Shown in pieces: positions 1 through 64,000 of a stretch of DNA of 64,000 nucleotides (the stretch's first letter is position 1; the number at the start of each line of letters is the position of its first letter). This DNA is from Pneumocystis sp. 'macacae' (Eukaryota; Ascomycota; Pneumocystomycetes; Pneumocystales; Pneumocystaceae), in assembly GCA_018127085.1 (NCBI GenBank), contig CM030730.1, forward strand, positions 399,501-463,500, in the 5' to 3' direction. The position numbers and the translations under genes are program-made. Under the pieces are notes generated by a model. The model saw only the letters and a program-made list of their open reading frames with translations. It had not been told where the DNA came from and did not search any database.

Positions 1-307
1 GTATGTATTCTGTACACGCATTGTATGCGTGTACATGTTTTTGTATGCGAACTGTATACGTATGTATGTTTAGCATGTGTATATATGCGTAGTACATCTA
101 TATATATGCATAATGTATGCATAGCATATGCATGCTACGCGTGTTGTATCATACTATACACAACTCCAGCACTAATAGTCTGCCAATTCATATTTGCCGT
201 TGTCAGTCGCAGATTGTTCTAAATGCTTGCAGTTTCCATACAGCTGTCTGCTTCAATGCCCTGTCCGTGGCGCATGTCGTGCTGCATGCGTCAGCCGCAT
301 TCCCTGC
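1..307. other. Gene-free left margin with alternating TGTATG/TATAC words
   Basis: No supportable gene is seen before the ATP18 stop. The first 160 bases are built from short alternating purine-pyrimidine words (TGTATG, GTATAC, GCATGC, TATATA). These words recur at 6.0-7.1 kb and again at 12.05-12.31 kb. From about 160 onward the sequence becomes an ordinary mixed-composition flank leading into the 3' end of ATP18. Confidence 0.6.
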
Positions 308-506
308 TCACTGTTTACCTCGCGGGTTCCGTGGATCGTTTGCATACGTCTCAGACTGCATCATTGCATCGGCAATCCGATATACCCCGTAAAACACAAT
401 GCCGCCTGCAATAAAGAACGGCATCAGCGGCCGACTGCCCCATCAGCTTGTATTTTCTGCTTTGTGCCTACCTGAATGCCGTCGGCCACTTCTTTCCCCA
501 CTGCAT
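308..506 (-). CDS. ATP18: ATP18, small subunit i/j of mitochondrial F1Fo ATP synthase
   Basis: This is a 53-residue protein from two exons, 472-506 and 308-434, joined across a 37-bp GTAGGC...CAG intron (435-471). The N-terminus MQWGKKWPTAF, then MPFFIAGGIVFYG, and the C-terminal YANDPRNPRGKQ match the known layout of Atp18: a short basic N-terminus, one membrane segment ending in FY(G), and a conserved NDPRNPR motif. Atp18 sits in the mitochondrial inner membrane in the Fo sector. Family length is about 50-60 residues, so the gene looks complete. The start ATG is the only in-frame one giving the family N-terminus. Thirty-five bases upstream of the ATG lies AGGGTTAGGG (542-551, plus strand). 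The codons are GC-rich, as in the next six genes. Splicing was inferred by hand. Confidence 0.85.
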
Positions 507-1043
507 TGCTTTGTTCGAGACACTCATTCACCACATGCATCAGGGTTAGGGCACTGTTGCCGTGGAAACGACTCCTGACTAGGTTCTGTGCACGAATTGT
601 CTCCGCCGCGCCTGCACCAGTCGTGCACAGGCCTTGCCTGGCTGTGTCTGGACCACCCTGCACTGCAGCAGCGCTGCCCAGCGGGCCAGGTCCAGATGGA
701 TTCGCCACGGCGGACCCCAGAAGGCTGCGCAGGGCTGGGGCCGGCAGACGCACACTGCATAGGGCCAGGGCTAGGGCCTGAATGCACATGTGCAGGGTTA
801 GGGCGGACACTGCACGGCCACTCGGCAGACTGGTCCGTGCTGCTTCCAGGGCTAGGGTCAGGGCTGGTTTAGGGCTGGGTCTAGGGCCGGGCAGGGTGCA
901 TTGCCAGCGAGACGTGCGTGCAGGAGACAATGGCTACAGAGCAGCGCCGGACGGAGAGCATTGGAGACGCACTGAGCAGGTATCTGTGCTTCAGAGCAGC
1001 TCTGTCTAACAACACAGCCTCGAAGGCAGTGTTGCATCGCTGA
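507..1043. repeat. GC-rich gap with degenerate TTAGGG-like repeats
   Basis: About 540 bp between the divergently transcribed ATP18 and SPC19. No recognisable protein is seen in any frame. It contains many G-rich words on the plus strand: AGGGTTAGGG at 542-551, GGGCTAGGGCC near 766-777, AGGGTTAGGGCGG near 794-806, and a run of GGGCTAGGGTCAGGGC-type units at about 848-895. They resemble the vertebrate/fungal telomeric unit TTAGGG but are irregular and never form a long tandem array. Confidence 0.6.
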
Positions 1044-1695
1044 ATGCATGCAACTACAGGGTATGTGGAGTGTCTGCGTCCGAGACTGACCCTCCAGATG
1101 GAGCTTCTCTTGGGGACACTGGACGCTGGAATCGAGGACTTTGAACGCATCCAGCTCGTCCTCTCAGCCAAACGCGTACACCTGCTCCCCTCCCACCCAT
1201 TGCTGACAAAACAGCACTTCGACCTCGTCCCCGAGTCCGAGGTCCATGCTGCACACCACGAGCTGCAGCACGAAATCCGCCCACAGATACTGGCACTCCT
1301 TGACCGTGCCGAGGCTGCAATTGCCCGTGCAGAGCGCACCGAAAAGACCCTCCAGAGCCGTGCCGACCTCCAGTACTCCCGGCTCCAGCAGGCTGCCCTC
1401 CCGCGCCCCCCTTCCCCCACCGACCCCCCCGACCACGCACTCCGTGCCAGACTCCTTTCCCAGCTTCGTGCAAAGAAGCAGCGTCTCGCCTACACACTCG
1501 ACCGCCTCTCCCTCGAGGCCGAGCAGAGGGTATGTCTTCTGCCCTAACCCTAACCCTGCGTCAAGCCCTACCCTGCCCTGCCAAACCCTACCCGGCCTCC
1601 CTGGTCCTCTGCCTGACTAACTGATACAGCAGCGCGTCCTCAAAACCACCGCCCCGCCTGAACAGCCTCTCCCCGGCCCCCCCGGCGCCAGCTGA
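1044..1695 (+). CDS. SPC19: SPC19, DASH/Dam1 kinetochore-microtubule complex subunit
   Basis: Two exons (1044-1529 and 1630-1695) encode about 183 residues. The N-terminal helix YVECLRPRLTLQMELLLG is followed by the hallmark HFDLVPESEV and HELQHEIRPQILALL, which align with the conserved FxLVPExDV...ELxxEIxPxxxxLL core of Spc19. A coiled-coil, Arg/Gln-rich region follows. Spc19 is part of the ten-subunit DASH ring that couples kinetochores to microtubules. The 100-bp intron has GTATGT, a CTAAC branch and ACAG, and contains two CCCTAA units. The start may lie in an upstream exon, since TATGTGGAG is the first conserved codon set; ATG 1044 is in frame and simplest. The stop lies 22 bp from the convergent RAV2 stop. 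Confidence 0.8.
1530..1629 (+). repeat. SPC19 intron carrying CCCTAA telomere-like units
   Basis: Intron bounded by GTATGT at 1530 and GATACAG ending at 1629, with CTGACTAAC as a likely branch point. Positions 1542-1558 read CCCTAACCCTAACCCTG, followed by looser CCCTACCCTG-like copies. Here the C-rich strand is on the plus strand, opposite to most other telomere-like patches in this block. At 100 bp it is about three times longer than the other introns in the GC-rich genes. Confidence 0.7.
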
Positions 1696-1717
1696 CCCGC
1701 CCTCCGTCCGCTCTACA

Positions 1718-2925
1718 TCACCCCCTCTGCACACACCGCCCTCCCACACCCGTCTCCCCCCGCGCACTCTCCGCCACATACTGCCCAACAACCCTGATCT
1801 TCGCCCCAAACTCCCGCAGCTCGTTCTCCGCACCTGCCGCCTAAGCATCCCAGCCATGTGGTCACGTGACCTGCCTCTCAGCGCCTCGACCGCTGCAGCA
1901 AGACCCGCGTCCCCCGTGCAGACCTCGATCTGCTCGGCGACCTCTGTCTGTCTGCCGTCGACCGTGCTGTCTGCTGAGCATTTGGCCCAAAGACTCTCTA
2001 CATACACCACTGCCCGGTCTGCCGTCCTCAGTCCCAGCACTGCCAGCGCTGTGTGCCACCACCGGGCACCCGGCTGCCCCGCCAATCGACACACACTGAT
2101 GACAACCGCTGCCTGTCTCACCCCTATCCGGACACGTATGTGTCCCGGAAGCGCCGGCTCAAAGACCTGTGCTGTCTAGCGCGTCCCACACACTGTGCTA
2201 CTTGCATCGTTCGGCACTGTCTGTCCCTGCGTCTCTCCGCCTGCAAGCACCGCCCGTGCTGTGCCGGTCTCCGCCACCCACTCCTCCACCGTCTGCCGTG
2301 AGCCCGAGCACTTCCCCGGACACCCACCTTCCGGACACATTCCCACTGTACACACTCCCGCACACACACGTCTTCTGCACACACCGTCTCTGCAGAGCGG
2401 TCAGCAGAGTGGGTGTGCACAGAGTCTCTCCGCGGGTAGTCCGGGACACACCGTGTGTCCGCCTCCTGCACCGCCGCCCGCACCCGTGCCGCCGCGGCCG
2501 CTGCTGCTGCAACCTGCCGTCAGCCCGCCCTGCACCCGCCCCTACCTGCTCCAGCACCACTGCTGCACCGCCCCGCAGCCCCACAGGCCCCAGCCGCTCT
2601 CCGCTCCGGAACAGCACCTGCAGCCTCTGCCGTCAGCCTGCACACCACCACACACCCACCCATCGGACCACCCGTGCGCCCTCCCGCACCACCACACCCT
2701 TCAGCGCCTCGTTCTGCACCGACGACACTGCAAGCGTGCTTGTCCCAGACAGTGCCTGCCCGCACGTGTCCAGCAGCCTGTCTGTCTGCTGCCGGACACC
2801 CGGCAGCACCTCTCCAACAAGCCATCCGAGCTCTCTCTGCCATCAGCACTGTCTGTGCGCACACATACCTGTGCTGCTGCATGTGCCGTCTCTGTGCTCT
2901 GTGCCGGCCGTGCATTTCCCGACAT
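1718..2925 (-). CDS. RAV2: RAV2/ROGDI-family subunit of the RAVE V-ATPase assembly complex
   Basis: A multi-exon gene. Exon 1 (2869-2925) encodes MSGNARPAQSTETAHAAAQ; a 32-bp GTATGT...GGCAG intron follows. The next exon reads RELGWLVGEVLPGVRQQ and LAVSSVQNEALKGVVVREG, the Rogdi/Rav2 opening pattern (RELxWLxxxxLP...LxLSSxxxEALKG). Later come VEEWVAETGTARAVL, VFEPALPGHIRVRI (the family FxPxLPxxLxVxxxI strand), and the C-terminal ENELREFGAKIRVVGQYVAE. Rav2 works with Rav1/Skp1 to reassemble the vacuolar proton pump. Introns of 31-42 bp, several ending CTGACGGCAG, separate the parts. The junction near 2340-2430 is unresolved, and the last intron probably uses a GC donor. The gene starts only 18 bp from the putative COQ4 ATG. 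Confidence 0.7.
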
Positions 2926-2943
2926 CGTCTGGTCTCTCGACAC

Positions 2944-3650
2944 ATGGGCTGCGCCGGACATGTCCCGCTGCCGCCCATAGCGCGCGCCGTCCTCGGGGTC
3001 GGCGCTGCTGCTGCGCTCTCCAGCAATCTCCGCCGCGCAGACCTTGTTGGCATCCTTGCTGAGCTGACTGCGCTGCCCTGCGTCCTCCGTGTCCTCCACG
3101 CACAGATGCTTGCGTGCCGCGACGGCCGGCGGCTCCTGCGCGAGCAGCCCTGCCTGGCTGCTGCTCTTGCACACACTGCTGCACTCCCCCCGCTCTCGCT
3201 GGGCCGGTCGTATGCCGAGTGGATGGCGCGCCACCGCCTCCGCCCCGACTCCCGCGGCTCCGTCCGCTACACACCCAATCCCGAGTGGGCATACATTCTC
3301 CAGCGCTACCGCGAGTCCCACGACCTCTACCACGTCCTTGCTGGTCTGCCTGCGACGCTTGAGGGCGAGACTGCGCTCAAATGGTGCGTCCTGTCCTGCG
3401 GCTGTGCTGACTCTGCAGCCTCGAGTTCTGCTGCCTGCGCCTGCCGATTGCCGGCCTTGCAGCTGCCGCCGGCGCATGGCGGCTGCCGCCCGCTGCGCGG
3501 CACCGGCTGTGGACGCGCTATGTCCCGTGGGCACTGCACACCGCACAGCATGCACGGCCGCTGCTGACTGTCTGCTGGGAAGACGAGCTTGCAGCAGACC
3601 TCGACGCAGTGCGGGCGCGGGTGGGCGTCCGGGCAGCGCCCGGACAGTGA
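2944..3650 (+). CDS. COQ4: COQ4, coenzyme Q biosynthesis scaffold/decarboxylase protein
   Basis: Exons 2944-3383 and 3419-3650 encode 223 residues, joined over a 35-bp GTGCGT...CTGCAG intron. GHVPLPPIARAVLGVGAA and RRADLVGILAELTALP open the domain. Then LGRSYAEWM, RYTPNPEWAYILQRYRESHD, and the metal-binding motif HDLYH-x11-E (HDLYHVLAGLPATLEGE) are all present and intact. The C-terminal exon has RLWTRYVPWALHTAQ and WEDELAADLDAVRARVGV, typical of Coq4. The protein acts on the matrix face of the mitochondrial inner membrane in the CoQ synthome. The N-terminal targeting peptide is not obvious from ATG 2944, so an upstream exon is possible. It ends 12 bp from the convergent PDCD5 stop. Confidence 0.88.
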
Positions 3651-3662
3651 CGCAGTGCGCCG

Positions 3663-4023
3663 CTATGTGTCGTCGTCGTCGGAGCGGCGGCGGTACTGCA
3701 GCAGTCAGCGCAGCACAGACAGGCGACGCACAATGATCCGCGTCTGCGGCGCAGGCTCGAGGCTGTGGAGCAGAGCGACAAGTCCAGAGTCAGAGAGTCT
3801 GTGGGGGAGAGAGCCGGCACGGGCCATGGCAAGGACGAGGTCCTCGGCAGCACGGGCACGGTCGGGGTGGACGAGGGCAATGCGTGCAAGACGGTCGCGG
3901 GCAGGAGGCTCGAGGACCTGGGAAAGCTGCCGTCAGCACAGGGACAGAAGGGCATACCATTGTGCGGCGGGCATCGGAGGCACGAGGAGACTCGTCAGAG
4001 TGTGGGGGGTGAGCGGGATCCAT
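3663..4023 (-). CDS. PDCD5: PDCD5/TFAR19-family DNA-binding protein
   Basis: Three exons, 3958-4023, 3732-3926 and 3663-3695, encode 97 residues. The introns are 31 bp (GTATGC...CTGACGGCAG) and 36 bp (GTGCGT...CTGCTGCAG). The core MLSQVLEPPARDRLARIALV followed by HPDRARAAEDLVLAMARAG matches the PDCD5 three-helix bundle consensus (LxQILEPEAxERLxRIxLVKPExA). The spliced C-terminus RIIYRRRSDDDDT matches the family ending (xFNRRK...DEDDD), which is what fixes the last intron. Family members are small nuclear/cytosolic proteins linked to chromatin and, in animals, apoptosis and chaperonin binding. It is a little shorter than animal homologues (about 125 residues), mainly at the N-terminus. It is head-to-head with SEC2 (43 bp). 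Confidence 0.82.
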
Positions 4024-4066
4024 GCGGAGGGAGGGCGGGGCAGCGAGATGACTGCGCACACAGAGG

Positions 4067-5347
4067 ATGGAGGGCGCAGTTGCACGGGAGGTTGAGGTCC
4101 TAAGCACAAAGCTTGTGGCGTCGATTGAGAAGCAGGCGACGCTTGAGGACGAGAAGCACTGGCGGGAGGCAGCGCTGGACCGGGCGCGGGTGCGGATTGG
4201 GGAGCTGGAGGCAGCACAGCGGGACTGTGTGGAGCGGATGGCACAGGTCCTGGAGGAGAAGCGGGGGGCAGAGGAGGAGACACAGGCACTGATGGGGCGG
4301 CTGGTGGAGGAGACGCAGCAGCGGGCAGCAGCAGAGACGGAGAAGCAGGCGATGGAGAGGGAGCTGGAGGAGCTGACGCGGACGCTGTTTGAGGAGGCAA
4401 ACGAGATGGTGGCAGCAGCAGAGGATGCACGGGGGCGTGCAGAGCGGCGGAGCACGCAGCTGGCGGCACAGCTGGAGGAGGCTGTGCGGCTGCAGCGGTC
4501 GCAGCAGGCACAGCTGGAGGAGCTCAAGGGGCTGCTGGCGGCGGGGGAGAGGGCAAGGGCTAGGGCAGGGGGCAAGCTGGAGAAGGGTAGGGCAGGGGTT
4601 TGGGTTGGGGAAGGGGTTGGGGGGGTTGGGGGAAGGGTTAGGGGAGAGGGGGGAGAGGACAGGGTTGGGGTTAGGGACGAGGGCGGGGGGGAGCGGGTGC
4701 TTCGGATGGACACAGCGGCGTTTGAGGAGCTGCAGGAGTTTGTGAGGGCGGCGGGAGAGAGGGGGCGGGGGGGGACGTTCTTTGGGCTGGGGAGCGGGGG
4801 GTGGATGAGGGAGTCGAAGTTTGTGAAGCGGTGCATCTACGAGGACATTGAGCCGACGCTGCGGCTGGACAGTGCGCCGGGGCTGTCGTGGCTTGCACGG
4901 CGGGGGATGTTTTCGGCGGTGCTGGAGGGGCAGCTGGTGATTGAGCCGGGGAAGGTGGGGCGGGGGGGGATAGAGTGTTCTCTGTGTGGGAAGAGCTGCA
5001 CAGAGAAGGGGAACCGGCGGGTGCACCGGTTCCGGACGTCGGAGGCACAGCAGGGGATGAAGTTCTACTATCTGTGTGGATACTGTCTGGGGCGGGTGCG
5101 GAGTGTGTGTGACTTTGCGGGGTTTCTACGGCAACTGCGGGACGGGGTGTGGCGGGGGGGTGGGGATGGGGGGCGGCGGGTATGGGAGGAGACGGTGCGG
5201 CTGCGGGAGGCGATGTTTTGGGCGCGGATGGGGGTGGTGGAGGGGGGAGAGGGGCACAAGGGGGTGCCGCACTCAGCAGGGCTGGTGGAGGACAGTGCAG
5301 GGGCAGAGGATGCGGTTGCAGGTGTCCAGCGGGCACAGAGTCTGTAG
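4067..5347 (+). CDS. SEC2: SEC2-type Rab guanine-nucleotide exchange factor
   Basis: A single open frame of 426 residues. Residues about 1-165 form a long coiled coil with ELEELTRTLFEEANEMVAAA, the Sec2/Rabin8 helix that opens the Rab (Sec4/Ypt) nucleotide pocket. Residues about 245-360 hold KFVKRCIYEDIEPTLRLDSA and GLSWLARRGMFSAVLEGQLV. A Cys-containing part (CSLCGKSC, HRFRTSE, YYLCGYCLGRVRSVCDFAGF) and RLREAMFWARMGVV follow, as in filamentous-fungal and fission-yeast Sec2-like proteins. It drives exocytic vesicle polarity. The linker between the coil and the C-terminal domain (about 4555-4690) is coded by degenerate GGGTTAGGG-like DNA and reads as Gly/Val/Arg/Glu-rich low complexity. A spliced-out intron there cannot be excluded. 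Confidence 0.85.
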   Translation: MEGAVAREVEVLSTKLVASIEKQATLEDEKHWREAALDRARVRIGELEAAQRDCVERMAQVLEEKRGAEEETQALMGRLVEETQQRAAAETEKQAMERELEELTRTLFEEANEMVAAAEDARGRAERRSTQLAAQLEEAVRLQRSQQAQLEELKGLLAAGERARARAGGKLEKGRAGVWVGEGVGGVGGRVRGEGGEDRVGVRDEGGGERVLRMDTAAFEELQEFVRAAGERGRGGTFFGLGSGGWMRESKFVKRCIYEDIEPTLRLDSAPGLSWLARRGMFSAVLEGQLVIEPGKVGRGGIECSLCGKSCTEKGNRRVHRFRTSEAQQGMKFYYLCGYCLGRVRSVCDFAGFLRQLRDGVWRGGGDGGRRVWEETVRLREAMFWARMGVVEGGEGHKGVPHSAGLVEDSAGAEDAVAGVQRAQSL

Positions 5348-5698
5348 GGCTAGGGTTTGCTGCATGGCAGGGCCTGTGCAGTTAGGGTTGGGTATGGGCA
5401 GGTATGATGGATGCTGTTGCGGGTGTCCGGCCGAGACGGTCGGCTGAGTTTGGCTGCGGGTAGGGAGGGCGTGGAGGGCTAGGGTTGTGTATGGGTTAGG
5501 TCAGGGTTAGGGCGGGCGGAAGGGCGGGATGCAGTGAGATGGATGCTGCTGGCCTGGCGCAGCAGCACGGGGACGGGCTGAGCAAGCCATGCATGTACAT
5601 AGACGCGGTGTTGATGCCGTTTTATACATAGTTTGGGTCTTTGATGACGGTGCTTTGCAGGCCCGCAATGCTGTTGGGGGCGGTGCACAGTGGTGTTG
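5348..5698. repeat. Convergent 3' gap with TTAGGG-like repeats
   Basis: A gap of about 350 bp between the convergent SEC2 and BCL7-like stops. Patches of GGGCTAGGG, GTTAGGGTTGGG and TCAGGGTTAGGGCGGG occur at 5346-5395 and 5455-5520, G-strand on plus. No gene is seen. At about 5585-5605 the CATGCATGTACATAG word of the alternating-sequence class also appears. Confidence 0.6.
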
Positions 5699-5995
5699 CT
5701 AGGCGCTTTCCGGCGCAGTGGGTGCAGCGGATGGAGCAGACTCAGCGGCGGGCACGGACAGCAGGGCGCGGTCGTCGGTGTCGTGGTCTGGGGCTTTTGC
5801 AGATGCATCGGTGGTCTCGGGGTCCTTTACAGGGACCCAGCAGAGCGTCCTGAACGACGCATTTGTCTCTGTTTTGCCGTCTTTTGTGTGGACCTGGTGC
5901 GTGACCCATTCCTGCCGCCATTTCTGGGGGATAATGTCGAATTCAGTGCTGCCGGTGACAAAGCGGCCTTTTTCTGCGCGTGCACGAGTGCTCAT
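5699..5995 (-). CDS. BCL7-like small protein (possible chromatin-remodelling accessory subunit)
   Basis: A 98-residue single-exon frame. The N-terminal MSTRARAEKGRF and then FDIIPQKWRQEWVTHQ, followed by ASFRTLCWVPVKDPE, resembles the BCL7 N-terminal conserved region (RAETRSRAK...KWEKKWVTVG...LRIxKWVPV). The rest is a disordered Ala/Ser/Pro/Asp tail. In animals BCL7 proteins are SWI/SNF (BAF) subunits; whether the fungal relative has the same role is inference. Codon use is GC-rich but less extreme than SEC2. The family call rests on about 45 aligned residues and could be wrong, although the open frame with this conserved-looking block is probably real. Confidence 0.55.
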   Translation of the reverse strand: MSTRARAEKGRFVTGSTEFDIIPQKWRQEWVTHQVHTKDGKTETNASFRTLCWVPVKDPETTDASAKAPDHDTDDRALLSVPAAESAPSAAPTAPESA

Positions 5996-7182
5996 TTGGC
6001 GGACGTGTCGGGCGTTCTATGGTTTTCTGCTGCAGATGCACACGATGCTGACAATCAATATGCATATACCGCGCATATAGTATGCATGTGTGCACACGAT
6101 GTGGACCAAGTTGCAGGATATATACACAACACATACGGTCTACATGTAAAGCAGATACAGATGCACATGCACATGCACATACAGATGCATATACTGTGCA
6201 TATACTATGTATGTACGCAGCATATACGCTGGACACGCTGTGGCATAAACATGTATAGATTCTATGGGACGGGTATGTCAGGTGTTAAAGAGAGCGTATA
6301 GAATACGCATGATATATACAAAGTGTAAAGTGTATTCCGATGCAGCCTGCATCAGTGGTGTATACGGCATATGCTGCATTGCCTGTTGTATGCGCACAGC
6401 ATATATATGGGGGGAGGGGGTTTCCGGCAGGCTAGCAGGCTGTGCAGGTTGTCTGTATTGTATATGTTATGGCGTGTATATTGTACTCTGTGTACTGTAT
6501 ATATTGCATTGTATATATTTTGCATGTCTTGTGCAATGGACCTCCAGTATAGCGCCTGTGCACTGTATATACAGTGCATGTGTTGCATAGACACAGTATG
6601 CATACTGCTGTCTTGTTTTGGAGTACATGTGGATTTCCGGTTATACAGCGCATATACAACAGACAGCACAGATAACACATAGCATATATAATATATATAA
6701 CACGTATAATGTATATAACACATAATATATATTCTGTATATATTGAATATCTGATGTGCAAAGCATAGGCCACGACTGCTGATGTGCATATGCATTTATT
6801 TATTCAAAATGCACACGTTCTTGATAGAGCATACTTAGGACACTGTAGCACTTAAAGATCTGTTGATATAATCCGCTGTTGGTAAAATGCACACAATACG
6901 AGTTACATATGAAGCGCATCGAAGCGCCCTATAATGGGACACAGAAATTGGATAAGGGCGCTTGGACACAGCAACAGTGAGACGCATATAATTAGTACGA
7001 CTAAGCTTTCAAGTGCATATATACATAGAAGTGTACGGAGAAATGCATATAATCAGGTATTTCTACGTATTTGATCAGTGTTTAGGGATTAATGGATTGG
7101 AGGGGGAGAGTGATATATTATTGAAAGATTGACGAGCATTTATCGATCGTCAAAAATGGATTTTAATTGAAAAGCACTGGTT
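5996..7182. repeat. Alternating purine-pyrimidine (TATAC/GCATAT) tract
   Basis: About 1.2 kb without a supportable gene. From about 6040 to 6800 the sequence is dominated by overlapping words such as TGCATATAC, TGTATATATTG, ATACAGATGCACATGCACATG and CATATATAATATATATAAC, on both strands, with many short palindromes. Frames open across it, but they encode only Tyr/Ile/Cys/His runs of the repeat and are not credible proteins. A perfect 9-bp inverted repeat (6922-6930 with 6955-6963) follows. GC falls from the GC-rich block to intermediate values across this segment. Confidence 0.7.
6922..6963. other. 9-bp inverted repeat, 24-nt loop
   Basis: AAGCGCCCT at 6922-6930 is the exact reverse complement of AGGGCGCTT at 6955-6963. 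The arms are GC-rich in otherwise AT-leaning DNA. It could fold as an RNA or DNA hairpin. It matches no tRNA or snRNA that I recognise. Confidence 0.4.
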
Positions 7183-7912
7183 ATGTCGAAAATAGGGCCA
7201 AATAAGGGGGATTTGGACCTTCTGATGGAGGACCTTATGTCACGGATTGCATCTGTTGAGCAGGTTTTGCTGCAACTGAAATCGAATGATTCAAATAGTT
7301 TGTCAGAAATGGTAGCAAAACTCTCGGTTTTAGACAAAGCAAAATTCTACGTGGGGTTAAGTTACGCGATTAATTCGCTTGTTTTTAGTAAGTTCTGTGC
7401 ATCTGTTTTTTTTTGGGGTTTAAGGATGTTTTAGTGAATCTCAAACTAAACCGTGTGGATACGAAGGAACATGCAGTGATGAAAGAGCTTGAGAGGGTTC
7501 AGCTGTATGTTAGCAAGATAAAGGAAGCAGAGGCGGTTTTGTCTAAAAGTGAATTTATCTTTTTTTATAGTTTTGGCTTATAAAATGTCTAGGGACGATG
7601 GTATTGGATAAACAGGCGGTGGACCGAATGATTACTCACGACTTATCTGAGAATGCAAGGATAGACAAAAACAAGGAATCTGTAGATAAAAGCCTGAAAG
7701 GCCGGAAAACCCCACTAAAAAAGGGTATTCATATAAGATTTGATACGGAAAATACAGAATCTTTGATTAATACAGATAAGTTGATACAGACTGATCTACT
7801 AGAAATCCAAGATGCAAAAACGAACATGACAAAGAATATAAAACGCGAGAAGGATTCTGAGACACTGCCGAGTATTCTAACCGCAAGATTGTTTTTAAGC
7901 TCTAATGAATAA
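7183..7912 (+). CDS. LRP1: LRP1/RRP47 (C1D family), nuclear exosome cofactor
   Basis: Exons 7183-7387, 7435-7548 and 7593-7912, with 47-bp and 44-bp introns (GTAAGT...TTTTAG and GTGAAT...GTCTAG). The N-terminal helix pair ends in KFYVGLSYAINSLVFMNLKL, then NRVDTKEHAVMKELERVQLY and KRTMVLDKQAVDRMITHDL, matching the Sas10/Utp3/C1D fold (YAINSLYxMYLxxxGxDxKxHPVxxELxRI). A Lys-rich tail follows. Lrp1 partners with Rrp6 at the nuclear exosome for 3' maturation of stable RNAs. The frame was used to choose the second acceptor (TTTTAG) over the earlier TTTAAG. Base composition is intermediate between the GC-rich block and the AT-rich core. Confidence 0.82.
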
Positions 7913-8087
7913 CAGATTTACATGTAAAGGCTTCGGAAAAAGCACATAAAAAACATAAAAATAAAAAAAAGAAAATTCAATAGATTGAAATATCAAAAAA
8001 GTTTTGTACAGATACGTTAAGTGTTCAAGACGATTAACATGTAATGAAAAATGTATAATATGTTGATATATTGGATTAAGGGATAAA
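7913..8087. other. AT-rich convergent gap
   Basis: A short gap between the LRP1 stop and the convergent otubain stop. It holds A-rich runs that look like 3'UTR/poly(A) signals and no gene. Confidence 0.5.
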
Positions 8088-8948
8088 TCACTTATCTGCT
8101 ATAAAGTCATAGTGTCCTGGTCGATAAAGTAAACTAATAGTGATCGGATTCTTATTTTCGACCGTAAATTCGTATTTTTTAGCATGGTTAGAATCACTTC
8201 TATCAATATAATAAATATGAATACAAACCTGTGTTAGTGAGATATTAGATTAGATGATAGTCATGCAAACATACACCAAGAGCTTTTGATAGTGCATTGA
8301 TCATAACATGATCGGCCTCTTTCCCGATAGATTCAATTGTATTCTCGCAAAAAGTAAAAACATCAGTTACACTAGGGACATCTAAGAACGGTGCATATTC
8401 ATAGGCGTTTTGTTTAATGTAAGCACTTGTTAAAAAGCGGAAATAAACAACCATTGCATTGCTTTTTTCTGGTGTATTCATAAGTGTGAGGAGTTCTTTT
8501 TCTTTAAGTTGAAAGTCCTGATTCTCAGAAGGTTTTAATAAACTCAGTGCTAACAATATTTCTTCATAAAAATCTTCATATGATAGTGGTTCAAAACCGC
8601 TTTTTTGAAGGAGTTCCGTAGTCTGACTAAATGCAACAATATTTTTCTCTGAATCAGCAGGTGTTTGGTGCATCCATGTCCAAAGCCATCCAAAACATAA
8701 AGCTATAAAAAATAAGTTTAAAACAGTTGTTTTAAATTGAAATTGCCTCGATAAAAACAATCGCCATCTCGTTTTAGACGATACAATGACATGTTTCCTA
8801 ATGCCTTTTCTGGTGATTAATTATCAATGATAACGGAATATACTTTGATTTTTTTATAAAAAACTTCATTTTCTTGATATTCTTTCAAAAGCTCCTGAAC
8901 GGGAATGCGATGAAGTACAAGTGGTTCTGTTTCTATTTCCGAATTCAT
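8088..8948 (-). CDS. Otubain-like deubiquitinase (peptidase C65)
   Basis: Four exons: 8844-8948, 8747-8804, 8275-8702 and 8088-8228. The protein starts MNSEIETEPLVLHRIPVQEL, then LKEYQENEVFYKKIK, and the catalytic block RDGDCFYRALCFGWLW with the D/C pair of the otubain active site. Downstream are VVYFRFLTSAYIKQNA and KEADHVMINALSKALGV, and the catalytic-His segment YRPGHYDFIADK ends the protein. All three catalytic positions (Asp, Cys, His) are visible. It should cleave ubiquitin chains. The second intron (8703-8746) starts with GC, not GT, and no GT is available at that junction. The first intron ends AAAAG at 8805. It encodes about 243 residues, close to human OTUB1 (271). Confidence 0.85.
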
Positions 8949-9173
8949 TGTTGGATTTAGTGCTATGACTTATTCATTAAATAATTCTTGAATATATTTT
9001 ACGGTTCGATGCCATTTTATAAATGGGGTCCGGGCTACAAATAATGAGATAAATATTTGTTGTCTATAAAAAAACACCTTTCTAATGTTTAGAAATATAT
9101 CTTTTAGTTTAGGTTGATCTATGAAAAATTGTATTTGAAATAAATAGTTTTTACTGCATGTTTCTTTCTAAAA

Positions 9174-10749
9174 ATGGATGATTTTATAATAAAAGATGAT
9201 TTGGACTTTGATTTTGAAGACGATAAATTTAGAATCAATGTGGAAAATAAGTATTACCTCGCTAAAGGTATGTGTTGATGTTCAAAAGATATATTTTTTG
9301 ATTTGTACAGAGATGAAACAAGATGATCCCTTTAGTGCAATAAAGGAATTTAAACAAGTTATCCTTTTAGAAACTACGAAGGGAAATTGGTAAGTTTTTT
9401 TATACCCTAGATTATAAATTTTATGGTTTTTAAGGGGGTTCCGTTCTTTGAAACAAATTATGAAGTTATTATTCCACTTGGGCTATAAACATGATGTAAA
9501 AATATATGAATTGTTGTCTATTATGGCTAATTAAGTTATTTCAGGTGATTATATATTATAAGGAGCTTTTGACATACGTGAAATCATCAGTGACAAAGAA
9601 TTATAGTGAAAAATCAATTCATAATATTCTTGATTATATTTCTTTGGATAATGATGTAAAATTTATGGAAGAAATTTATTCTATAACTTTGGATTCTCTT
9701 GAAGAAATAAAAAATGAGCGTCTTTTATTAAAAACGAATTTGAAACTTGCAAAATTATGTTTAGATAAAAAAGAATATATACGTTTGAATAGAGTCCTTT
9801 CTAAAAAAGTGAAATAGATATTTATCTTACTTTATGTTAGATTTTAAGTAAACTATATAGTATTTGTGAGGATTATGATGGGTTAGTGGATCAATTAAAA
9901 GAAGCATATCTTCTTGAACTCTATTCTTTAGAAATGCAAATGTATTATGAAACAAAAAATAACAAAAGACTTAAGGTTAGTTATTGTTGATTGTTTATAT
10001 TTTTTTATTATTATTAGGATTTATATAATAAGGCTTTAAAAATAAAATCTGCAAATATACATCCGTATATTATGGGTGTTATTAAAGAATGTGCTGGGAA
10101 AATGTATATGGATGAAAGTATTTAGATTTTTAGTTTTGAAGTTCTTAGTTAATGTGTTTTAGAACGATGGGAAGAAGCTTTGACTGATTTTTTTGAGTCA
10201 TTCAAAAATTATGAAGAAGTAGGTTCTCCTAATAAAATTCGTGTATTAAAATATTCGATATTGGCAAATATGTTAAATGGATCTAGTACTGATATGTTTT
10301 ATTCAAAAGAGATGAATTCTTATAAAAATGATCCACAATTTTTGGCAATGATAAATTTAGAGGATGCTTACCAGGAAAGAGATATTCGAAAAATCGAGTC
10401 TATCCTTAAAGAATATCATAATGAAATTATGGAAGATGCCTTTATTCGAGTATATATTGATGATATTTTGTGGAATATTCGCTCCCAGATTCTTGTACGT
10501 TTGATATCATCATATACTCAAATCAGTATTTCATTTATCGAGAAAGAATTGAATATTACTTCAATTGATGTGGAAGCACTGTTAATTAATTTAATTTTGG
10601 ATGAGCACATTCAGGGGAAAATTGATCAAGTTAATCAAATATTAACTTTAAAGACGAAGGAACAGCTAGAAGAAAAAGACATTACGATTCTCGCCTTAGC
10701 TGAAAGTGTCAACAAGTTATGGAGACTTTGTTTAAATCGTCAGTATTAG
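9174..10749 (+). CDS. CSN2: CSN2, COP9 signalosome subunit 2 (PCI domain)
   Basis: At least seven exons with 42-49 bp introns. The N-terminus is acidic ([17 protein letters not shown]) and runs into [20 protein letters not shown], as in Csn2. Then come [80 protein letters not shown], and the PCI winged helix ending [14 protein letters not shown]. Human CSN2 aligns without gaps across the exon joins, which fixed them: introns at 9496-9544, 9794-9840 and 9976-10017, among others. The COP9 signalosome removes NEDD8 from cullins. Finding it intact suggests a working neddylation cycle. The gene is noticeably AT-rich while its neighbour RHO3 is not. Confidence 0.88.
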
Positions 10750-10956
10750 AAACAGGAGTATTATTAATGAGCTGTAGAACATTCAAATAGTTAAATAAAA
10801 TTAAGATATAGCTTAAATAGAAATAGAGAGCAAAAATGTGATTGCATGCTTAAATACATATGCTAGACAAAAATACAGAAAAATTTTTAGACAAGATGTG
10901 TTAATTAAACATGTTGGTGAGGTTAAAATGATGGGTATCGGCAGTTTGTCGAATAA

Positions 10957-12259
10957 TCACATGAGGAGACAGCTTTTCTGACGGAAAGAACGATCGTCAA
11001 CTGGGGTGCCTTTGGGTTTAGCAGCAATCGCAACGCGGGCAGCTTCTGTAAATGCCTCATTGACGCCTAAACAAATGTTAGATCGTATGCGACTATAGTT
11101 GAATATCGCGAAAACATGCCTCGGTTGTGTTTTGCGCTACATTCTGATAATATTAGCAATAATTACGTAAAGGAGTATAATAAAAAGAAAATACATACCC
11201 AAATAGCGAACGGCACGAATGAATTTAGCAACAGAAAGACCTTCTTCATATTGAATATAGCGATGTTGACCGTTCATGCTGCAATTATTATACGGTGTAA
11301 TTTCATCCTCAAGTTCCCGCAAATCACATTTAAGTGCAACAAGAACAAGTTTAACACCTTCACAATGGCTTGCAATCTCGCCCACCCATTTGGATTGCAC
11401 ATTTTCAAGCGATCCACGTGAATCAACTGAAAAACATATCATAATAACATGTGTATCGGCATATGATAATGATCGCAGACGATCAAACTCTTCCTGACCC
11501 GCTGTATCCCATAGACTTAACTCTATTTGCTGACCATCGATAAATACATCATGCACATAATTTTCAAAACTGTACATATTAGTAAAATATAAAAGGAATC
11601 TTAGTGTCTAAAAGAAGTTTTGAAAGAATTTTGGGGGATCCAAAAAGATATGTATTTGCTTTCGGAATACTTTTTTAAGATTTTAGGAGTTTTTTTGGTT
11701 TTTTAATACATTTTTTACTTTATTAAAATATTTATCAGTTCACTAAAATATCCCTATTAGTTTTCCAAAAATGCTTGAAACTCCTTATAATTTTTTCAAA
11801 GATGCTTCTTTAAAAGACTATTTTAGTAAACGTACACTGTTGGTTCATAAATTTGAGGGAAATATCCGCCTGTGTTTTTATTAATTCTACATGGATCCGT
11901 ATGTTGCCTAACATACGTGTAAAGACGTTTAGCAGCGACGTTTTTCCGCATGCTATACATTATTAGCTATTTCAAATGTAGTTACTTTGCGTTGCAGTCA
12001 GTATAAAGTCATTTAATGTATCTGCTTCAACCCCCCATTTTGCCTTCAAATATCTCGTAAATGTACATTACATATGCACTATATGTACATCATATGTACA
12101 GCGTATGCGCTTCTCTTGTTTTATATGCATTTAACTCCACTAAACTTTTTGGCTTTACGCACTGATCCTGCAATATCGCAAATACACATATAACCCACCT
12201 CCGTCACCCAAAATAACAATTTTCCGATGAAGTGCTCGCTGCGATGACCAACAAACCAT
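10957..12259 (-). CDS. RHO3: RHO3, Rho-family small GTPase
   Basis: Six exons (12199-12259, 11917-11952, 11836-11869, 11199-11569, 11120-11143, 10957-11066) total 212 codons including the stop, with the frame kept at every join. They give [20 protein letters not shown] (P-loop), [19 protein letters not shown] (effector loop), [58 protein letters not shown], and a CLLM prenylation box. [19 protein letters not shown] and YEEGLSVAK mark it as Rho3 rather than Rho1/2/4. Rho3 controls polarised exocytosis at the plasma membrane and plausibly acts with SEC2. Two introns are unusually long here (246 and 266 bp). The fifth exon is 24 nt and the last intron is GC-AG. Its codons are more GC-rich than the flanking genes. 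Confidence 0.9.
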
Positions 12260-12528
12260 GCGCTCGATTCTAATGTATATTGTATACACGTTGTATGCGT
12301 GTGGTTAGCACACCCGTCGCAAAACCTCGTTAACGGAGCCTTCCGAGATCTGAGGCTGGTGTTCACGTAACGCGTAATGTATATGAAAGCACGTGATTCC
12401 CGCGTGACCCACTAGAAAAATACAGAAAATATGGAGAAAAATGCCTGAAATATTCCAAAATAATAGATAGAAATAGCACTGATTGAGTTTCTTGAGGTAA
12501 AGATTGAATAATTAGACAGATTAAATGT

Positions 12529-13810
12529 TTAATAATCTGATACATTTTGTGGGGTTCGTCGTATACGATCAGCTAAATCAATAGAAGCACCATATGCTTT
12601 GCGTGCAACTTCTCTGAGATAGGTGCTTTTGTTGTCGCCCCACTTTTGATTCATCATTCTTTCCTCGTTTTCTCTTCTTTCGTCTTCAGCTTCTTGTTTG
12701 GAAAGTTTTTGTAGACGTTTTTCTCGTTCTTGATCTAACGTTTCTGCATTTTTCATCATAGCAGCAAGTTTTTCGGCCTTTTTTTTCTCATCGTCTTGAT
12801 TAGATTTTTCGTTGACGGCTCCATTTGCTGTATTTCTAGATGCTGAATGAACCAGAGAACGATGATAAACAGGTCCTTCATAATGACGTTTTGTAGATAG
12901 AGATCCTCGTACAGAATTATATTCTCTATCTGGAGATCTGTATGCTAAGCGAGAGGCAGATGGAGATCTTGAATGGTGGCGATAATGAATTCTGGATGAT
13001 GATCTGCTTGAATATTGATGCAAATAACGGTCTCTTGACCGATCGCGGTGGCTATGTCTTTCTGGAGAATGGCGTGAATTGCGTGAGTGCGTGTGTCGGT
13101 GTAAGTAATCTTTATATTGTTTGGTTTTTCCATTTTGTGCTTCTATAAGTTGACGCAATTTAATTGGATTGTTTCGAATTGCCTCATATTGTGCTTGTTC
13201 TTGCTTTTTAATTGCAAACAAAGGATCTTCTCTAACTTTATTTTGAATATCTCTCACTGTATTTGCATTTTGTGAAGCAATAAATGGTTGTTTTCCATTT
13301 TCAAGCTTGAATATTAAATTAAATACATAAGAAACCATCAATATTACCTTTGAAGTGTCTTCTTTAAGAATATCGTCTATTCTTTTTCTACCTAACAAAT
13401 ATGCTTCCATTTCTTCAGTTGTTCTTAAATCGCTTGAAAGATGAGGTGCAGCATACATCCAATCTAGACGTTCTACTCGTTTTCTAGCTCTAATTAGAAT
13501 ATAAAGGAATACTTATAACTTCCTACTTTCCACCTGATGCTTCTTGTAATTTTTGTAGCTCTTGGAGTTGTCTTTCTTCTTCGATCTCTTTTTTTATTTG
13601 TTCAATTCTTTTTCTTTCTTCTAATGCTTTTTTTTCTTCCATCCATACCTTTTCTTGATTACGAATCCTAAAAACTAATTAAAGAATATATTTTTATATT
13701 TTAAACAAGCATACAAGAGAGGATGCCATGATTCTGCAGTAAATGATAAGTATTTATTTAAATAGTAAGATAAAAAACATACTTTTCATATTCAGATCTC
13801 CACCACCCAT
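12529..13810 (-). CDS. CWC25: CWC25/Cwf25, spliceosome step-1 factor
   Basis: The start ATG at 13808-13810 encodes [20 protein letters not shown], the invariant Cwc25 N-terminus that inserts near the branch helix. It is assembled across two small introns (GTATGT and GTATGC donors). [40 protein letters not shown] and [15 protein letters not shown] follow, then, after another intron, [20 protein letters not shown] and [13 protein letters not shown]. The C-terminal half is an RS/RH-rich region (about residues 190-290) ending in a charged coiled coil. Cwc25 joins the spliceosome after Prp2 action to allow the first transesterification. Its retention fits the intron-dense genome. At least four introns of about 40-50 bp. 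Confidence 0.9.
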
Positions 13811-14813
13811 TTTGAATTACAAAATAAACGTATAATAAATGCTTTCCTGTTTTTTTATAGAAAAATTATTTAAAAAATAAAAAATAAATTGATAAACCAA
13901 ATCAACGCTTTATTATATTGAATTTATTATAATTTGATTAGGAAAAAAGACTATAATGAAATTAGATTAAAAGAAATATAAATATATTATTACTGTTTCT
14001 GATAATCTAATTATATCTCTTCCAATAAAATTTAATTTTATAATTTATCACTACTTTATGTGGGGATATTACGAAGTTAAGTATTTTCGAATATTAATAA
14101 AAAAAATATCTTATAAATCAAAGTATTGGTTTTCTTACTATTTATTACTTTTTTAATGAAAAGAATATTCATGTTTTTTTATTTTCAATAAACATTTATT
14201 AATATTAAGTTTTCATTTTTTCAAATAATTTTTAAACAAAAATTATGATTGAATATTTTCTAGTATTATTAGGCAATAATAATTTTTAGAATACTATAAA
14301 ATAGGCTAAAAATAATATTTTTGAAGTTTTTATACTTAGCATGAAAAAATTATTTTAAAAATAATTCATCGTAAGCATTAGAATACGTTTTTTTTTATAT
14401 ATGAAAAAAATAATAGAATAATATGAAAATAAATCTTAGGTTTTCAAAGTTAAAATTTATGAAGATAAAAACACTTTTATGGCTTTAGCAATTAGTTTAT
14501 AGGTTATCTATATTTAATATGTATGATTTACAGGATTTATCTTTATATAATACAAACAATTTAAAAAATTTTCTTAGATAATAGGTTATTAAATTTTGAT
14601 TTTTTGTATTTTAATAAAATAATTTGTAATCCGATCTCTTTTAAAGATAAAAATGATAATTTTTCTTTAATTGTTATTTTGAAGATATAAAATGGTCTTT
14701 TATTGATTATTTGTGTTCTAAAGTTATTTTTGTTGAATTATATAAGTTTTTGTTTTTTTATTAGATTTTTTAATAATTTTTAGTTTTATACTAAGTTTTA
14801 TATAAAAATAAAT
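13811..14813. other. AT-rich divergent gap, no gene seen
   Basis: A gap of about 1 kb between divergent CWC25 and SSZ1. It is extremely AT-rich with homopolymer runs and many stops in all frames. No tRNA, snRNA or protein can be supported. It must hold both promoters. Confidence 0.6.
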
Positions 14814-16573
14814 ATGCAGCCATGCCATAAAGAACCCAGTTCGACTATCATTGGAATTCGAATGGGTAATGCAAATAGTTCTATTTCTTATACAAATGAG
14901 GTTTGATATTTTTTTAAAATCCGTTAAAATATAAATTTAATAAATATTTAGAATGGAAAAGTTGTTATTATTACAAATGAAGAAGGGGAACGTCAAATCC
15001 CATGTGCTCTTTCATATCTGGATGGAGAGGAATATCATGGTTCTCAGGCAAAAGCACAACTTATAAGAAATTCAAGAAATACAATTATTTATTTTAAAAA
15101 TTTTTTTGGAAAAAAGTGAGTTTTAGAAATTAAAAAAAAAGCACATGATTAATTATTAGAATTGAATGTATTGATTTGTATACTTTGGGATATTCAGCAG
15201 AACCTAGTATTTCAAATGGTGAAATAGTCTATACAATCATGTCTGCTTCTGGAGATGAATATGAAAAACAAATAATTACTTTGAATGAAGTTATGATTTC
15301 TCATTTAAAATATTTAAAGAAATGTGCAGTGGAATATATAGGAAAAGATGTTACCGGTTCAGTTTTTACTGTTCCTGCTGATTTTTCTCTTTTACAAATA
15401 GAGCTTTTAAAAAAATGTGCAGAAAAAGCTGATTTAAATGTTCTTCAAGTTATAAAAGAGCCTATTGCAGAGATTTTGGCATATTCAGATGGTATTGACT
15501 CTTCAATTACAACTGATAAAATATTTGCTGTTGTAGATTTTGGGGAAACAACAAGTAGTGCTACTGTTGTCGTATGTAGAAATAATCTATATACGATTTT
15601 AGCAACGGAAACTGATCATAATTTGGGAGGAAGATTTCTAGATGATTGTCTTATTGAACATTTTGTAAAAGAATTTCAGAAAAAATATAATTTGGATCCT
15701 AAACAAGATTTAAAAGCTATTGCCAAATTAAGAGTTGAATGTGAAACAGCTAAAAAAAGCTTAAGTTCTAGTAATGTCTCTGTAATTAGTGTCGAATGCA
15801 TGTTTAATGGATATGATTTTTATTCTACTATAAACAGAGTGCGTTTTGAAATGTTAGGAAGACATATTTTTAATAAAATGCTCGCGCTTGTGAAAAGTGT
15901 TCTCAGAAAAGCTCAAGTTGAGGGTTTTGATATAGATGAAGTAATTCTTGCTGGAGGTTCTTCTCATATACCTAAAATTTTAGAGATATTTAGGTATATT
16001 TTTCCAGAAAAAACTCTAATTCGTGCACAATCTTTACAAACTTCTATGTTTAGTCCTTCAGACATTGAATGTTATGGTGCTGCAATTCAAGCATCATTAA
16101 TATCTTCTTTTAATAAAGAAGAAGTTTTGGACTTAACAAATCCCAATATCACTTTAATACCGCATTTATTAAATCCTATCGGTGTTGTCATTCAAACTGA
16201 CGGTAAAACAACATTTATTCCTATAATTTATTCCTATACATCAGTACCTGTTCAAAGGAGCATTTTTCTTGACGGACTTTTCGATACTGGTGATTTTTGT
16301 ATCATTATTTCTCAAGGGATAGCTCGTGTCGATCAAAAAAATGTTGAAACACATGAAACACAAACTTTTGATAGCGATGACTTGCATTTGGAGGGACAAT
16401 TAAGGTTCATAGAACCATCAGAAAAAATAGCTGAATGTGTTCTTAAAAACATTCCATCTAATGCAAAAGTACAGGTTACTATTTGCATAGATCTTGAATT
16501 GAAAACTACTATTATAGTACAACTTGTTTCTCCTTTTCATGCAGAACTTGTTAAAGGTGAAATATTTATATAA
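14814..16573 (+). CDS. SSZ1: SSZ1, atypical ribosome-associated Hsp70
   Basis: Exons 14814-14900, 14952-15115 and 15160-16573. The N-terminus STIIGIRMGNANSSISYTNE, EEGERQIPCALSYLDGEEYH and RNTIIYFKNFFGKK are an Hsp70 nucleotide-binding domain with the altered phosphate loops of Ssz1. VFTVPADFSLLQIELLKKCA, VIKEPIAEILAYSDG, LGGRFLDDCLIEHFVKEF, ILAGGSSHIPKI and CYGAAIQASLI follow. The C-terminal part (residues about 390-555) is short and divergent, as in Ssz1, which lacks a normal peptide-binding cleft. Ssz1 pairs with zuotin as the ribosome-associated complex to stimulate Ssb on nascent chains. The total of about 554 residues fits the family (about 540). Confidence 0.87.
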
Positions 16574-16811
16574 CAAAAGACATTATGTAATATATATTTA
16601 TTAAAAAACGTAAATTATATTCCTTTTATATATTTTTAAATACTGTTTATGAAGTTCCAGACTTCGATTATCAACGTTAGAAATATTTTGTGCTAGCATT
16701 TTGAAACCTTTTTTATAAAAGCAGATTTTAAATAAGTTTTCTGATAGAAAATTTTCTCTAGGAATACCTTTAACGTTTTGGTTTTATTAAGATTATTTTA
16801 TAGTATTTAAA

Positions 16812-18380
16812 ATGGCACAAAATGGTGTTGCTCCTGGAACTACTCAAATGAATGGATTAAGTTCATTAAAGACACCTTTGGCACATATGGGTATGATTTT
16901 GCCTCCTTTAGATATAAGAGGTATAGTATTTTTATGTTTTTATTATTTTTTAGGTTTATTTTTGATTAGAAGTTGTGGAAAAAACAGCTAATTATGTTTT
17001 AAGAAATGGTATTATATTTGAGGAAAAAATTCGAGAAAAAGAAAAAAATAATGCTAAGTTTTGTTTTTTAAATCCAGCAGATCCATATTATAAATACTAT
17101 GAGTTTCGTCTTGAAGAGTGTAAGAAAGGAAAATTTATTTCTCCTGCAACACGGGAGGATTCATCTAAAGCTGCTCAGAATGCTTCAAAACAGATTCATG
17201 ATAAGGTTATGTTTTTGGAACCTCCAAAGTTTTATTTTTCTGCCTCTTTACCTGCTATTTCAGCTATGGATTTGTATGTTGATTAATAATTTATGTCTTA
17301 TATAAACATTTATAGGGATATATTGAAGTTAACAGCGCAGTTTGTTGCAAGAAATGGGAGGGAATTCCAGACAACTCTTTCTCAAAGAGAGAGCAGGAAT
17401 TTTCAGTTTGATTTTCTTCGTCCAAACCATTCTCTTTTTCAATATTTTACGAAACTTGTTAAGCAATATACAAAAATACTTATTCCTCCAAAAAACACCA
17501 ATAAGATATTAGAAAGAAATATTGAAAATAAGTATCAATTATTAGAGGTAATTCGGAAAAGAGTTGCATGGCAAAAGTATCAGGAAGAACAGCAAAAATT
17601 AAAACAAGAAGAGGAAGATCGTGAAAAAAGTAATATTATTCATTTTAGATCATTTAATTTCTAATTTTGTTATAGTTGAATATGCGCAAATTGATTGGCA
17701 TGATTTTGTAATTGTCGAAACAATAGAATTCACAAATGCAGATGAACAAATGGATTTACCTGCTCCAATTTCATTAAGTATTTTGCAGTCAGCAACTCTT
17801 GAACAAAAACAAATGATGACTATGTATCATGATCCTAATACATCATTATTTGATGATACACCATATAATTCTGTACAACCATATTCTACATCAACAGAAA
17901 AAACACGATTATTGCAAGAAGAGGAAGGAGTAGAAATGGACATTGAAGCAGATTCAGATGAAGAAACTACTGCGATTAGAGAAAGGAGAGAACATCAGGA
18001 AAAGGTTCGTCTTGCACAACAGCAAAGTCGAGCAGGTCTACCTATGAAGATTCGTACAAATTATGTTCCGAAAGGTTGTTTTAACACTAGTTATATTTTT
18101 TCTAATATGAATAGCTTTGAACAAATCAGAAAATATGCTTATTTGTCCTCAGTGTAATCTTCCAATTCCTTCTAATGAACTTGAAGAACATATGCGTATT
18201 GAAATGTTGGATCCTAAATGGAAAGAACAAAAGGCGAAAGCAGAATCCAAATCTGCGTCGAGTAATTTGTACCAAGAAGGGGCTGCTAGCAATCTTAAAC
18301 GCATGACTGCAAGTATGTATGATATGCAAGGAAATTCTATAAGTAAAGAAGAAATCGAAAGAAGTAAAAGACAACGTTAG
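16812..18380 (+). CDS. PRP21: SF3A1/PRP21 (S. pombe Sap114), U2 snRNP subunit with SURP domains
   Basis: Exon 1 is 16812-16920; intron 16921-16969; exon 2 16970-17273; several more exons follow. SURP1 is VEKTANYVLRNGIIFEEKIR with ADPYYKYYEFRLEE. SURP2 is LKLTAQFVARNGREFQTTLS with FDFLRPNHSLFQYFTKLVKQ. YAQIDWHDFVIVETIEF, KIRTNYVPK, then CPQCNLPIPSNELEEHMRIE and LDPKWKEQK follow. The protein ends at SKRQR without a ubiquitin-like domain, unlike the animal SF3A1. It bridges SF3A2 and SF3A3 in 17S U2 snRNP for branch-site recognition. Introns are about 42-50 bp. The region 17640-17690 contains one intron rather than the Ile-rich frame that reads through it. Confidence 0.88.
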
Positions 18381-18743
18381 ATATTCTAAATATTTTTTTT
18401 AATCATAACATATTCGTAAACGTTTATTTATGTATTTTTGATTTATTACGAATGAATTATAGTATTATATGATAAAATTATTTTAAAATTAAATCTTTTT
18501 GACCAAATAAATTCCCAACAATTGAAATCACCATGTCTATATTAGATTGAATATATAAAGGAAGTTCTGTTTTCTAAAGTAATGTTAATGCTTGATATTA
18601 AATTTTTAATTTGATCAAACTGATTTTCTAAGAATTAAACACTTTTTACATAGCTCTCTTAAAATACTAAGTTCGTCTGATGTCATTACCATATCTATTT
18701 TTACAAGAAGAAAAAATATCCATATCATCTACAGAAATTTAAA
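18381..18743. other. AT-rich convergent gap
   Basis: About 360 bp between the convergent SF3A1 and GEMIN2 stops. It is AT-rich with stops in every frame. No gene is seen. Confidence 0.5.
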
Positions 18744-19379
18744 TTATTTAATACTAAAAATATCATATAACGTTACTTGTTGTTGTGGACTGTTGTATGA
18801 AAGCCATCCTGTATTCCACTTCAACAAATTCAAAACTGTATATTGATCAATAGAACATAGCATCGTCAAGGTAGGAACTTGTAATGTTTCAAAAAGTAAT
18901 TTATGCCATTCGATTTTATTTTTAGGTAATGAAAATAAAGTAGATGCAACCTTCAAAGAGTTGAATGATGTGCGTAATGCTATAAATTTTTTCAAAAACT
19001 TTTCTTGCCAAATAAGTGAATATGGTTTAGTTATATTCATAGTGATTTTTTTTTCTAGTTTCATCTCCTCTGCTATTGTTTTATTTACTATTTGTATTGA
19101 TTTTGTTAAAACTGATTGTGGTAAATGTGCAATCATAATTCCTGGTCTTTGTCTTGCTTCTATACGCACTTGCTTTAAATAAGAAACACCATCAAAGGGG
19201 GGATCATTGTCGTTTTCTGAAGAGTTGTCTAAGTCGATCATCTCTGGAAAAACCCCTCGCTGATTAGTCTCCATATCAATTGGTCCCGATGTGATATTTT
19301 TCTGTTCATTCGAGGCATAAAATTTCCGTTTTTTCTGAATAAGTAAATTTTCATATGAAAATTCAGATGTTTCTTTCAT
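18744..19379 (-). CDS. GEMIN2: GEMIN2/Brr1-family SMN-complex protein
   Basis: A single exon of 211 residues. The most telling segment is DPPFDGVSYLKQVRIEARQRPGIMIA (residues 59-84; compare the Gemin2 pattern PxxYLRxVxxEAxxxPxVVxA). The acidic N-terminal part (MIDLDNSSENDND) is the usual Sm-fold-binding linker. The middle has SLIWQEKFLKKFIALRTSFN, the WQ..F...F...R pattern of the family, then a helical C-terminus ending LLKWNTGWLSYN. Gemin2 holds Sm proteins D1/D2/E/F/G before snRNA loading. It is slightly shorter than animal Gemin2 (about 280). Start: the only upstream ATG in frame with the conserved part. Confidence 0.78.
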   Translation of the reverse strand: MKETSEFSYENLLIQKKRKFYASNEQKNITSGPIDMETNQRGVFPEMIDLDNSSENDNDPPFDGVSYLKQVRIEARQRPGIMIAHLPQSVLTKSIQIVNKTIAEEMKLEKKITMNITKPYSLIWQEKFLKKFIALRTSFNSLKVASTLFSLPKNKIEWHKLLFETLQVPTLTMLCSIDQYTVLNLLKWNTGWLSYNSPQQQVTLYDIFSIK

Positions 19380-19564
19380 TTGATATTCTAAGAATACTTA
19401 AAAGCACTCAAAAAAATTATATTTTTACTTTTTACATTTTTTTGATGTTCCATTCGTCTACGATAAATCATGTATAATATTTAAATAATTGTTCATTACT
19501 TATTAAATTTTATTATTATTTGTAACAAAACTTAAGAAATATTAACGTTTATAAAAGAAGAAAA

Positions 19565-20768
19565 ATGTATATTTTTCGTGAAAAAAAGAATAATCTTCTT
19601 CCATTTAGCACAATTTTATCACGTGAGACTTCTCATATGTTAAATTCACCTAGATCCAAGCAGGAATCTGTTTCAGAAATAGAGAATGATGATGATGATG
19701 AATGGGAGCAGAGTTATTTGAATAGAATTAGTCACAATTATGAATATTATTCAAAAACTGATCAGCATCTAACAAAAACATCTTGTCTTCAATATCGGCA
19801 GCGTATAAATGATTTCGAAAAAAAGCGCCAGAATTTGACACCAAGGAGTCTTTTTAATGAAGCAATTACAAACACAATTGAAGAAGGTGAAGAAGTTCTT
19901 CAGCTTTCGTATGTTTTGTGTCTTTTTTTGGTCTTTTTATATATTGATGGATTTAGAGGATGTAATATTGTTGAAATTCCAGAAAACATTTCACAATTAA
20001 GAAGTCTTGTTACGAAGCTTGATCCTGAAGTTGAAAAGCCGTTGACTCCTCATTTAAAAATATTTTTATCTGGAAATTTTATTTATAAACTCCCTAGTGG
20101 TCTTTTTGATCTTTTTACACTCACTGTTTTATCTCTCCGTTAGTATTTAGTTCTAATCTATCTTAGTGCTGACATCGTTATAGGAAACAATAAATTAGTA
20201 ACTATACCACCTTCAATCGGTCGCTTGGTGAATTTGGTTGAGTTGAATTTGGGCCAGAATAAACTTGTAAATTTTTTATAAAGTAAAATAGATAATTTAT
20301 TTTTTATAGGCTTATTTTCCATCAACATTACTTTTGCTTAGGAAATTGCAGATTTTGTCAATATCGCCGAATCCTTTAAAAGAATGTCCAATTCCTTTAT
20401 CTCAGACCTCATTTCAGACTCTCGTATTGCCTATCATTCGTTATTCGTGTATAGATATAATAAAAACAAACTCAAATGTTCCTAAACTTCTTGAACTTAC
20501 ATCCAGGATGATTGCGTCTTCTTCAATTGCTGAATTAGATCTTCAAAGATGGGAAACGAAGTTTTGTCTTACTTCAAAGGTTAGAGAAGCATACGAAGCT
20601 GGGAAATATCATATATCTTGTGAAGTGTGTGGAAATTCTATGGTTGAGTCAGTTGTAGATGTATTTGAATGGTGGGATGGTTTTGTTGGTACATGGTCTC
20701 TTCCAATAAAAAGAAAAATATGCAGCTTGTTATGTCTTAAAAACATTCCACAAATTGAAATGCAATAA
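19565..20768 (+). CDS. Leucine-rich-repeat protein with C-terminal Cys module
   Basis: Starts MYIFREKKNNLLPFSTILS with an acidic linker (ENDDDDEWEQ). The LRR part is split by three introns (about 19906-19955, 20143-20185 and 20268-20310). Repeats read GCNIVEIPENISQL, LKIFLSGNFIYKLPSGLFDL, NNKLVTIPPSIGRLVNLVEL, LGQNKL and FPSTLLLLRKLQILSISPNP. A C-terminal part with RWETKFCLTSKVREAYEAGK, then CEVCGNSMVESVVDVFEWWD and LCLKNIPQ follows; two Cys pairs could bind metal. I do not recognise a named orthologue. Similar LRR plus Cys-tail proteins of unknown role occur in fungi. It is cytosolic or nuclear by lack of a signal peptide. Confidence 0.75.
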
Positions 20769-20932
20769 TTAGTAAATACTATATAAAATCTATGGATATG
20801 TATTTTCATGGTTTTTCTGGAATATATTTTAAAATATAGCTATAACCTTTAATAGATAGAACATTTTACAAAAAATGTAATATTATAATATATTAAATAA
20901 CAGGAATGCAATGTAAAATATACACAGCATTA

Positions 20933-22489
20933 TGCACTAAGTTTTACTTGCATTTCTTCTTTCAAAATCATTTGTCTAACTTTTTCAATTTTTTCTAGTA
21001 AGCTACTAATATTCCAACTCCATTCATTTAATATTACATTGACACTTTTTGGTTTCATGAAGCTAACTGTTCGCGCAGGACGATCGATTCGTGCATAAAT
21101 AACACCTGAAGTAACTAAATTTGATAAATATTCTTCTGTTTCTTTCTCATCTAAATCAAGAAGCATATTTAATCGGTTTAATCGAATCCTTAAATAATAT
21201 TTAGATACAACACGAATATTCTAATAATATCAAAAAAATCTATAAATAAAAAAATATTTACATGCTCGATAATTCGTTTTTTTAATTCTGACCATCGTTT
21301 TTTACCTTTTTCATCGTTGAGATCAAAAACAGAAGTTTTACACAAAACTTTGCCATAAACCTCTTCAATTTTTGGCCATCTCATTAGTTCCATTTTTATA
21401 AAATATTTTATAAGCTCATAATGAACTGGAAGTGATGGTAATCGAGGATCTGTTAATGTATGATGTAAAAGATCCGATTGTTCATTGCCGTAAGGTGAAA
21501 TAATAATAAAATAAACAACATTTTGTAAAACCTGAATATTTTAATTCCCAAAAAAATAGATTTATTTCTACATACATCCTTCCATTTAGATTCATCTTCA
21601 ATAATATTAGGTGTATTATAGACTGCTCTATAATACTTGCAGACCTCAAGATAATTATCTTCATATAGACCAATACGGATAAGCAATTCATAGTATTTTA
21701 ATTTCAAATCCTCGACACCCTCCTCTTGAAAATATTTGGTAGATATTTTACGAGAAATGATGGATGCCAAATTATAATCCGATTTAGCTAAACAAAGCCT
21801 AATCTGTTCAAGAATAAAATCAATCTTTTCTCGTTTGTCAATGGATCCAAATGTCTCTATTTTTAAGTCACAAAGCAACTCTGCCGCTTCTTGTATATTA
21901 TTTTGCTGTTCTTTAATTTTTGCCAATTCTCTGGTTAAAAATACTCTTTCTGCTTCAAGAAAAATCTAATATTAGGCATTTAGTATTTATATATAAATAA
22001 TGCAATCTTTCTTAAAACCTTTCCTTCTGTAACGTTACACAGAGATGTTAAACATTCTTGCTTAATAGCAAGAGTTGGAAGAGAATCAAGAGTTTTGATA
22101 GCTTCTTGAACCATATCAACAATGCTTTTTTTTAGCTGTCCATGCCTTTTCGACATCAATTGAACTTGTTCGCACATTAGAATCCATTCATTTGCATTTT
22201 TACACAACTGGACAATCAAAACTAATAATCTTGAAGTTGATGCAACATCAGATGCCTGTTTGTTGCTAATATTAAATTTATAATATATAGAATTAGTATT
22301 ACTTTTCGTGTTTTTTTTTCTAATAAAGACAATTTTTCAAGAGCACTTGCAAGATGTTTCTGTTCTTAAAATTAACTTAAAAAGACAAGAAAAGGTATTT
22401 ACTTCTGAAAGTACTTCTATCTTTTGTATTTCATCATCTAGAATCTCTTTATAATCAAAGCTTGGCTTTTCTAACTGCCCATCCGACAT
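20933..22489 (-). CDS. RPN5: RPN5 (PSMD12), 26S proteasome lid subunit
   Basis: The start ATG at 22487-22489 gives MSDGQLEKPSFDYKEILDDE. Five or more exons follow, with KQKHLASALEKLSLLEKKTR, QASDVASTSRLL and DSLPTLAIKQECLTSLCNVT. Then EAERVFLTRELAKIKEQQNN, TYGSIDKREKIDFILEQ-type segments, RKISTKYFQEEGVEDLKLKY, QSDLLHHTLTDPRLPSLPVH, and the C-terminal PCI winged helix VVSKYYLRIRLNRLNMLLDL, YARIDRPARTVSFMKP and LNEWSWNISSLLEKI. Rpn5 is a horseshoe PCI subunit of the lid. It is divergently paired with VMA22, whose ATG is 89 bp away, so they share a short promoter. The stop lies near 20933. Confidence 0.9.
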
Positions 22490-22578
22490 GACGTTCACTT
22501 TGGAATTTTTATGTTCGTTAACGATCTCACATAACGATCAGTATACATCTCATAAATTCTAATATTTTTATATTCAAA

Positions 22579-23176
22579 ATGAATTGCAAAAAAAATATCG
22601 AGGATTTAGATAATATGTTAGTTCAATATTTTTCTTTTATAGATGATTATATTTCTTCTGTTTCTCGTCTTTCAGCTTCTTTAAAACAGGTATTTATCAA
22701 ATTTCTCTTTTATTGTTTTGACATTTTAATATTTCATAGGGTTATTTTTCTATAGCAAGAGCTAATTATCTTGATCCTTATATACATGGACGTTTTACAT
22801 CGTTACATGGATATAATAGGCCCATGAATGCTCTTTATTATGTGTATATTTATCTATTTTATCTATATTGTTTTACAGTAGCAGTGATTTAAACTCTGAC
22901 TTTAAGCTCATACGTGGTGAATCGGTTGTTACGGCTACAACAAATGAACAGTCATCGAAAAATGCTTTTGAAGACCCGTTAAATTGGTTTGGTATTTTGG
23001 TGCCACATGAGCTACGGGAAGCACAGAAATATTTTCGTGATGGTAAGAAAATTATAATTTAGTGCTTATCTACAAAAATACTAGGACTGAAAGAAGTAGC
23101 ACACATGGCTCATTTGCAAGTAATGTTACATAAACTAGAAAAGGATATTGTTTCATATAGAAAAAAAGTTTCATAA
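22579..23176 (+). CDS. VMA22: VMA22/CCDC115-like V-ATPase assembly factor
   Basis: Four exons. [20 protein letters not shown] and [13 protein letters not shown] form the N-terminal helix hairpin. [20 protein letters not shown] follows an intron. After a third exon comes the family signature [20 protein letters not shown] (compare DPLxWFGxLVPxxLRxAQ in CCDC115), then [20 protein letters not shown]. Vma22 acts at the ER with Vma12/Vma21 to assemble the Vo sector. The middle splice at 22842-22878 uses donor GTATAT and rejoins as [12 protein letters not shown]. About 145 residues. The window also holds RAV2, another V-ATPase assembly gene, 20 kb away and not in a shared operon-like unit. Confidence 0.83.
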
Positions 23177-23482
23177 TTAATAACTACATATTATGTAAAA
23201 CAGTTACTATCGTATTTCTGAATTCTTACGATATACAGCTTATTGACTATAAAAATGTATTATTTGATTAATAGCATTTAATATTTAAGATGCAATTATA
23301 AGATATAATTGCGGAAATTTCTTATATTCCAAAAATGCAGGTTTAAATAGCTTCGGATAGTTGGAAAATAATGTATGAATGATGATTGGTTTATTCTTGA
23401 CTAGGAGAAGTGGTTTCATGTTTATTTGTAGACCCCCATTGTGTACTTAACAATATTAGAATTTCTATAATACAAAAATATT
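23177..23482. other. AT-rich convergent gap
   Basis: About 300 bp between the VMA22 stop and the convergent kelch-protein stop. No gene or structured RNA is evident. Confidence 0.5.
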
Positions 23483-26400
23483 TCAATACCGTAACTGATC
23501 TAATTCGTTCGCCAATGAATCTAATGTGTCAGATGTTTTTAAAAATGGCGTATCCTTGAAAATAGTACTTTTTGTTGTATTGTCAAAACTATGTAATGTA
23601 TCATGTATATTGTTGCAATCTATAACTGCGACTTGTTCTGTTTCTTCTAAAAGTATACTATTATTTTTTAAAGAGTTCATTAAACGTATATTTATTTTAT
23701 CTAAAGTTTCAGCTTTTGGAATAATATTTTTATTGTTAGACATTTCATTTGGAAAAGTAACATGATCACTGGATATGTTTTTAAAAATTAAATTACTTTT
23801 ATCTGAAGTTATTTCTGATTCTTCAACTGTTCTTTCAAGTTCAGAAATGGTATTTTCAATAGACTCTTTGGTATTATCATAATATGTATTTTTTAAGTTG
23901 ATGTATTTTTCTTCAAGACTTTCTAACTCTTTTTCTTGTAATAAAATATTTTGATCAGTTTGCATTTCTATATATTCATTAGTTAAAGCATTATTATTCA
24001 TTTCAGAATCTTGAAGCTCATGGTTTTCAAAATTGAAAATAACAGTATTTTTATAGTTCTTCAAATTATCATTTTCTTGTTTTAAACGAGAATTCTCTGA
24101 TTTGTATTTCGAAAGCTCATCCTAAAAATTATGAATTTTCAATAAATTTAAGAGAAAAGTTATTACTTTCATACGTTTTAACATATCTCCTGTGCCTTTC
24201 ATATAATAAACTGCTGATTGATAATCGTTTTCAAGTTGTTGTAGACGTTCTTTATAATTCTGAACAGATTCTGCTAAACGACGTTCTGCATCAAGTGCTC
24301 TTTGTTCATTTGGATCGAGATTTTCTTTATTTAAGTTAGACGGGGATATATGACTATTGCTAATCTCGTTATGATTTTTATGAAGAGATACAGTATTTTT
24401 TGTATTCTCCTGATTAATTAAAGCTTCATTTTTCCCTAGATTTCCCAAACTAGGAACATTCTGATGATGAGTTATTTCAACTTCTTGTCTATGATCGACT
24501 TGTTTTAATAGTAAATCTGACTCTTCTGAGCTGTTTTTATCTAGAATATCAGGTGTCATATTAGTCCCCCGAGTTACATAAGTAACAACATTATTTTGAG
24601 AATTTTTTTGTTCTTTTAATAAAGGGTATTCCTCGAGCAAACGAGATATAGCAGATGCTTTTATATGAGCTATTTCTAAATCCTTATCTTTAGTATTTAA
24701 TAAGGTTTTCATATTTCTATGATCTTTCTTAAGGGTATCCAATTCTTTAAGTAAATCAATTATTTTATCTCTTAAATCTTGAACTTCTTTATTGGAAGTA
24801 AAATTTAAAGCTTCAAGCTGAGAAATTTTTTCTAGCGCAGCAACTAAATCTTTAACTGACTTGTTAGCTGATGATTGTAGTGCTGAATATAAAGATTTAA
24901 GGGATGTCAGTTGTTCTTGAAGCAATTTGATTTGATTATTATCCAAAAGATTTTCAGAAGATGTAGTTTCTCTAGATATTCTAAGTAATTCAAGAATTCC
25001 TTCATTCATAGCTTCTCGTGCCATATTAGCTTCCTTAGTAACATCCAACATTTTGGATTCAAGAGTAGTAATTTTCTCTTCAAGAATTTGTTTTTTATTA
25101 TTTTCTATCATAAGCTCTCTAGTAAGCTGATTTACTTTTTTTTCAAGTTCTATGCGAATTTCTTGATCTTTTTGAGATTTACTTTCTGAATTGGCAGCAC
25201 GATTCTCTGCCATTGTTATAGAAATATTAATCATTTCAATAGATTTCAAATATAACGTACTTTTTTCTTTAAGATCATTAATTTCATGTTTCAAGTTAGT
25301 ATTTTCTTGATATAATTGATTTTTCTCAAACTCTAATTCATTTTTTAAAGATATTTGCTCTTTAAGTTTTTCCTCGGCATCAATACAAGATAATCTTGTT
25401 TCATTTAATTCACTAGAAATCCGTTCATGAGCATTTTCTGCAACTTTTATTCTTTTAAGATAATTTTGATTCATATCCTCAAGCTGCTGTATTTTTCTTT
25501 GTCCTAATTCAATATCTTCAGTTAATGATGATAACTTTTTATTTAATTCTTGGCGAGCAGTTATAATATTAGACAACTTAGTGCTTAACTCTGTAATGCG
25601 AGCATTTTCGACTGTTGATAATGTCTCCGGATTAGATAAAGCAGCAAGTTTTGCTTTGTAATATGCTGCTTCTTGTAAGTAATTGTTTCTTTCAGCTTCT
25701 GCTTCTGCAATTTTTAAATTTGCTGCTTTTGTTTGTGAGAGAATTTCTAATTTAAGTAAAGTTATCTGTTTTTTAAGTGAAATAAGATTTTCTATCATAT
25801 TTTGTCGTTCAATAGAATCAAAGAATACATCTACTGATGATTTATCTAAATCTGGATTTTTTATTAGATTTAACTCCGCTTGTAATAATTCATTTTTGAT
25901 TTTAAGTTCGTCTATATTCTCATTAAATTTAAAGTGTTGAACATCCTTATTGTTTATTTGGAAATTAGTAATGTTCAAATTATGTTTTTCAATTGATTTT
26001 GTAGTTTCGACTTGACTTTCTATAATAGTTGTTATAGGACTAATAATATTAATGTTATTGTTTTCAATTCTATCTGGAATTTTCTTTGTTTCATTTGCAA
26101 TAATTATGTCAGTCGTAGGATTTTTTTCTATATTATCTGCATTAATTTTTCTTGTATCATTTGGTATAGTTTTTTTTGCTTCTTTAATAGCTGTTTTTTT
26201 TGCATCACTTACAGCAACTTTCTTTATTTGATCATAGCTTTGAGATTTCGAAAGTAGTATATCTTTAATTTTAATTAATTTTTATCTAAAAATAAAAAAG
26301 AACATACTATTTAAACTATTAGTATTAGATGATTGAAGATTAGCTGGTTCTTCTTTAGATGAATTGGTTACTCTTTTTGATCTATTATGCTTTCTAGATA

Positions 26401-27970
26401 TTCTTTGTTTATGAAATTGTTCTAATGACATAGTTTGTAAATCAGTTCGTAAAGATTCAGAGTGTTGTAATATTTTTGATGGAGTTGTAATATTAAGAGA
26501 ATTTTTAGATGTTTGTAGTTTTGACAATGATGTTGATAAAGGTTTTGAAAGCATAGGTGACAAAGGAGAAGGGGATAATAAACTTCCCGATTTTATCATT
26601 GGACTTGAAATGAGATTTGGAATAGATATCTCTGGTGGATAACGAATTTTTGCTAGAAAATATTTCAGAAATATAAAATGTTAATTAATGACTTACATGT
26701 ATCTAAAATATATATGATTGATAAATCATCCGTTTTATTTAAAGAACCTTCACCTCCAAGCACAATTATTTTTTGACCAAAACTAGTTAATGTGTGTCCT
26801 GAACGAGGAGATGGGGAAGGACCCATATTTTGAAAAATATACCATTTTGATGTTGTTATTTTAAATGCAATAAGATCACCAAGATCTGAACCATCCAAGC
26901 CACGACCACCAAAAATATAAATAATATCATCTACTAGAGAAGCAGAATGACCTTCTCTTGGTTGAGGAATGCACCCATTACATACAATTTCTTTCCATGA
27001 AAGATTTTTGTAATCAAAAACCCAAACATCATTAAACCATTGGTTGCCGTTTGTACCACCGAATCTTAAATATTAAATATCATGCATATATATGAATATA
27101 TACATACAAGTAAAGCATTTCTTGGTAAGCAATCATTATATGATTTGTACGAGCAGGAGGTAAATTTGTAGAAGGTGTTATTTGTTCCCATTTAGCATTA
27201 GGGGTATTTACTGCAGAAATTAGCTTATAATCACTAAAATATTTGTCAAATATACATGTGTCCAGATCGAAAGAAACTAGATCATTAAAAAAAAATGTTT
27301 CTGTTTGTCCACCAAAAATAACAATTTTAGTTCCAAGAATATTTAACGTATGACCATATCTTCCGCTAGGTCTTTGTCCATAAATTGTTGCTTTTGTCCA
27401 TACTTTAGATGTTGTATTTAATAAATATAAAGAGTTATCATTGATGTTGTTTTTCGATGTTTTTGTATCTCCTCCAAACACTAAAAGACATAAGAATTTT
27501 ATTTTATCTAAAAAAACCTCTACCAATGAACGCATTCCCTATAACAAGTGCAGCATGTCCTAGACGAGGACTAGGACAATCTCCTGGTGCTTGTATCTGA
27601 TATGTCATCATAGTAACTATAGTCAAATATGTTAGATAAAAAACATATAAAAAGGCTTTTAAATAAACAATAAGCAATTATATAAAAGTCCCTACTCACC
27701 TGTATCAATAACCCATAGGTCGTGCTTTACTTTCTCCTTGACAAGCCCACCGAAAATATATATATCTCCAGTCTTACTAACTGTCGAATTACTTGCATGT
27801 CCATATCTGGGAAACAGACAAGGACCAGAAAGTTTCTGTCTTGACCATGGATATGACGTTTCCTTGCTTATATATGTTGATTCAATGTTTGCAAGAGATT
27901 GAGAATAACTTTTTTGTTGAAATCCTAGCGCGTTTTTTGACTTTTTATTTTGTTTAAAAAGAAACGCCAT
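23483..27970 (-). CDS. tea1: Tea1/Kel1-type kelch-repeat, coiled-coil cell-polarity protein
   Basis: MAFLFKQNKKSKNALGFQQK begins the protein, then YPWSRQKLSGPCLFPRYGHA and DIYIFGGLVKEKVKHDLWVI, the first kelch blade. Further blades contain LVFGGDTKTSK, RPSGRYGHTLNILGTKIVIF, FGGQTETFFFNDLVSFDL, PREGHSASLVDDIIYIFGGR and PSPRSGHTLTSFGQKIIVLG, giving a six-bladed propeller (about residues 30-400). A Ser-rich linker and a coiled coil of roughly 700 residues (about 23.5-25.98 kb, Leu/Glu/Lys heptads) follow, ending LDSLANELDQLRY. This is the layout of fission yeast Tea1/Tea3 and budding yeast Kel1. These proteins ride microtubule plus ends to mark growth sites. At least six short introns interrupt the propeller. 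It is the longest coiled coil in the window. Confidence 0.87.
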
Positions 27971-28244
27971 TAATAATAACAACAAGACTATCTTTTACGT
28001 ATATGATTTTGTTTCTTGGTTGCCAAATACATTAAACCTAATTTTTTATATTTTATGGATTTTTTCCTGAACGATTGTTTTTAGAGGATTAAAAATATTA
28101 TGAAAAGAAAAAATGTTTATATTAACAAACTATTTTAAAAAATTAAATATGTAATTTTAAATGAAAATTTTCCAAGAATGCTATTTTTTTGATACAAAAT
28201 AAGCTTTATAAAACGGTTTATTGAAAAGTTGAAAAAAAAAATGT

Positions 28245-28861
28245 TTATAGTGGATTAGCAAATGAGATTGTTACTTTTACAGTTGAATTAAGGCGGGTTT
28301 GGCTTGTGATCATTTTATCCTTGTAATGAATGTCAGTAAGTTAAAATGACAATTACAAAATAAAGATTACTAGGTCGTATGGTAAAACATCGTCCACAAC
28401 TTCAATTGTGCCTGTTTCTACTTGAATATTTAGAGGAATCTGATATGATAGAATAAGTACTGCCTCAAGTGCTCGCTCAATTGCCACAGATTGCGCATAT
28501 AAAATAACAGGCTTACTCTTAGGCCTAAGGACACAATATTAATAAATTATACGTAAAATGTTTATTTTTTATACTTGGATATTAATTTATGTTTTAACTT
28601 TTTTATAATGCTTACTAAAACTGTTTTTCGAGATATAAACATTTTGTTTGAGGCGTTTATAGGATGAGGAATTGTTCTTTTACGAATAGATGCATCTAAT
28701 GTTTTATATTATATTTTTTAATTTAAAGAAGACCATATAATACCATTTAATGCTGCACGCTTTGTTGGAATATCAATTGAGTTTCTTATGCGAGTTTTTT
28801 TTGCTGATTTTGATAATTCTTGAGTTTTTTGATCTCGTTTTCGTTTAGACGTTATTTTCAT
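28245..28861 (-). CDS. POP7: POP7/Rpp20, Alba-fold subunit of RNase P/MRP
   Basis: Four exons. MKITSKRKRDQKTQELSKSA with KKTRIRNSIDIPTKRAALN is a basic N-terminus. DASIRKRTIPHPI and SRKTVLVSIIKKLKHKLI follow. The Alba core is KPVILYAQSVAIERALEAVL, then IPLNIQVETGTIEVVDDVLP, matching Rpp20 (GLGxAIxxAIxIALxLQ...TSTVELVDE). The last exon DKMITSQTRLNSTVKVTISF supplies the final strand. This exon decides the end, since reading through the preceding intron gives a premature stop. Pop7 pairs with Pop6 to bind the P3 domain of RNase MRP/P RNA. It is divergently placed from SEC21 with about 225 bp between starts. Confidence 0.82.
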
Positions 28862-29088
28862 TGTTTTAACTGTAAAAAAGTTAGAAAGCATATATAGAAT
28901 TTCTTAGAATACATATAATTTATTTTTTATTTATTTATTTTTATTTGTCTTTTAAATATTGTTTTTACATTGATTTGTTTTATGATTTATCGGTTTCGGT
29001 ACCTTTAAAAAATACCATCCAAGCGACAATTAAAACGTGAAATTTCTGCAATTTTTAATCATTAATTATAAATTAGTCTTTTTTCTTA

Positions 29089-32000
29089 ATGACTCAACTA
29101 AAGAAAGATGAAGAATTAGGTTCGTCTCTGTAATTTTTAGTAAGTTAGTTGAGTGTTTTTAGAACATATTTTTCATCACATTGATAAGACAACTGTATTA
29201 CAAGAGGCACGGATATTTAATAAATCGCCTATTAATCCTCGAGTTTGCCGCGTTTTGTTGATGAAAATAGCGTATCTTTTGCATACAGGGGATCATTTTG
29301 TGACACGTGATGCTACAGAGCTTTTTTTTGGGATAACAAAGCTTTTTCAGTACAAAGATGTATGTTTTTTTTTTAAAAATTCTCATATTTATATTTGAAA
29401 TTCTGAATAGGCATCATTGCGTCAAATGGTTTATGTGATTATTAAGGAATTGGCAAGAACGGCAGAAATAGTTATTATGATTACATCAAGTGTAATTAAA
29501 GATACAACAACGAACCCAGATGCAATATATCGCCCTAATGCGATTCGTTCGTTGTGCAGAATTGTTGATGTTGTTTTTTTGAAATATAGATTATTTTCTT
29601 ACGTTCATAGGCAACTACTGTTCCAACTGTTGAACGTGGCATTAAGGCAGCTATTATTGATAAAAACCATTCTGTATCTGCTGCTGGTCTTATTTCGTCT
29701 TATCACTTATTTCCTATTGCAAAAGATGTAATACGTAAATGGGCAAATGAAGTTTTGGAAGCACTTTCTTCAAAAACTATTGTAAATCATTCTATTATAC
29801 CATATTTGGCTAGTTCTACTCGACAAATTCAAAGTTTTATTACACAGTATCACGCATTAGGTCTACTTTACGTTATACGGAGCCATGACCGTATGGCTGT
29901 TATGAAGATGGTCCAACAGTTTACTTATCAAAATATTAGAGGATCATCTAGTGGAAACATTCAACTCAAAAATCCTTTTGCTATTGTTTTGCTCGTTAGA
30001 TATGCTTCAAAGGTTATAGAGGACGACCAGAGGTAAACTTTAAATGTTTATAGTTATTTTTTTAAGATTTTTAGTCAGCGTTATAATATGTTGAAATTAT
30101 TAGAAGAGTGGTTGCATCATAAAAATGATATAGTTAATATTGAAGTTGCGAAAATAATACTTCAATTGAGAGACGTAACTGAAGCAGAAGCCACTCCTGC
30201 AATATCTGGTCTGTATTTTTCAATATTGATTTATATTTTCTTATTTTTTAGTGCTTAAGGGGTTTTTATCTTCCCCTCGTACAATCTGTAGATTTGCTGC
30301 AATTAGAATTTTAAATAAATTTACAATGATAAAATCCCATATGGTTGGATCTTGCAATTCTGATATAGAAAGTCTTATTTCAGATTCTAATAGATCAATT
30401 GCGACATTTGCTATTACAACACTTCTTAAGACAGGAAATGAGATCAATATTGATAAATTAATGAAACAGATTCAGAGTTTTATGGGAGATATTACTGATG
30501 AATTTAAAATTATTGTTATAGAGGCTATTAGGTCACTATGTTTGAAATTTCCATCTAAGTATGCTGTTATGCTTTCATTTTTGAGTACTGCTTTAAGAGA
30601 TGAAGGAGGATATGACTTTAAAAAGTCTGTAGTTGAAGCAATGTTTGATATGATTAAATTTATTCCTGAATCTAAAGAAGAAGCGTTATCTAATCTTTGT
30701 GAATTTATTGAGGATTGTGAATTTACAAAATTAACGATTAGAATTTTGCATACACTTGGTATAGAAGGACCTTATATTAATCAGCCAACTAAATATATTC
30801 GATATATATATAATAGAATTATTTTAGAAAATGCATTAGTAAGAGCTGCTGCTGTAACTGCTTTATCAAATTTTGGTTTAGGGTTGAATAATTCTGAACT
30901 TAAGAATAATATAAAAATTTTACTTCAAAGATGCTTAGAGGATTCAGATGATGAGGTTCGGGATCGTGTTGCTTTAAATATTAGACTGTTAGAAGATAAT
31001 AATGTTTCTGGTTTTCTTAAAAATGGTATGTAAAAACTATTAATGATTTTTTTAAAATATTTAGATAATATACCTTCTCTTTCTATTTTAGAATATCAGC
31101 TTGTATATTACATTTCATCAAATTCTTTTGAAAAACAATTTGACATTTCATCTATACCAAGTATTAGTAAAGAGGAGTTAGATGCTGAATCATATAGACA
31201 AAAGATTATTGAAGTGGATTCATTATCTACATGTATGTTAACTGATACAAAAGCTCATCAAACAACTCTTAATAGCATTTTGAATGACTCTACCACTGAA
31301 TATATTAATATTCTTCGGTCTGTTCCAGAGTTTAAAGATTATGGTCCTCTTCTTAAATCTACTTTAAAACCAATAGAGTTGACTGAATCTGAGATTGAGT
31401 ATTATGTTACTGCAATTAAACACGTATTTAAAGAGCACATTGTTCTTCAGGTATACTTTTTTATGTTATTTTTTTTCTTACAAATATAGTTTGATCTTGT
31501 AAATACCCTTTCTGATACTATTTTGGAAAATATTTCAATGATTTCAGAACCTGATATTTCTGGTTTAAAAGAAGAATTTGTTGTACAGGCTCAGAAAGCA
31601 GAGCATAATTGTCCTGTCAGTATATATGTTTCATTTTTAAGAGAAGATCCTAATTCGTTTGTTACTGCAACTTTTACTAATATTTTAAAATTTACGACTA
31701 AAGAAATAGATCCAAATACAGGTGAGCTTGAAAAAGTAGGTTATGAAGATGAATATCAGGTTTATATTTCTTATTTATATTTTGATTTTATTAAATTGTT
31801 TCAGGTTGAAACTTTAGAATTATCTGTTGCAGATTATGTTTTTCCTATATATATTAATAGTTTTGGTCAAGTTTGGGATTCTTTAACTAGTAAAAATGAA
31901 GTTGTAGAAACATTTTCCCTTAGTTCAATTGCATCTATTCAAGGTTTGTATTTTAAGGAATAAATAATAATCTTATATTATTTTTTAGAAGCATGTCACA

Positions 32001-32263
32001 GGATATCAGAACAATTATCTATGCAGCCACTTGAGGGTAGCGAGACTGTTACTCATTCTTCTTTTCATACGATGAGACTCTCTGGTAAAAGCGTTGATGG
32101 TAGCAAAGTTTTGGCAATTGCGAAAATAGGTTTTATATCTATATTACTTTTTTATTTTTTTTAACTTTTAAAAGCATATACTAAAAATGAAATGACATTG
32201 AAACTCAGTGTTAGGAGTGAAGATATCGTTTTGGCTGCATTAATTGCAAATGGAATTGTATAA
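29089..32263 (+). CDS. SEC21: SEC21, COPI coat gamma subunit
   Basis: Start ATG 29089: [20 protein letters not shown], with the first 44-bp intron after codon 10. The adaptin-like helical solenoid runs [95 protein letters not shown] and [20 protein letters not shown]. It continues to [21 protein letters not shown] Ser/Lys linker and the C-terminal appendage ([20 protein letters not shown], ending [11 protein letters not shown]) follow. About 900 residues, as expected. It coats Golgi-to-ER vesicles. Around ten introns of 40-55 bp. No missing domain is seen. Confidence 0.92.
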
Positions 32264-32348
32264 ACGAGAATATTTTTGTAAAAATATCGTAGGATTTAAA
32301 TTAAATTTTCGCTAAAATCGGTTATTTGTTTTTTATCAAGATGCATTT

Positions 32349-33253
32349 TTATAGCCATTTTTGTGCTTCTTTAATTGTTTCTCGACATATTTTAGAAATT
32401 TCATAGTCATTTAATGATTCACTTTTTTTGATCGCTTGCACTAACGCAATTGTAATACCAACATGTCCACTATGTATCCATATTCTTCCATTTGATCCTA
32501 CTGCTATTTCAAATGGTATCGATGCGCCTAACGTTGATAAAAGAGGATGATTTTTGTCGAGAATTCTGTATTCAATAAGATTAATGATTATATGTTGAAT
32601 TACATACTTTTGACATAAACGTCTTGATAATCCATGAATAAGGAACCCTCCCTTTAATTCCCCAAAAATAGCGGATTTTTCATCTGTTCCATTTATACAT
32701 TCAATTTCCGGTTCTATTTCTTTATCTGCATATACTACTCGCGCGTATACCAGTGCCCCTATCTATTTTTTTAGTTTTTCCTTTCAATAGATTTTATATT
32801 TACTTGGAGATTTGGACGATTTTTTCGTGTCACATTTTCAAATGCTAATGCACCAAGTTGCCCTAGTCTTATTCCACATAGATCTACTTTATATCCCTCT
32901 GCGTGCCTAACCACTACTTGTCCTATTACTGAGTCACCTATTACAGGAGTATACTGTACATGTATTAGTAGCTTATAAAAGGCTTTATTCAATATCTTAA
33001 AACATACTTTTCGGCAATTATAATCAATGTAAAATGCCTTTTTACCAGTCTGTATGAGTTGACCTAATTGTGTAGAACGCAGTGTGTGTGAAGTACAAAA
33101 ATATGTCAAACCACGTCCAACCCGTAGTTGTGCATCATCTGATTCATCAAAGGATATATGTTCTCCTGGAAAAACCACTGGTTGATGTATATTCATTTGT
33201 GCCCGTATGACTGGATATATGTCCCAGTTATACGACGTGAACGTGTGCGCCAA
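32349..33253 (-). CDS. RRP40: RRP40, exosome cap subunit (S1/KH)
   Basis: Four exons. Two in-frame starts exist: 33253 (MAHTFTSYNWD) and 33196 (MNIHQPVVFPGEHISF). The second fits the family N-terminus better. VGRGLTYFCTSHTLRSTQLG and KKAFYIDYNCRKYTPVIGDS lead into the S1 domain (VIGQVVVRHAEGYKVDLCGI). LAFENVTRKNRPNLQ and ALVYARVVYADKEIEPEIEC follow. The KH-type C-terminus is FEIAVGSNGRIWIHSGH, with the GxNGRIW motif of Rrp40. Rrp40 caps the nine-subunit exosome ring. If the upstream ATG is used, it lies 2 bp from the PLP2 start; otherwise the shared promoter is about 60 bp. Local GC is higher than in flanking SEC21. Confidence 0.88.
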
Positions 33254-33255
33254 GA

Positions 33256-34072
33256 ATGAATGAAGATACAGAATGGTAACTGGTATAGATGTAGTACATA
33301 GGTTTTAAACATATAAGGAATGATTTGCTGCGTGTACACGGTATTCTTCCACCACTGCCTACTAAAATAGACTCAGACGATGATGATAAAAATGATACAG
33401 CAAATGGTCCTGTTGAACTATCTCCAGATTCTGAATGGGAAGATTTAGAAGATGATCGGGTTGTGCAAGCATATATGTAGTTCTTTTGTATATAGTAGGT
33501 AAATATTAATGAACATTAGGCAACAGCGACGAGACGAAATAAAAGCATATGTTGCACGGGCAAAATATGGTGAAATACTACCCATTCAGCGTGCAGAATG
33601 GGCTACAGAGGTTAACGAAGCTAGCAAGACTGCGCCTGTACTTGTTTTTCTGTATAAAGATGCGTAAGATCCTTTCCACATTATGATTTGCTGATACAAT
33701 GGGTGAGTCTAGAATTTTAGCAAGTCAACATCTATCGAGGATACTTGTACAGCTGGCAAATGAGTACTTACATATAAAGATAGTAAAAATACAGGGAGAT
33801 CAAGCAATCGAGGGCTATCCGGATAAAAACTTGCCGACATTATTAGTTTACCGTGAAGGAGACCTTGTAGGACAGAAAATAAGTGTTTCACTGGATACTA
33901 AGATAGAAGGTAAGTAATATGAGTGTAAAAGCGGATTTTAAGATAGGGAGGAATGGAAGAATGGCTTATAGGAATGGGTGTAATTGAGCGTAGAGAAGTA
34001 AACAAATGTAGACGCCTGCGGATACATAAAACAGAGTCAAGAGATGATATATATGAGTCAGAAGAGTTATAG
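33256..34072 (+). CDS. PLP2: PLP2, phosducin-like CCT chaperone cofactor
   Basis: MNEDTE joins across a 41-43 bp intron to WNDLLRVHGILPPLPTKIDS, the Plp2/PhLP2 signature (EWNDxLRxxGILP). SDDDDKNDTANGPVEL and SEWEDLEDDRVV are the acidic linker. MQQRRDEIKAYVARAKYGEI and RAEWATEVNEASKTAPVLVF form the thioredoxin-like domain, with ASQHLSRILVQLANEYLHIK, EGYPDKNLPTLLVYREGDLV and EEWLIGMGVIERREVNKCRR. It helps CCT/TRiC fold actin and tubulin. Exons were joined with a GTAGTT donor at about 33476 and the acceptor GTCTAG at about 33715. The gene is complete, about 210 residues, and head-to-head with RRP40. Confidence 0.86.
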
Positions 34073-34230
34073 GATTTATTAAGATATATAAAGTCCTAAA
34101 AGTAAGAAAATATGATTTGAAAAAAAATATAAAAAAATATAAGCAGATGAATGATTGGGGATGCGTGATTGAAATGCAGTCTAAATGCACCCAAAGAGTT
34201 ATTTAATAAGGCCAGATAAAGACATTTTTT

Positions 34231-34520
34231 TTAATTTTTTCTTCTGAAAGAACAGCCCTCCATTAGACGGGCTTTTCCGCCAGTTGGTTGAGATAGAACA
34301 CTAGCACATGTGCCACAAATCACAACAGTTTGTGCATGTGAGAAAATCGTTGTAATATTAAAGCAACCAGGGCATTTGACGTCCTATGCAAAATAAGTGG
34401 AAGAAAGCAAAAGGAGTGAATAACCATAAAGAAAGAGTTAGGACTTTGAACTAGTCTTTTGAGTTTGTGTTTTTGTGCTTCTGCTGCAGGTATAGGATTT
34501 AAAAGGTCAATGGCAAGCAC
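34231..34520 (-). CDS. RPS27: eS27 (RPS27), small ribosomal subunit zinc protein, 5' exon not located
   Basis: [20 protein letters not shown] then [13 protein letters not shown], a 40-bp intron, and [40 protein letters not shown] and GCSFRRKN. The zinc site CPGC-x14-CGTC is intact. The first codon here is GTG directly after a TTCTTAG acceptor. The true ATG must therefore lie in a short upstream exon that I could not place with confidence between 34530 and 34680. eS27 sits on the platform of the 40S subunit. It is one of the very few ribosomal-protein genes in this window. Its stop is convergent with PLP2, about 160 bp away. Confidence 0.88.
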
Positions 34521-34679
34521 CTAAGAAAAAGTTAATTATTTGTAAAAAAACATTAGCTGTTTTTGTTTTGGCAATTTCCAACTGCAGAATAAAAATAAAT
34601 GTAAGAATGTTTGTTTTTCCATGAAACAGGCCAATAGCCTTGCAATAACTATACAGTATATTTGTTCTTTGTATATTTT

Positions 34680-36631
34680 TTATGAAAATAAAATTTTTAC
34701 TTATTTAGTTAATCAAGATTGTTCTATTTTCTGACTTTAGGACTGTAATGTAAAGTTTTCTGTTAACTTTAAAAGCCAGAAGCTAAAACCATTGATATAG
34801 TTTGCAACATACCATAATTATTAAATAAGATATTTAAAATTAATTTGTTGGTTCTGTTGAATAAAAAATTTCGCTACTAAAATAAGTTTGAAAAGTTTAT
34901 AATATAAAATAATGTAAAACTTATACATAAATTTTATATTTTTATATGAATTATGTTTTTATAAATGATAATATTTGTTTATAATTTTGAATTTTATAAT
35001 ATTAATTATTTAGAAAATAAAGATTAATAATTAAAATGAAAAAATAATATTTTAGATTTCAAATTCTAGAAGAGATAAATTTTTTATATTCATAGCTCTG
35101 ATTGAAAGTATTCCAGAGGATAACAATAATACTAGAAAAAGGATATTTATTGAATATATAATGTGTTTTATTATGTTTTAGATATCTATTTCTAGTATTG
35201 TTGAACTTTAAAGTTTGAAAACTGTAGTGGATAGAGATTTTATTAAGTATTCTAATATTAATAAAATACATTACAGTTAAGTTTATGATTTTCTTTTAAT
35301 ATCCTTTTTTTTATAATAATTTTAAGTATTTTTCCTTTAAAATAATAGGTAATTCTCGAATATATTAAGTATTAATGATAATAATGTTCTTTAGAAACTA
35401 AAAGTTTATATTTTACTCTAATAATAACAATACTTTTTAATATTTTTTATATTTTTAATAATGGATAAAAATGAAAAGAATTTTTATTTAGAATTTTATC
35501 CTATAAAAATAATGGATTTTTATAATATTTTTTGTAATTATTGTATTCTAATATATAAATTAAAATATTAAGTGGAAATTAAATAAAATTTAACGAATTT
35601 TTGAAAAATTTTAATATATTAAGATATCATTAAATATATATGATTACCTTGGTTATTAGATCTATTTAAGAGCAAAAAACTAAATTAGAATGAAAACAGA
35701 TATATGTATTGTTTATATATTACTTTAAATATTAATATTATTTGACTTTTTGGTGTATTATGTATATATATTTACAAATAAATACTTTTATTTTTTAATA
35801 TTTTTAATATAGATTACCATTTTTTCAAACTATTGCTTCAAAAATATTTTTTATAATATTATCTGTAAAAAGATATTTATATTTTTTGTTTGTAGAATGT
35901 TATATAATTAGATTTTATTATTATTTTCCATGTATTAAATGATATTTCGGAATAATTTATTTTAAAATTTAAGAAATAAAATATAGAATTCAATCAACAT
36001 TTATTTTAATTTACTTCTATTTTAATTTGTTTAAATTTATATTATAAAAATATTTTAGAAATTAAATCAATTACGTAAATTTTGAAGATTTATAATATTT
36101 TTAATAATTATAAAATAATTTATATTATAGTTAATAAAAATATATTTAAATCAAAAGTCATTTTATATTTTTATAGAGCTATAAAATCTAAATCATACTT
36201 AAATAAGTTATGTTGAGTCCATTTTATGATCACTATCATTAATTTTTAAATATCGTAAAAAAATTGAAATATTTTTAAATTATCATTAAAAATTTTGATA
36301 AAATAAAACAATTTTTCATTATTTTAAAAATATTCTACAAAACAAAATAAAAACTTAAGTAAAGCTAAATACTTAAGCTAATATTTTTAAAAGAGATTCA
36401 TTTATTTTGCAAAAGTGTTTTAGATTATCAAAATTATTAAAATTATCAATATATATTTTTACAAACTTAATTTTGTTTTTAAATATGATTAATATCATTA
36501 AAATACATTGTTAGTTGAAAATTAAAATTATAAAATGTTTTTTATATTTTTATTATAGATTGAATAATCTTTTTAACAATTATATTACATATCACTATTC
36601 AAAAGAAAATTATATAAAATTATTGATGGTT
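34680..36631. other. 2-kb extremely AT-rich gene desert
   Basis: About 2 kb with almost no G or C clusters. It is full of TATATTTA/ATTTTTAA words, and stops close every frame within a few dozen codons. It lies between the 5' side of RPS27 and the 3' end of KOG1. No protein, tRNA or recognisable RNA was found. Other deserts in this window are shorter, except for the one at 57.7-61.8 kb. Confidence 0.6.
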
Positions 36632-39600
36632 TTATTTTATATCACAACTAAAAATATTTATATTATTGTCACTTTTATTGGCACATGCTAAAATAGCTTT
36701 GTGAGGATGAAAATTTAAAGCATTAACCGATACAATTTTTCCTTGATGCAAAAAACTAGAATAATATCGAAACGTAGATAAATTTAGCCCATCTGTATTC
36801 CAAACTTTAATATCATTATTATTAGATCCCCTATTATAAGGTCAATTATTTTTGAAATTAAAATAGGAAAAAAATACGTAGCAATACATGGAATGTGTTC
36901 ATGTACAGAAAGTGATAGTAGACCATCTAAATGAGCATTAATAGTTCGTATAGAATTATTAAGTCTAATATCCCAAAGTTTTATATCACCCGAGATACTT
37001 AAATTAGATATTTAATAATAATAATTACAAAAAATACCTTCCAGAAACAAGTTCCCGATTTCCACCTTTTTGCATGGTCACTTTGGGAATCCAGGTTTTA
37101 TGTTCTTTCCATACTTTAACCATTGCATCTCTTGGAGGATTTCTTTGATCATAAATGCGTATAGCACCATCACCAAAACTAGCCACAAAAATATTACCTT
37201 CGATTTCATCTGAAGTAATTGATGTAACATAATTCTTAGATCTTGCAGGTATATTCTACAAATGATTAAATATTAAAGTCTTGAAAATTAATATCATACA
37301 CTTAAACACATTTCTTGGGATGTATCCCAAATTTTAATAATTTCTGCTTCACCACCAACGAAAAGTATACCACGTTTCTGCTGCCAATTAACAACTAATC
37401 CACTATTACGATTCGATGGAACTAAATCTGTTAATGCCCTCCAAGCAGTAACAAGTTCTATAGATTCTGTATCATAATTTTTATATATTCGTATAATGCC
37501 ATCAGAAGATCCAATTAATATATACCCAATGTCATCTTGATTTATAAATTTTACATCAGTAATTCGTATTCCAAAAGTATTATTATTAGAAAATTGATTC
37601 AATTTTATTCCTAATTCCCAATCCCATACTTCTACATTATCCTGATCATTTGCACAAATAAGATGCGATTCAAATTCGTGAAATAAAAGGTGCGAAACTT
37701 GTATAAAACTTGATTTAAGATTACAAATTTGATTATTCCATGAAAGTGATCCTATATTAAGTCAAAATATATCTAAAAAATAATATTAAAGACCTGCTAT
37801 GTCTTTTAAGTCATATGTCTTGTTTATAATTTTTTCATTACGGTTTCTTCTCCATAGTCGTTGATTATAATTGACGCTTCCAGGCTCATCTGCTTCTGCT
37901 GGCTATTGAAAGTTAAAATAGACATAAAAAACAAATAATTTTACCTTCATTTGAGGTTCTTGAAAATATTCACAACTCCAATCAAAAAAAGTACTTTGAG
38001 GTATATATTGTGATGATTTGTAAAGTTTTGGGTCAATTTTTTTTGGTAAAGGCTTAATTGAAGCTGGATAAAGGTTCCCATATTTAAAAAAAGTGTCTTC
38101 ATCAGAAGAAAGACAAGATTCTAATGTTGATGTCTCAATATAATTTCCAATTTTAAGATTTTTTAATGATAAAGCTATTGAGGCAGAACATTTTAACGTA
38201 TTAGTTAGTTTTGAAGATGACAAATATTGAGTCCCAGAAGATAAAGATTTACTATTTTCGTCGGTAGAGTTAGAAAATTTTGATTTATGTATTGCATCAT
38301 TCTTAGTGGTTATTATTTTTTTAATAATAGATTTTGTTGCAATTCCAAGTTCTGACTTAATAAGCATATTATAAATTTTATTTACTAAGGAAGTACTAAT
38401 TAGTTCTATTTCCAAAAATGGATCCACTGTGAGTAATAATAATGTTTTCCATACTGCTAAAATTAATGAATTTGTACTATAATTAATAAGAGGCTTTTTA
38501 AATTTATAGTCATTAAAATCTAAATCCACGTATTCATGTATTAAATGTTCAAATGCTGCAACCATTATTTTTTTATTATAACGTGAAATATATTGTGAAA
38601 GAAAAATTATTAATTCTTTACGTACTAAATTTGAACCATCAGAAAAAAGACTTAGTGCTGACACAACAACATAATTTTCTTTAATAATTACTTCTTTTTT
38701 GTCAATAGAAAGCTCCATAAATGTAGTTAGAGCAACCAAACTAGCAGTTCGAACTTCTGGAACAGGATCTGACAATAATTTGCATAAACGATCAACTATA
38801 TCTTCCTTAATTCCGAGCAATTTTGCATCTGAAAAATCTTTCCATATTTGACTAATACAAAGACATGCCCATTGTCTTAATAAAGGATCTTGATCATTAA
38901 GATGTACAAAGTTAGCTTGCAAAACACCAGAATTCAAACATGCAGATTGTCCTTGCTTAAAATTCCGAGAGAAAACACTAAGAATAAAAGCACACATTGC
39001 ACGGTGCTCTGATATATTAGTAATTGATAAATTTCCGCAAGTTGGAGAAAGAATTTGAACAAAATAGGAATAACCATCATCTTTGAGAAGATCAGATTGA
39101 CAAGAATTATCAACTGCTAGAATTCTTGCCCATATAAAAACTAAAACAGGTTTTAGCTCTATAGCTGATGACTGTAAAAGCTTTAAAACATAGGGAAAAA
39201 TTCCAATAGATAATGCAAGATTTACTGCCCATGGACCTAAATCAAGAAATCTGCTAAGTAAAATTAAAGCCCCTAGACGATGAACTTGAGATAAAAGTAC
39301 CTGAAGTACTATTGGTAATTGATCAGGTGCTTTTTTAAATACTGAGCCTTGTTCTAGCCATATTTCAAACGCAATTAATTGTTCTCTGAAAAAAGTACTA
39401 TGTTTATATTCATATGCGGGACCACCATTTTCTGCTTCAAGTAATTGAGGTAATTGAGCTAAACATGCATCTACTGCTAAATCCCATGAATTCCACATTG
39501 GGTGATGATAAGTAGCAGGTAAAGAAGGATAGGACATTGGATGGCACTGATGAACTCTCATTATTCTTTCTGCTAAAAGGAAATTTCTAAATAATGCGGC

Positions 39601-40922
39601 TACCATTAAATCCTGTCGAAATAATTTTTTGAATAAAGGCTTTGGAAGAATATTCCATGCAATACTATCGGTAATAGCAGTAAATATCCAATTCAGTTCA
39701 CCAAGAGGTGTTCTTCTATCTTGCAAATGTCCAGGTATTTTCATTACCATATCTATAGTTATATTTGAAAGAAAAGGATTCTGTAAAACAAACCATCTAA
39801 CTGCAATTTCAATAGGAGACGTTAAACAACATGTAAAAAGATCAGCAGGAAGATCTGGATTCATAGGCAACAATTCTTTGGGCCCGCATGCAGCTAATTG
39901 AATAGATTCTTTTTGTAACGGTGGTAAAGGGATACTTGAATCAAAAGCATGTTGTTTCTTAGCTTCTGCATCTCGCTGTTCTGCAAATTTATTAAAATTT
40001 ATAAGAATATTTCCAGCCGCACTGCAATCATATACGTATAAGCAAGGTGAACCTAGCCATGTCTGAAGATCATATAAAGATATTGGAATGTATTGAGTAT
40101 AATTTTTGTTGAACACCCATATTTCACCACTCTCAGTAGGCCTTGGAACCCCATGGCCATTATAGTGAAATAGTATTCGTTCATCTTTAGCATTACGGCG
40201 TTGAGTAGAGCAAAATTTTTTAGTTTCTTCTATAGAAGGATCGAGATATTGTTTGTAACGTGTACGCATACTAAGAGTTTCATATTGTTGCTGTAAGTTT
40301 TTCCCTATAGCTTCCAATGATTTTTGTGATGGTAATGAAAAAGGATCAATCCAACATTCCAATTTTGCACAAGGACTTGTTTTAATTATATCAGGTGGGT
40401 CAACTCCAATATTCATGCATATGCATAATGCTGCTGAAACGGTTTTTAATCGTTCTTTCATTCTCCAATCCTGAAGTTTCTCTTTTTCATTTTCTGGCTT
40501 AGGAATACCATATGTTTCATGTCGTTTAGTAGCATAATGCATATAAAATATCTGATTCTTTTATTAGATACATATTAACATTAGAATAAAAACAATAAAA
40601 AACTAACTTTTCCGCTTTCGCAATTATAACCCTGTGAATTATCTTTGTTTTTAAACCCATGACGAACTCTTATTATTTGAATTTTTGTTTCATTATTTTT
40701 TGGTGATATTTTTGTAACCAAGGTGCTTTTATATTTTTCTTTTGACTCATTATCTTTTTCCACATTTTTATTATTTTCTTTTTCTCTTGTTTTTTCTAAA
40801 TCAAACTGTTTAATAACTGTTTTATTTAAATTTTTTATTCCAACTATATTGGAAAATTCATTGGTTTGTGCCGTTGCATTTTTTTTAAAAATATCGAGAT
40901 TAATTTTATATTCTTTATTCAT
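36632..40922 (-). CDS. KOG1: KOG1/Mip1 (raptor), TORC1 subunit
   Basis: Exon 1 (to 40922) starts MNKEYKINLDIFKKNATAQT and ends at IQIIRVRHGFKNKDNSQG. After a 60-bp-class intron, the raptor N-terminal conserved (caspase-like) domain reads FYMHYATKRHETYGIP, DWRMKERLKTVSAALCICMN, GVDPPDIIKTSPCAKLECWI, ILFHYNGHGVPRPTESGEIW and LYVYDCSAAGNILINFNKFA, showing the His and Cys of the pseudo-dyad. HEAT repeats (QWACLCISQIWKDFSDAKLL; DPVPEVRTASLVALTTFMEL) follow, and then seven-bladed WD40 repeats to the C-terminus at 36632. Raptor presents substrates to TOR kinase. About 1,300 residues, close to S. pombe Mip1. The C-terminal WD part is cut by several short introns. Confidence 0.92.
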
Positions 40923-41747
40923 ATTTAAGTCTTTTATTTCAAACTCTTGTCATATATTTGCTGTTAGATATTTTAATTTTATATTTCATCTATGAAATCC
41001 TTCATAGTTCGTCTCTATCGTAATCGTATAGTTTGCATATTAAAAAAATTAAGCTAATTTACCCAAAATGTATTAATAATCTATTGACTTCTGCATATAT
41101 ATATTAATATAAACTGTCATGTTTTATGTAAAATAGTTAATATTGTTTTTATTACATTATTAAATTTTAAAATATTTATTGAATTTGCTTATAACAAAAC
41201 TATTATATTCTATTTCGGCGGTTTTTTAAATTAAGATTATAGTATAATTGTGATTATATAATATATAAATATAATAATATATTTTTTTTGAAAAGTTTTA
41301 TAACCGCGTTTATACAACACATTAGGATATTTTGGAATAAATAATTTTAATTTCCAACATTTTAAATTATATGCAGATTATTATTTATATTTTATGTATC
41401 GAAAATGTGATGTTTTTATATTTTATATTGTTGGAATTATTTTAACTTTTTAAATATTGTAAATTTAATTTATTTTATAGAGAAACATAAAGCTTTATAC
41501 TTTTAATATTTAAAGTAACAATCATAATATATTTTAATTTTAATATTTTATATTTTTAGAAATAATATTTTTTACGTGATTTTAAAGTTTCGAAAAGTTG
41601 ATTTAGATTTAGTTATTTTAGAAATTTAAAAAATTACATTGTTATTTTTAAAGGAATTATATAAAAGTTTTGTAGCCTTAAGTTTAAGTACATATTTTCA
41701 TTGAATTACTTAATTTAACTCTAATATTTTTTCATAGAAATTGGATA
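40923..41747. other. AT-rich divergent promoter region
   Basis: About 825 bp between the KOG1 and mannosyltransferase starts. Very AT-rich, with no gene seen. A repetitive TTTTATATTT-type texture continues to the PMT start. Confidence 0.5.
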
Positions 41748-44122
41748 ATGGTATATAATCTGTGTCACCTTATTGGTCAACCTAATATTAAATTGCAACC
41801 AAATGATATAAAATATCTTATTATTTTGACGATTGTCGGTTCTTATGTTCGGTTATATATGTTAAATAGTCCATCTGGTCCAGTTTACCAAGAAGTTTAT
41901 ACAGGAAAGAGAATTTCTAAGTATTTATTTTTGATTGTTCTGTTTTTACTAATGTATTGATTTTAGTTACATTAAAAGAGAGCTTCATGTTGACAGGCAT
42001 CCACCTTATGCGCTTATGCTTTACTCTTTAATTGCATCTATTTTTAAGTTAGTTTTAGAAATATTTTTTATAATTGATTTTAATCAAGTATTTAGAGCTT
42101 ATTTAAATTCTAATGTTTCTTATATATCTATGCGATTTTTTTCTGCTATTTTTGGTATCTTTTTGATACCTGTTACTTTTTTTACATTAAAAGTTATGAA
42201 GTTTACAAGGAATACTGCTATCTTTGGTTCTATGCTGATTATCTTTGAAAATTCTATAATTACTCAAAGTCGTTTTTTATTTGTTGATTCATTGGTATTA
42301 TTTTTAATCGCTTTAACGCATTTATTTTGGAGATTATTTGAAAATTATCAACAATTTTCTTTTAAAAAGACATGGTGGATGTATTTAATAGCAACTGGAT
42401 TTACGTTAGGAGCCCTTATAAGGTCTCTATTTTTTTTTATAACTTTATTTTTAAATATTAAATAGTACAAATTGGTTAGGAATTTTTACACTTGTCTGGA
42501 TTGGAGTTTTGGGATCTTTACAATTATGGCATTTTATAGGAGATCTTACTATAACTCCGGTAGGATATTATTTATAATTAATTTAGAATTTATTATTTAT
42601 AGACTACATGGATTAAGCATTTTTTTTCACGCATCTTATGTTTAATTATTGTCCCTATTTTATTTTACATTACTACATTTTATTTTCATATAAACTATTT
42701 AAAAAACGCAAACAATAATCTGTTTTTAAGTCCTGAGTTTTTATCTACACTTAATAACAGAAATGTTAAGAATGTGCCTTCATTAGTTCGTTATGGTTCT
42801 AAGGTAACTATTCGACACTTTGGTTCATCGGGAGGATATTTGCATTCGCATCCCCATTTATATCCTGCAGGAAGTAAACGTATTTTCATATTTTTTAATT
42901 GAAAAGGTTGACATTTTTTTCTAGAGCAACAAGTAACCCTTTATTTATATGAAGATATTAATAATGATTGGTTAATAACGGATTCTGGTCATGATTCTTT
43001 GGAAAGTTCTTCGTCGATTTTAGATGGTTCTATAGTTAGATTATATCATTTAGAAACTGATAAAAGATTGCATTCTCATGATATTCGTCCGTCTTTGTCG
43101 GATACTGATTGGCAAAATGAAGTTTCAGGATATGGATATAAAGGATTTGTTGGAGATAATAATGATCTTTTCAAGATAGAAATAGATAAATCAAGAAGTT
43201 ATACTCAAGAATCTAAAATTAGCGTTCGTGCAATTCAAACAAGATTCCGTTTAATTCATGTATCTACTGGATGTGCTTTATTTTCTAATGATATTAATCT
43301 TCCTGCATGGGGATATGGTCAAATAGAAGTTACTTGTGCAAAAAACGGAATTGTTGAGAATAGTTTATGGTATATTGAGAATAATAGTCATGATGATTGT
43401 AAGATTTGTTTTATTTATATATTTTTAACAATTAATATATTTAGTTCCTAATGATACTGAAAAAGTAACTTACAGAAAAATTAACTTTTTTCAGAAATTC
43501 TGGGAATTACAGAGATCTATATGGAAGAAAAAATTCGAATCTACAAATTTTTATGCATCCAACAATCATCCACTTTCATGGCCTTTCTTGAAACGCGGAA
43601 TTCGTTTTTGGACAGAAAATGATAAACAAATCTATTTTCTTGGAAATCCATTAATATGGTGGGTAGGACTTGTTTTTATAGGAATTTATATTATCTTAAA
43701 ACTATTTAATATATTGCGTGATCAAAGAGGGTATCCGAAATGTAATGATAGTATGAAAATCCTAAAATAAATAAAGTTTACTAATTAAAAAAGAAACTCG
43801 TTTAAAATACGATTATCTTATTGGTACTATTTTAATCGGTTGGGTTTTTCATTATCTTCCATTTTGTTTCATGAAAACGCAATTTATATTATATAACTAT
43901 GTACCTTCTTTATATTTTTCTATTCTATCTTTTTGTTCTTTCTGGGATTATATAACTATTAGATTTTTTCAAAAATCTCAAACTAAATTGTTAACATTAT
44001 TTTTTTTAAAAATAGTTATTTCAATTTATTTTATATTGTCACCTTTAGTTTATGGTTCTATTATGAGAAAAGAACATTGTAATTTTATTAAATTTTTAAA
44101 GACCTGGGATTTAGATTGTTGA
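41748..44122 (+). CDS. Protein O-mannosyltransferase (PMT family)
   Basis: Several exons. The N-terminal part has IKYLIILTIVGSYVRLYMLN, then PVYQEVYTGKRIS and YIKRELHVDRHPPYALMLYS. This corresponds to the catalytic first luminal loop of PMTs (D/E ... FFxDVHPPLxK), here with diverged side chains. Multiple membrane segments follow. The luminal MIR domain is YGSKVTIRHFGSSGGYLHSH with PHLYPAGSK and VTLYLYEDINNDWLI, then LIHVSTGCALFSNDINLPAW. The C-terminus has FLGNPLIWWVGLVFIGIYII, TILIGWVFHYLPFCFMKTQF, YNYVPSLYFSILSF and FLKTWDLDC. The enzyme adds mannose to Ser/Thr in the ER lumen. Such glycans could decorate the Msg-like tails in this window. Subfamily (PMT1/2/4) not decided. Confidence 0.85.
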
Positions 44123-44368
44123 TCCTGTATTTAGAGATTTTTATATACTATATACTTCTTTTAAATAATTTTATATTTTTAATATTAATTTATTCTTAAT
44201 GAAAATATAATTTTTATAAAATTTAATATTTTTAATTCGTAATTACTTTTAGCTTGCTATATAATAATATAATATTTAAAAAATATATACGTTTTTAAAA
44301 TGATAATTTATAAAAGAACAATAACTTTTAATAATATTTTACAAATTATTTACAGAAATTTTTTAATT

Positions 44369-44896
44369 TTAAAATAAAATCCACGAATCATCTGATTTTT
44401 TTAATTTTTTATATGAAGACTTATCATCATAATCAGAACTTAAAAGTGAATACTCATCCGATGATATATTATATGATATGTTATTTTCCGTATCCCATGC
44501 AAATTCTTCCTGAAGAGCCAGTGTTCTTGATATTGGTGACGTAGAATCAGAAAGATATATTTGTTTGACACTTTTTGTGTTACTTTCCTGTGATGAAAAA
44601 AAAGTATTTTGCTTTAATTTCATAGATTCATTATGTTCCTTTGCTTTGGAACTTAATATAAAAATATTTTTTTTAGTATTTTTTTTGATATTTTCTTTAT
44701 TTGATTTTTTATTTTTGCATTTATAGATAATTGAATTGGAATTTAAAAGCTGTTCATTCTCTAAATTTTTCTTCTTTATTTTTCGTTTTTTACTATGTTC
44801 ATAAGATACAACCCTTAATTTTTTATTGGGATCTGATGGAGCTAAATGTTTAATAGGAGATAATTGAATAATAATTGGGTTTTTAAGAAACTCCAT
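44369..44896 (-). CDS. Unknown Lys/Ser-rich protein
   Basis: A single exon of 175 residues starting MEFLKNPIIIQLSPIKHLAP. It contains a strongly basic middle (SKKRKIKKKNLENEQ, NKKSNKENIKKNTKKN) and an acidic, aromatic C-terminus (EEFAWDTENNISYN, SSDYDDKSSYKKLKKSDDSW). I do not recognise a family. There is no signal peptide or membrane segment. The basic patch could be a nuclear localisation signal. Length, an ATG-initiated frame in very AT-rich DNA and biased amino acid use suggest a real, fast-evolving gene. It lies between PMT (convergent, 247 bp) and RSM22 (divergent, about 180 bp). Confidence 0.55.
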   Translation of the reverse strand: MEFLKNPIIIQLSPIKHLAPSDPNKKLRVVSYEHSKKRKIKKKNLENEQLLNSNSIIYKCKNKKSNKENIKKNTKKNIFILSSKAKEHNESMKLKQNTFFSSQESNTKSVKQIYLSDSTSPISRTLALQEEFAWDTENNISYNISSDEYSLLSSDYDDKSSYKKLKKSDDSWILF

Positions 44897-45074
44897 GCAT
44901 ATTGAATTTTTTCCTATTAAAATAGTAGAAACAATTATATCTAAGATAATTTCTATCTATATTAAAGTGATTTTTTTTAATTGTAGTAAATTAACGTTAA
45001 GGATTTTTGATAGCTTTAAAACGTAGAAAATATATCATAAATATTTATTACGAATTTTTAATATATATTTTTGA

Positions 45075-46505
45075 ATGAAAAATATTTTCCAGAATTCTCA
45101 AACAACTATAAAATGGAGTAATTTTTATAGTAATTTTAGAGTATCTGAACTGTTATTTTTTGAAAAGTTTAGATTTAACAAAAGATTGAAATCTACTAAA
45201 ATGAAAAATATAGTAGAAAAAAACTATTTTTCTGGAGAGAATATACAAAATTTAGATTTAAGTAAAGAGAAATTACATCTAGCATCTATATTTGGTCGTA
45301 GACATATTGGAAATGTTGAAATATCTCCTAAAATTCTTAAAAACATAGAAAATATTATTGAAAGTATCTTATAATAAAATTTATTTATTTTTTTTAATTT
45401 TTCTAAGATTCATCTAAGCCAAGTATTCGTTTATCTGTTATGAAAATGTATGCATCTCTAAAAGATTCCCAAACAATTAAAAATAAGTTTTCGACAATAG
45501 ATACAGATGCCTATCTCTTTGGTGTAATGCCTCGGGTTTATGCATCATTGTATAATGTAATTAATGAATTACGAACGAAGCTTGGAAATAAGTGGATTCC
45601 TGAAACAGTTTTAGATTGTGGCATTGGACCTGGTATTGGTGCTTTAGTTTTTCAAGAGTTGTTTTCAGATTTTATAGAAAAAGTGAAAGATATTTTAGTT
45701 ATAGAGCCAGCATATATCATGAGAAAGCGCGCTTTTGATATACACAAAGGTAATAAATCAAAAATCCTTTCAAATATTCCATCAACTCTAGACTTCAAAT
45801 TTGATTTTATTATTGCAAATCATATGATTTTAGATATAAATACACCTGATCATATTTTTTGTGCTCATATAAAAAAATTATGGGATAAACTTTCTTCAAA
45901 AGGTGGTATATTACTTCTTTTAGAAAGAGGAAATCCTATGGGTTATGAAGCTGTAGCTAGAGCAAGACAGATGATTTTATCTGGCTTCAATTATACTTTA
46001 AAAGACTCGGAATCAATAGAAATTGGTCATGTTATTTCTCCGGTATTATTGAAATAGAATGTTTTTAAATGTTGAACTTTATTAGTGCTCTCATGATAAA
46101 AAGTGTCCTCTTTATACTAATGGTCATCTTTTTAATCGTAAAAGATGGTGTCACTTTAGTCAAAGATTAATTAGGCCTGAGTATTTGCGAAAAATAAAAC
46201 ATTCTTCTTATAATGTAGAAGACGCTAAATATTCTTATTGTATCATTCGCAAGGGAATTTGTAGACCTAATTTGAAGGAGTTAAAAACTAATTCAAAAGA
46301 AGATATTTTATTTTATGATTCCTACAATTGGCCACGACTTATTTTACCTCCATTAAAAAAACACAGACATGTTATAATGGACCTTTGTACATCTAATGGT
46401 ACTATTCAAAGACTAATAATTCCAAAAAGTCAAGGAAAAATAGTTTATCGAGATGCTAGAAAGATACATTGGGGTGATTTATGGGCTTTAGGTTCAAATT
46501 TTTAA
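45075..46505 (+). CDS. RSM22: RSM22/METTL17, mitochondrial small-subunit assembly methyltransferase-like protein
   Basis: Three exons. Exon 1 encodes MKNIFQNSQTTIKWSNFYSN (likely mitochondrial presequence) and LASIFGRRHIGNVEISPKIL. After a roughly 45-bp intron (donor GTATCT, acceptor TTCTAAG), KPSIRLSVMKMYASLKDSQT, AYLFGVMPRVYASLYNVINE and the SAM-fold motif TVLDCGIGPGIGALVF follow. LLLLERGNPMGYEAVARARQ comes next. After the second intron (GTATTA...ATTAG), CSHDKKCPL, KRWCHFSQRLIRPEYLR and YSYCIIRKGICRP give the Cys ladder of Rsm22/METTL17 that binds an Fe-S cluster. It matures the mitochondrial small ribosomal subunit. About 440 residues. Complete. Confidence 0.87.
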
Positions 46506-47480
46506 AAAAAAATAAAAATTTGGAATAAATTTATGTTTTATAGATTAGCAATAATTTAATCTTTGTATTTATATTGATTAAGAAATTAATTTTGATATGT
46601 AATAATTTAAAAAATAAATTTAAATTAATAATTTTTAATATATTATATACTAATAATAGCAAATTATATTGTAAATAATTGTTTATGTTTTTATATATTT
46701 TTATTGTCCTTAATGTATAATTTTAAATTAAAATAATTACTTTTTAAAAAAATTAAAAATTAAAGTTTCAAATCTTTAAATCAAGCATTTTTTGCAATAA
46801 TAATTATATTTCTAGTCTTAAACTATAAAAAACAGGAATATTTTCTAAGTTTTAAATAATTTTATAAAATTAAAAAATTAACAAAAAATTATTTTAAAAA
46901 ACTTAAGTATTAAAATATCTATACAATTAAATTATTATTGAATTTCTATTATATAGGAATTCTTCAAATATACTATTAACAACATTTTAAGCAGAATATT
47001 GAAGAAAAAATCCTTAACTACAAAAATTATATTTGTAGTATAAGATAAATTCTAAAGTTTATAAAATTAAACATTGTCCTATTAACTATGAAACTTTATT
47101 TTACTTTTCCAATTCAATGTTTAAAATTACTTATGTTCATAAAAAATAAAACTAAATATCTACGTTTTTTAAATTATTTTTTAAAGCTGAATAATTATTA
47201 TTCAAATAAAAATCTACTAATCATTCCAGTGATATACGAAAAGAAGCATAAAAAATAAACGAAAAATCATAATGATAAATAAGGTAAAAAGGAAATGCGG
47301 TAAACCTTGAGTTATCAATGTTAAAAATTTAAACTATGAATTTAATTGAATCAGCTTTGTGTCGATACATAAGTATTTATAGAGACTAATAAATGCATAA
47401 AAAATCAATGTAGATGTAATGAATCTCGTTATTTTTTATTTAAAAAACTAATACCACCCTGTTTGATTGGTTAAAACATG
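46506..47480. other. AT-rich convergent gap
   Basis: About 975 bp between the RSM22 and casein-kinase stops. AT-rich, with no gene, tRNA or repeat recognised. Confidence 0.55.
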
Positions 47481-48978
47481 TTATTCTTTTCTTTTAATTC
47501 TATATAAATTACCAACTTGATATGCAGAAGATCCATTTTTAACTTGAGATCGAAGCCTATCATTGATAAGTTTAAATATCAAAATTAAAAAAATATACAA
47601 TTATAGGACTTACATCCTATCACTTCCAGGCAAATTCGTTACTCTAGTAGAATCAACAGGAACATTAGATGTATTAGTTTCATTCATTTGAGATTGAATT
47701 TTCCGACGAGAGGTATTTACTGCTCCTAAATTTCCACCTGCTCGAGATGGAAATGTCGATGATTGCATGCCATTAGATGACGGCATCTGATTCATAGTAT
47801 TAACATTTCTTGTTTTTTGTGCATTAATATTTTGATCATCTGGTACATGTACAGCACCTTCTTCTGGATGAGCCTGAGAAATAGTTTGAGTTTGTTTAGC
47901 TTGATTCTAAAATAATCATTAAAACACTTAAGGAAAAACCAAAACAATTACATATTTAAAAATAGTCCAGTCAAATACATAATCATATTGAAAACCTTCT
48001 CGAACAAAAAGATCGCGAAATAATTTTCTCAAATAAGAATAATCCGGTTTATCATCAAACCGTAATGATCTTGTATAATTCAAGTAAATAGCAAATTCAT
48101 TTGGGAATCCTCTAGTAAGAACTTCGGTAGGCGTAGTCATCTTTTTTTCCATAATACGATCATATTTTTGCTTCTTTGTTGCTGCCTTCAATCCTTGCCA
48201 TGGGAGAGATCCACGACAAAAATACATCATTACATATCCAAGAGATTCTAAATCATCTCTACGACTTTGCTCTAAAATATTACAAATATTGGATAAAAAA
48301 AAAGCCTTACCAACGCCAAGATGCGTATTAATACTCGCATATCTCGCAGTACCAGTAAGATTCTTATTCTCCTTATATGGAATATGTAAATGAGTTTTCG
48401 GATCTCGAAATTTTTTTGCTAGTCCAAAATCTATAACATTCACTTGATTACCTCGTTTTCCTATTCCCATGAGGAAATTATCTGGCTTAATATCCCTATG
48501 AATAAAAGATTTTGCATGAATGTATTCAATTCTAGAGATAAGTTGATCAGCCAATAGAAGAACAGTTTTAAGACTAAATTTTCTATTGCAGAAATTAAAT
48601 AAATCTTCTAAACTAGGTCCAAGAAGATCCATAACCATTGCGTTGTAATCGCATTCAGTTCCAAACCAGCGAACAAATGGTATACCGACACCACCTGCAA
48701 GTGCTTTATATACTCGTGCCTAAAGAAAATAAATAACTGTAGAAACAAAACACTGCAAAAACCTCATATTCTAACTGAGGATGCTTCACTTTAGAAGACT
48801 CCAACTTTATAGCAATTTCTTCACCCGAAATAATATTGGTTCCTGAATTAAATCTGACTCAGTCAAAATAGACAAATTTCATTAGAAAACAAATACCAAG
48901 ATAAATATCACCAAAAGAACCTGACCCAATTTTCCTTCCAATTCTATACTTATTACCAACGCGAAGATCCATAGCCAT
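47481..48978 (-). CDS. hhp1: Casein kinase 1 (Hhp1/CK1-delta type)
   Basis: [20 protein letters not shown] with SFGDIYLG is the glycine loop. Small exons follow, then [40 protein letters not shown] (catalytic loop with Asp), [20 protein letters not shown] (DFG), [18 protein letters not shown] (CK1 SIN motif), [20 protein letters not shown] and [20 protein letters not shown]. The tail (about 110 residues, Gln/Asn/Ser-rich: [20 protein letters not shown] and [17 protein letters not shown]) ends [13 protein letters not shown]. This tail is the autoinhibitory, variable part in CK1 delta/epsilon. All catalytic residues are present. At least five introns of about 45-50 bp; one at about 48270-48311 interrupts the activation segment. 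Confidence 0.92.
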
Positions 48979-50596
48979 TATTATTTTTATTAATTAAAAA
49001 ACGTTTCTTAATTGATTGTTATGATTTATCACTAATAAGATTATATAAGCAACGACAATATATATTTATAAAAAACTATATATTACTGAAGAAATTAGTA
49101 CTAAGAGCTTTCTTAGAAACAGAATAATTAAGATTTTAAAAGTTTCTGCTGTAAAAATGTAAAATGTATGTTTGAGGTTTATACCGCAAAAATAAAGACT
49201 CAGTAGTAGAATACAAATCCAGAAAGCCAAACTTAAAAGATAACAATCTCTGTACTTTAAAAATAATCTTTTTAAGGAAAAAAATTGAAAAAATAAGTAA
49301 ACTTATATTTAACTTTTTTTCAACGTTAATGCCTCGATCAAGAAAAAAATAAAAAAATTACCACTTAATAAAAAAATTTCTTTTAAGGTTTTTGTTCAAA
49401 AAAATACTCACTAATTATTAAAATTTTGTAGTAAAAAATTATTTTTCTTTTTAATTTTAAGATTTGTTTTAAATTTTTTATTATGATAGTTTTGTATATC
49501 TTTTTCTTTTTTAATTTTTTATCGTCTTTTTCTATACTATTATGTTTTTTCGTCTATTTTAACACTGAATATATAGGGCTTAATTCCCAAGAATTCTTAA
49601 TAATTCTTAAGCAATTTAATTTAGACTTTTATAATTTTTTTTCTTTTAAAATATTCCTTGTTAATTGTTACGATAATTATAGTTAACGGATAAATGTTTA
49701 AAAAAATTAAGATTAGAATTAAAATATATGAAAAGAATATAAAATCAGGATAAAAATATTTCATAATTTAAAATTAAAAAATTAAAGAATTATTTTATTT
49801 AAAAAAATTTAAAACAAAAATTTTTTAATAAAAAGGGGAAAATAAAATTGTAGAAAAAAATTATTGAAACTCACCTGAAGATAATTTTAATGTTTTAACG
49901 AGGATAAAAAGTAAATATAAAATAAAAAACGTAATATATAAACCTGTAAAAAAAGTAATAATTATCCCATAAGATTCTAAAAAAGGTTATTATTTAATTT
50001 TTTTTCAATAAAACTGATTAAATGTTTGACATAAATTCATATAATAAAATACTATTATTATACATATAATATTATTTGGTTTAATAATTTGAATTTATGG
50101 TTTCAATATAAATTTATATATAAAAATTATTGATTATATTATTTAACAAAGTTAATATTTTTTAAATATTTAAGATGGTGATTTAAATATATATTTTAAA
50201 AGTAATAGATAATAATTTGAATAAATTATATTTATAAATAATATAATTTTTATTTTGATATTAATATTTTTTGATATTTTTCTAAATATTGAGATTTATA
50301 ACAAATTATATTTGAAATATAATTACAAAAAAATATTTATAAAAGTTTTTAAAATTCTCAAATATATTATTTATATTTAATATAAAACATAATTATATAT
50401 ATTTTAATATTCCAAAATTATTAAAAAAATTAATCTTTAATTATATATCTTTCTATAAAAAAAACAATATTTTACTACTAAAATTAAACTATTAATATAT
50501 ATAAAAATTTTAAATATATTTTTTAAAATATTTATAATACAGAAGACTAAAAAAAATTAAAAACTCATTCTAAATCCATTATTTTTATACTATAAG
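48979..50596. other. AT-rich gap, no gene seen
   Basis: About 1.6 kb upstream of casein kinase and downstream of AspRS. A 67-codon Phe/Leu/Asn-rich frame near 49483-49686 is compatible with base composition alone. No structured RNA was recognised. Confidence 0.55.
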
Positions 50597-52581
50597 TTAT
50601 GGAACAAGTCTTTTTGGATCACGTGGAAATAAACATGAACGTCTATACAAATTAAATATATTAATTTAACTCAAATGCAAAATACCTAATATTTCCAAGT
50701 TCTAGGTATAAAAATACAACTCGTTCCAAACCAATTCCTCCTCCTCCATGAGGTGGAGCACCGTATTTAAAACTATCAATATAATCTTTCAAACCATTTG
50801 TATCGATGTTCATTATTTTAATCCGCTCCTGAAGAAATTCTAAATCATGTATACGTTGAGATCCAGATAAAATCTCTTCTCCGCGCATAAAAAAATCATA
50901 TGAGTTTGAAAAATTAGAATCTTCTGGATCTGGCATTGTATAAAATGGTCGAGTACTCAAAGGGAACTTATCAATACAATAAAAATCTGTATGATAAAAC
51001 TCTTTTACTAACATTCCTAATTTTCGTTCTTCATCCGTTCTAAAAAATTAATATAAAACAATGATATGAAACATAACTTACGACAAATCTATATAATATT
51101 CTTGGTCTCTGTTTGTTCTAATACCAGCTTTTTTAAGTAAATCTACTGCTTCTTTAAATGTAAAACGAACAACTTTATTATTATTTAAAAACTGAAAATC
51201 TGTGCTTGGAAACTGCTTTTTAATAATATTTATTTCATTTGCATACCGTTTAGGAAGCTCTTTAAATATATATATAAAAAGTCCCTCAATCATTTCTAAG
51301 ACTTCATAATAATGTTCATAAAATGCCATTTCTAGATCAAGTCCAGTAAACTCTGTCATATGACGATGAGTATTAGAATCTTCTGCACGAAATACAGGTG
51401 CGATTTCAAAAACTCTATCAAAATCAGATAACACTAACATTTGCTTATATAACTGTGGAGATTGAGCAAGATATGCATCCCCTTTGAAATAATCTACTTT
51501 AAAAACATTTGAACCACCCTCTGACGGGGCAGAAATTATCTTAGGAGTATGTACTTCAATAAAATTATTCTCGAGAAGATATTCACGAAATAATTGACAA
51601 ACACCAGATGATATACGAAAAATAGCTTGAGATGTAAATGTACGAAGGTCAATTATTCTATTATTAAGGCGAGTATCAAGGTTAACTCTTGCAAATTTTG
51701 AATCATCTTTATCATTTCCTTCTTGAATTATTTCATTTTCAGATCGACTTGCGTCTTGGATTTGAAATGGAAGTCTATTAAGAGATTCACTTTCTATAAA
51801 AATCTAATATATTAAATATTTTTATATATTTATATTGCATCTACAAACCGTGTGAACATGAATTTCTATATCTTGTTGTGTAGAACTTTTAATAATATTA
51901 GGACTTTCTTTTACTTCTCCATCTAGTAAAACAATGCTTTCAGGACTAATGAAACCACACCATTTTACCATTTGTTTGCTTATTGAATTTTCATTTGCAA
52001 TAACAAGAGCTTGTACTGTACTTAAATGTTGGCGCAACAATAGAAAACATATTTTAGTTCCTTTTGAATATTAAATACATCAAAAAAAACACTAGAAAAC
52101 CCTGCAAACGAGATGTCTGAAGTCTTGCTCTAAGAGTAATACTTTTACCATTCATTACTTTAGATAAATCTTTTATAGAATAAAATAATTTCCCTAAAAT
52201 CATTAAATTTCAAAGAAATTTCTAAAAAAAAAATACCCAATTTTTCAAATGATTGGTTCATTTTTATTTTTCCATAATTGTTTTTTGCAAAATCCTAGTT
52301 TAATTAGACAAATTTTATATAATCAAATTACATGAAATAAATTGTTATTCTTTTCAGAAGTACAAAGTGATTCTTTTTCTCCATTCTTTTTCCTCTTTTC
52401 TTTATTTATTTTTTTTTGTAACTTTATCTCTTTTTTAGATAATCTATTATTTTTTCTAAAACATAAATATTAGTTAATAATAACAATATAATTACATTTC
52501 TGAAAAATCAATATAATTCAATGATAGTTTTGATATTTCTATTTCATTTTTTTCCTGATTTCCAAAAAATGAATCAGACAT
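50597..52581 (-). CDS. DPS1: Cytosolic aspartyl-tRNA synthetase
   Basis: [20 protein letters not shown] starts the protein, followed by [20 protein letters not shown], the Lys-rich tRNA-binding helix of the cytosolic (Dps1-type) enzyme. The anticodon-binding OB domain lies in the next exons ([17 protein letters not shown]; [19 protein letters not shown]). The class II core has [40 protein letters not shown] (motif 2), [20 protein letters not shown] and [20 protein letters not shown] (motif 3). The end [11 protein letters not shown] is the family C-terminus. Upstream, at 52648-52662, the minus strand reads CGTAGGGTTAGG, a possible telobox promoter element. Five or so introns. About 560 residues. 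Confidence 0.92.
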
Positions 52582-52647
52582 TTTTTGGGTTTGAAAATTG
52601 TTTTCTATACCACCATAGAAATTGAAAGTTAACACTAGCTCTTATTA

Positions 52648-52662
52648 AACCTAACCCTACGT
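52648..52662 (-). promoter_or_regulatory. Telobox-like element upstream of DPS1
   Basis: CGTAGGGTTAGGTTT on the minus strand, 67 bp before the DPS1 ATG. TTAGGG-type single sites are known targets of Tbf1/Teb1-class Myb factors in ascomycetes. Assignment to such a factor here is inference. Confidence 0.4.
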
Positions 52663-53036
52663 AGAATATTTAAAATCAGATCAAAAGTTATAAAATAGAA
52701 ATATTAATAGAAAAACAAGTATAAATTATAATTCACCAAGAAAAATAATTAGAAACTTAAACATATATTATTTAAAATAATTAAGCTTTAAAATGTTTTA
52801 TGTAAAATTTTAAATAACATGGAAAAAAATAAAGACTTAAAAATATTTAGATTAAAGATTGCTAAAAAATACAGAATCTAATTATTTATTATTTATCATT
52901 GATTTATTATCTTAATTCATCCTTAATTATTATCGATTTTTCGAATCCGGAATTTTAACTCGAAAAGTTTCTTTAAATATACAAATAAAAATGGATTATA
53001 AAAGTGGCCGAAACTGCATCATAGCTTATACTTTTA
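52663..53036. other. AT-rich divergent gap before the first Msg-like gene
   Basis: About 370 bp that hold the promoter side of the first Msg-like gene. AT-rich. It shows none of the GC-rich conserved junction element or long upstream conserved leader described for UCS-driven Msg genes. Confidence 0.45.
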
Positions 53037-54507
53037 ATGAGGGTGTTTCTAGTTTCCCTCATTTTCGGTATAACTGTTGTTTTTTCACGAGATATAAGAG
53101 TCTCTGGTAATTTTTATTTTTTATGATTTAGATTTATTATTAAATCAGTAGAAAAAAACTCTAATTTTCACCCAAAAAACGCAAATTCAAGAAAATGGAA
53201 GCATTTAGATTTTTATGATGCACCCTTTTATGGTTCTAATAGAGAATTCTTTAGGTCATCTAGAAGTGAAAAAAATGTTTTAGAATTAATGGAAAAACTT
53301 CAAGAACTAGTGTCAGCACAAAGTTTTGAAGAGGGTATGAAGTTCGTGCTTTATCATTCATGGATGTAATTGTTTGACAGAAGAACAAACTATTCGAATC
53401 CTTGCAAGTTATATTAAAAATACTTTTGATATGAAAGAATGCATGAAGATTTCAAGAGTTTACTGCTCTATTGCTACTGAATTGGAAAATGGAGAGTTAA
53501 ATAAATTAAAAAAAAATTGCGAAAATAAAGAAGATTTATGTGAAAAGATATTAAAATATTTAAATGAAAAATGTATATTAATTAAAAATGAACAAAGTGA
53601 AATTAATTCGTTTACAGAAGAAAATTGTCTAGAGCAACTTAAAAAATGTATGCAAATGGGAACCGTTTGTGAGACTATTTTAGATGTTGCATGTAAAAAA
53701 GTACAAGAAGAGTGTGAAAAATTCAACATTACTATTCCATCCGAAGATATACCACTGCCACAGCTACCTGATACTGATATATCATCTACTGATTCAAATA
53801 AAAATGAAACAGCAAAGGATGTCGCAAAAGCTGATTCAGTTACTACTCTACCTATAGAAATATATACCGGAACAGGCACTGTTATCACTCATGTTACAGC
53901 AACTGTTACTGCAGATGTATCAGAAATATATACTATGCTAGAAACAGTAACTTCAACAATAACACTTTGTGAATGTCATTGTTCTTCTCAAGAATGTACA
54001 CATACAGATCCTTCAGATTTTCCAGAACAAACATCAACAGAAGAGTCATCATCATCAGATTTTCCTTCCGAACCAACGAAATTACCTGATCCAGATGGAC
54101 CGAGTATTCCAGATAAACCAGAAGACTCAGACGAATCGGATGAGTCACTAGGACCAGAAGAACCAGGTGAATCGTCGGAGTCAGGAAAAACAGAAGAACC
54201 AGACAAACCACCAGAGTCAGAAGAACCGGAAAAACCAGAAGAATCGGATGAATTGCCGAAACCAGAAGAGCCAGATAAATCACCGGAGTCAGAAAAGCCA
54301 AATAAGCCAGAAGAGCCAAGCCAATCTGCTACTGGCAAGGAAGATTGTACAGTTCTGAAAACAGTAACAGTGACACCAAATCCACAAAAAAACCCGAATC
54401 ATGATAAAATTTCTATTAAGAATCATGGAATGCATTTGAATGGGTTTTATAAAGGTGAATTTGTTTGTATAATGATTAGCATAATACTAGGAACATGGAT
54501 TGTTTAA
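53037..54507 (+). CDS. Msg-family secreted surface glycoprotein with P/E/S-rich tail and GPI signal
   Basis: Three exons. Exon 1 encodes a signal peptide, MRVFLVSLIFGITVVFSRDI, ending at a 43-bp-class intron. Exon 2 is basic and aromatic (KNSNFHPKNANSRKWKHLDF). Exon 3 has one Msg-type Cys module: ECMKISRVYCSIATELEN, CENKEDLCEKILKYLNEKC, CLEQLKKCMQMGTVCETILD and CKKVQEECEKF. A Thr-rich part (TVITHVTATVTADVSE; ECHCSSQECTH) and about 110 residues of Pro-Glu-Ser-Asp repeats (PEEPG, PEEPD, EEPEKPEES) follow. A hydrophobic C-terminal tail, FVCIMISIILGTWIV, fits a GPI anchor. It resembles known Msg C-terminal domains but has only one repeat unit. About 435 residues. Role: cell-surface protein; ligand unknown. 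Confidence 0.85.
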
Positions 54508-55725
54508 AAAATTACGATTTCTTGTATTTTATTAATGAAAATATATAATATACCGGTTTATGCAGAAAACAAACTTTAGAGTATTTGCATTTTATTAATG
54601 TTAATATATAATGAGTAATTTGTAAAAATAAGACATTTTAAAGATATTTTAAAAAAATTTAAAAGGCTAGAAATACAAATTTATTATGGCTTTAAAAGTA
54701 TTGAATTAGTATCTAATATTTGGTTATTAACAAAAAATATTTTTTTATATTTTTTCCCTTTTTAAAATTACAATTATCAAATATAAAAAATATAAATATT
54801 TGTTTAATTATAAAAATATTGTATTTTTGGAATATTCATATTTCTTACTATTATTTTATTTCATTAAAATCTTTAGATTAGAATCTTCAAAAATGATCTA
54901 TATTTTTCATAATTCTAAAACTTTAAAAAGAAATAATGATTTTATATATTTTTTATATATTTTTTATATATTTTTTTGAAAAAATAAAAAAAATAATTTA
55001 TTACAAAACAATTATTTATAATGATTATATAAAATAATTTAAAATAAGAAATTTATATAATTTATATTTTAATTTTCCGTAAACCGATATATTTAAATAA
55101 CAAAAATTAAAATCTCAATTAAAAATATTAAAAAATACAAAAAGATAATTATGTAAAACATATACTGCACATATATTTAAATAGATATTAACAAACTAAT
55201 CTTACTAACATCTATCATTTTAATAAAATAGTTTGAAATTTTAGAACAAATTCTTGAGAATTTTAAATAAAAGCTAGAATCATTTTGCTAAAAGCAGATT
55301 AATTATAATTATTTAAAAATAAAAAGCACATGATTAAAAATAAACCCCACATATTTATTTAAAATTAAGGAAAAATGATGTAACTATTGAAAATCAATAA
55401 AATCTAAAGTGAAGAAATAAATATATAATAAAAAAAATAAAGAACACACTTAAGTTAAATATACCGAAATATTATTATTCGAAATAAAATGCAATTTGAA
55501 TTAGATTTAATATTATATTTTTTTCATACTCTTATTTTTATAAAAATTAGCTATAGGAAAAATGTAAAACTTTTTGGAAATAAATAAAATTAATTGATGT
55601 TAAAAAGATAATATTAATAAATTTACCATTCTATAACTGCGTTTTCATTGATTTTGATCCTGATTTAGTATTAATATTAGATATTTATGGAACTAAAAAT
55701 TATTATATATTATTACTTTTCTTAA
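54508..55725. other. AT-rich gap between Msg-like genes
   Basis: 1.2 kb, very AT-rich, with no gene. Short tandem ATTTTTTATAT units occur near 54940-54975. It must hold the promoter of the next Msg-like gene. Confidence 0.55.
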
Positions 55726-57707
55726 ATGAAACTCTTTTTCCTTATAGTTTTAAATATTATATTGCATGTTTTTTCAAAAAGCATTAGTATTTCTGGTATC
55801 TTTATTCTTTTTTGTTGTTTTTTAATTTTCATCTTTTAGAATCAAATGAGAATTTAAATTCATTCAAATTAGAAAAAAAAGATTATAGTGCATTCGTAAA
55901 TGATACATTGTTTAATGTATTATCAAAACGTTCACTATCTTCATCTGTATGGGCTAATGTTGAGCATGATCTTCTTGTTTTAGCTGTTGTATCTTTGGAC
56001 ACTTTTATAAAGGATCAAGAGGAATGTGTATCATTTTTGAAACATTTATGTGAATTTCTTTTACCCAGGCTACCACATGGGGGCTTTACTACTATATTAA
56101 AAGCATTCTGTAAATCGGCTACAATACATGATTTTTGCAAAGATTTAACTACTCCGGATAGTTTTGGACTCACTCCAATTCAGAGAAAATGTCGCGATTT
56201 AGAAAAGGAACTTACTGAACTTTTAAATTCGAATGAAGAATTGTTTTCAAAGGGTTCAAATAAAAGACTATCTATTCAAGATTGTGAAAATTATAGTACA
56301 TTCTGTAACATTTTTTACAGAATTTGTCGTGGTTCTTTTACAAATCTATGCGGCAAACTTAAATATACATGTTATTCCAAGCAACGTGAAGATTATAAGA
56401 ATATGTTTTTTTCAGTATTAGCAAAAAGTCATCTCGAAGTCCCTTCACAGTGTGTTGAAGAACTTCTTCGTAAATGTCATTGTTTGATTGGTCTTGGGCC
56501 TGATATGGTAGAGTCTTGTTTTCAAGTATGGGATACGTGCAAATCTGTTACTCATACTGTTCATGAGTTTTGTCCACAACTTTCTTCTTTTATTAAAAAA
56601 GCTTTTTCAGAGAATTCGGAATATACTTTAAGTTATAAGTATGGATCGTCAAAAAGTCAATGTTCATTATTTGATACTTGTAATTACTTCACATTAGTTT
56701 GCAATGACGATCAAACAAAAAATCTTTGTGCTAGACTGAAACAAGAATGCTCTGAAACTATTTCTACACAATCCATAGGACAAACTCTATTAACTAACTG
56801 TGCTTCTGATTTTGGAGAACTGGATTTGAGCTCGTTTTTTTCTGGAGCGGAAGAAAATGGCAACTTATTTCCTTATGGAAACCCATATCTTTCTTCTCTT
56901 TTATTATTATTATCTTCTTCAATGTCGCACAAAACTACCTTAGAGCAGAGATGCATAATGTTCCTTAGACATCATTGTACTTATTACCAAACTATATTTC
57001 CTAATCTTGATCAATATTGTAGTTTAGGGCAGACTGATGAATGTGATAACTTGGATGCTAAAGTAGATAAATCATGTAATAATTTGAAAACCATGTTTGA
57101 GAACTTAGGATTTGTTTCTCAAGACAATTCTTATATACTATTAAGCGGCATGGTAAACGATCGTATCACTTTAGCTCAATGTACACTATTTTTAACGGAA
57201 TGCACATATCTTGGACATATATGTTTTAATGTTGAAGACCTATGTAGAATTATATTAGTTATATGTCATGACTTGGCTGTACAAAAACATAACCTAAATA
57301 CTATTTGGAAGAAAATTAACGAGAACTCATTACTTTATAATTTAGGTGTTTCTAATATTGACTATCTCTTGTCTCCCAGTACTACCCTAAATACACATAT
57401 TTTAAAAATATGTGCTGAAGTAGGAGGGCTTAATGAGGTACTGTATCAGTGGTGTTTGAACTTCCTTGATATTCCTCGAAGACTTTATTATCACTTTTTA
57501 ACAAGATATAAGGAGTTAGAGCAAGCTATATTAGGATTGAAAGAACTACCTTCTTTATCTCAGTGTATCTATTATCTTTCGGAATGTGGGACTTTGGGTA
57601 GTTTTTTCCATAGTCTTCAAGATCCATGTAAAAGTTTAAAGACGCGATGTCTTGCGACTAATCGTAAAGATCATTTTGAAGAGATTGAACCTATTAAATT
57701 GACTTAA
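55726..57707 (+). CDS. Msg-family cysteine-rich surface protein, multi-repeat
   Basis: Exon 1 (55726-55795) is a signal peptide, MKLFFLIVLNIILHVFSKSI. A 45-bp-class intron separates it from one long exon. The mature part has at least five Msg repeats with the pattern C-x2-FL-x2-C-x-Y...C-x6-C-x2-L-x3-C. Examples are QCVEELLRKCHCLIGLG, QCSLFDTCNYFTLVCNDD, RCIMFLRHHCTYYQTIF, QCTLFLTECTYLGHICFN and QCIYYLSECGTLGS. About 655 residues, ending LKTRCLATNRKDHFEEIEP without an obvious GPI signal. Just downstream (57758-57850) an open segment after a TTTTAG acceptor reads KYGILILLIVLIIFYTIIHK. A spliced membrane-tail exon is therefore possible. Subclass of Msg not assigned. Confidence 0.85.
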
Positions 57708-60700
57708 TTCCAAAATCAAACTACTTTATATTTGAACTCTGGATTTTATCTTTTAGATGGAATGGGATCTATTCCATTGTTTTTCAGTAAAATATGGGAT
57801 TTTAATTTTATTAATAGTATTAATTATCTTTTATACAATAATTCATAAAAATATTTTTCAAAGATGTATTGAATAATTTTGGAAACATAAAATATTATTG
57901 AAGATAATGAAATCGGAATTTAACTATTGAAAAACAGAGCAGTTTGAATATCTTTTCACTGTTAAATTGTACGAAATATTATTTTTTGTCAAGTATAACA
58001 AATAAATAATAGAAATATTTGTTAGTTATTTTTTTCTAAAAGAATAAAAATAAATTAATAAAATTGAAGGCTAAAAATTTTTAGGATAATAAATGAAAGT
58101 CTTTATGTTTTTCATTAATTATATGAAATATATTCTATTAAAAGAGATACGTTTTGTATATTTTATTTTTTTATTTTATTTTCTATAATTGAAGTTCATT
58201 TTTGAATTGAAAAAATCAATAAAATTTTAAATATAATTACATGAAAAAGCCTTTTAAAGAATAGACTTATTCTAGTTTTGTTTCTTAAAAAATGTAACAA
58301 TATTAATAAATACAAAATATTTCTAGATGGACACTAACAAAATAAATTAATAATATAAAAAAATATACATTTAAAATTGAGAGGTGTATTTAGAAACATA
58401 AAAACTGTATCTTGAAATTTGAAAATTGAAATTTATAAAAAATCTAAAATTATTTAATATATAAAAATATTTATTCAAACTATTATATAAAAATTGTATA
58501 TAATGAATGCAAAGATTATGAATAAAAATATATGTTCAAAAAAATTCCTAAAGATAAAAAATACAAAAATATACAAAATACAATAAAATTATAAACTCTA
58601 GTCTGATTATAATAAACCTGGGATTTTATGTAAATTATATAACATTAAAAAGATATAAAAATTTGAAAAATCAAAATTCCAAAATACTGATAAATACGTA
58701 TAAAACTATTATTCTTGGATAACAAATGCATGAGAAATGAGTAATAATACTTATTTTTAATCAAAGTATTTTTATATTTTAAAAAGGATTCAAAGATTTC
58801 GAGAAATAAATATCAAGTAAATTTAATTTTATGAAAAATTTTTTGAATCTATTCAAAAAAATGTTAAGCAATCAGAACAAATGCCAATTAAAGTTAAAAA
58901 ACATTTCTTCAACCCCAAATAAAAAGATAAACGAATGGAAAAACATGTTTGTATGAAAAAATAAACCTCAAAAAAATTTAAAAATGATTAAACCATACCA
59001 TTCTTAAAATAAAAATCAATAGCTATTTGGAAACATTGCTAAATTAAAAGTGTTTTTTGCTAAAGTATTGTTTTTGTAAGCCAACCAGCAGCAATAATCT
59101 CACATAAGAAATTTAAAAATAAAGGAAAAAAGACCACATGCAGATTATAGAATTTGTTTTTCAATTAAATAGAATTATTTACTACAGTTGTACAAAAGAA
59201 AAATTTGGAAAAATTTTTCAAAAAAAAACTGAAATGTGTTTTGTTTAAAAGATACTATTCTAAAAATATAGCCAAAATACATTATAAATTCAGAGCATTT
59301 ATAAATACTAATAAATTAAAATAATGTATATAGTAAAAATAGATTTAAAAAATAGAAACATGAAGAATTATTAAATTAAATGAATTTTAAATGAATTACC
59401 AAAAAGATATGAAAGCAATTTAAAAGCCTGAGACTAACTTTATTTGAAAAAAAACTAAAGTCTAAAGAGAACATTCAAAAGTCTAAAGATATCTATTATA
59501 TCTAAAAATTTAACACTAGTCAATAAATTATTAGAAAGGAAATTATACTAGCTATTTTTAATTTAGCATGATTAAATAGAAAAAAAAGTATCAAAAGCTA
59601 ATGAGTAAATATTAAAAATTAAGTAAATATTGTATATGATATGATATATGTACTAATAATAAACTTAAAAAGTTAAAACAAATCATTTGAAACGGACAAA
59701 AACTTTAAATCAATATCTTTAAAAATGCCAATCAAGTAATAGCATCAAGGGATTATATTTCTCTTTTAGGATTATATTATTATAAGTTTACTCTAGATTA
59801 TACTGTTCCATAGAAAGTAGTGATTAAGACATAGATTCCAGAGGACTCCAATTTTATCTATCCTTTAAGATGAGTCTTAAATATCGGATTGACCTAAGGG
59901 TTAAAAGGAAGTACAGATAGTTAAATAGTTTAATTTTAAGAAAACTATTATACATACATATACAATAGATTTATTGTATAATAGAGCAGGAATATTGTTA
60001 AAAATAATACAGACCTTAAAATCAAACTCTAAAATAAATATTTTAAATAAATTGAAAAAACAATGCATTAACCAGATTCGTAAATTTACCAAAAAAGTTA
60101 AAAGGAGTAGACTTTATGGAAATTTAAAAAAAGTGATAAAAGATTGTGGAAAAATGCCGATATTATTCTATTCTTATTTAAAATAATAGACTCAAAATAG
60201 TAGACTGGAAACAATTATAATTGACGGTAAAAACCGACCAACTAAATAATATCATTATTTACGTTGGATATGATAATTACAATTACAAAAAAGAATTCAT
60301 GAATTTATAGGTATAATTGTAACTATTGAGCACTAGCATAGTATAATAGTAGTAATTAGCAGCCATCTCAATATACAAAGAAAAACGAGAAAACTCCAAA
60401 ACAAGAAAATAGCATTCTTAAATAAACAAAGACTTGAAAATCAGAATAGGCATTGTTTTCTAAATTATAATTGCAATTTGAAAGAGAATTATAAATTATA
60501 TATATATTCATGCCCTGAAAACGAAAGTGCTAACAAAAAATAAGAAAGATATAATCAAAAGGACTCAGAAAATATCAACAATTTTAAGAATTCTTATGAA
60601 ACATGAAAATCCGAAGACATCTAGAGGTCTAAAAAGTTTGCAATATGCTTGTTACATCCCCGTAAGACAAAAAAGCGGCTTTAGAATAAACATACAGTAG

Positions 60701-61786
60701 AATGCCTCATTTGTTTAGGACTTGACATTTAATTGTCAAAAAGTAAAAATCGCGTAAAAATACAAGATCTAGCAACATTGTGGGCACTTGAATTCAGTTT
60801 TCAAATTATAAAGGAGAAAAAGATAATAACTAAATAGATTCAAGTTAAGGAGTCGATACCAGGAAAGCTAATGGAAACATGAATTAAAGCAAAAATATAG
60901 GAAACTGCAAAAAAAAATATAACTGCAAAGGAAACTACAAAGTGTTGGTGAAAAATGATAAAAATACTATAAAAGAGCGTTATAAGGGGCCCGAAAAAGA
61001 AAAACAGAAACGTGAATACTATTAAAAGAATATATTTAAAAACTGTAAATATTAAGAAGAATCCAGAAGGAAGAAAAAGACAAAGTTTAAGAAAACTAAA
61101 TCAAATATATATGACTCATGTTTATATATATCATAGTATAATTAGGATTAATATACAAATCGATTAAAATTATATAAAATTAATCGAGAACGACAACCAG
61201 AAACACACTCTATATACATGTTTTAAATCACAATGGTAGAAAATACAGACATAGATTTAAATATATTAATCTTACAATACAGAAATGCAGATTGCATAAT
61301 CATAAGCATATAATATACATTCTAGTCCAAAGACAAGATTATGATTCGGTATTGAGTCAGAATGTAGTTGTACAAATCTTGATCTTACTACAACTCTTAT
61401 TCAAGTCTACGTAATTTTTCACTTGACTCTGGGATTAAAATGCACAGAAAAACAGAAATGTTGATAAATAAGCAGATAAGTCAAAGACGAGATACATGGA
61501 TTATAAGATATTATTAATTAATTTAATTTTGGGTTTTTTAAATGAATAATTTTTTTAAAAAGCTAATTTTTTATAAAATCTCGATTTAATTTAGCAAGAG
61601 AAAATAATATATTTATTCACGATAACAAGATAATAAGTATTAGTATTGTCGAGCAATTATTGCCTATTTTTTATCTTATTTGTTGTGGATATTTTTTAAA
61701 AGCCGAAGCGTTTAAATATTTTCTATCAAAAAATTCATATCATCCATTAATAATCAAAAACAGGGTTTCTGGCTTTCATTTACTTT
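57708..61786. other. 4-kb AT-rich region without recognisable genes
   Basis: The largest gap in the window, between the second and third Msg-like genes. 57.7-59.7 kb is almost pure A/T. From about 59.7 to 61.5 kb the texture changes: more mixed words and short Lys/Asn/Ile-rich frames such as 59974-60186, none with a recognisable domain. It could be a decayed gene or element. No terminal repeats or tRNA genes are visible. Confidence 0.55.
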
Positions 61787-63416
61787 ATGAAGGCCGGCAT
61801 ATTTAATATCCTTTTTTTCATAATACCTGTTTTTTCAAGGAATCTTGACGTTCGAAGTTATTTTTCTTTTTTTTTATAACTTTTTAATTTTTTAGAGTAT
61901 CCTCATGGAAAATCGGGGTTTTTGGAGCATCTAAGGTATAAAAGCCCACAATTATCATAAAATATTTAACACTGACGAAATTTATAGTGATTCTAATCTT
62001 TATTCTTCGCTTTTTAGTAGTACTAGTTCTTCACGTAGCAACTTTTTACCTTACACATTATGTGATCAATTACGTGATGCATACGGTACTTTGAGTCTTA
62101 TAGATCCTCGAATGGATGTTTTTTGTAATGTTTATCTTGATGATCAGGCTTATAGTGGGGTTTTAGAGGGAATTATCACTGATGTCCAAAGTCTTTATTC
62201 AGAAATTCAAAAATTACAGACTCCCTCGCATGAAGAGTGTCGCCGTCTCCTTTCTTTATGTCATTTTCTTCAACATTTACTTCCTCGTCTCGCTTCTGCT
62301 TGCGACAAACTAGCACTTTCTTGTTATCGTAAAATACGCAAAGATACAGCTGCCGCAATTCTTCTTCGAGCACTCGCGGGTAGGTCGGAAACCCTTGAAA
62401 GATGCAAACTTGGAATGGAGCAAGTATGTGTCATATTATCTGGACTTAGCCAGGAACTGAGGCACGCCTGTGTAGCCTGGCCATATATGTGCAGAGACTT
62501 AATAGCGACCGCTCACAGAAAATGCACTTCTTTGCATCAACAACTGGGAAGTGCACTAACCAAGCCTGCATCAGAAGAAGTATGTCTTTTGGTTACTGAT
62601 TGCACTCACTATTCACAACATTGCGACGATAAAACACGTGCTTTATGCAAACGACTTGGAACTGCTTGTATGAATAGTGGCTATTTATCTCAGTCGTTTT
62701 TGGACGATATGTTATTTGTAGGTGAGGAAGAAGCAAAAGGTGTTTTCAACGATGTATTCGATAGATATGGCGTTTTTATTGGAACTCCTCCTCCAACTAA
62801 AAGAAATTCTTGGGATCCTTCTTTATCTCTCCTAATACAAGACGAAAAACTTGATCCAACTGCAGGCTCATGCTATTTAATTACAGAAGAATGCATGTTT
62901 TCCAGTAGTGATCCATTCCTGGTTCCTCTTTGCACAAATGGACATGGAAATGCTATTGCAAAAGATGCTTGCTCAGGTTATCCTGCTAGACTTACTGGTA
63001 TTCCTGGTGGTTATCTTGATGAGCTTACAAAGGTGCTTTCTGAATTTGAGTCTGTCGGGCTGAATTTTGATGCTTTATCGGCAGGAATATTTCCTGTTGG
63101 ACTTACTGATGATTACTGTACACGTGTACAGTCACTATGTTATTATTATGGTGGTTTTGGGAGTGAAGATCTCCGTCATAAATGTAAAAAGCTTGAATCA
63201 GAATGCTATAAAAAGTCGTATTTTTCTTCAACTCTTAAAAGTATCTTAGGCAGTTCATATCAACAACTTTCTGAAACATCGAGCAATTCAGAGAGTTGCG
63301 TATCTCTATTAACTAGAAAGTGTAAAGAATCAACTGGTCTAGGTTTTAGTGCAATTTATTTATGTCTACATCCTCTTACTACATGTAATACTTTAATTGA
63401 AAATGTTTTAGAATAG
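61787..63416 (+). CDS. Msg-family cysteine-rich surface protein
   Basis: Exon 1 encodes the signal peptide MKAGIFNILFFIIPVFSRNL. A short second exon (about 61896-61935) gives YPHGKSGFLEHL. The main exon, from about 61973, reads DSNLYSSLFSSTSSSRSNFL then CDQLRDAYGTLSLIDPR. Msg Cys repeats follow: ECRRLLSLCHFLQHLLPRL, CKLGMEQVCVILSGLSQELR, VCLLVTDCTHYSQHCDD, CYLITEECMFSSSDPF, YCTRVQSLCYYYGGFGSE and SCVSLLTRKCKESTGLG. It ends NTLIENVLE with no GPI signal. About 490 residues. Codons are less AT-biased than in the 55.7-kb gene. It shares the VFSR signal-peptide end and exon layout with the other two Msg-like genes. Exon 2 limits are approximate. Confidence 0.83.
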
Positions 63417-64000
63417 ATATTTAAAAATCGAATATTATACTGAATTCAACTTTATTCTTTTTAAGGGATGCTTTTAGGTATTTAGGACGATTTTATTCTT
63501 TAATAATTCTTGGTTACAAGACAGATGCATTTTTAATAATACATTTTATCTAAGATCATGAATCTAACCTCTACTGATGCATATAATTGTACTAATAATG
63601 TATGTTGTATTTTATTTCTTTAAAAACTACTCTGATAAAATCATATATAACTCATCTCTGTTTTTAATTTTTTTTGCCTATCCATCTCTTGCTGATACTA
63701 AGAAACATTATTGATGCAAAGATTATATTGGGTAAAAGATTTAGCAGAAACCTTGTCTTTTGCAGTTAATAAAAACACTTCATAGTGTTTTAATATCATG
63801 AGATAACGATATAATATCACATGAAAATCTGCCAATACCACTTTCTTTGATCTTTTAATTTAACTTGAACAATATTTTAAGAGGCTAAAAACAGGTAGAC
63901 ATAAGGTAATCTTGAAGGACATTTTTTAGATTTATTTTTTTCAAAAAAAGTAAGTGATGATTCTCGATTTTTTAACTCAAAGCACTTCTTTTACACTTAA
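63417..64000 (+). other. 3' flank of the last Msg-like gene
   Basis: AT-rich sequence to the window end. No open frame of interest, tRNA or repeat is recognised. The next gene of the presumed array is out of view. Confidence 0.5.

Follow-up and report, generated by a model that had tools for sequence, protein, structure and literature searches.

Why should a block of intact, conserved genes with GC-rich codons stand in an AT-rich Pneumocystis genome? The window analysed here, a stretch of 64,000 nucleotides of Pneumocystis sp. 'macacae' (positions 399,501-463,500 of contig C11), is an internal part of a 482,530-base contig. In 1-kb windows, its GC content is 0.55-0.69 across positions 1-6000, then drops to 0.41 (6-7 kb) and 0.32 (8-9 kb); the rise starts to the left of the window, at about 398.75 kb of the contig, and GC increases towards the block on either side. 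Island edges were set at GC > 0.52 after 400-bp smoothing, giving the following features.

1..5973, no strand: GC-rich island (C11:399,232-405,473), its first ~270 bases lying left of the window
1..3555, no strand: left half, C-rich on the plus strand; between the island's left edge and its centre, GC skew is -0.21
3555..3555, no strand: island centre, the cumulative GC skew minimum, inside COQ4 exon 2
3556..5973, no strand: right half, G-rich on the plus strand, GC skew +0.40
311..427, minus: ATP18 exon (ATP synthase j chain) at the island edge; Pfam ATP-synt_J, E=1.5e-18
1044..1547, plus: SPC19 (DASH complex) ORF in the left half, start putative; Pfam DASH_Spc19, E=2.6e-24
2636..2842, minus: RAV2/Rogdi N-terminal exon with an open frame around it; Pfam Rogdi_lz, E=3.8e-9
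2944..3650, plus: COQ4, exons 2944-3383 and 3419-3650, intron 3384-3418; Pfam Coq4, E=1.1e-40
3708..3932, minus: PDCD5 exon in the right half; Pfam dsDNA_bind, E=1.5e-17
4067..5347, plus: SEC2, a single ORF of 426 aa; Pfam Sec2p, E=5.3e-20, and RAB3A-like_C, E=6.6e-12
5699..5995, minus: ORF earlier named BCL7-like, without Pfam support
15176..16573, plus: SSZ1-like Hsp70 ORF, the AT-rich control outside the island; 100% identical to PMAC_000641 of Pneumocystis sp. 'macacae'

The preliminary description had recognized seven genes in a GC-rich block of what it took to be a Pneumocystis genome. The SSZ1-like ORF identifies the genome as that of P. macacae, and the block of intact genes is real, as judged by the 1-kb GC profile, third-position GC and Pfam matches. 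Six of the seven names are supported, since the BCL7-like ORF (5699-5995) matched no Pfam family at E<=1. GC at the three codon positions is.79/.57/.75 in COQ4,.75/.49/.78 in SEC2 and.75/.42/.70 in SPC19, whereas three AT-rich control ORFs have a third-position GC of.26,.15 and.21, which bears out the contrast drawn earlier with the genes farther on. The ATP18 exon, at the edge, has a GC of 0.50. The enrichment (0.62 in the left half, 0.66 in the right) touches exons, flanking DNA and the 35-base COQ4 intron (66% GC) alike, and the spliced 223-aa COQ4 product retains, as had been claimed, an intact HDxxH-x11-E, which we take to be the COQ4 motif.

The block is native to Pneumocystis. In a one-gene tree, SEC2 lies within a 100/100 Pneumocystis clade, adjoining a Logan protein and P. 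canis; for this gene, then, the placement in an unrelated fungus that the preliminary description had allowed for is not what was found. The locus tags of SEC2 and SSZ1 are seven numbers apart in each of P. murina, P. canis and P. carinii, from which we take the neighbourhood to be conserved, and the two genes are ~10 kb apart in the window. The named P. jirovecii COQ4 (P0002) is also GARP-rich, and a near-identical Logan copy (P0001) has a GARP/FYMINK ratio of 2.23; the absence of other Pneumocystis COQ4 proteins from the matches listed is uninformative, because at most ~8000 candidates were scored in each protein search. That the contig is chimeric or contaminated, or that the block came by horizontal transfer from a GC-rich fungus, is barely credible, as the break in composition and nothing else speaks for it, and these findings, the climb of GC from both sides and the one polarity shared by numerous islands (see below) speak against it.

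Within the island, protein evolution has been faster and directional. The GARP/FYMINK ratio of SEC2 is 2.96 in P. macacae vs 0.59-0.74 in P. murina, P. carinii and P. canis, and GARP gains outnumber losses 27:4; for SSZ1, the five species compared all fall within 0.42-0.54. Similarly, P. macacae SEC2 is 46% identical to that of P. murina vs 62% for P. canis, and the corresponding values for SSZ1 are 64% and 63%. Thus, in this comparison of one island gene with one control gene, P. macacae SEC2 evolved faster, towards GC-coded amino acids, and SSZ1 did not.

The preliminary description had suggested a position near a chromosome end. However, ~77 kb separate the island from the contig's right end and 399 kb from its left, and hence it is internal, so that a subtelomere is rejected, and similar islands stand on many contigs. 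The window block is indeed one of many islands in the genome of P. macacae, a fungus of macaque lungs: a scan for G7 runs found, among the matches listed, 24 clusters of at least three runs on contigs C1-C8. The scan covered 100 of 182 A-list rows, 100 of 133 T-list rows and 93 of 93 C-list rows, of which 223 of 293 were retained as interior; from each contig, the initial 20 kb was excluded. C1, C2, C3 and C6 received manual right-end limits, C4, C5, C8, C11 and C14 were cut 20 kb short of the end, and C7, C9, C10, C12, C13, C15 and C16 were taken without a right-end limit. The seven islands read in sequence span about 2.7-6.2 kb, with a GC of 58-68% per half (15 other stretches of C11 have 24-33%). 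Their mean GC profile is bell-shaped, rising from 0.33 to 0.67 and falling back (n=4-7 islands per bin), and decays over ~2.5 kb on each side. The genes that they hold are conserved and of unrelated functions, for example COQ4, SEC2, a URA3-like gene and ribosomal proteins.

The most informative feature of these islands, missed by the preliminary description, is an antisymmetric GC skew. Island calls and mean profiles were centred on the cumulative skew minimum, which by itself favours a minus-plus order; the skew test was therefore redone at the geometric midpoint, a split point chosen without reference to skew. There, the left half is C-rich and the right half G-rich, with GC skew of opposite signs, in 7/7 islands, and none of 2000 block shuffles attained the observed value in any of the seven. 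Among the matches listed, all 20 G7 clusters with runs on both strands follow the same order (152/152 pairs), four islands being common to the two sets; the remaining 50 of 70 clusters, 24 of them single runs, are one-strand only and so silent on strand order. Along C11, strong minus-plus islands score 0.32 and 0.31, above background. The reverse order occurs in AT-rich DNA with scores up to 0.24 (383.3 kb), so the score of a weak minus-plus site (0.25 at 341.4 kb) does not set it apart from background; the raw differences include negative values down to -0.62. This fixed strand asymmetry is a new finding: among the literature matches listed, with subscription papers and supplements outside their scope, no report of the islands or of their strand skew was found, and the main texts of PMC10327204, PMC4764891 and PMC7940399 do not contain the term 'GC-rich'.

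The skew is set by position in the island and is independent of gene strand. At 4-fold sites, plus-strand skew is -0.51 and -0.47 in the left half and +0.73 and +0.56 in the right, for genes on the plus and minus strand, respectively, with a 4-fold GC of.73-.75 in all four classes. Third-position skew is as predicted by half in 21 of 22 coding stretches, the exception being COQ4 exon 2 (+0.12), which spans the centre; stretches of URA3, UCH and MRPS12 also span a centre, and skew is near zero in UCH and MRPS12. In the window island, the coding strand of SPC19 is C-rich (GC3 0.71 and third-position skew -0.39 in the Pfam stretch) and that of SEC2, in the right half, is G-rich; the RAV2/Rogdi exon has a third-position skew of -0.61 on the plus strand, and PDCD5, although a minus-strand gene, has 4-fold sites that are G-rich on the plus strand all the same (G26 C10).

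That selection acted on particular genes to favour GC-rich codons, expression or chromatin, as the conserved genes of the islands might suggest, is highly improbable, given that the functions are unrelated, the COQ4 intron and flanking DNA are GC-rich too, and skew follows position rather than gene strand. It is decidedly unlikely, too, that the islands are centres of divergent, R-loop-forming transcription, perhaps non-coding and perhaps meiotic. CpG-island promoters and R-loop regions carry GC skew with a sign change, and the islands resemble them in being GC-rich with a skew that flips sign at a point; moreover, a non-template strand G-rich in the outward direction would match the observation. 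However, the islands have no matching divergent gene layout. Plus-strand genes with C-rich third positions lie in left halves (SPC19, COQ4 exon 1, ABC, RPS26 and LSM), minus-strand genes with C-rich coding strands lie in right halves (PDCD5 and a UCH exon), and in four of the seven islands (COQ4, URA3, UCH and MRPS12) the centre falls inside a Pfam-matched coding stretch. Unseen transcripts would be required.

Could the islands instead be unusually efficient replication origins, whose outward leading strands accumulate G? The geometry fits: G enrichment lies on the outward strands, the centre is marked by an upward jump in skew, and upward skew jumps are known at mammalian origins. However, an origin would be expected to leave skew along the replicon, and mean GC skew is within 0.1 of zero past ~3 kb from the centre, although forks travel further. 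In addition, the GC rise from ~0.33 to 0.67 is left unexplained, and about three clusters per contig (24 on C1-C8, among the matches listed) are sparse for origins, those of S. pombe being far denser. We consider this reading quite unlikely.

A purely mutational, strand-asymmetric process, such as error-prone break repair, that raised GC without any conversion bias would account for the skew directly, and in humans break repair is mutagenic and strand-asymmetric, as far as the available part of PMC7615360 describes it. Nevertheless, a strong AT-to-GC mutation bias would be required, and the human polarity, as we read it, would be opposite. Y-family translesion polymerases, our first candidate for the source of the skew, found no support: the genome has no match to PF00817, though split genes could be missed. 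Altogether, such a process is unlikely. In 18 of 20 distance bins, mean AT skew stays within 0.09 of zero; it reaches +0.15 and +0.16 in the two bins immediately right of the centre. At 4-fold sites, AT and GC skew agree in sign in each of the four classes, AT skew being weakest (-0.09) in left-half minus-strand genes. A model with transitions only is rejected by the AT skew just right of the centre and at 4-fold sites. Matches to UDG/TDG-type and HhH-GPD glycosylases are present in the genome and prove nothing.

GC-biased gene conversion acts at recombination hotspots in yeasts, mammals and birds. We suggest that the islands are probably long-lived recombination hotspots with GC-biased, strand-directed repair; GC-biased gene conversion, offered by the preliminary description as one possible cause, gains support as the likely one. 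Each island would be a long-lived site, in all likelihood a meiotic hotspot, at which DNA has repeatedly been broken and repaired from the homologue and GC-biased gene conversion has raised GC, and the bell shape, ~2.5 kb per side, may mark the reach of resection and conversion tracts. As in such hotspots, AT-to-GC enrichment affects coding, silent and non-coding sites alike, and accelerated directional substitution occurs inside the island (SEC2) and not outside (SSZ1). The mirror-image skew implies that one repair step would be strand-specific: on both sides, G would be gained by the strand running 5'-3' away from the centre, and C by the strand that, given a break at the centre, would be left as the 3' overhang, our leading guess at the source being strand-directed mismatch correction of heteroduplex. 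We infer three things: breaks fall at the centre, the process belongs to meiosis, and the bias comes from biased repair instead of mutation. The genome has a gene of the SPO11 type (TP6A_N, PF04406) and Rad51-family loci (PF08423) on C12 and C3. More tentatively, and with somewhat less than even confidence, we propose that recombination in primate Pneumocystis is confined mostly to a few dozen sites fixed for tens of millions of years, where a strand-directed repair bias writes the geometry of the site (C-rich 3'-overhang strand, G-rich outward strand).

Several points count against the hotspot reading. Classical GC-biased gene conversion is strand-symmetric and predicts no skew, but the islands are mirror-image in 7/7 and 20/20 cases; hence we speak of a variant working like GC-biased gene conversion. 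Budding yeast hotspots sit in promoters, unlike the four of seven centres in coding stretches, and words of k=6-9 within 300 bases of the seven centres included none above the off-centre control that could serve as a shared motif. If the centre is the break, the polarity is opposite to what loss of C from the overhang strand, our reading of the human data (PMC7615360), would produce. Also, in the part of PMC9001825 available, a mouse annealing assay with strand bias found mismatch type to be of little influence.

The islands can be compared with known systems, each as far as the accessible part of its source goes. Like hotspots of GC-biased conversion and the GC-outlier clusters of gerbils, they combine local AT-to-GC drift with faster directional protein change in several discrete regions per genome; the gerbil regions, however, are defined in 1 Mb windows, and their 'GC skew' is an AT-to-GC bias and not the fixed mirror-image skew of G vs C between strands found here in islands of a few kb (PMC7403616). 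Mutation at human hotspots is strand-asymmetric in the 2 kb flanks, an asymmetry absent from the central 100 bp, and the islands are likewise two-sided, strand-specific over ~2 kb per side and symmetric in the middle; yet the human effect is one of mutation rate on rare variants, whereas in the islands it is whole base composition, with a polarity that looks opposite (PMC7615360). Pneumocystis centromeres are also few-kb genic regions of unique sequence, but those of P. murina and P. carinii have a GC on average 3.9% lower and number one per chromosome, whereas the islands have ~2x the surrounding GC and number several per contig, and a centromere is rejected (PMC10327204).

If the hotspot reading is true, the recombination map of a fungus that is hard to culture and cross would be legible in its sequence. 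Because the geometry would be written into the bases, one genome would suffice to read off break sites, resection reach and relative heat, and host-specific species could be compared for the age and movement of their hotspots. Its strand-specific part would also be a direct clue to the still disputed mechanism of GC-biased conversion. Moreover, conserved genes such as COQ4, SEC2, the URA3-like gene and those of ribosomal proteins can evolve fast and GC-ward for non-adaptive reasons, which can mimic selection and mislead single-composition phylogenies. We expect missed annotations among island genes.

Telomere-like repeats occur in both halves of the window island:

1543..1557, minus: telomere-like tract in the left half (CCCTAACCCTAACCC on the plus strand), read from the sequence
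4602..4654, plus: degenerate telomere-like G-rich repeats inside SEC2, in the right half, from TRF and sequence reading

The G-rich strand is enriched for the motif GGGTTAGGG, possibly a trace of telomerase activity at extended repair ends.

The GC-rich stretches (islands) of the Pneumocystis macacae genome carry a mirror-image strand skew of fixed polarity, which, as far as our searches show, is a strong and unreported feature, no report of it having been found among the papers listed. In all seven islands read in sequence (two on contig C11, two on C14, and one each on C8, C5 and C4), the plus strand has an excess of C in the left half and of G in the right half. These islands measure 2.7-6.2 kb, and each half is 58-68% GC; for one C14 island, the locus read was 5 kb long and its ends may lie partly outside. 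When islands were split at their geometric midpoint, skew was -0.23 to -0.47 on the left and +0.27 to +0.46 on the right, and the left-right difference was matched by none of 2000 shuffles of 100-base blocks in each of the seven. With the centre chosen by skew (the minimum of cumulative GC skew), mean GC is 0.33-0.37 at a distance of 3-4 kb, reaches 0.67 in the middle and declines again on the other side; with that same choice, mean skew peaks at -0.43/+0.43 at 1-1.5 kb and is less than 0.1 from zero past ~3 kb.

The same polarity is found in runs of seven G (G7), searched with three words and counted at interior places only. There were at least 223 such places in 70 clusters, 32 of which hold three or more runs (24 on C1-C8, where all three G7 listings are complete). 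In each of the 20 clusters with runs on both strands, all C-runs lie to the left of all G-runs (152 of 152 pairs; chance probability 7e-21 with strand labels shuffled within clusters). Since four islands are common to both sets, 23 distinct islands share one polarity. In a scan of 183 kb of C11, the island in the window (0.32) and the second island (0.31) rank highest for antisymmetry of this polarity; a third point, at 341.4 kb, scores 0.25 at 40% GC, on a par with the top reverse-polarity score seen in AT-rich DNA (0.24). The surrounding C11:340-342.5 kb (locus L006), with 41-44% GC per kb and a minus-plus skew of 0.25 that is within the reverse-polarity background, is perhaps a young or mild island.

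A gene-strand effect is ruled out as the source of the skew by 4-fold sites, where plus-strand skew has the same sign for genes on both strands in each half: -0.51 (plus genes, 328 sites) and -0.47 (minus genes, 356 sites) in left halves, and +0.73 (508 sites) and +0.56 (86 sites), respectively, in right halves. All but one of 22 coding stretches match their half in the sign of third-position skew, the lone exception being COQ4 exon 2 (+0.12), which spans the island centre.

The preliminary description had reported a GC-rich gene block at the left of an AT-rich window, and this is confirmed: third-position GC is 0.70-0.78 in SPC19, COQ4 and SEC2, whereas three AT-rich ORFs have 0.15-0.26. High GC extends even to the COQ4 intron (35 bases, 66%). 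Pfam backs ATP18, SPC19, RAV2/Rogdi, COQ4, PDCD5 and SEC2, but not the BCL7-like ORF. The suggested chromosome-end location does not hold. The window covers positions 399,501-463,500 of the 482,530 bases of C11. Reading leftward along this contig, the GC rise starts at ~398.75 kb, to the left of the window, and the block is therefore an internal island, at 399.2-405.5 kb, ~77 kb short of the right contig end. The genome totals 8.27 Mb in 19 contigs, versus the 16 scaffolds from Nanopore and Illumina sequencing given in PMC7940399. Beside the island, an ORF at window 7598-7912 weakly resembles the Pfam model of the MEIOC meiosis coiled-coil, at an E of 0.014 that misses the cut-off. By eye, the island edges (window 1-150 and 6050-6800) show alternating purine-pyrimidine sequence with many ATGCATATAC-like words.

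The block is native to P. macacae, and the idea of a chimeric contig is rejected by the position of SEC2 within Pneumocystis and by the locus tags of SEC2 and the AT-rich control gene SSZ1, which are 7 apart in relatives.

SEC2/SSZ1 locus tags in relatives (SEC2-SSZ1 distance in macacae, ~10 kb)
P. murina: PNEG_00858/00851, 7 apart, contigs of equal size
P. carinii: T552_00825/00832, 7 apart, contigs of equal size
P. canis: PCANB_002226/002219, 7 apart, longest contigs listed differ

One of the window's AT-rich ORFs matches PMAC_000641 of Pneumocystis sp. 'macacae' at 100% identity, which makes this the P. macacae genome. After self, SEC2 matched in order an unnamed database relative (first Logan protein, 62%), P. 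canis, a second Logan protein, P. carinii and P. murina. In a tree of 17 proteins, out of 120 listed of 380, Pneumocystis is a single group (100/100); macacae pairs with the first Logan protein (100/100), likely P. jirovecii, and canis is next (92/93). The program warned that long branches meet at the Pneumocystis/Saitoella join and that letter make-up deviates in four rows, including macacae. The COQ4 search gave two relatives at E<=0.001, P0001 and the named P. jirovecii P0002, to which macacae COQ4 is 53-60% identical; SSZ1 is 79% identical to P. jirovecii. Identities this low set the genome apart from P. jirovecii.

SEC2 has also shifted towards GC-coded residues in macacae, as measured by the ratio of GC-coded to AT-coded residues (GARP/FYMINK) in gap-free alignment columns. 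For SEC2, this ratio is 2.96 in macacae, 1.48 and 0.92 in the first and second Logan proteins, 0.74 in canis, 0.60 in carinii, 0.59 in murina and 1.63 in Saitoella; for SSZ1, it is 0.42-0.54 over the five Pneumocystis compared. In SEC2, macacae and murina are 46% identical, and canis and murina 62%; in SSZ1, the values are 64% and 63%. At SEC2 sites fixed in canis, carinii and murina, GARP gains/losses were 27/4 in macacae and 20/7 in the first Logan protein. For COQ4, the ratio is 5.71 in macacae, versus 2.23 in P0001; by eye, P0001 and P0002 are almost identical where they overlap. Because the residue bias of SEC2 and COQ4 is also seen in jirovecii-like relatives, GC bias at this locus is probably older than the P. 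jirovecii/P. macacae split (~62 million years ago, PMC7940399), judging from one island gene, one control and, for jirovecii, protein composition. After the split, it probably ran on mainly in macacae (SEC2 branches of 0.63 versus 0.051 for the Logan partner; shared stem, 1.02).

GC-biased gene conversion, already put forward as a cause, is the best frame for the islands, with the strand skew as an addition. Most likely, a two-sided process begins at the island centre, reaches ~2.5 kb, lifts GC throughout and handles the two strands unequally. Meiotic break repair matches this geometry: PMC7615360 describes single-stranded DNA on the forward strand left of the break and on the reverse strand right of it, 1-2 kb each. 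SPO11-type and Rad51-family genes were found in the macacae genome, and PMC4764891 reports mating and meiosis genes, with their transcription, in P. murina, P. carinii and P. jirovecii. Within 1.5 kb of centres, the G-rich strand is.44 G,.21 C,.18 A and.16 T, a composition that can be read as a rise in G and C alike, with surplus G added on the outward strand; the joint gain would be ordinary GC-biased conversion, and the surplus is the new component. Human-type overhang mutation would, as we read it, give the opposite skew sign. Y-family DNA polymerase (PF00817) had no match in the whole macacae genome, and 11 of 14 control genomes were positive; the genome may have lost its translesion polymerases, or introns may break them up too much for a match.

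On their G-rich strand, the seven islands (31 kb) together have 23 copies of the telomere-like word GGGTTAGGG, versus 1.8 expected (maximum 8 in 200 simulations) under an order-3 model, which may fall short on G-run structure. It occurs four times on their other strand and is absent from 185 kb of background, where AT-rich composition leads to few being expected. The excess may reflect telomerase acting where breaks are repaired, sites bound by a protein, or drift in G-rich DNA.

A scan for an A with 15 G/C letters after it yielded 83 places, grouped by eye into ~30 internal sites on most contigs; it also picks up a contig-end repeat and poly-C/poly-G tracts, and is insensitive, since it finds none in the window's own island. 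Pfam families in or beside islands, a partial list from the longest open frames, are orotidine decarboxylase (URA3-like), C97 peptidase, kinase, ubiquitin hydrolase, SWIRM protein, methyltransferase, ABC transporter, S12/S23 ribosomal protein, chloride channel, bromodomain protein, ribosomal S26e, LSM protein and zinc finger (below cut-off). By eye, these genes are ordinary, with no common theme evident. Poly-C/poly-G tracts of at least 15 lie at C6:520751, C10:17585, C13:16013 and C14:19667, three of the four <20 kb from a contig start. The GC-rich 16-mer ACCGCCCGCGCCGCCC occurs at eight places.

Places of the 16-mer ACCGCCCGCGCCGCCC
C3:306
C4:553178
C8:480296
C10:472873
C13:6509
C15:374640
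C16:10593
C16:338695

At least five of these (C3, C4, C8, C13 and the C16 start) are within ~11 kb of a contig end, pointing to a shared subtelomeric element.
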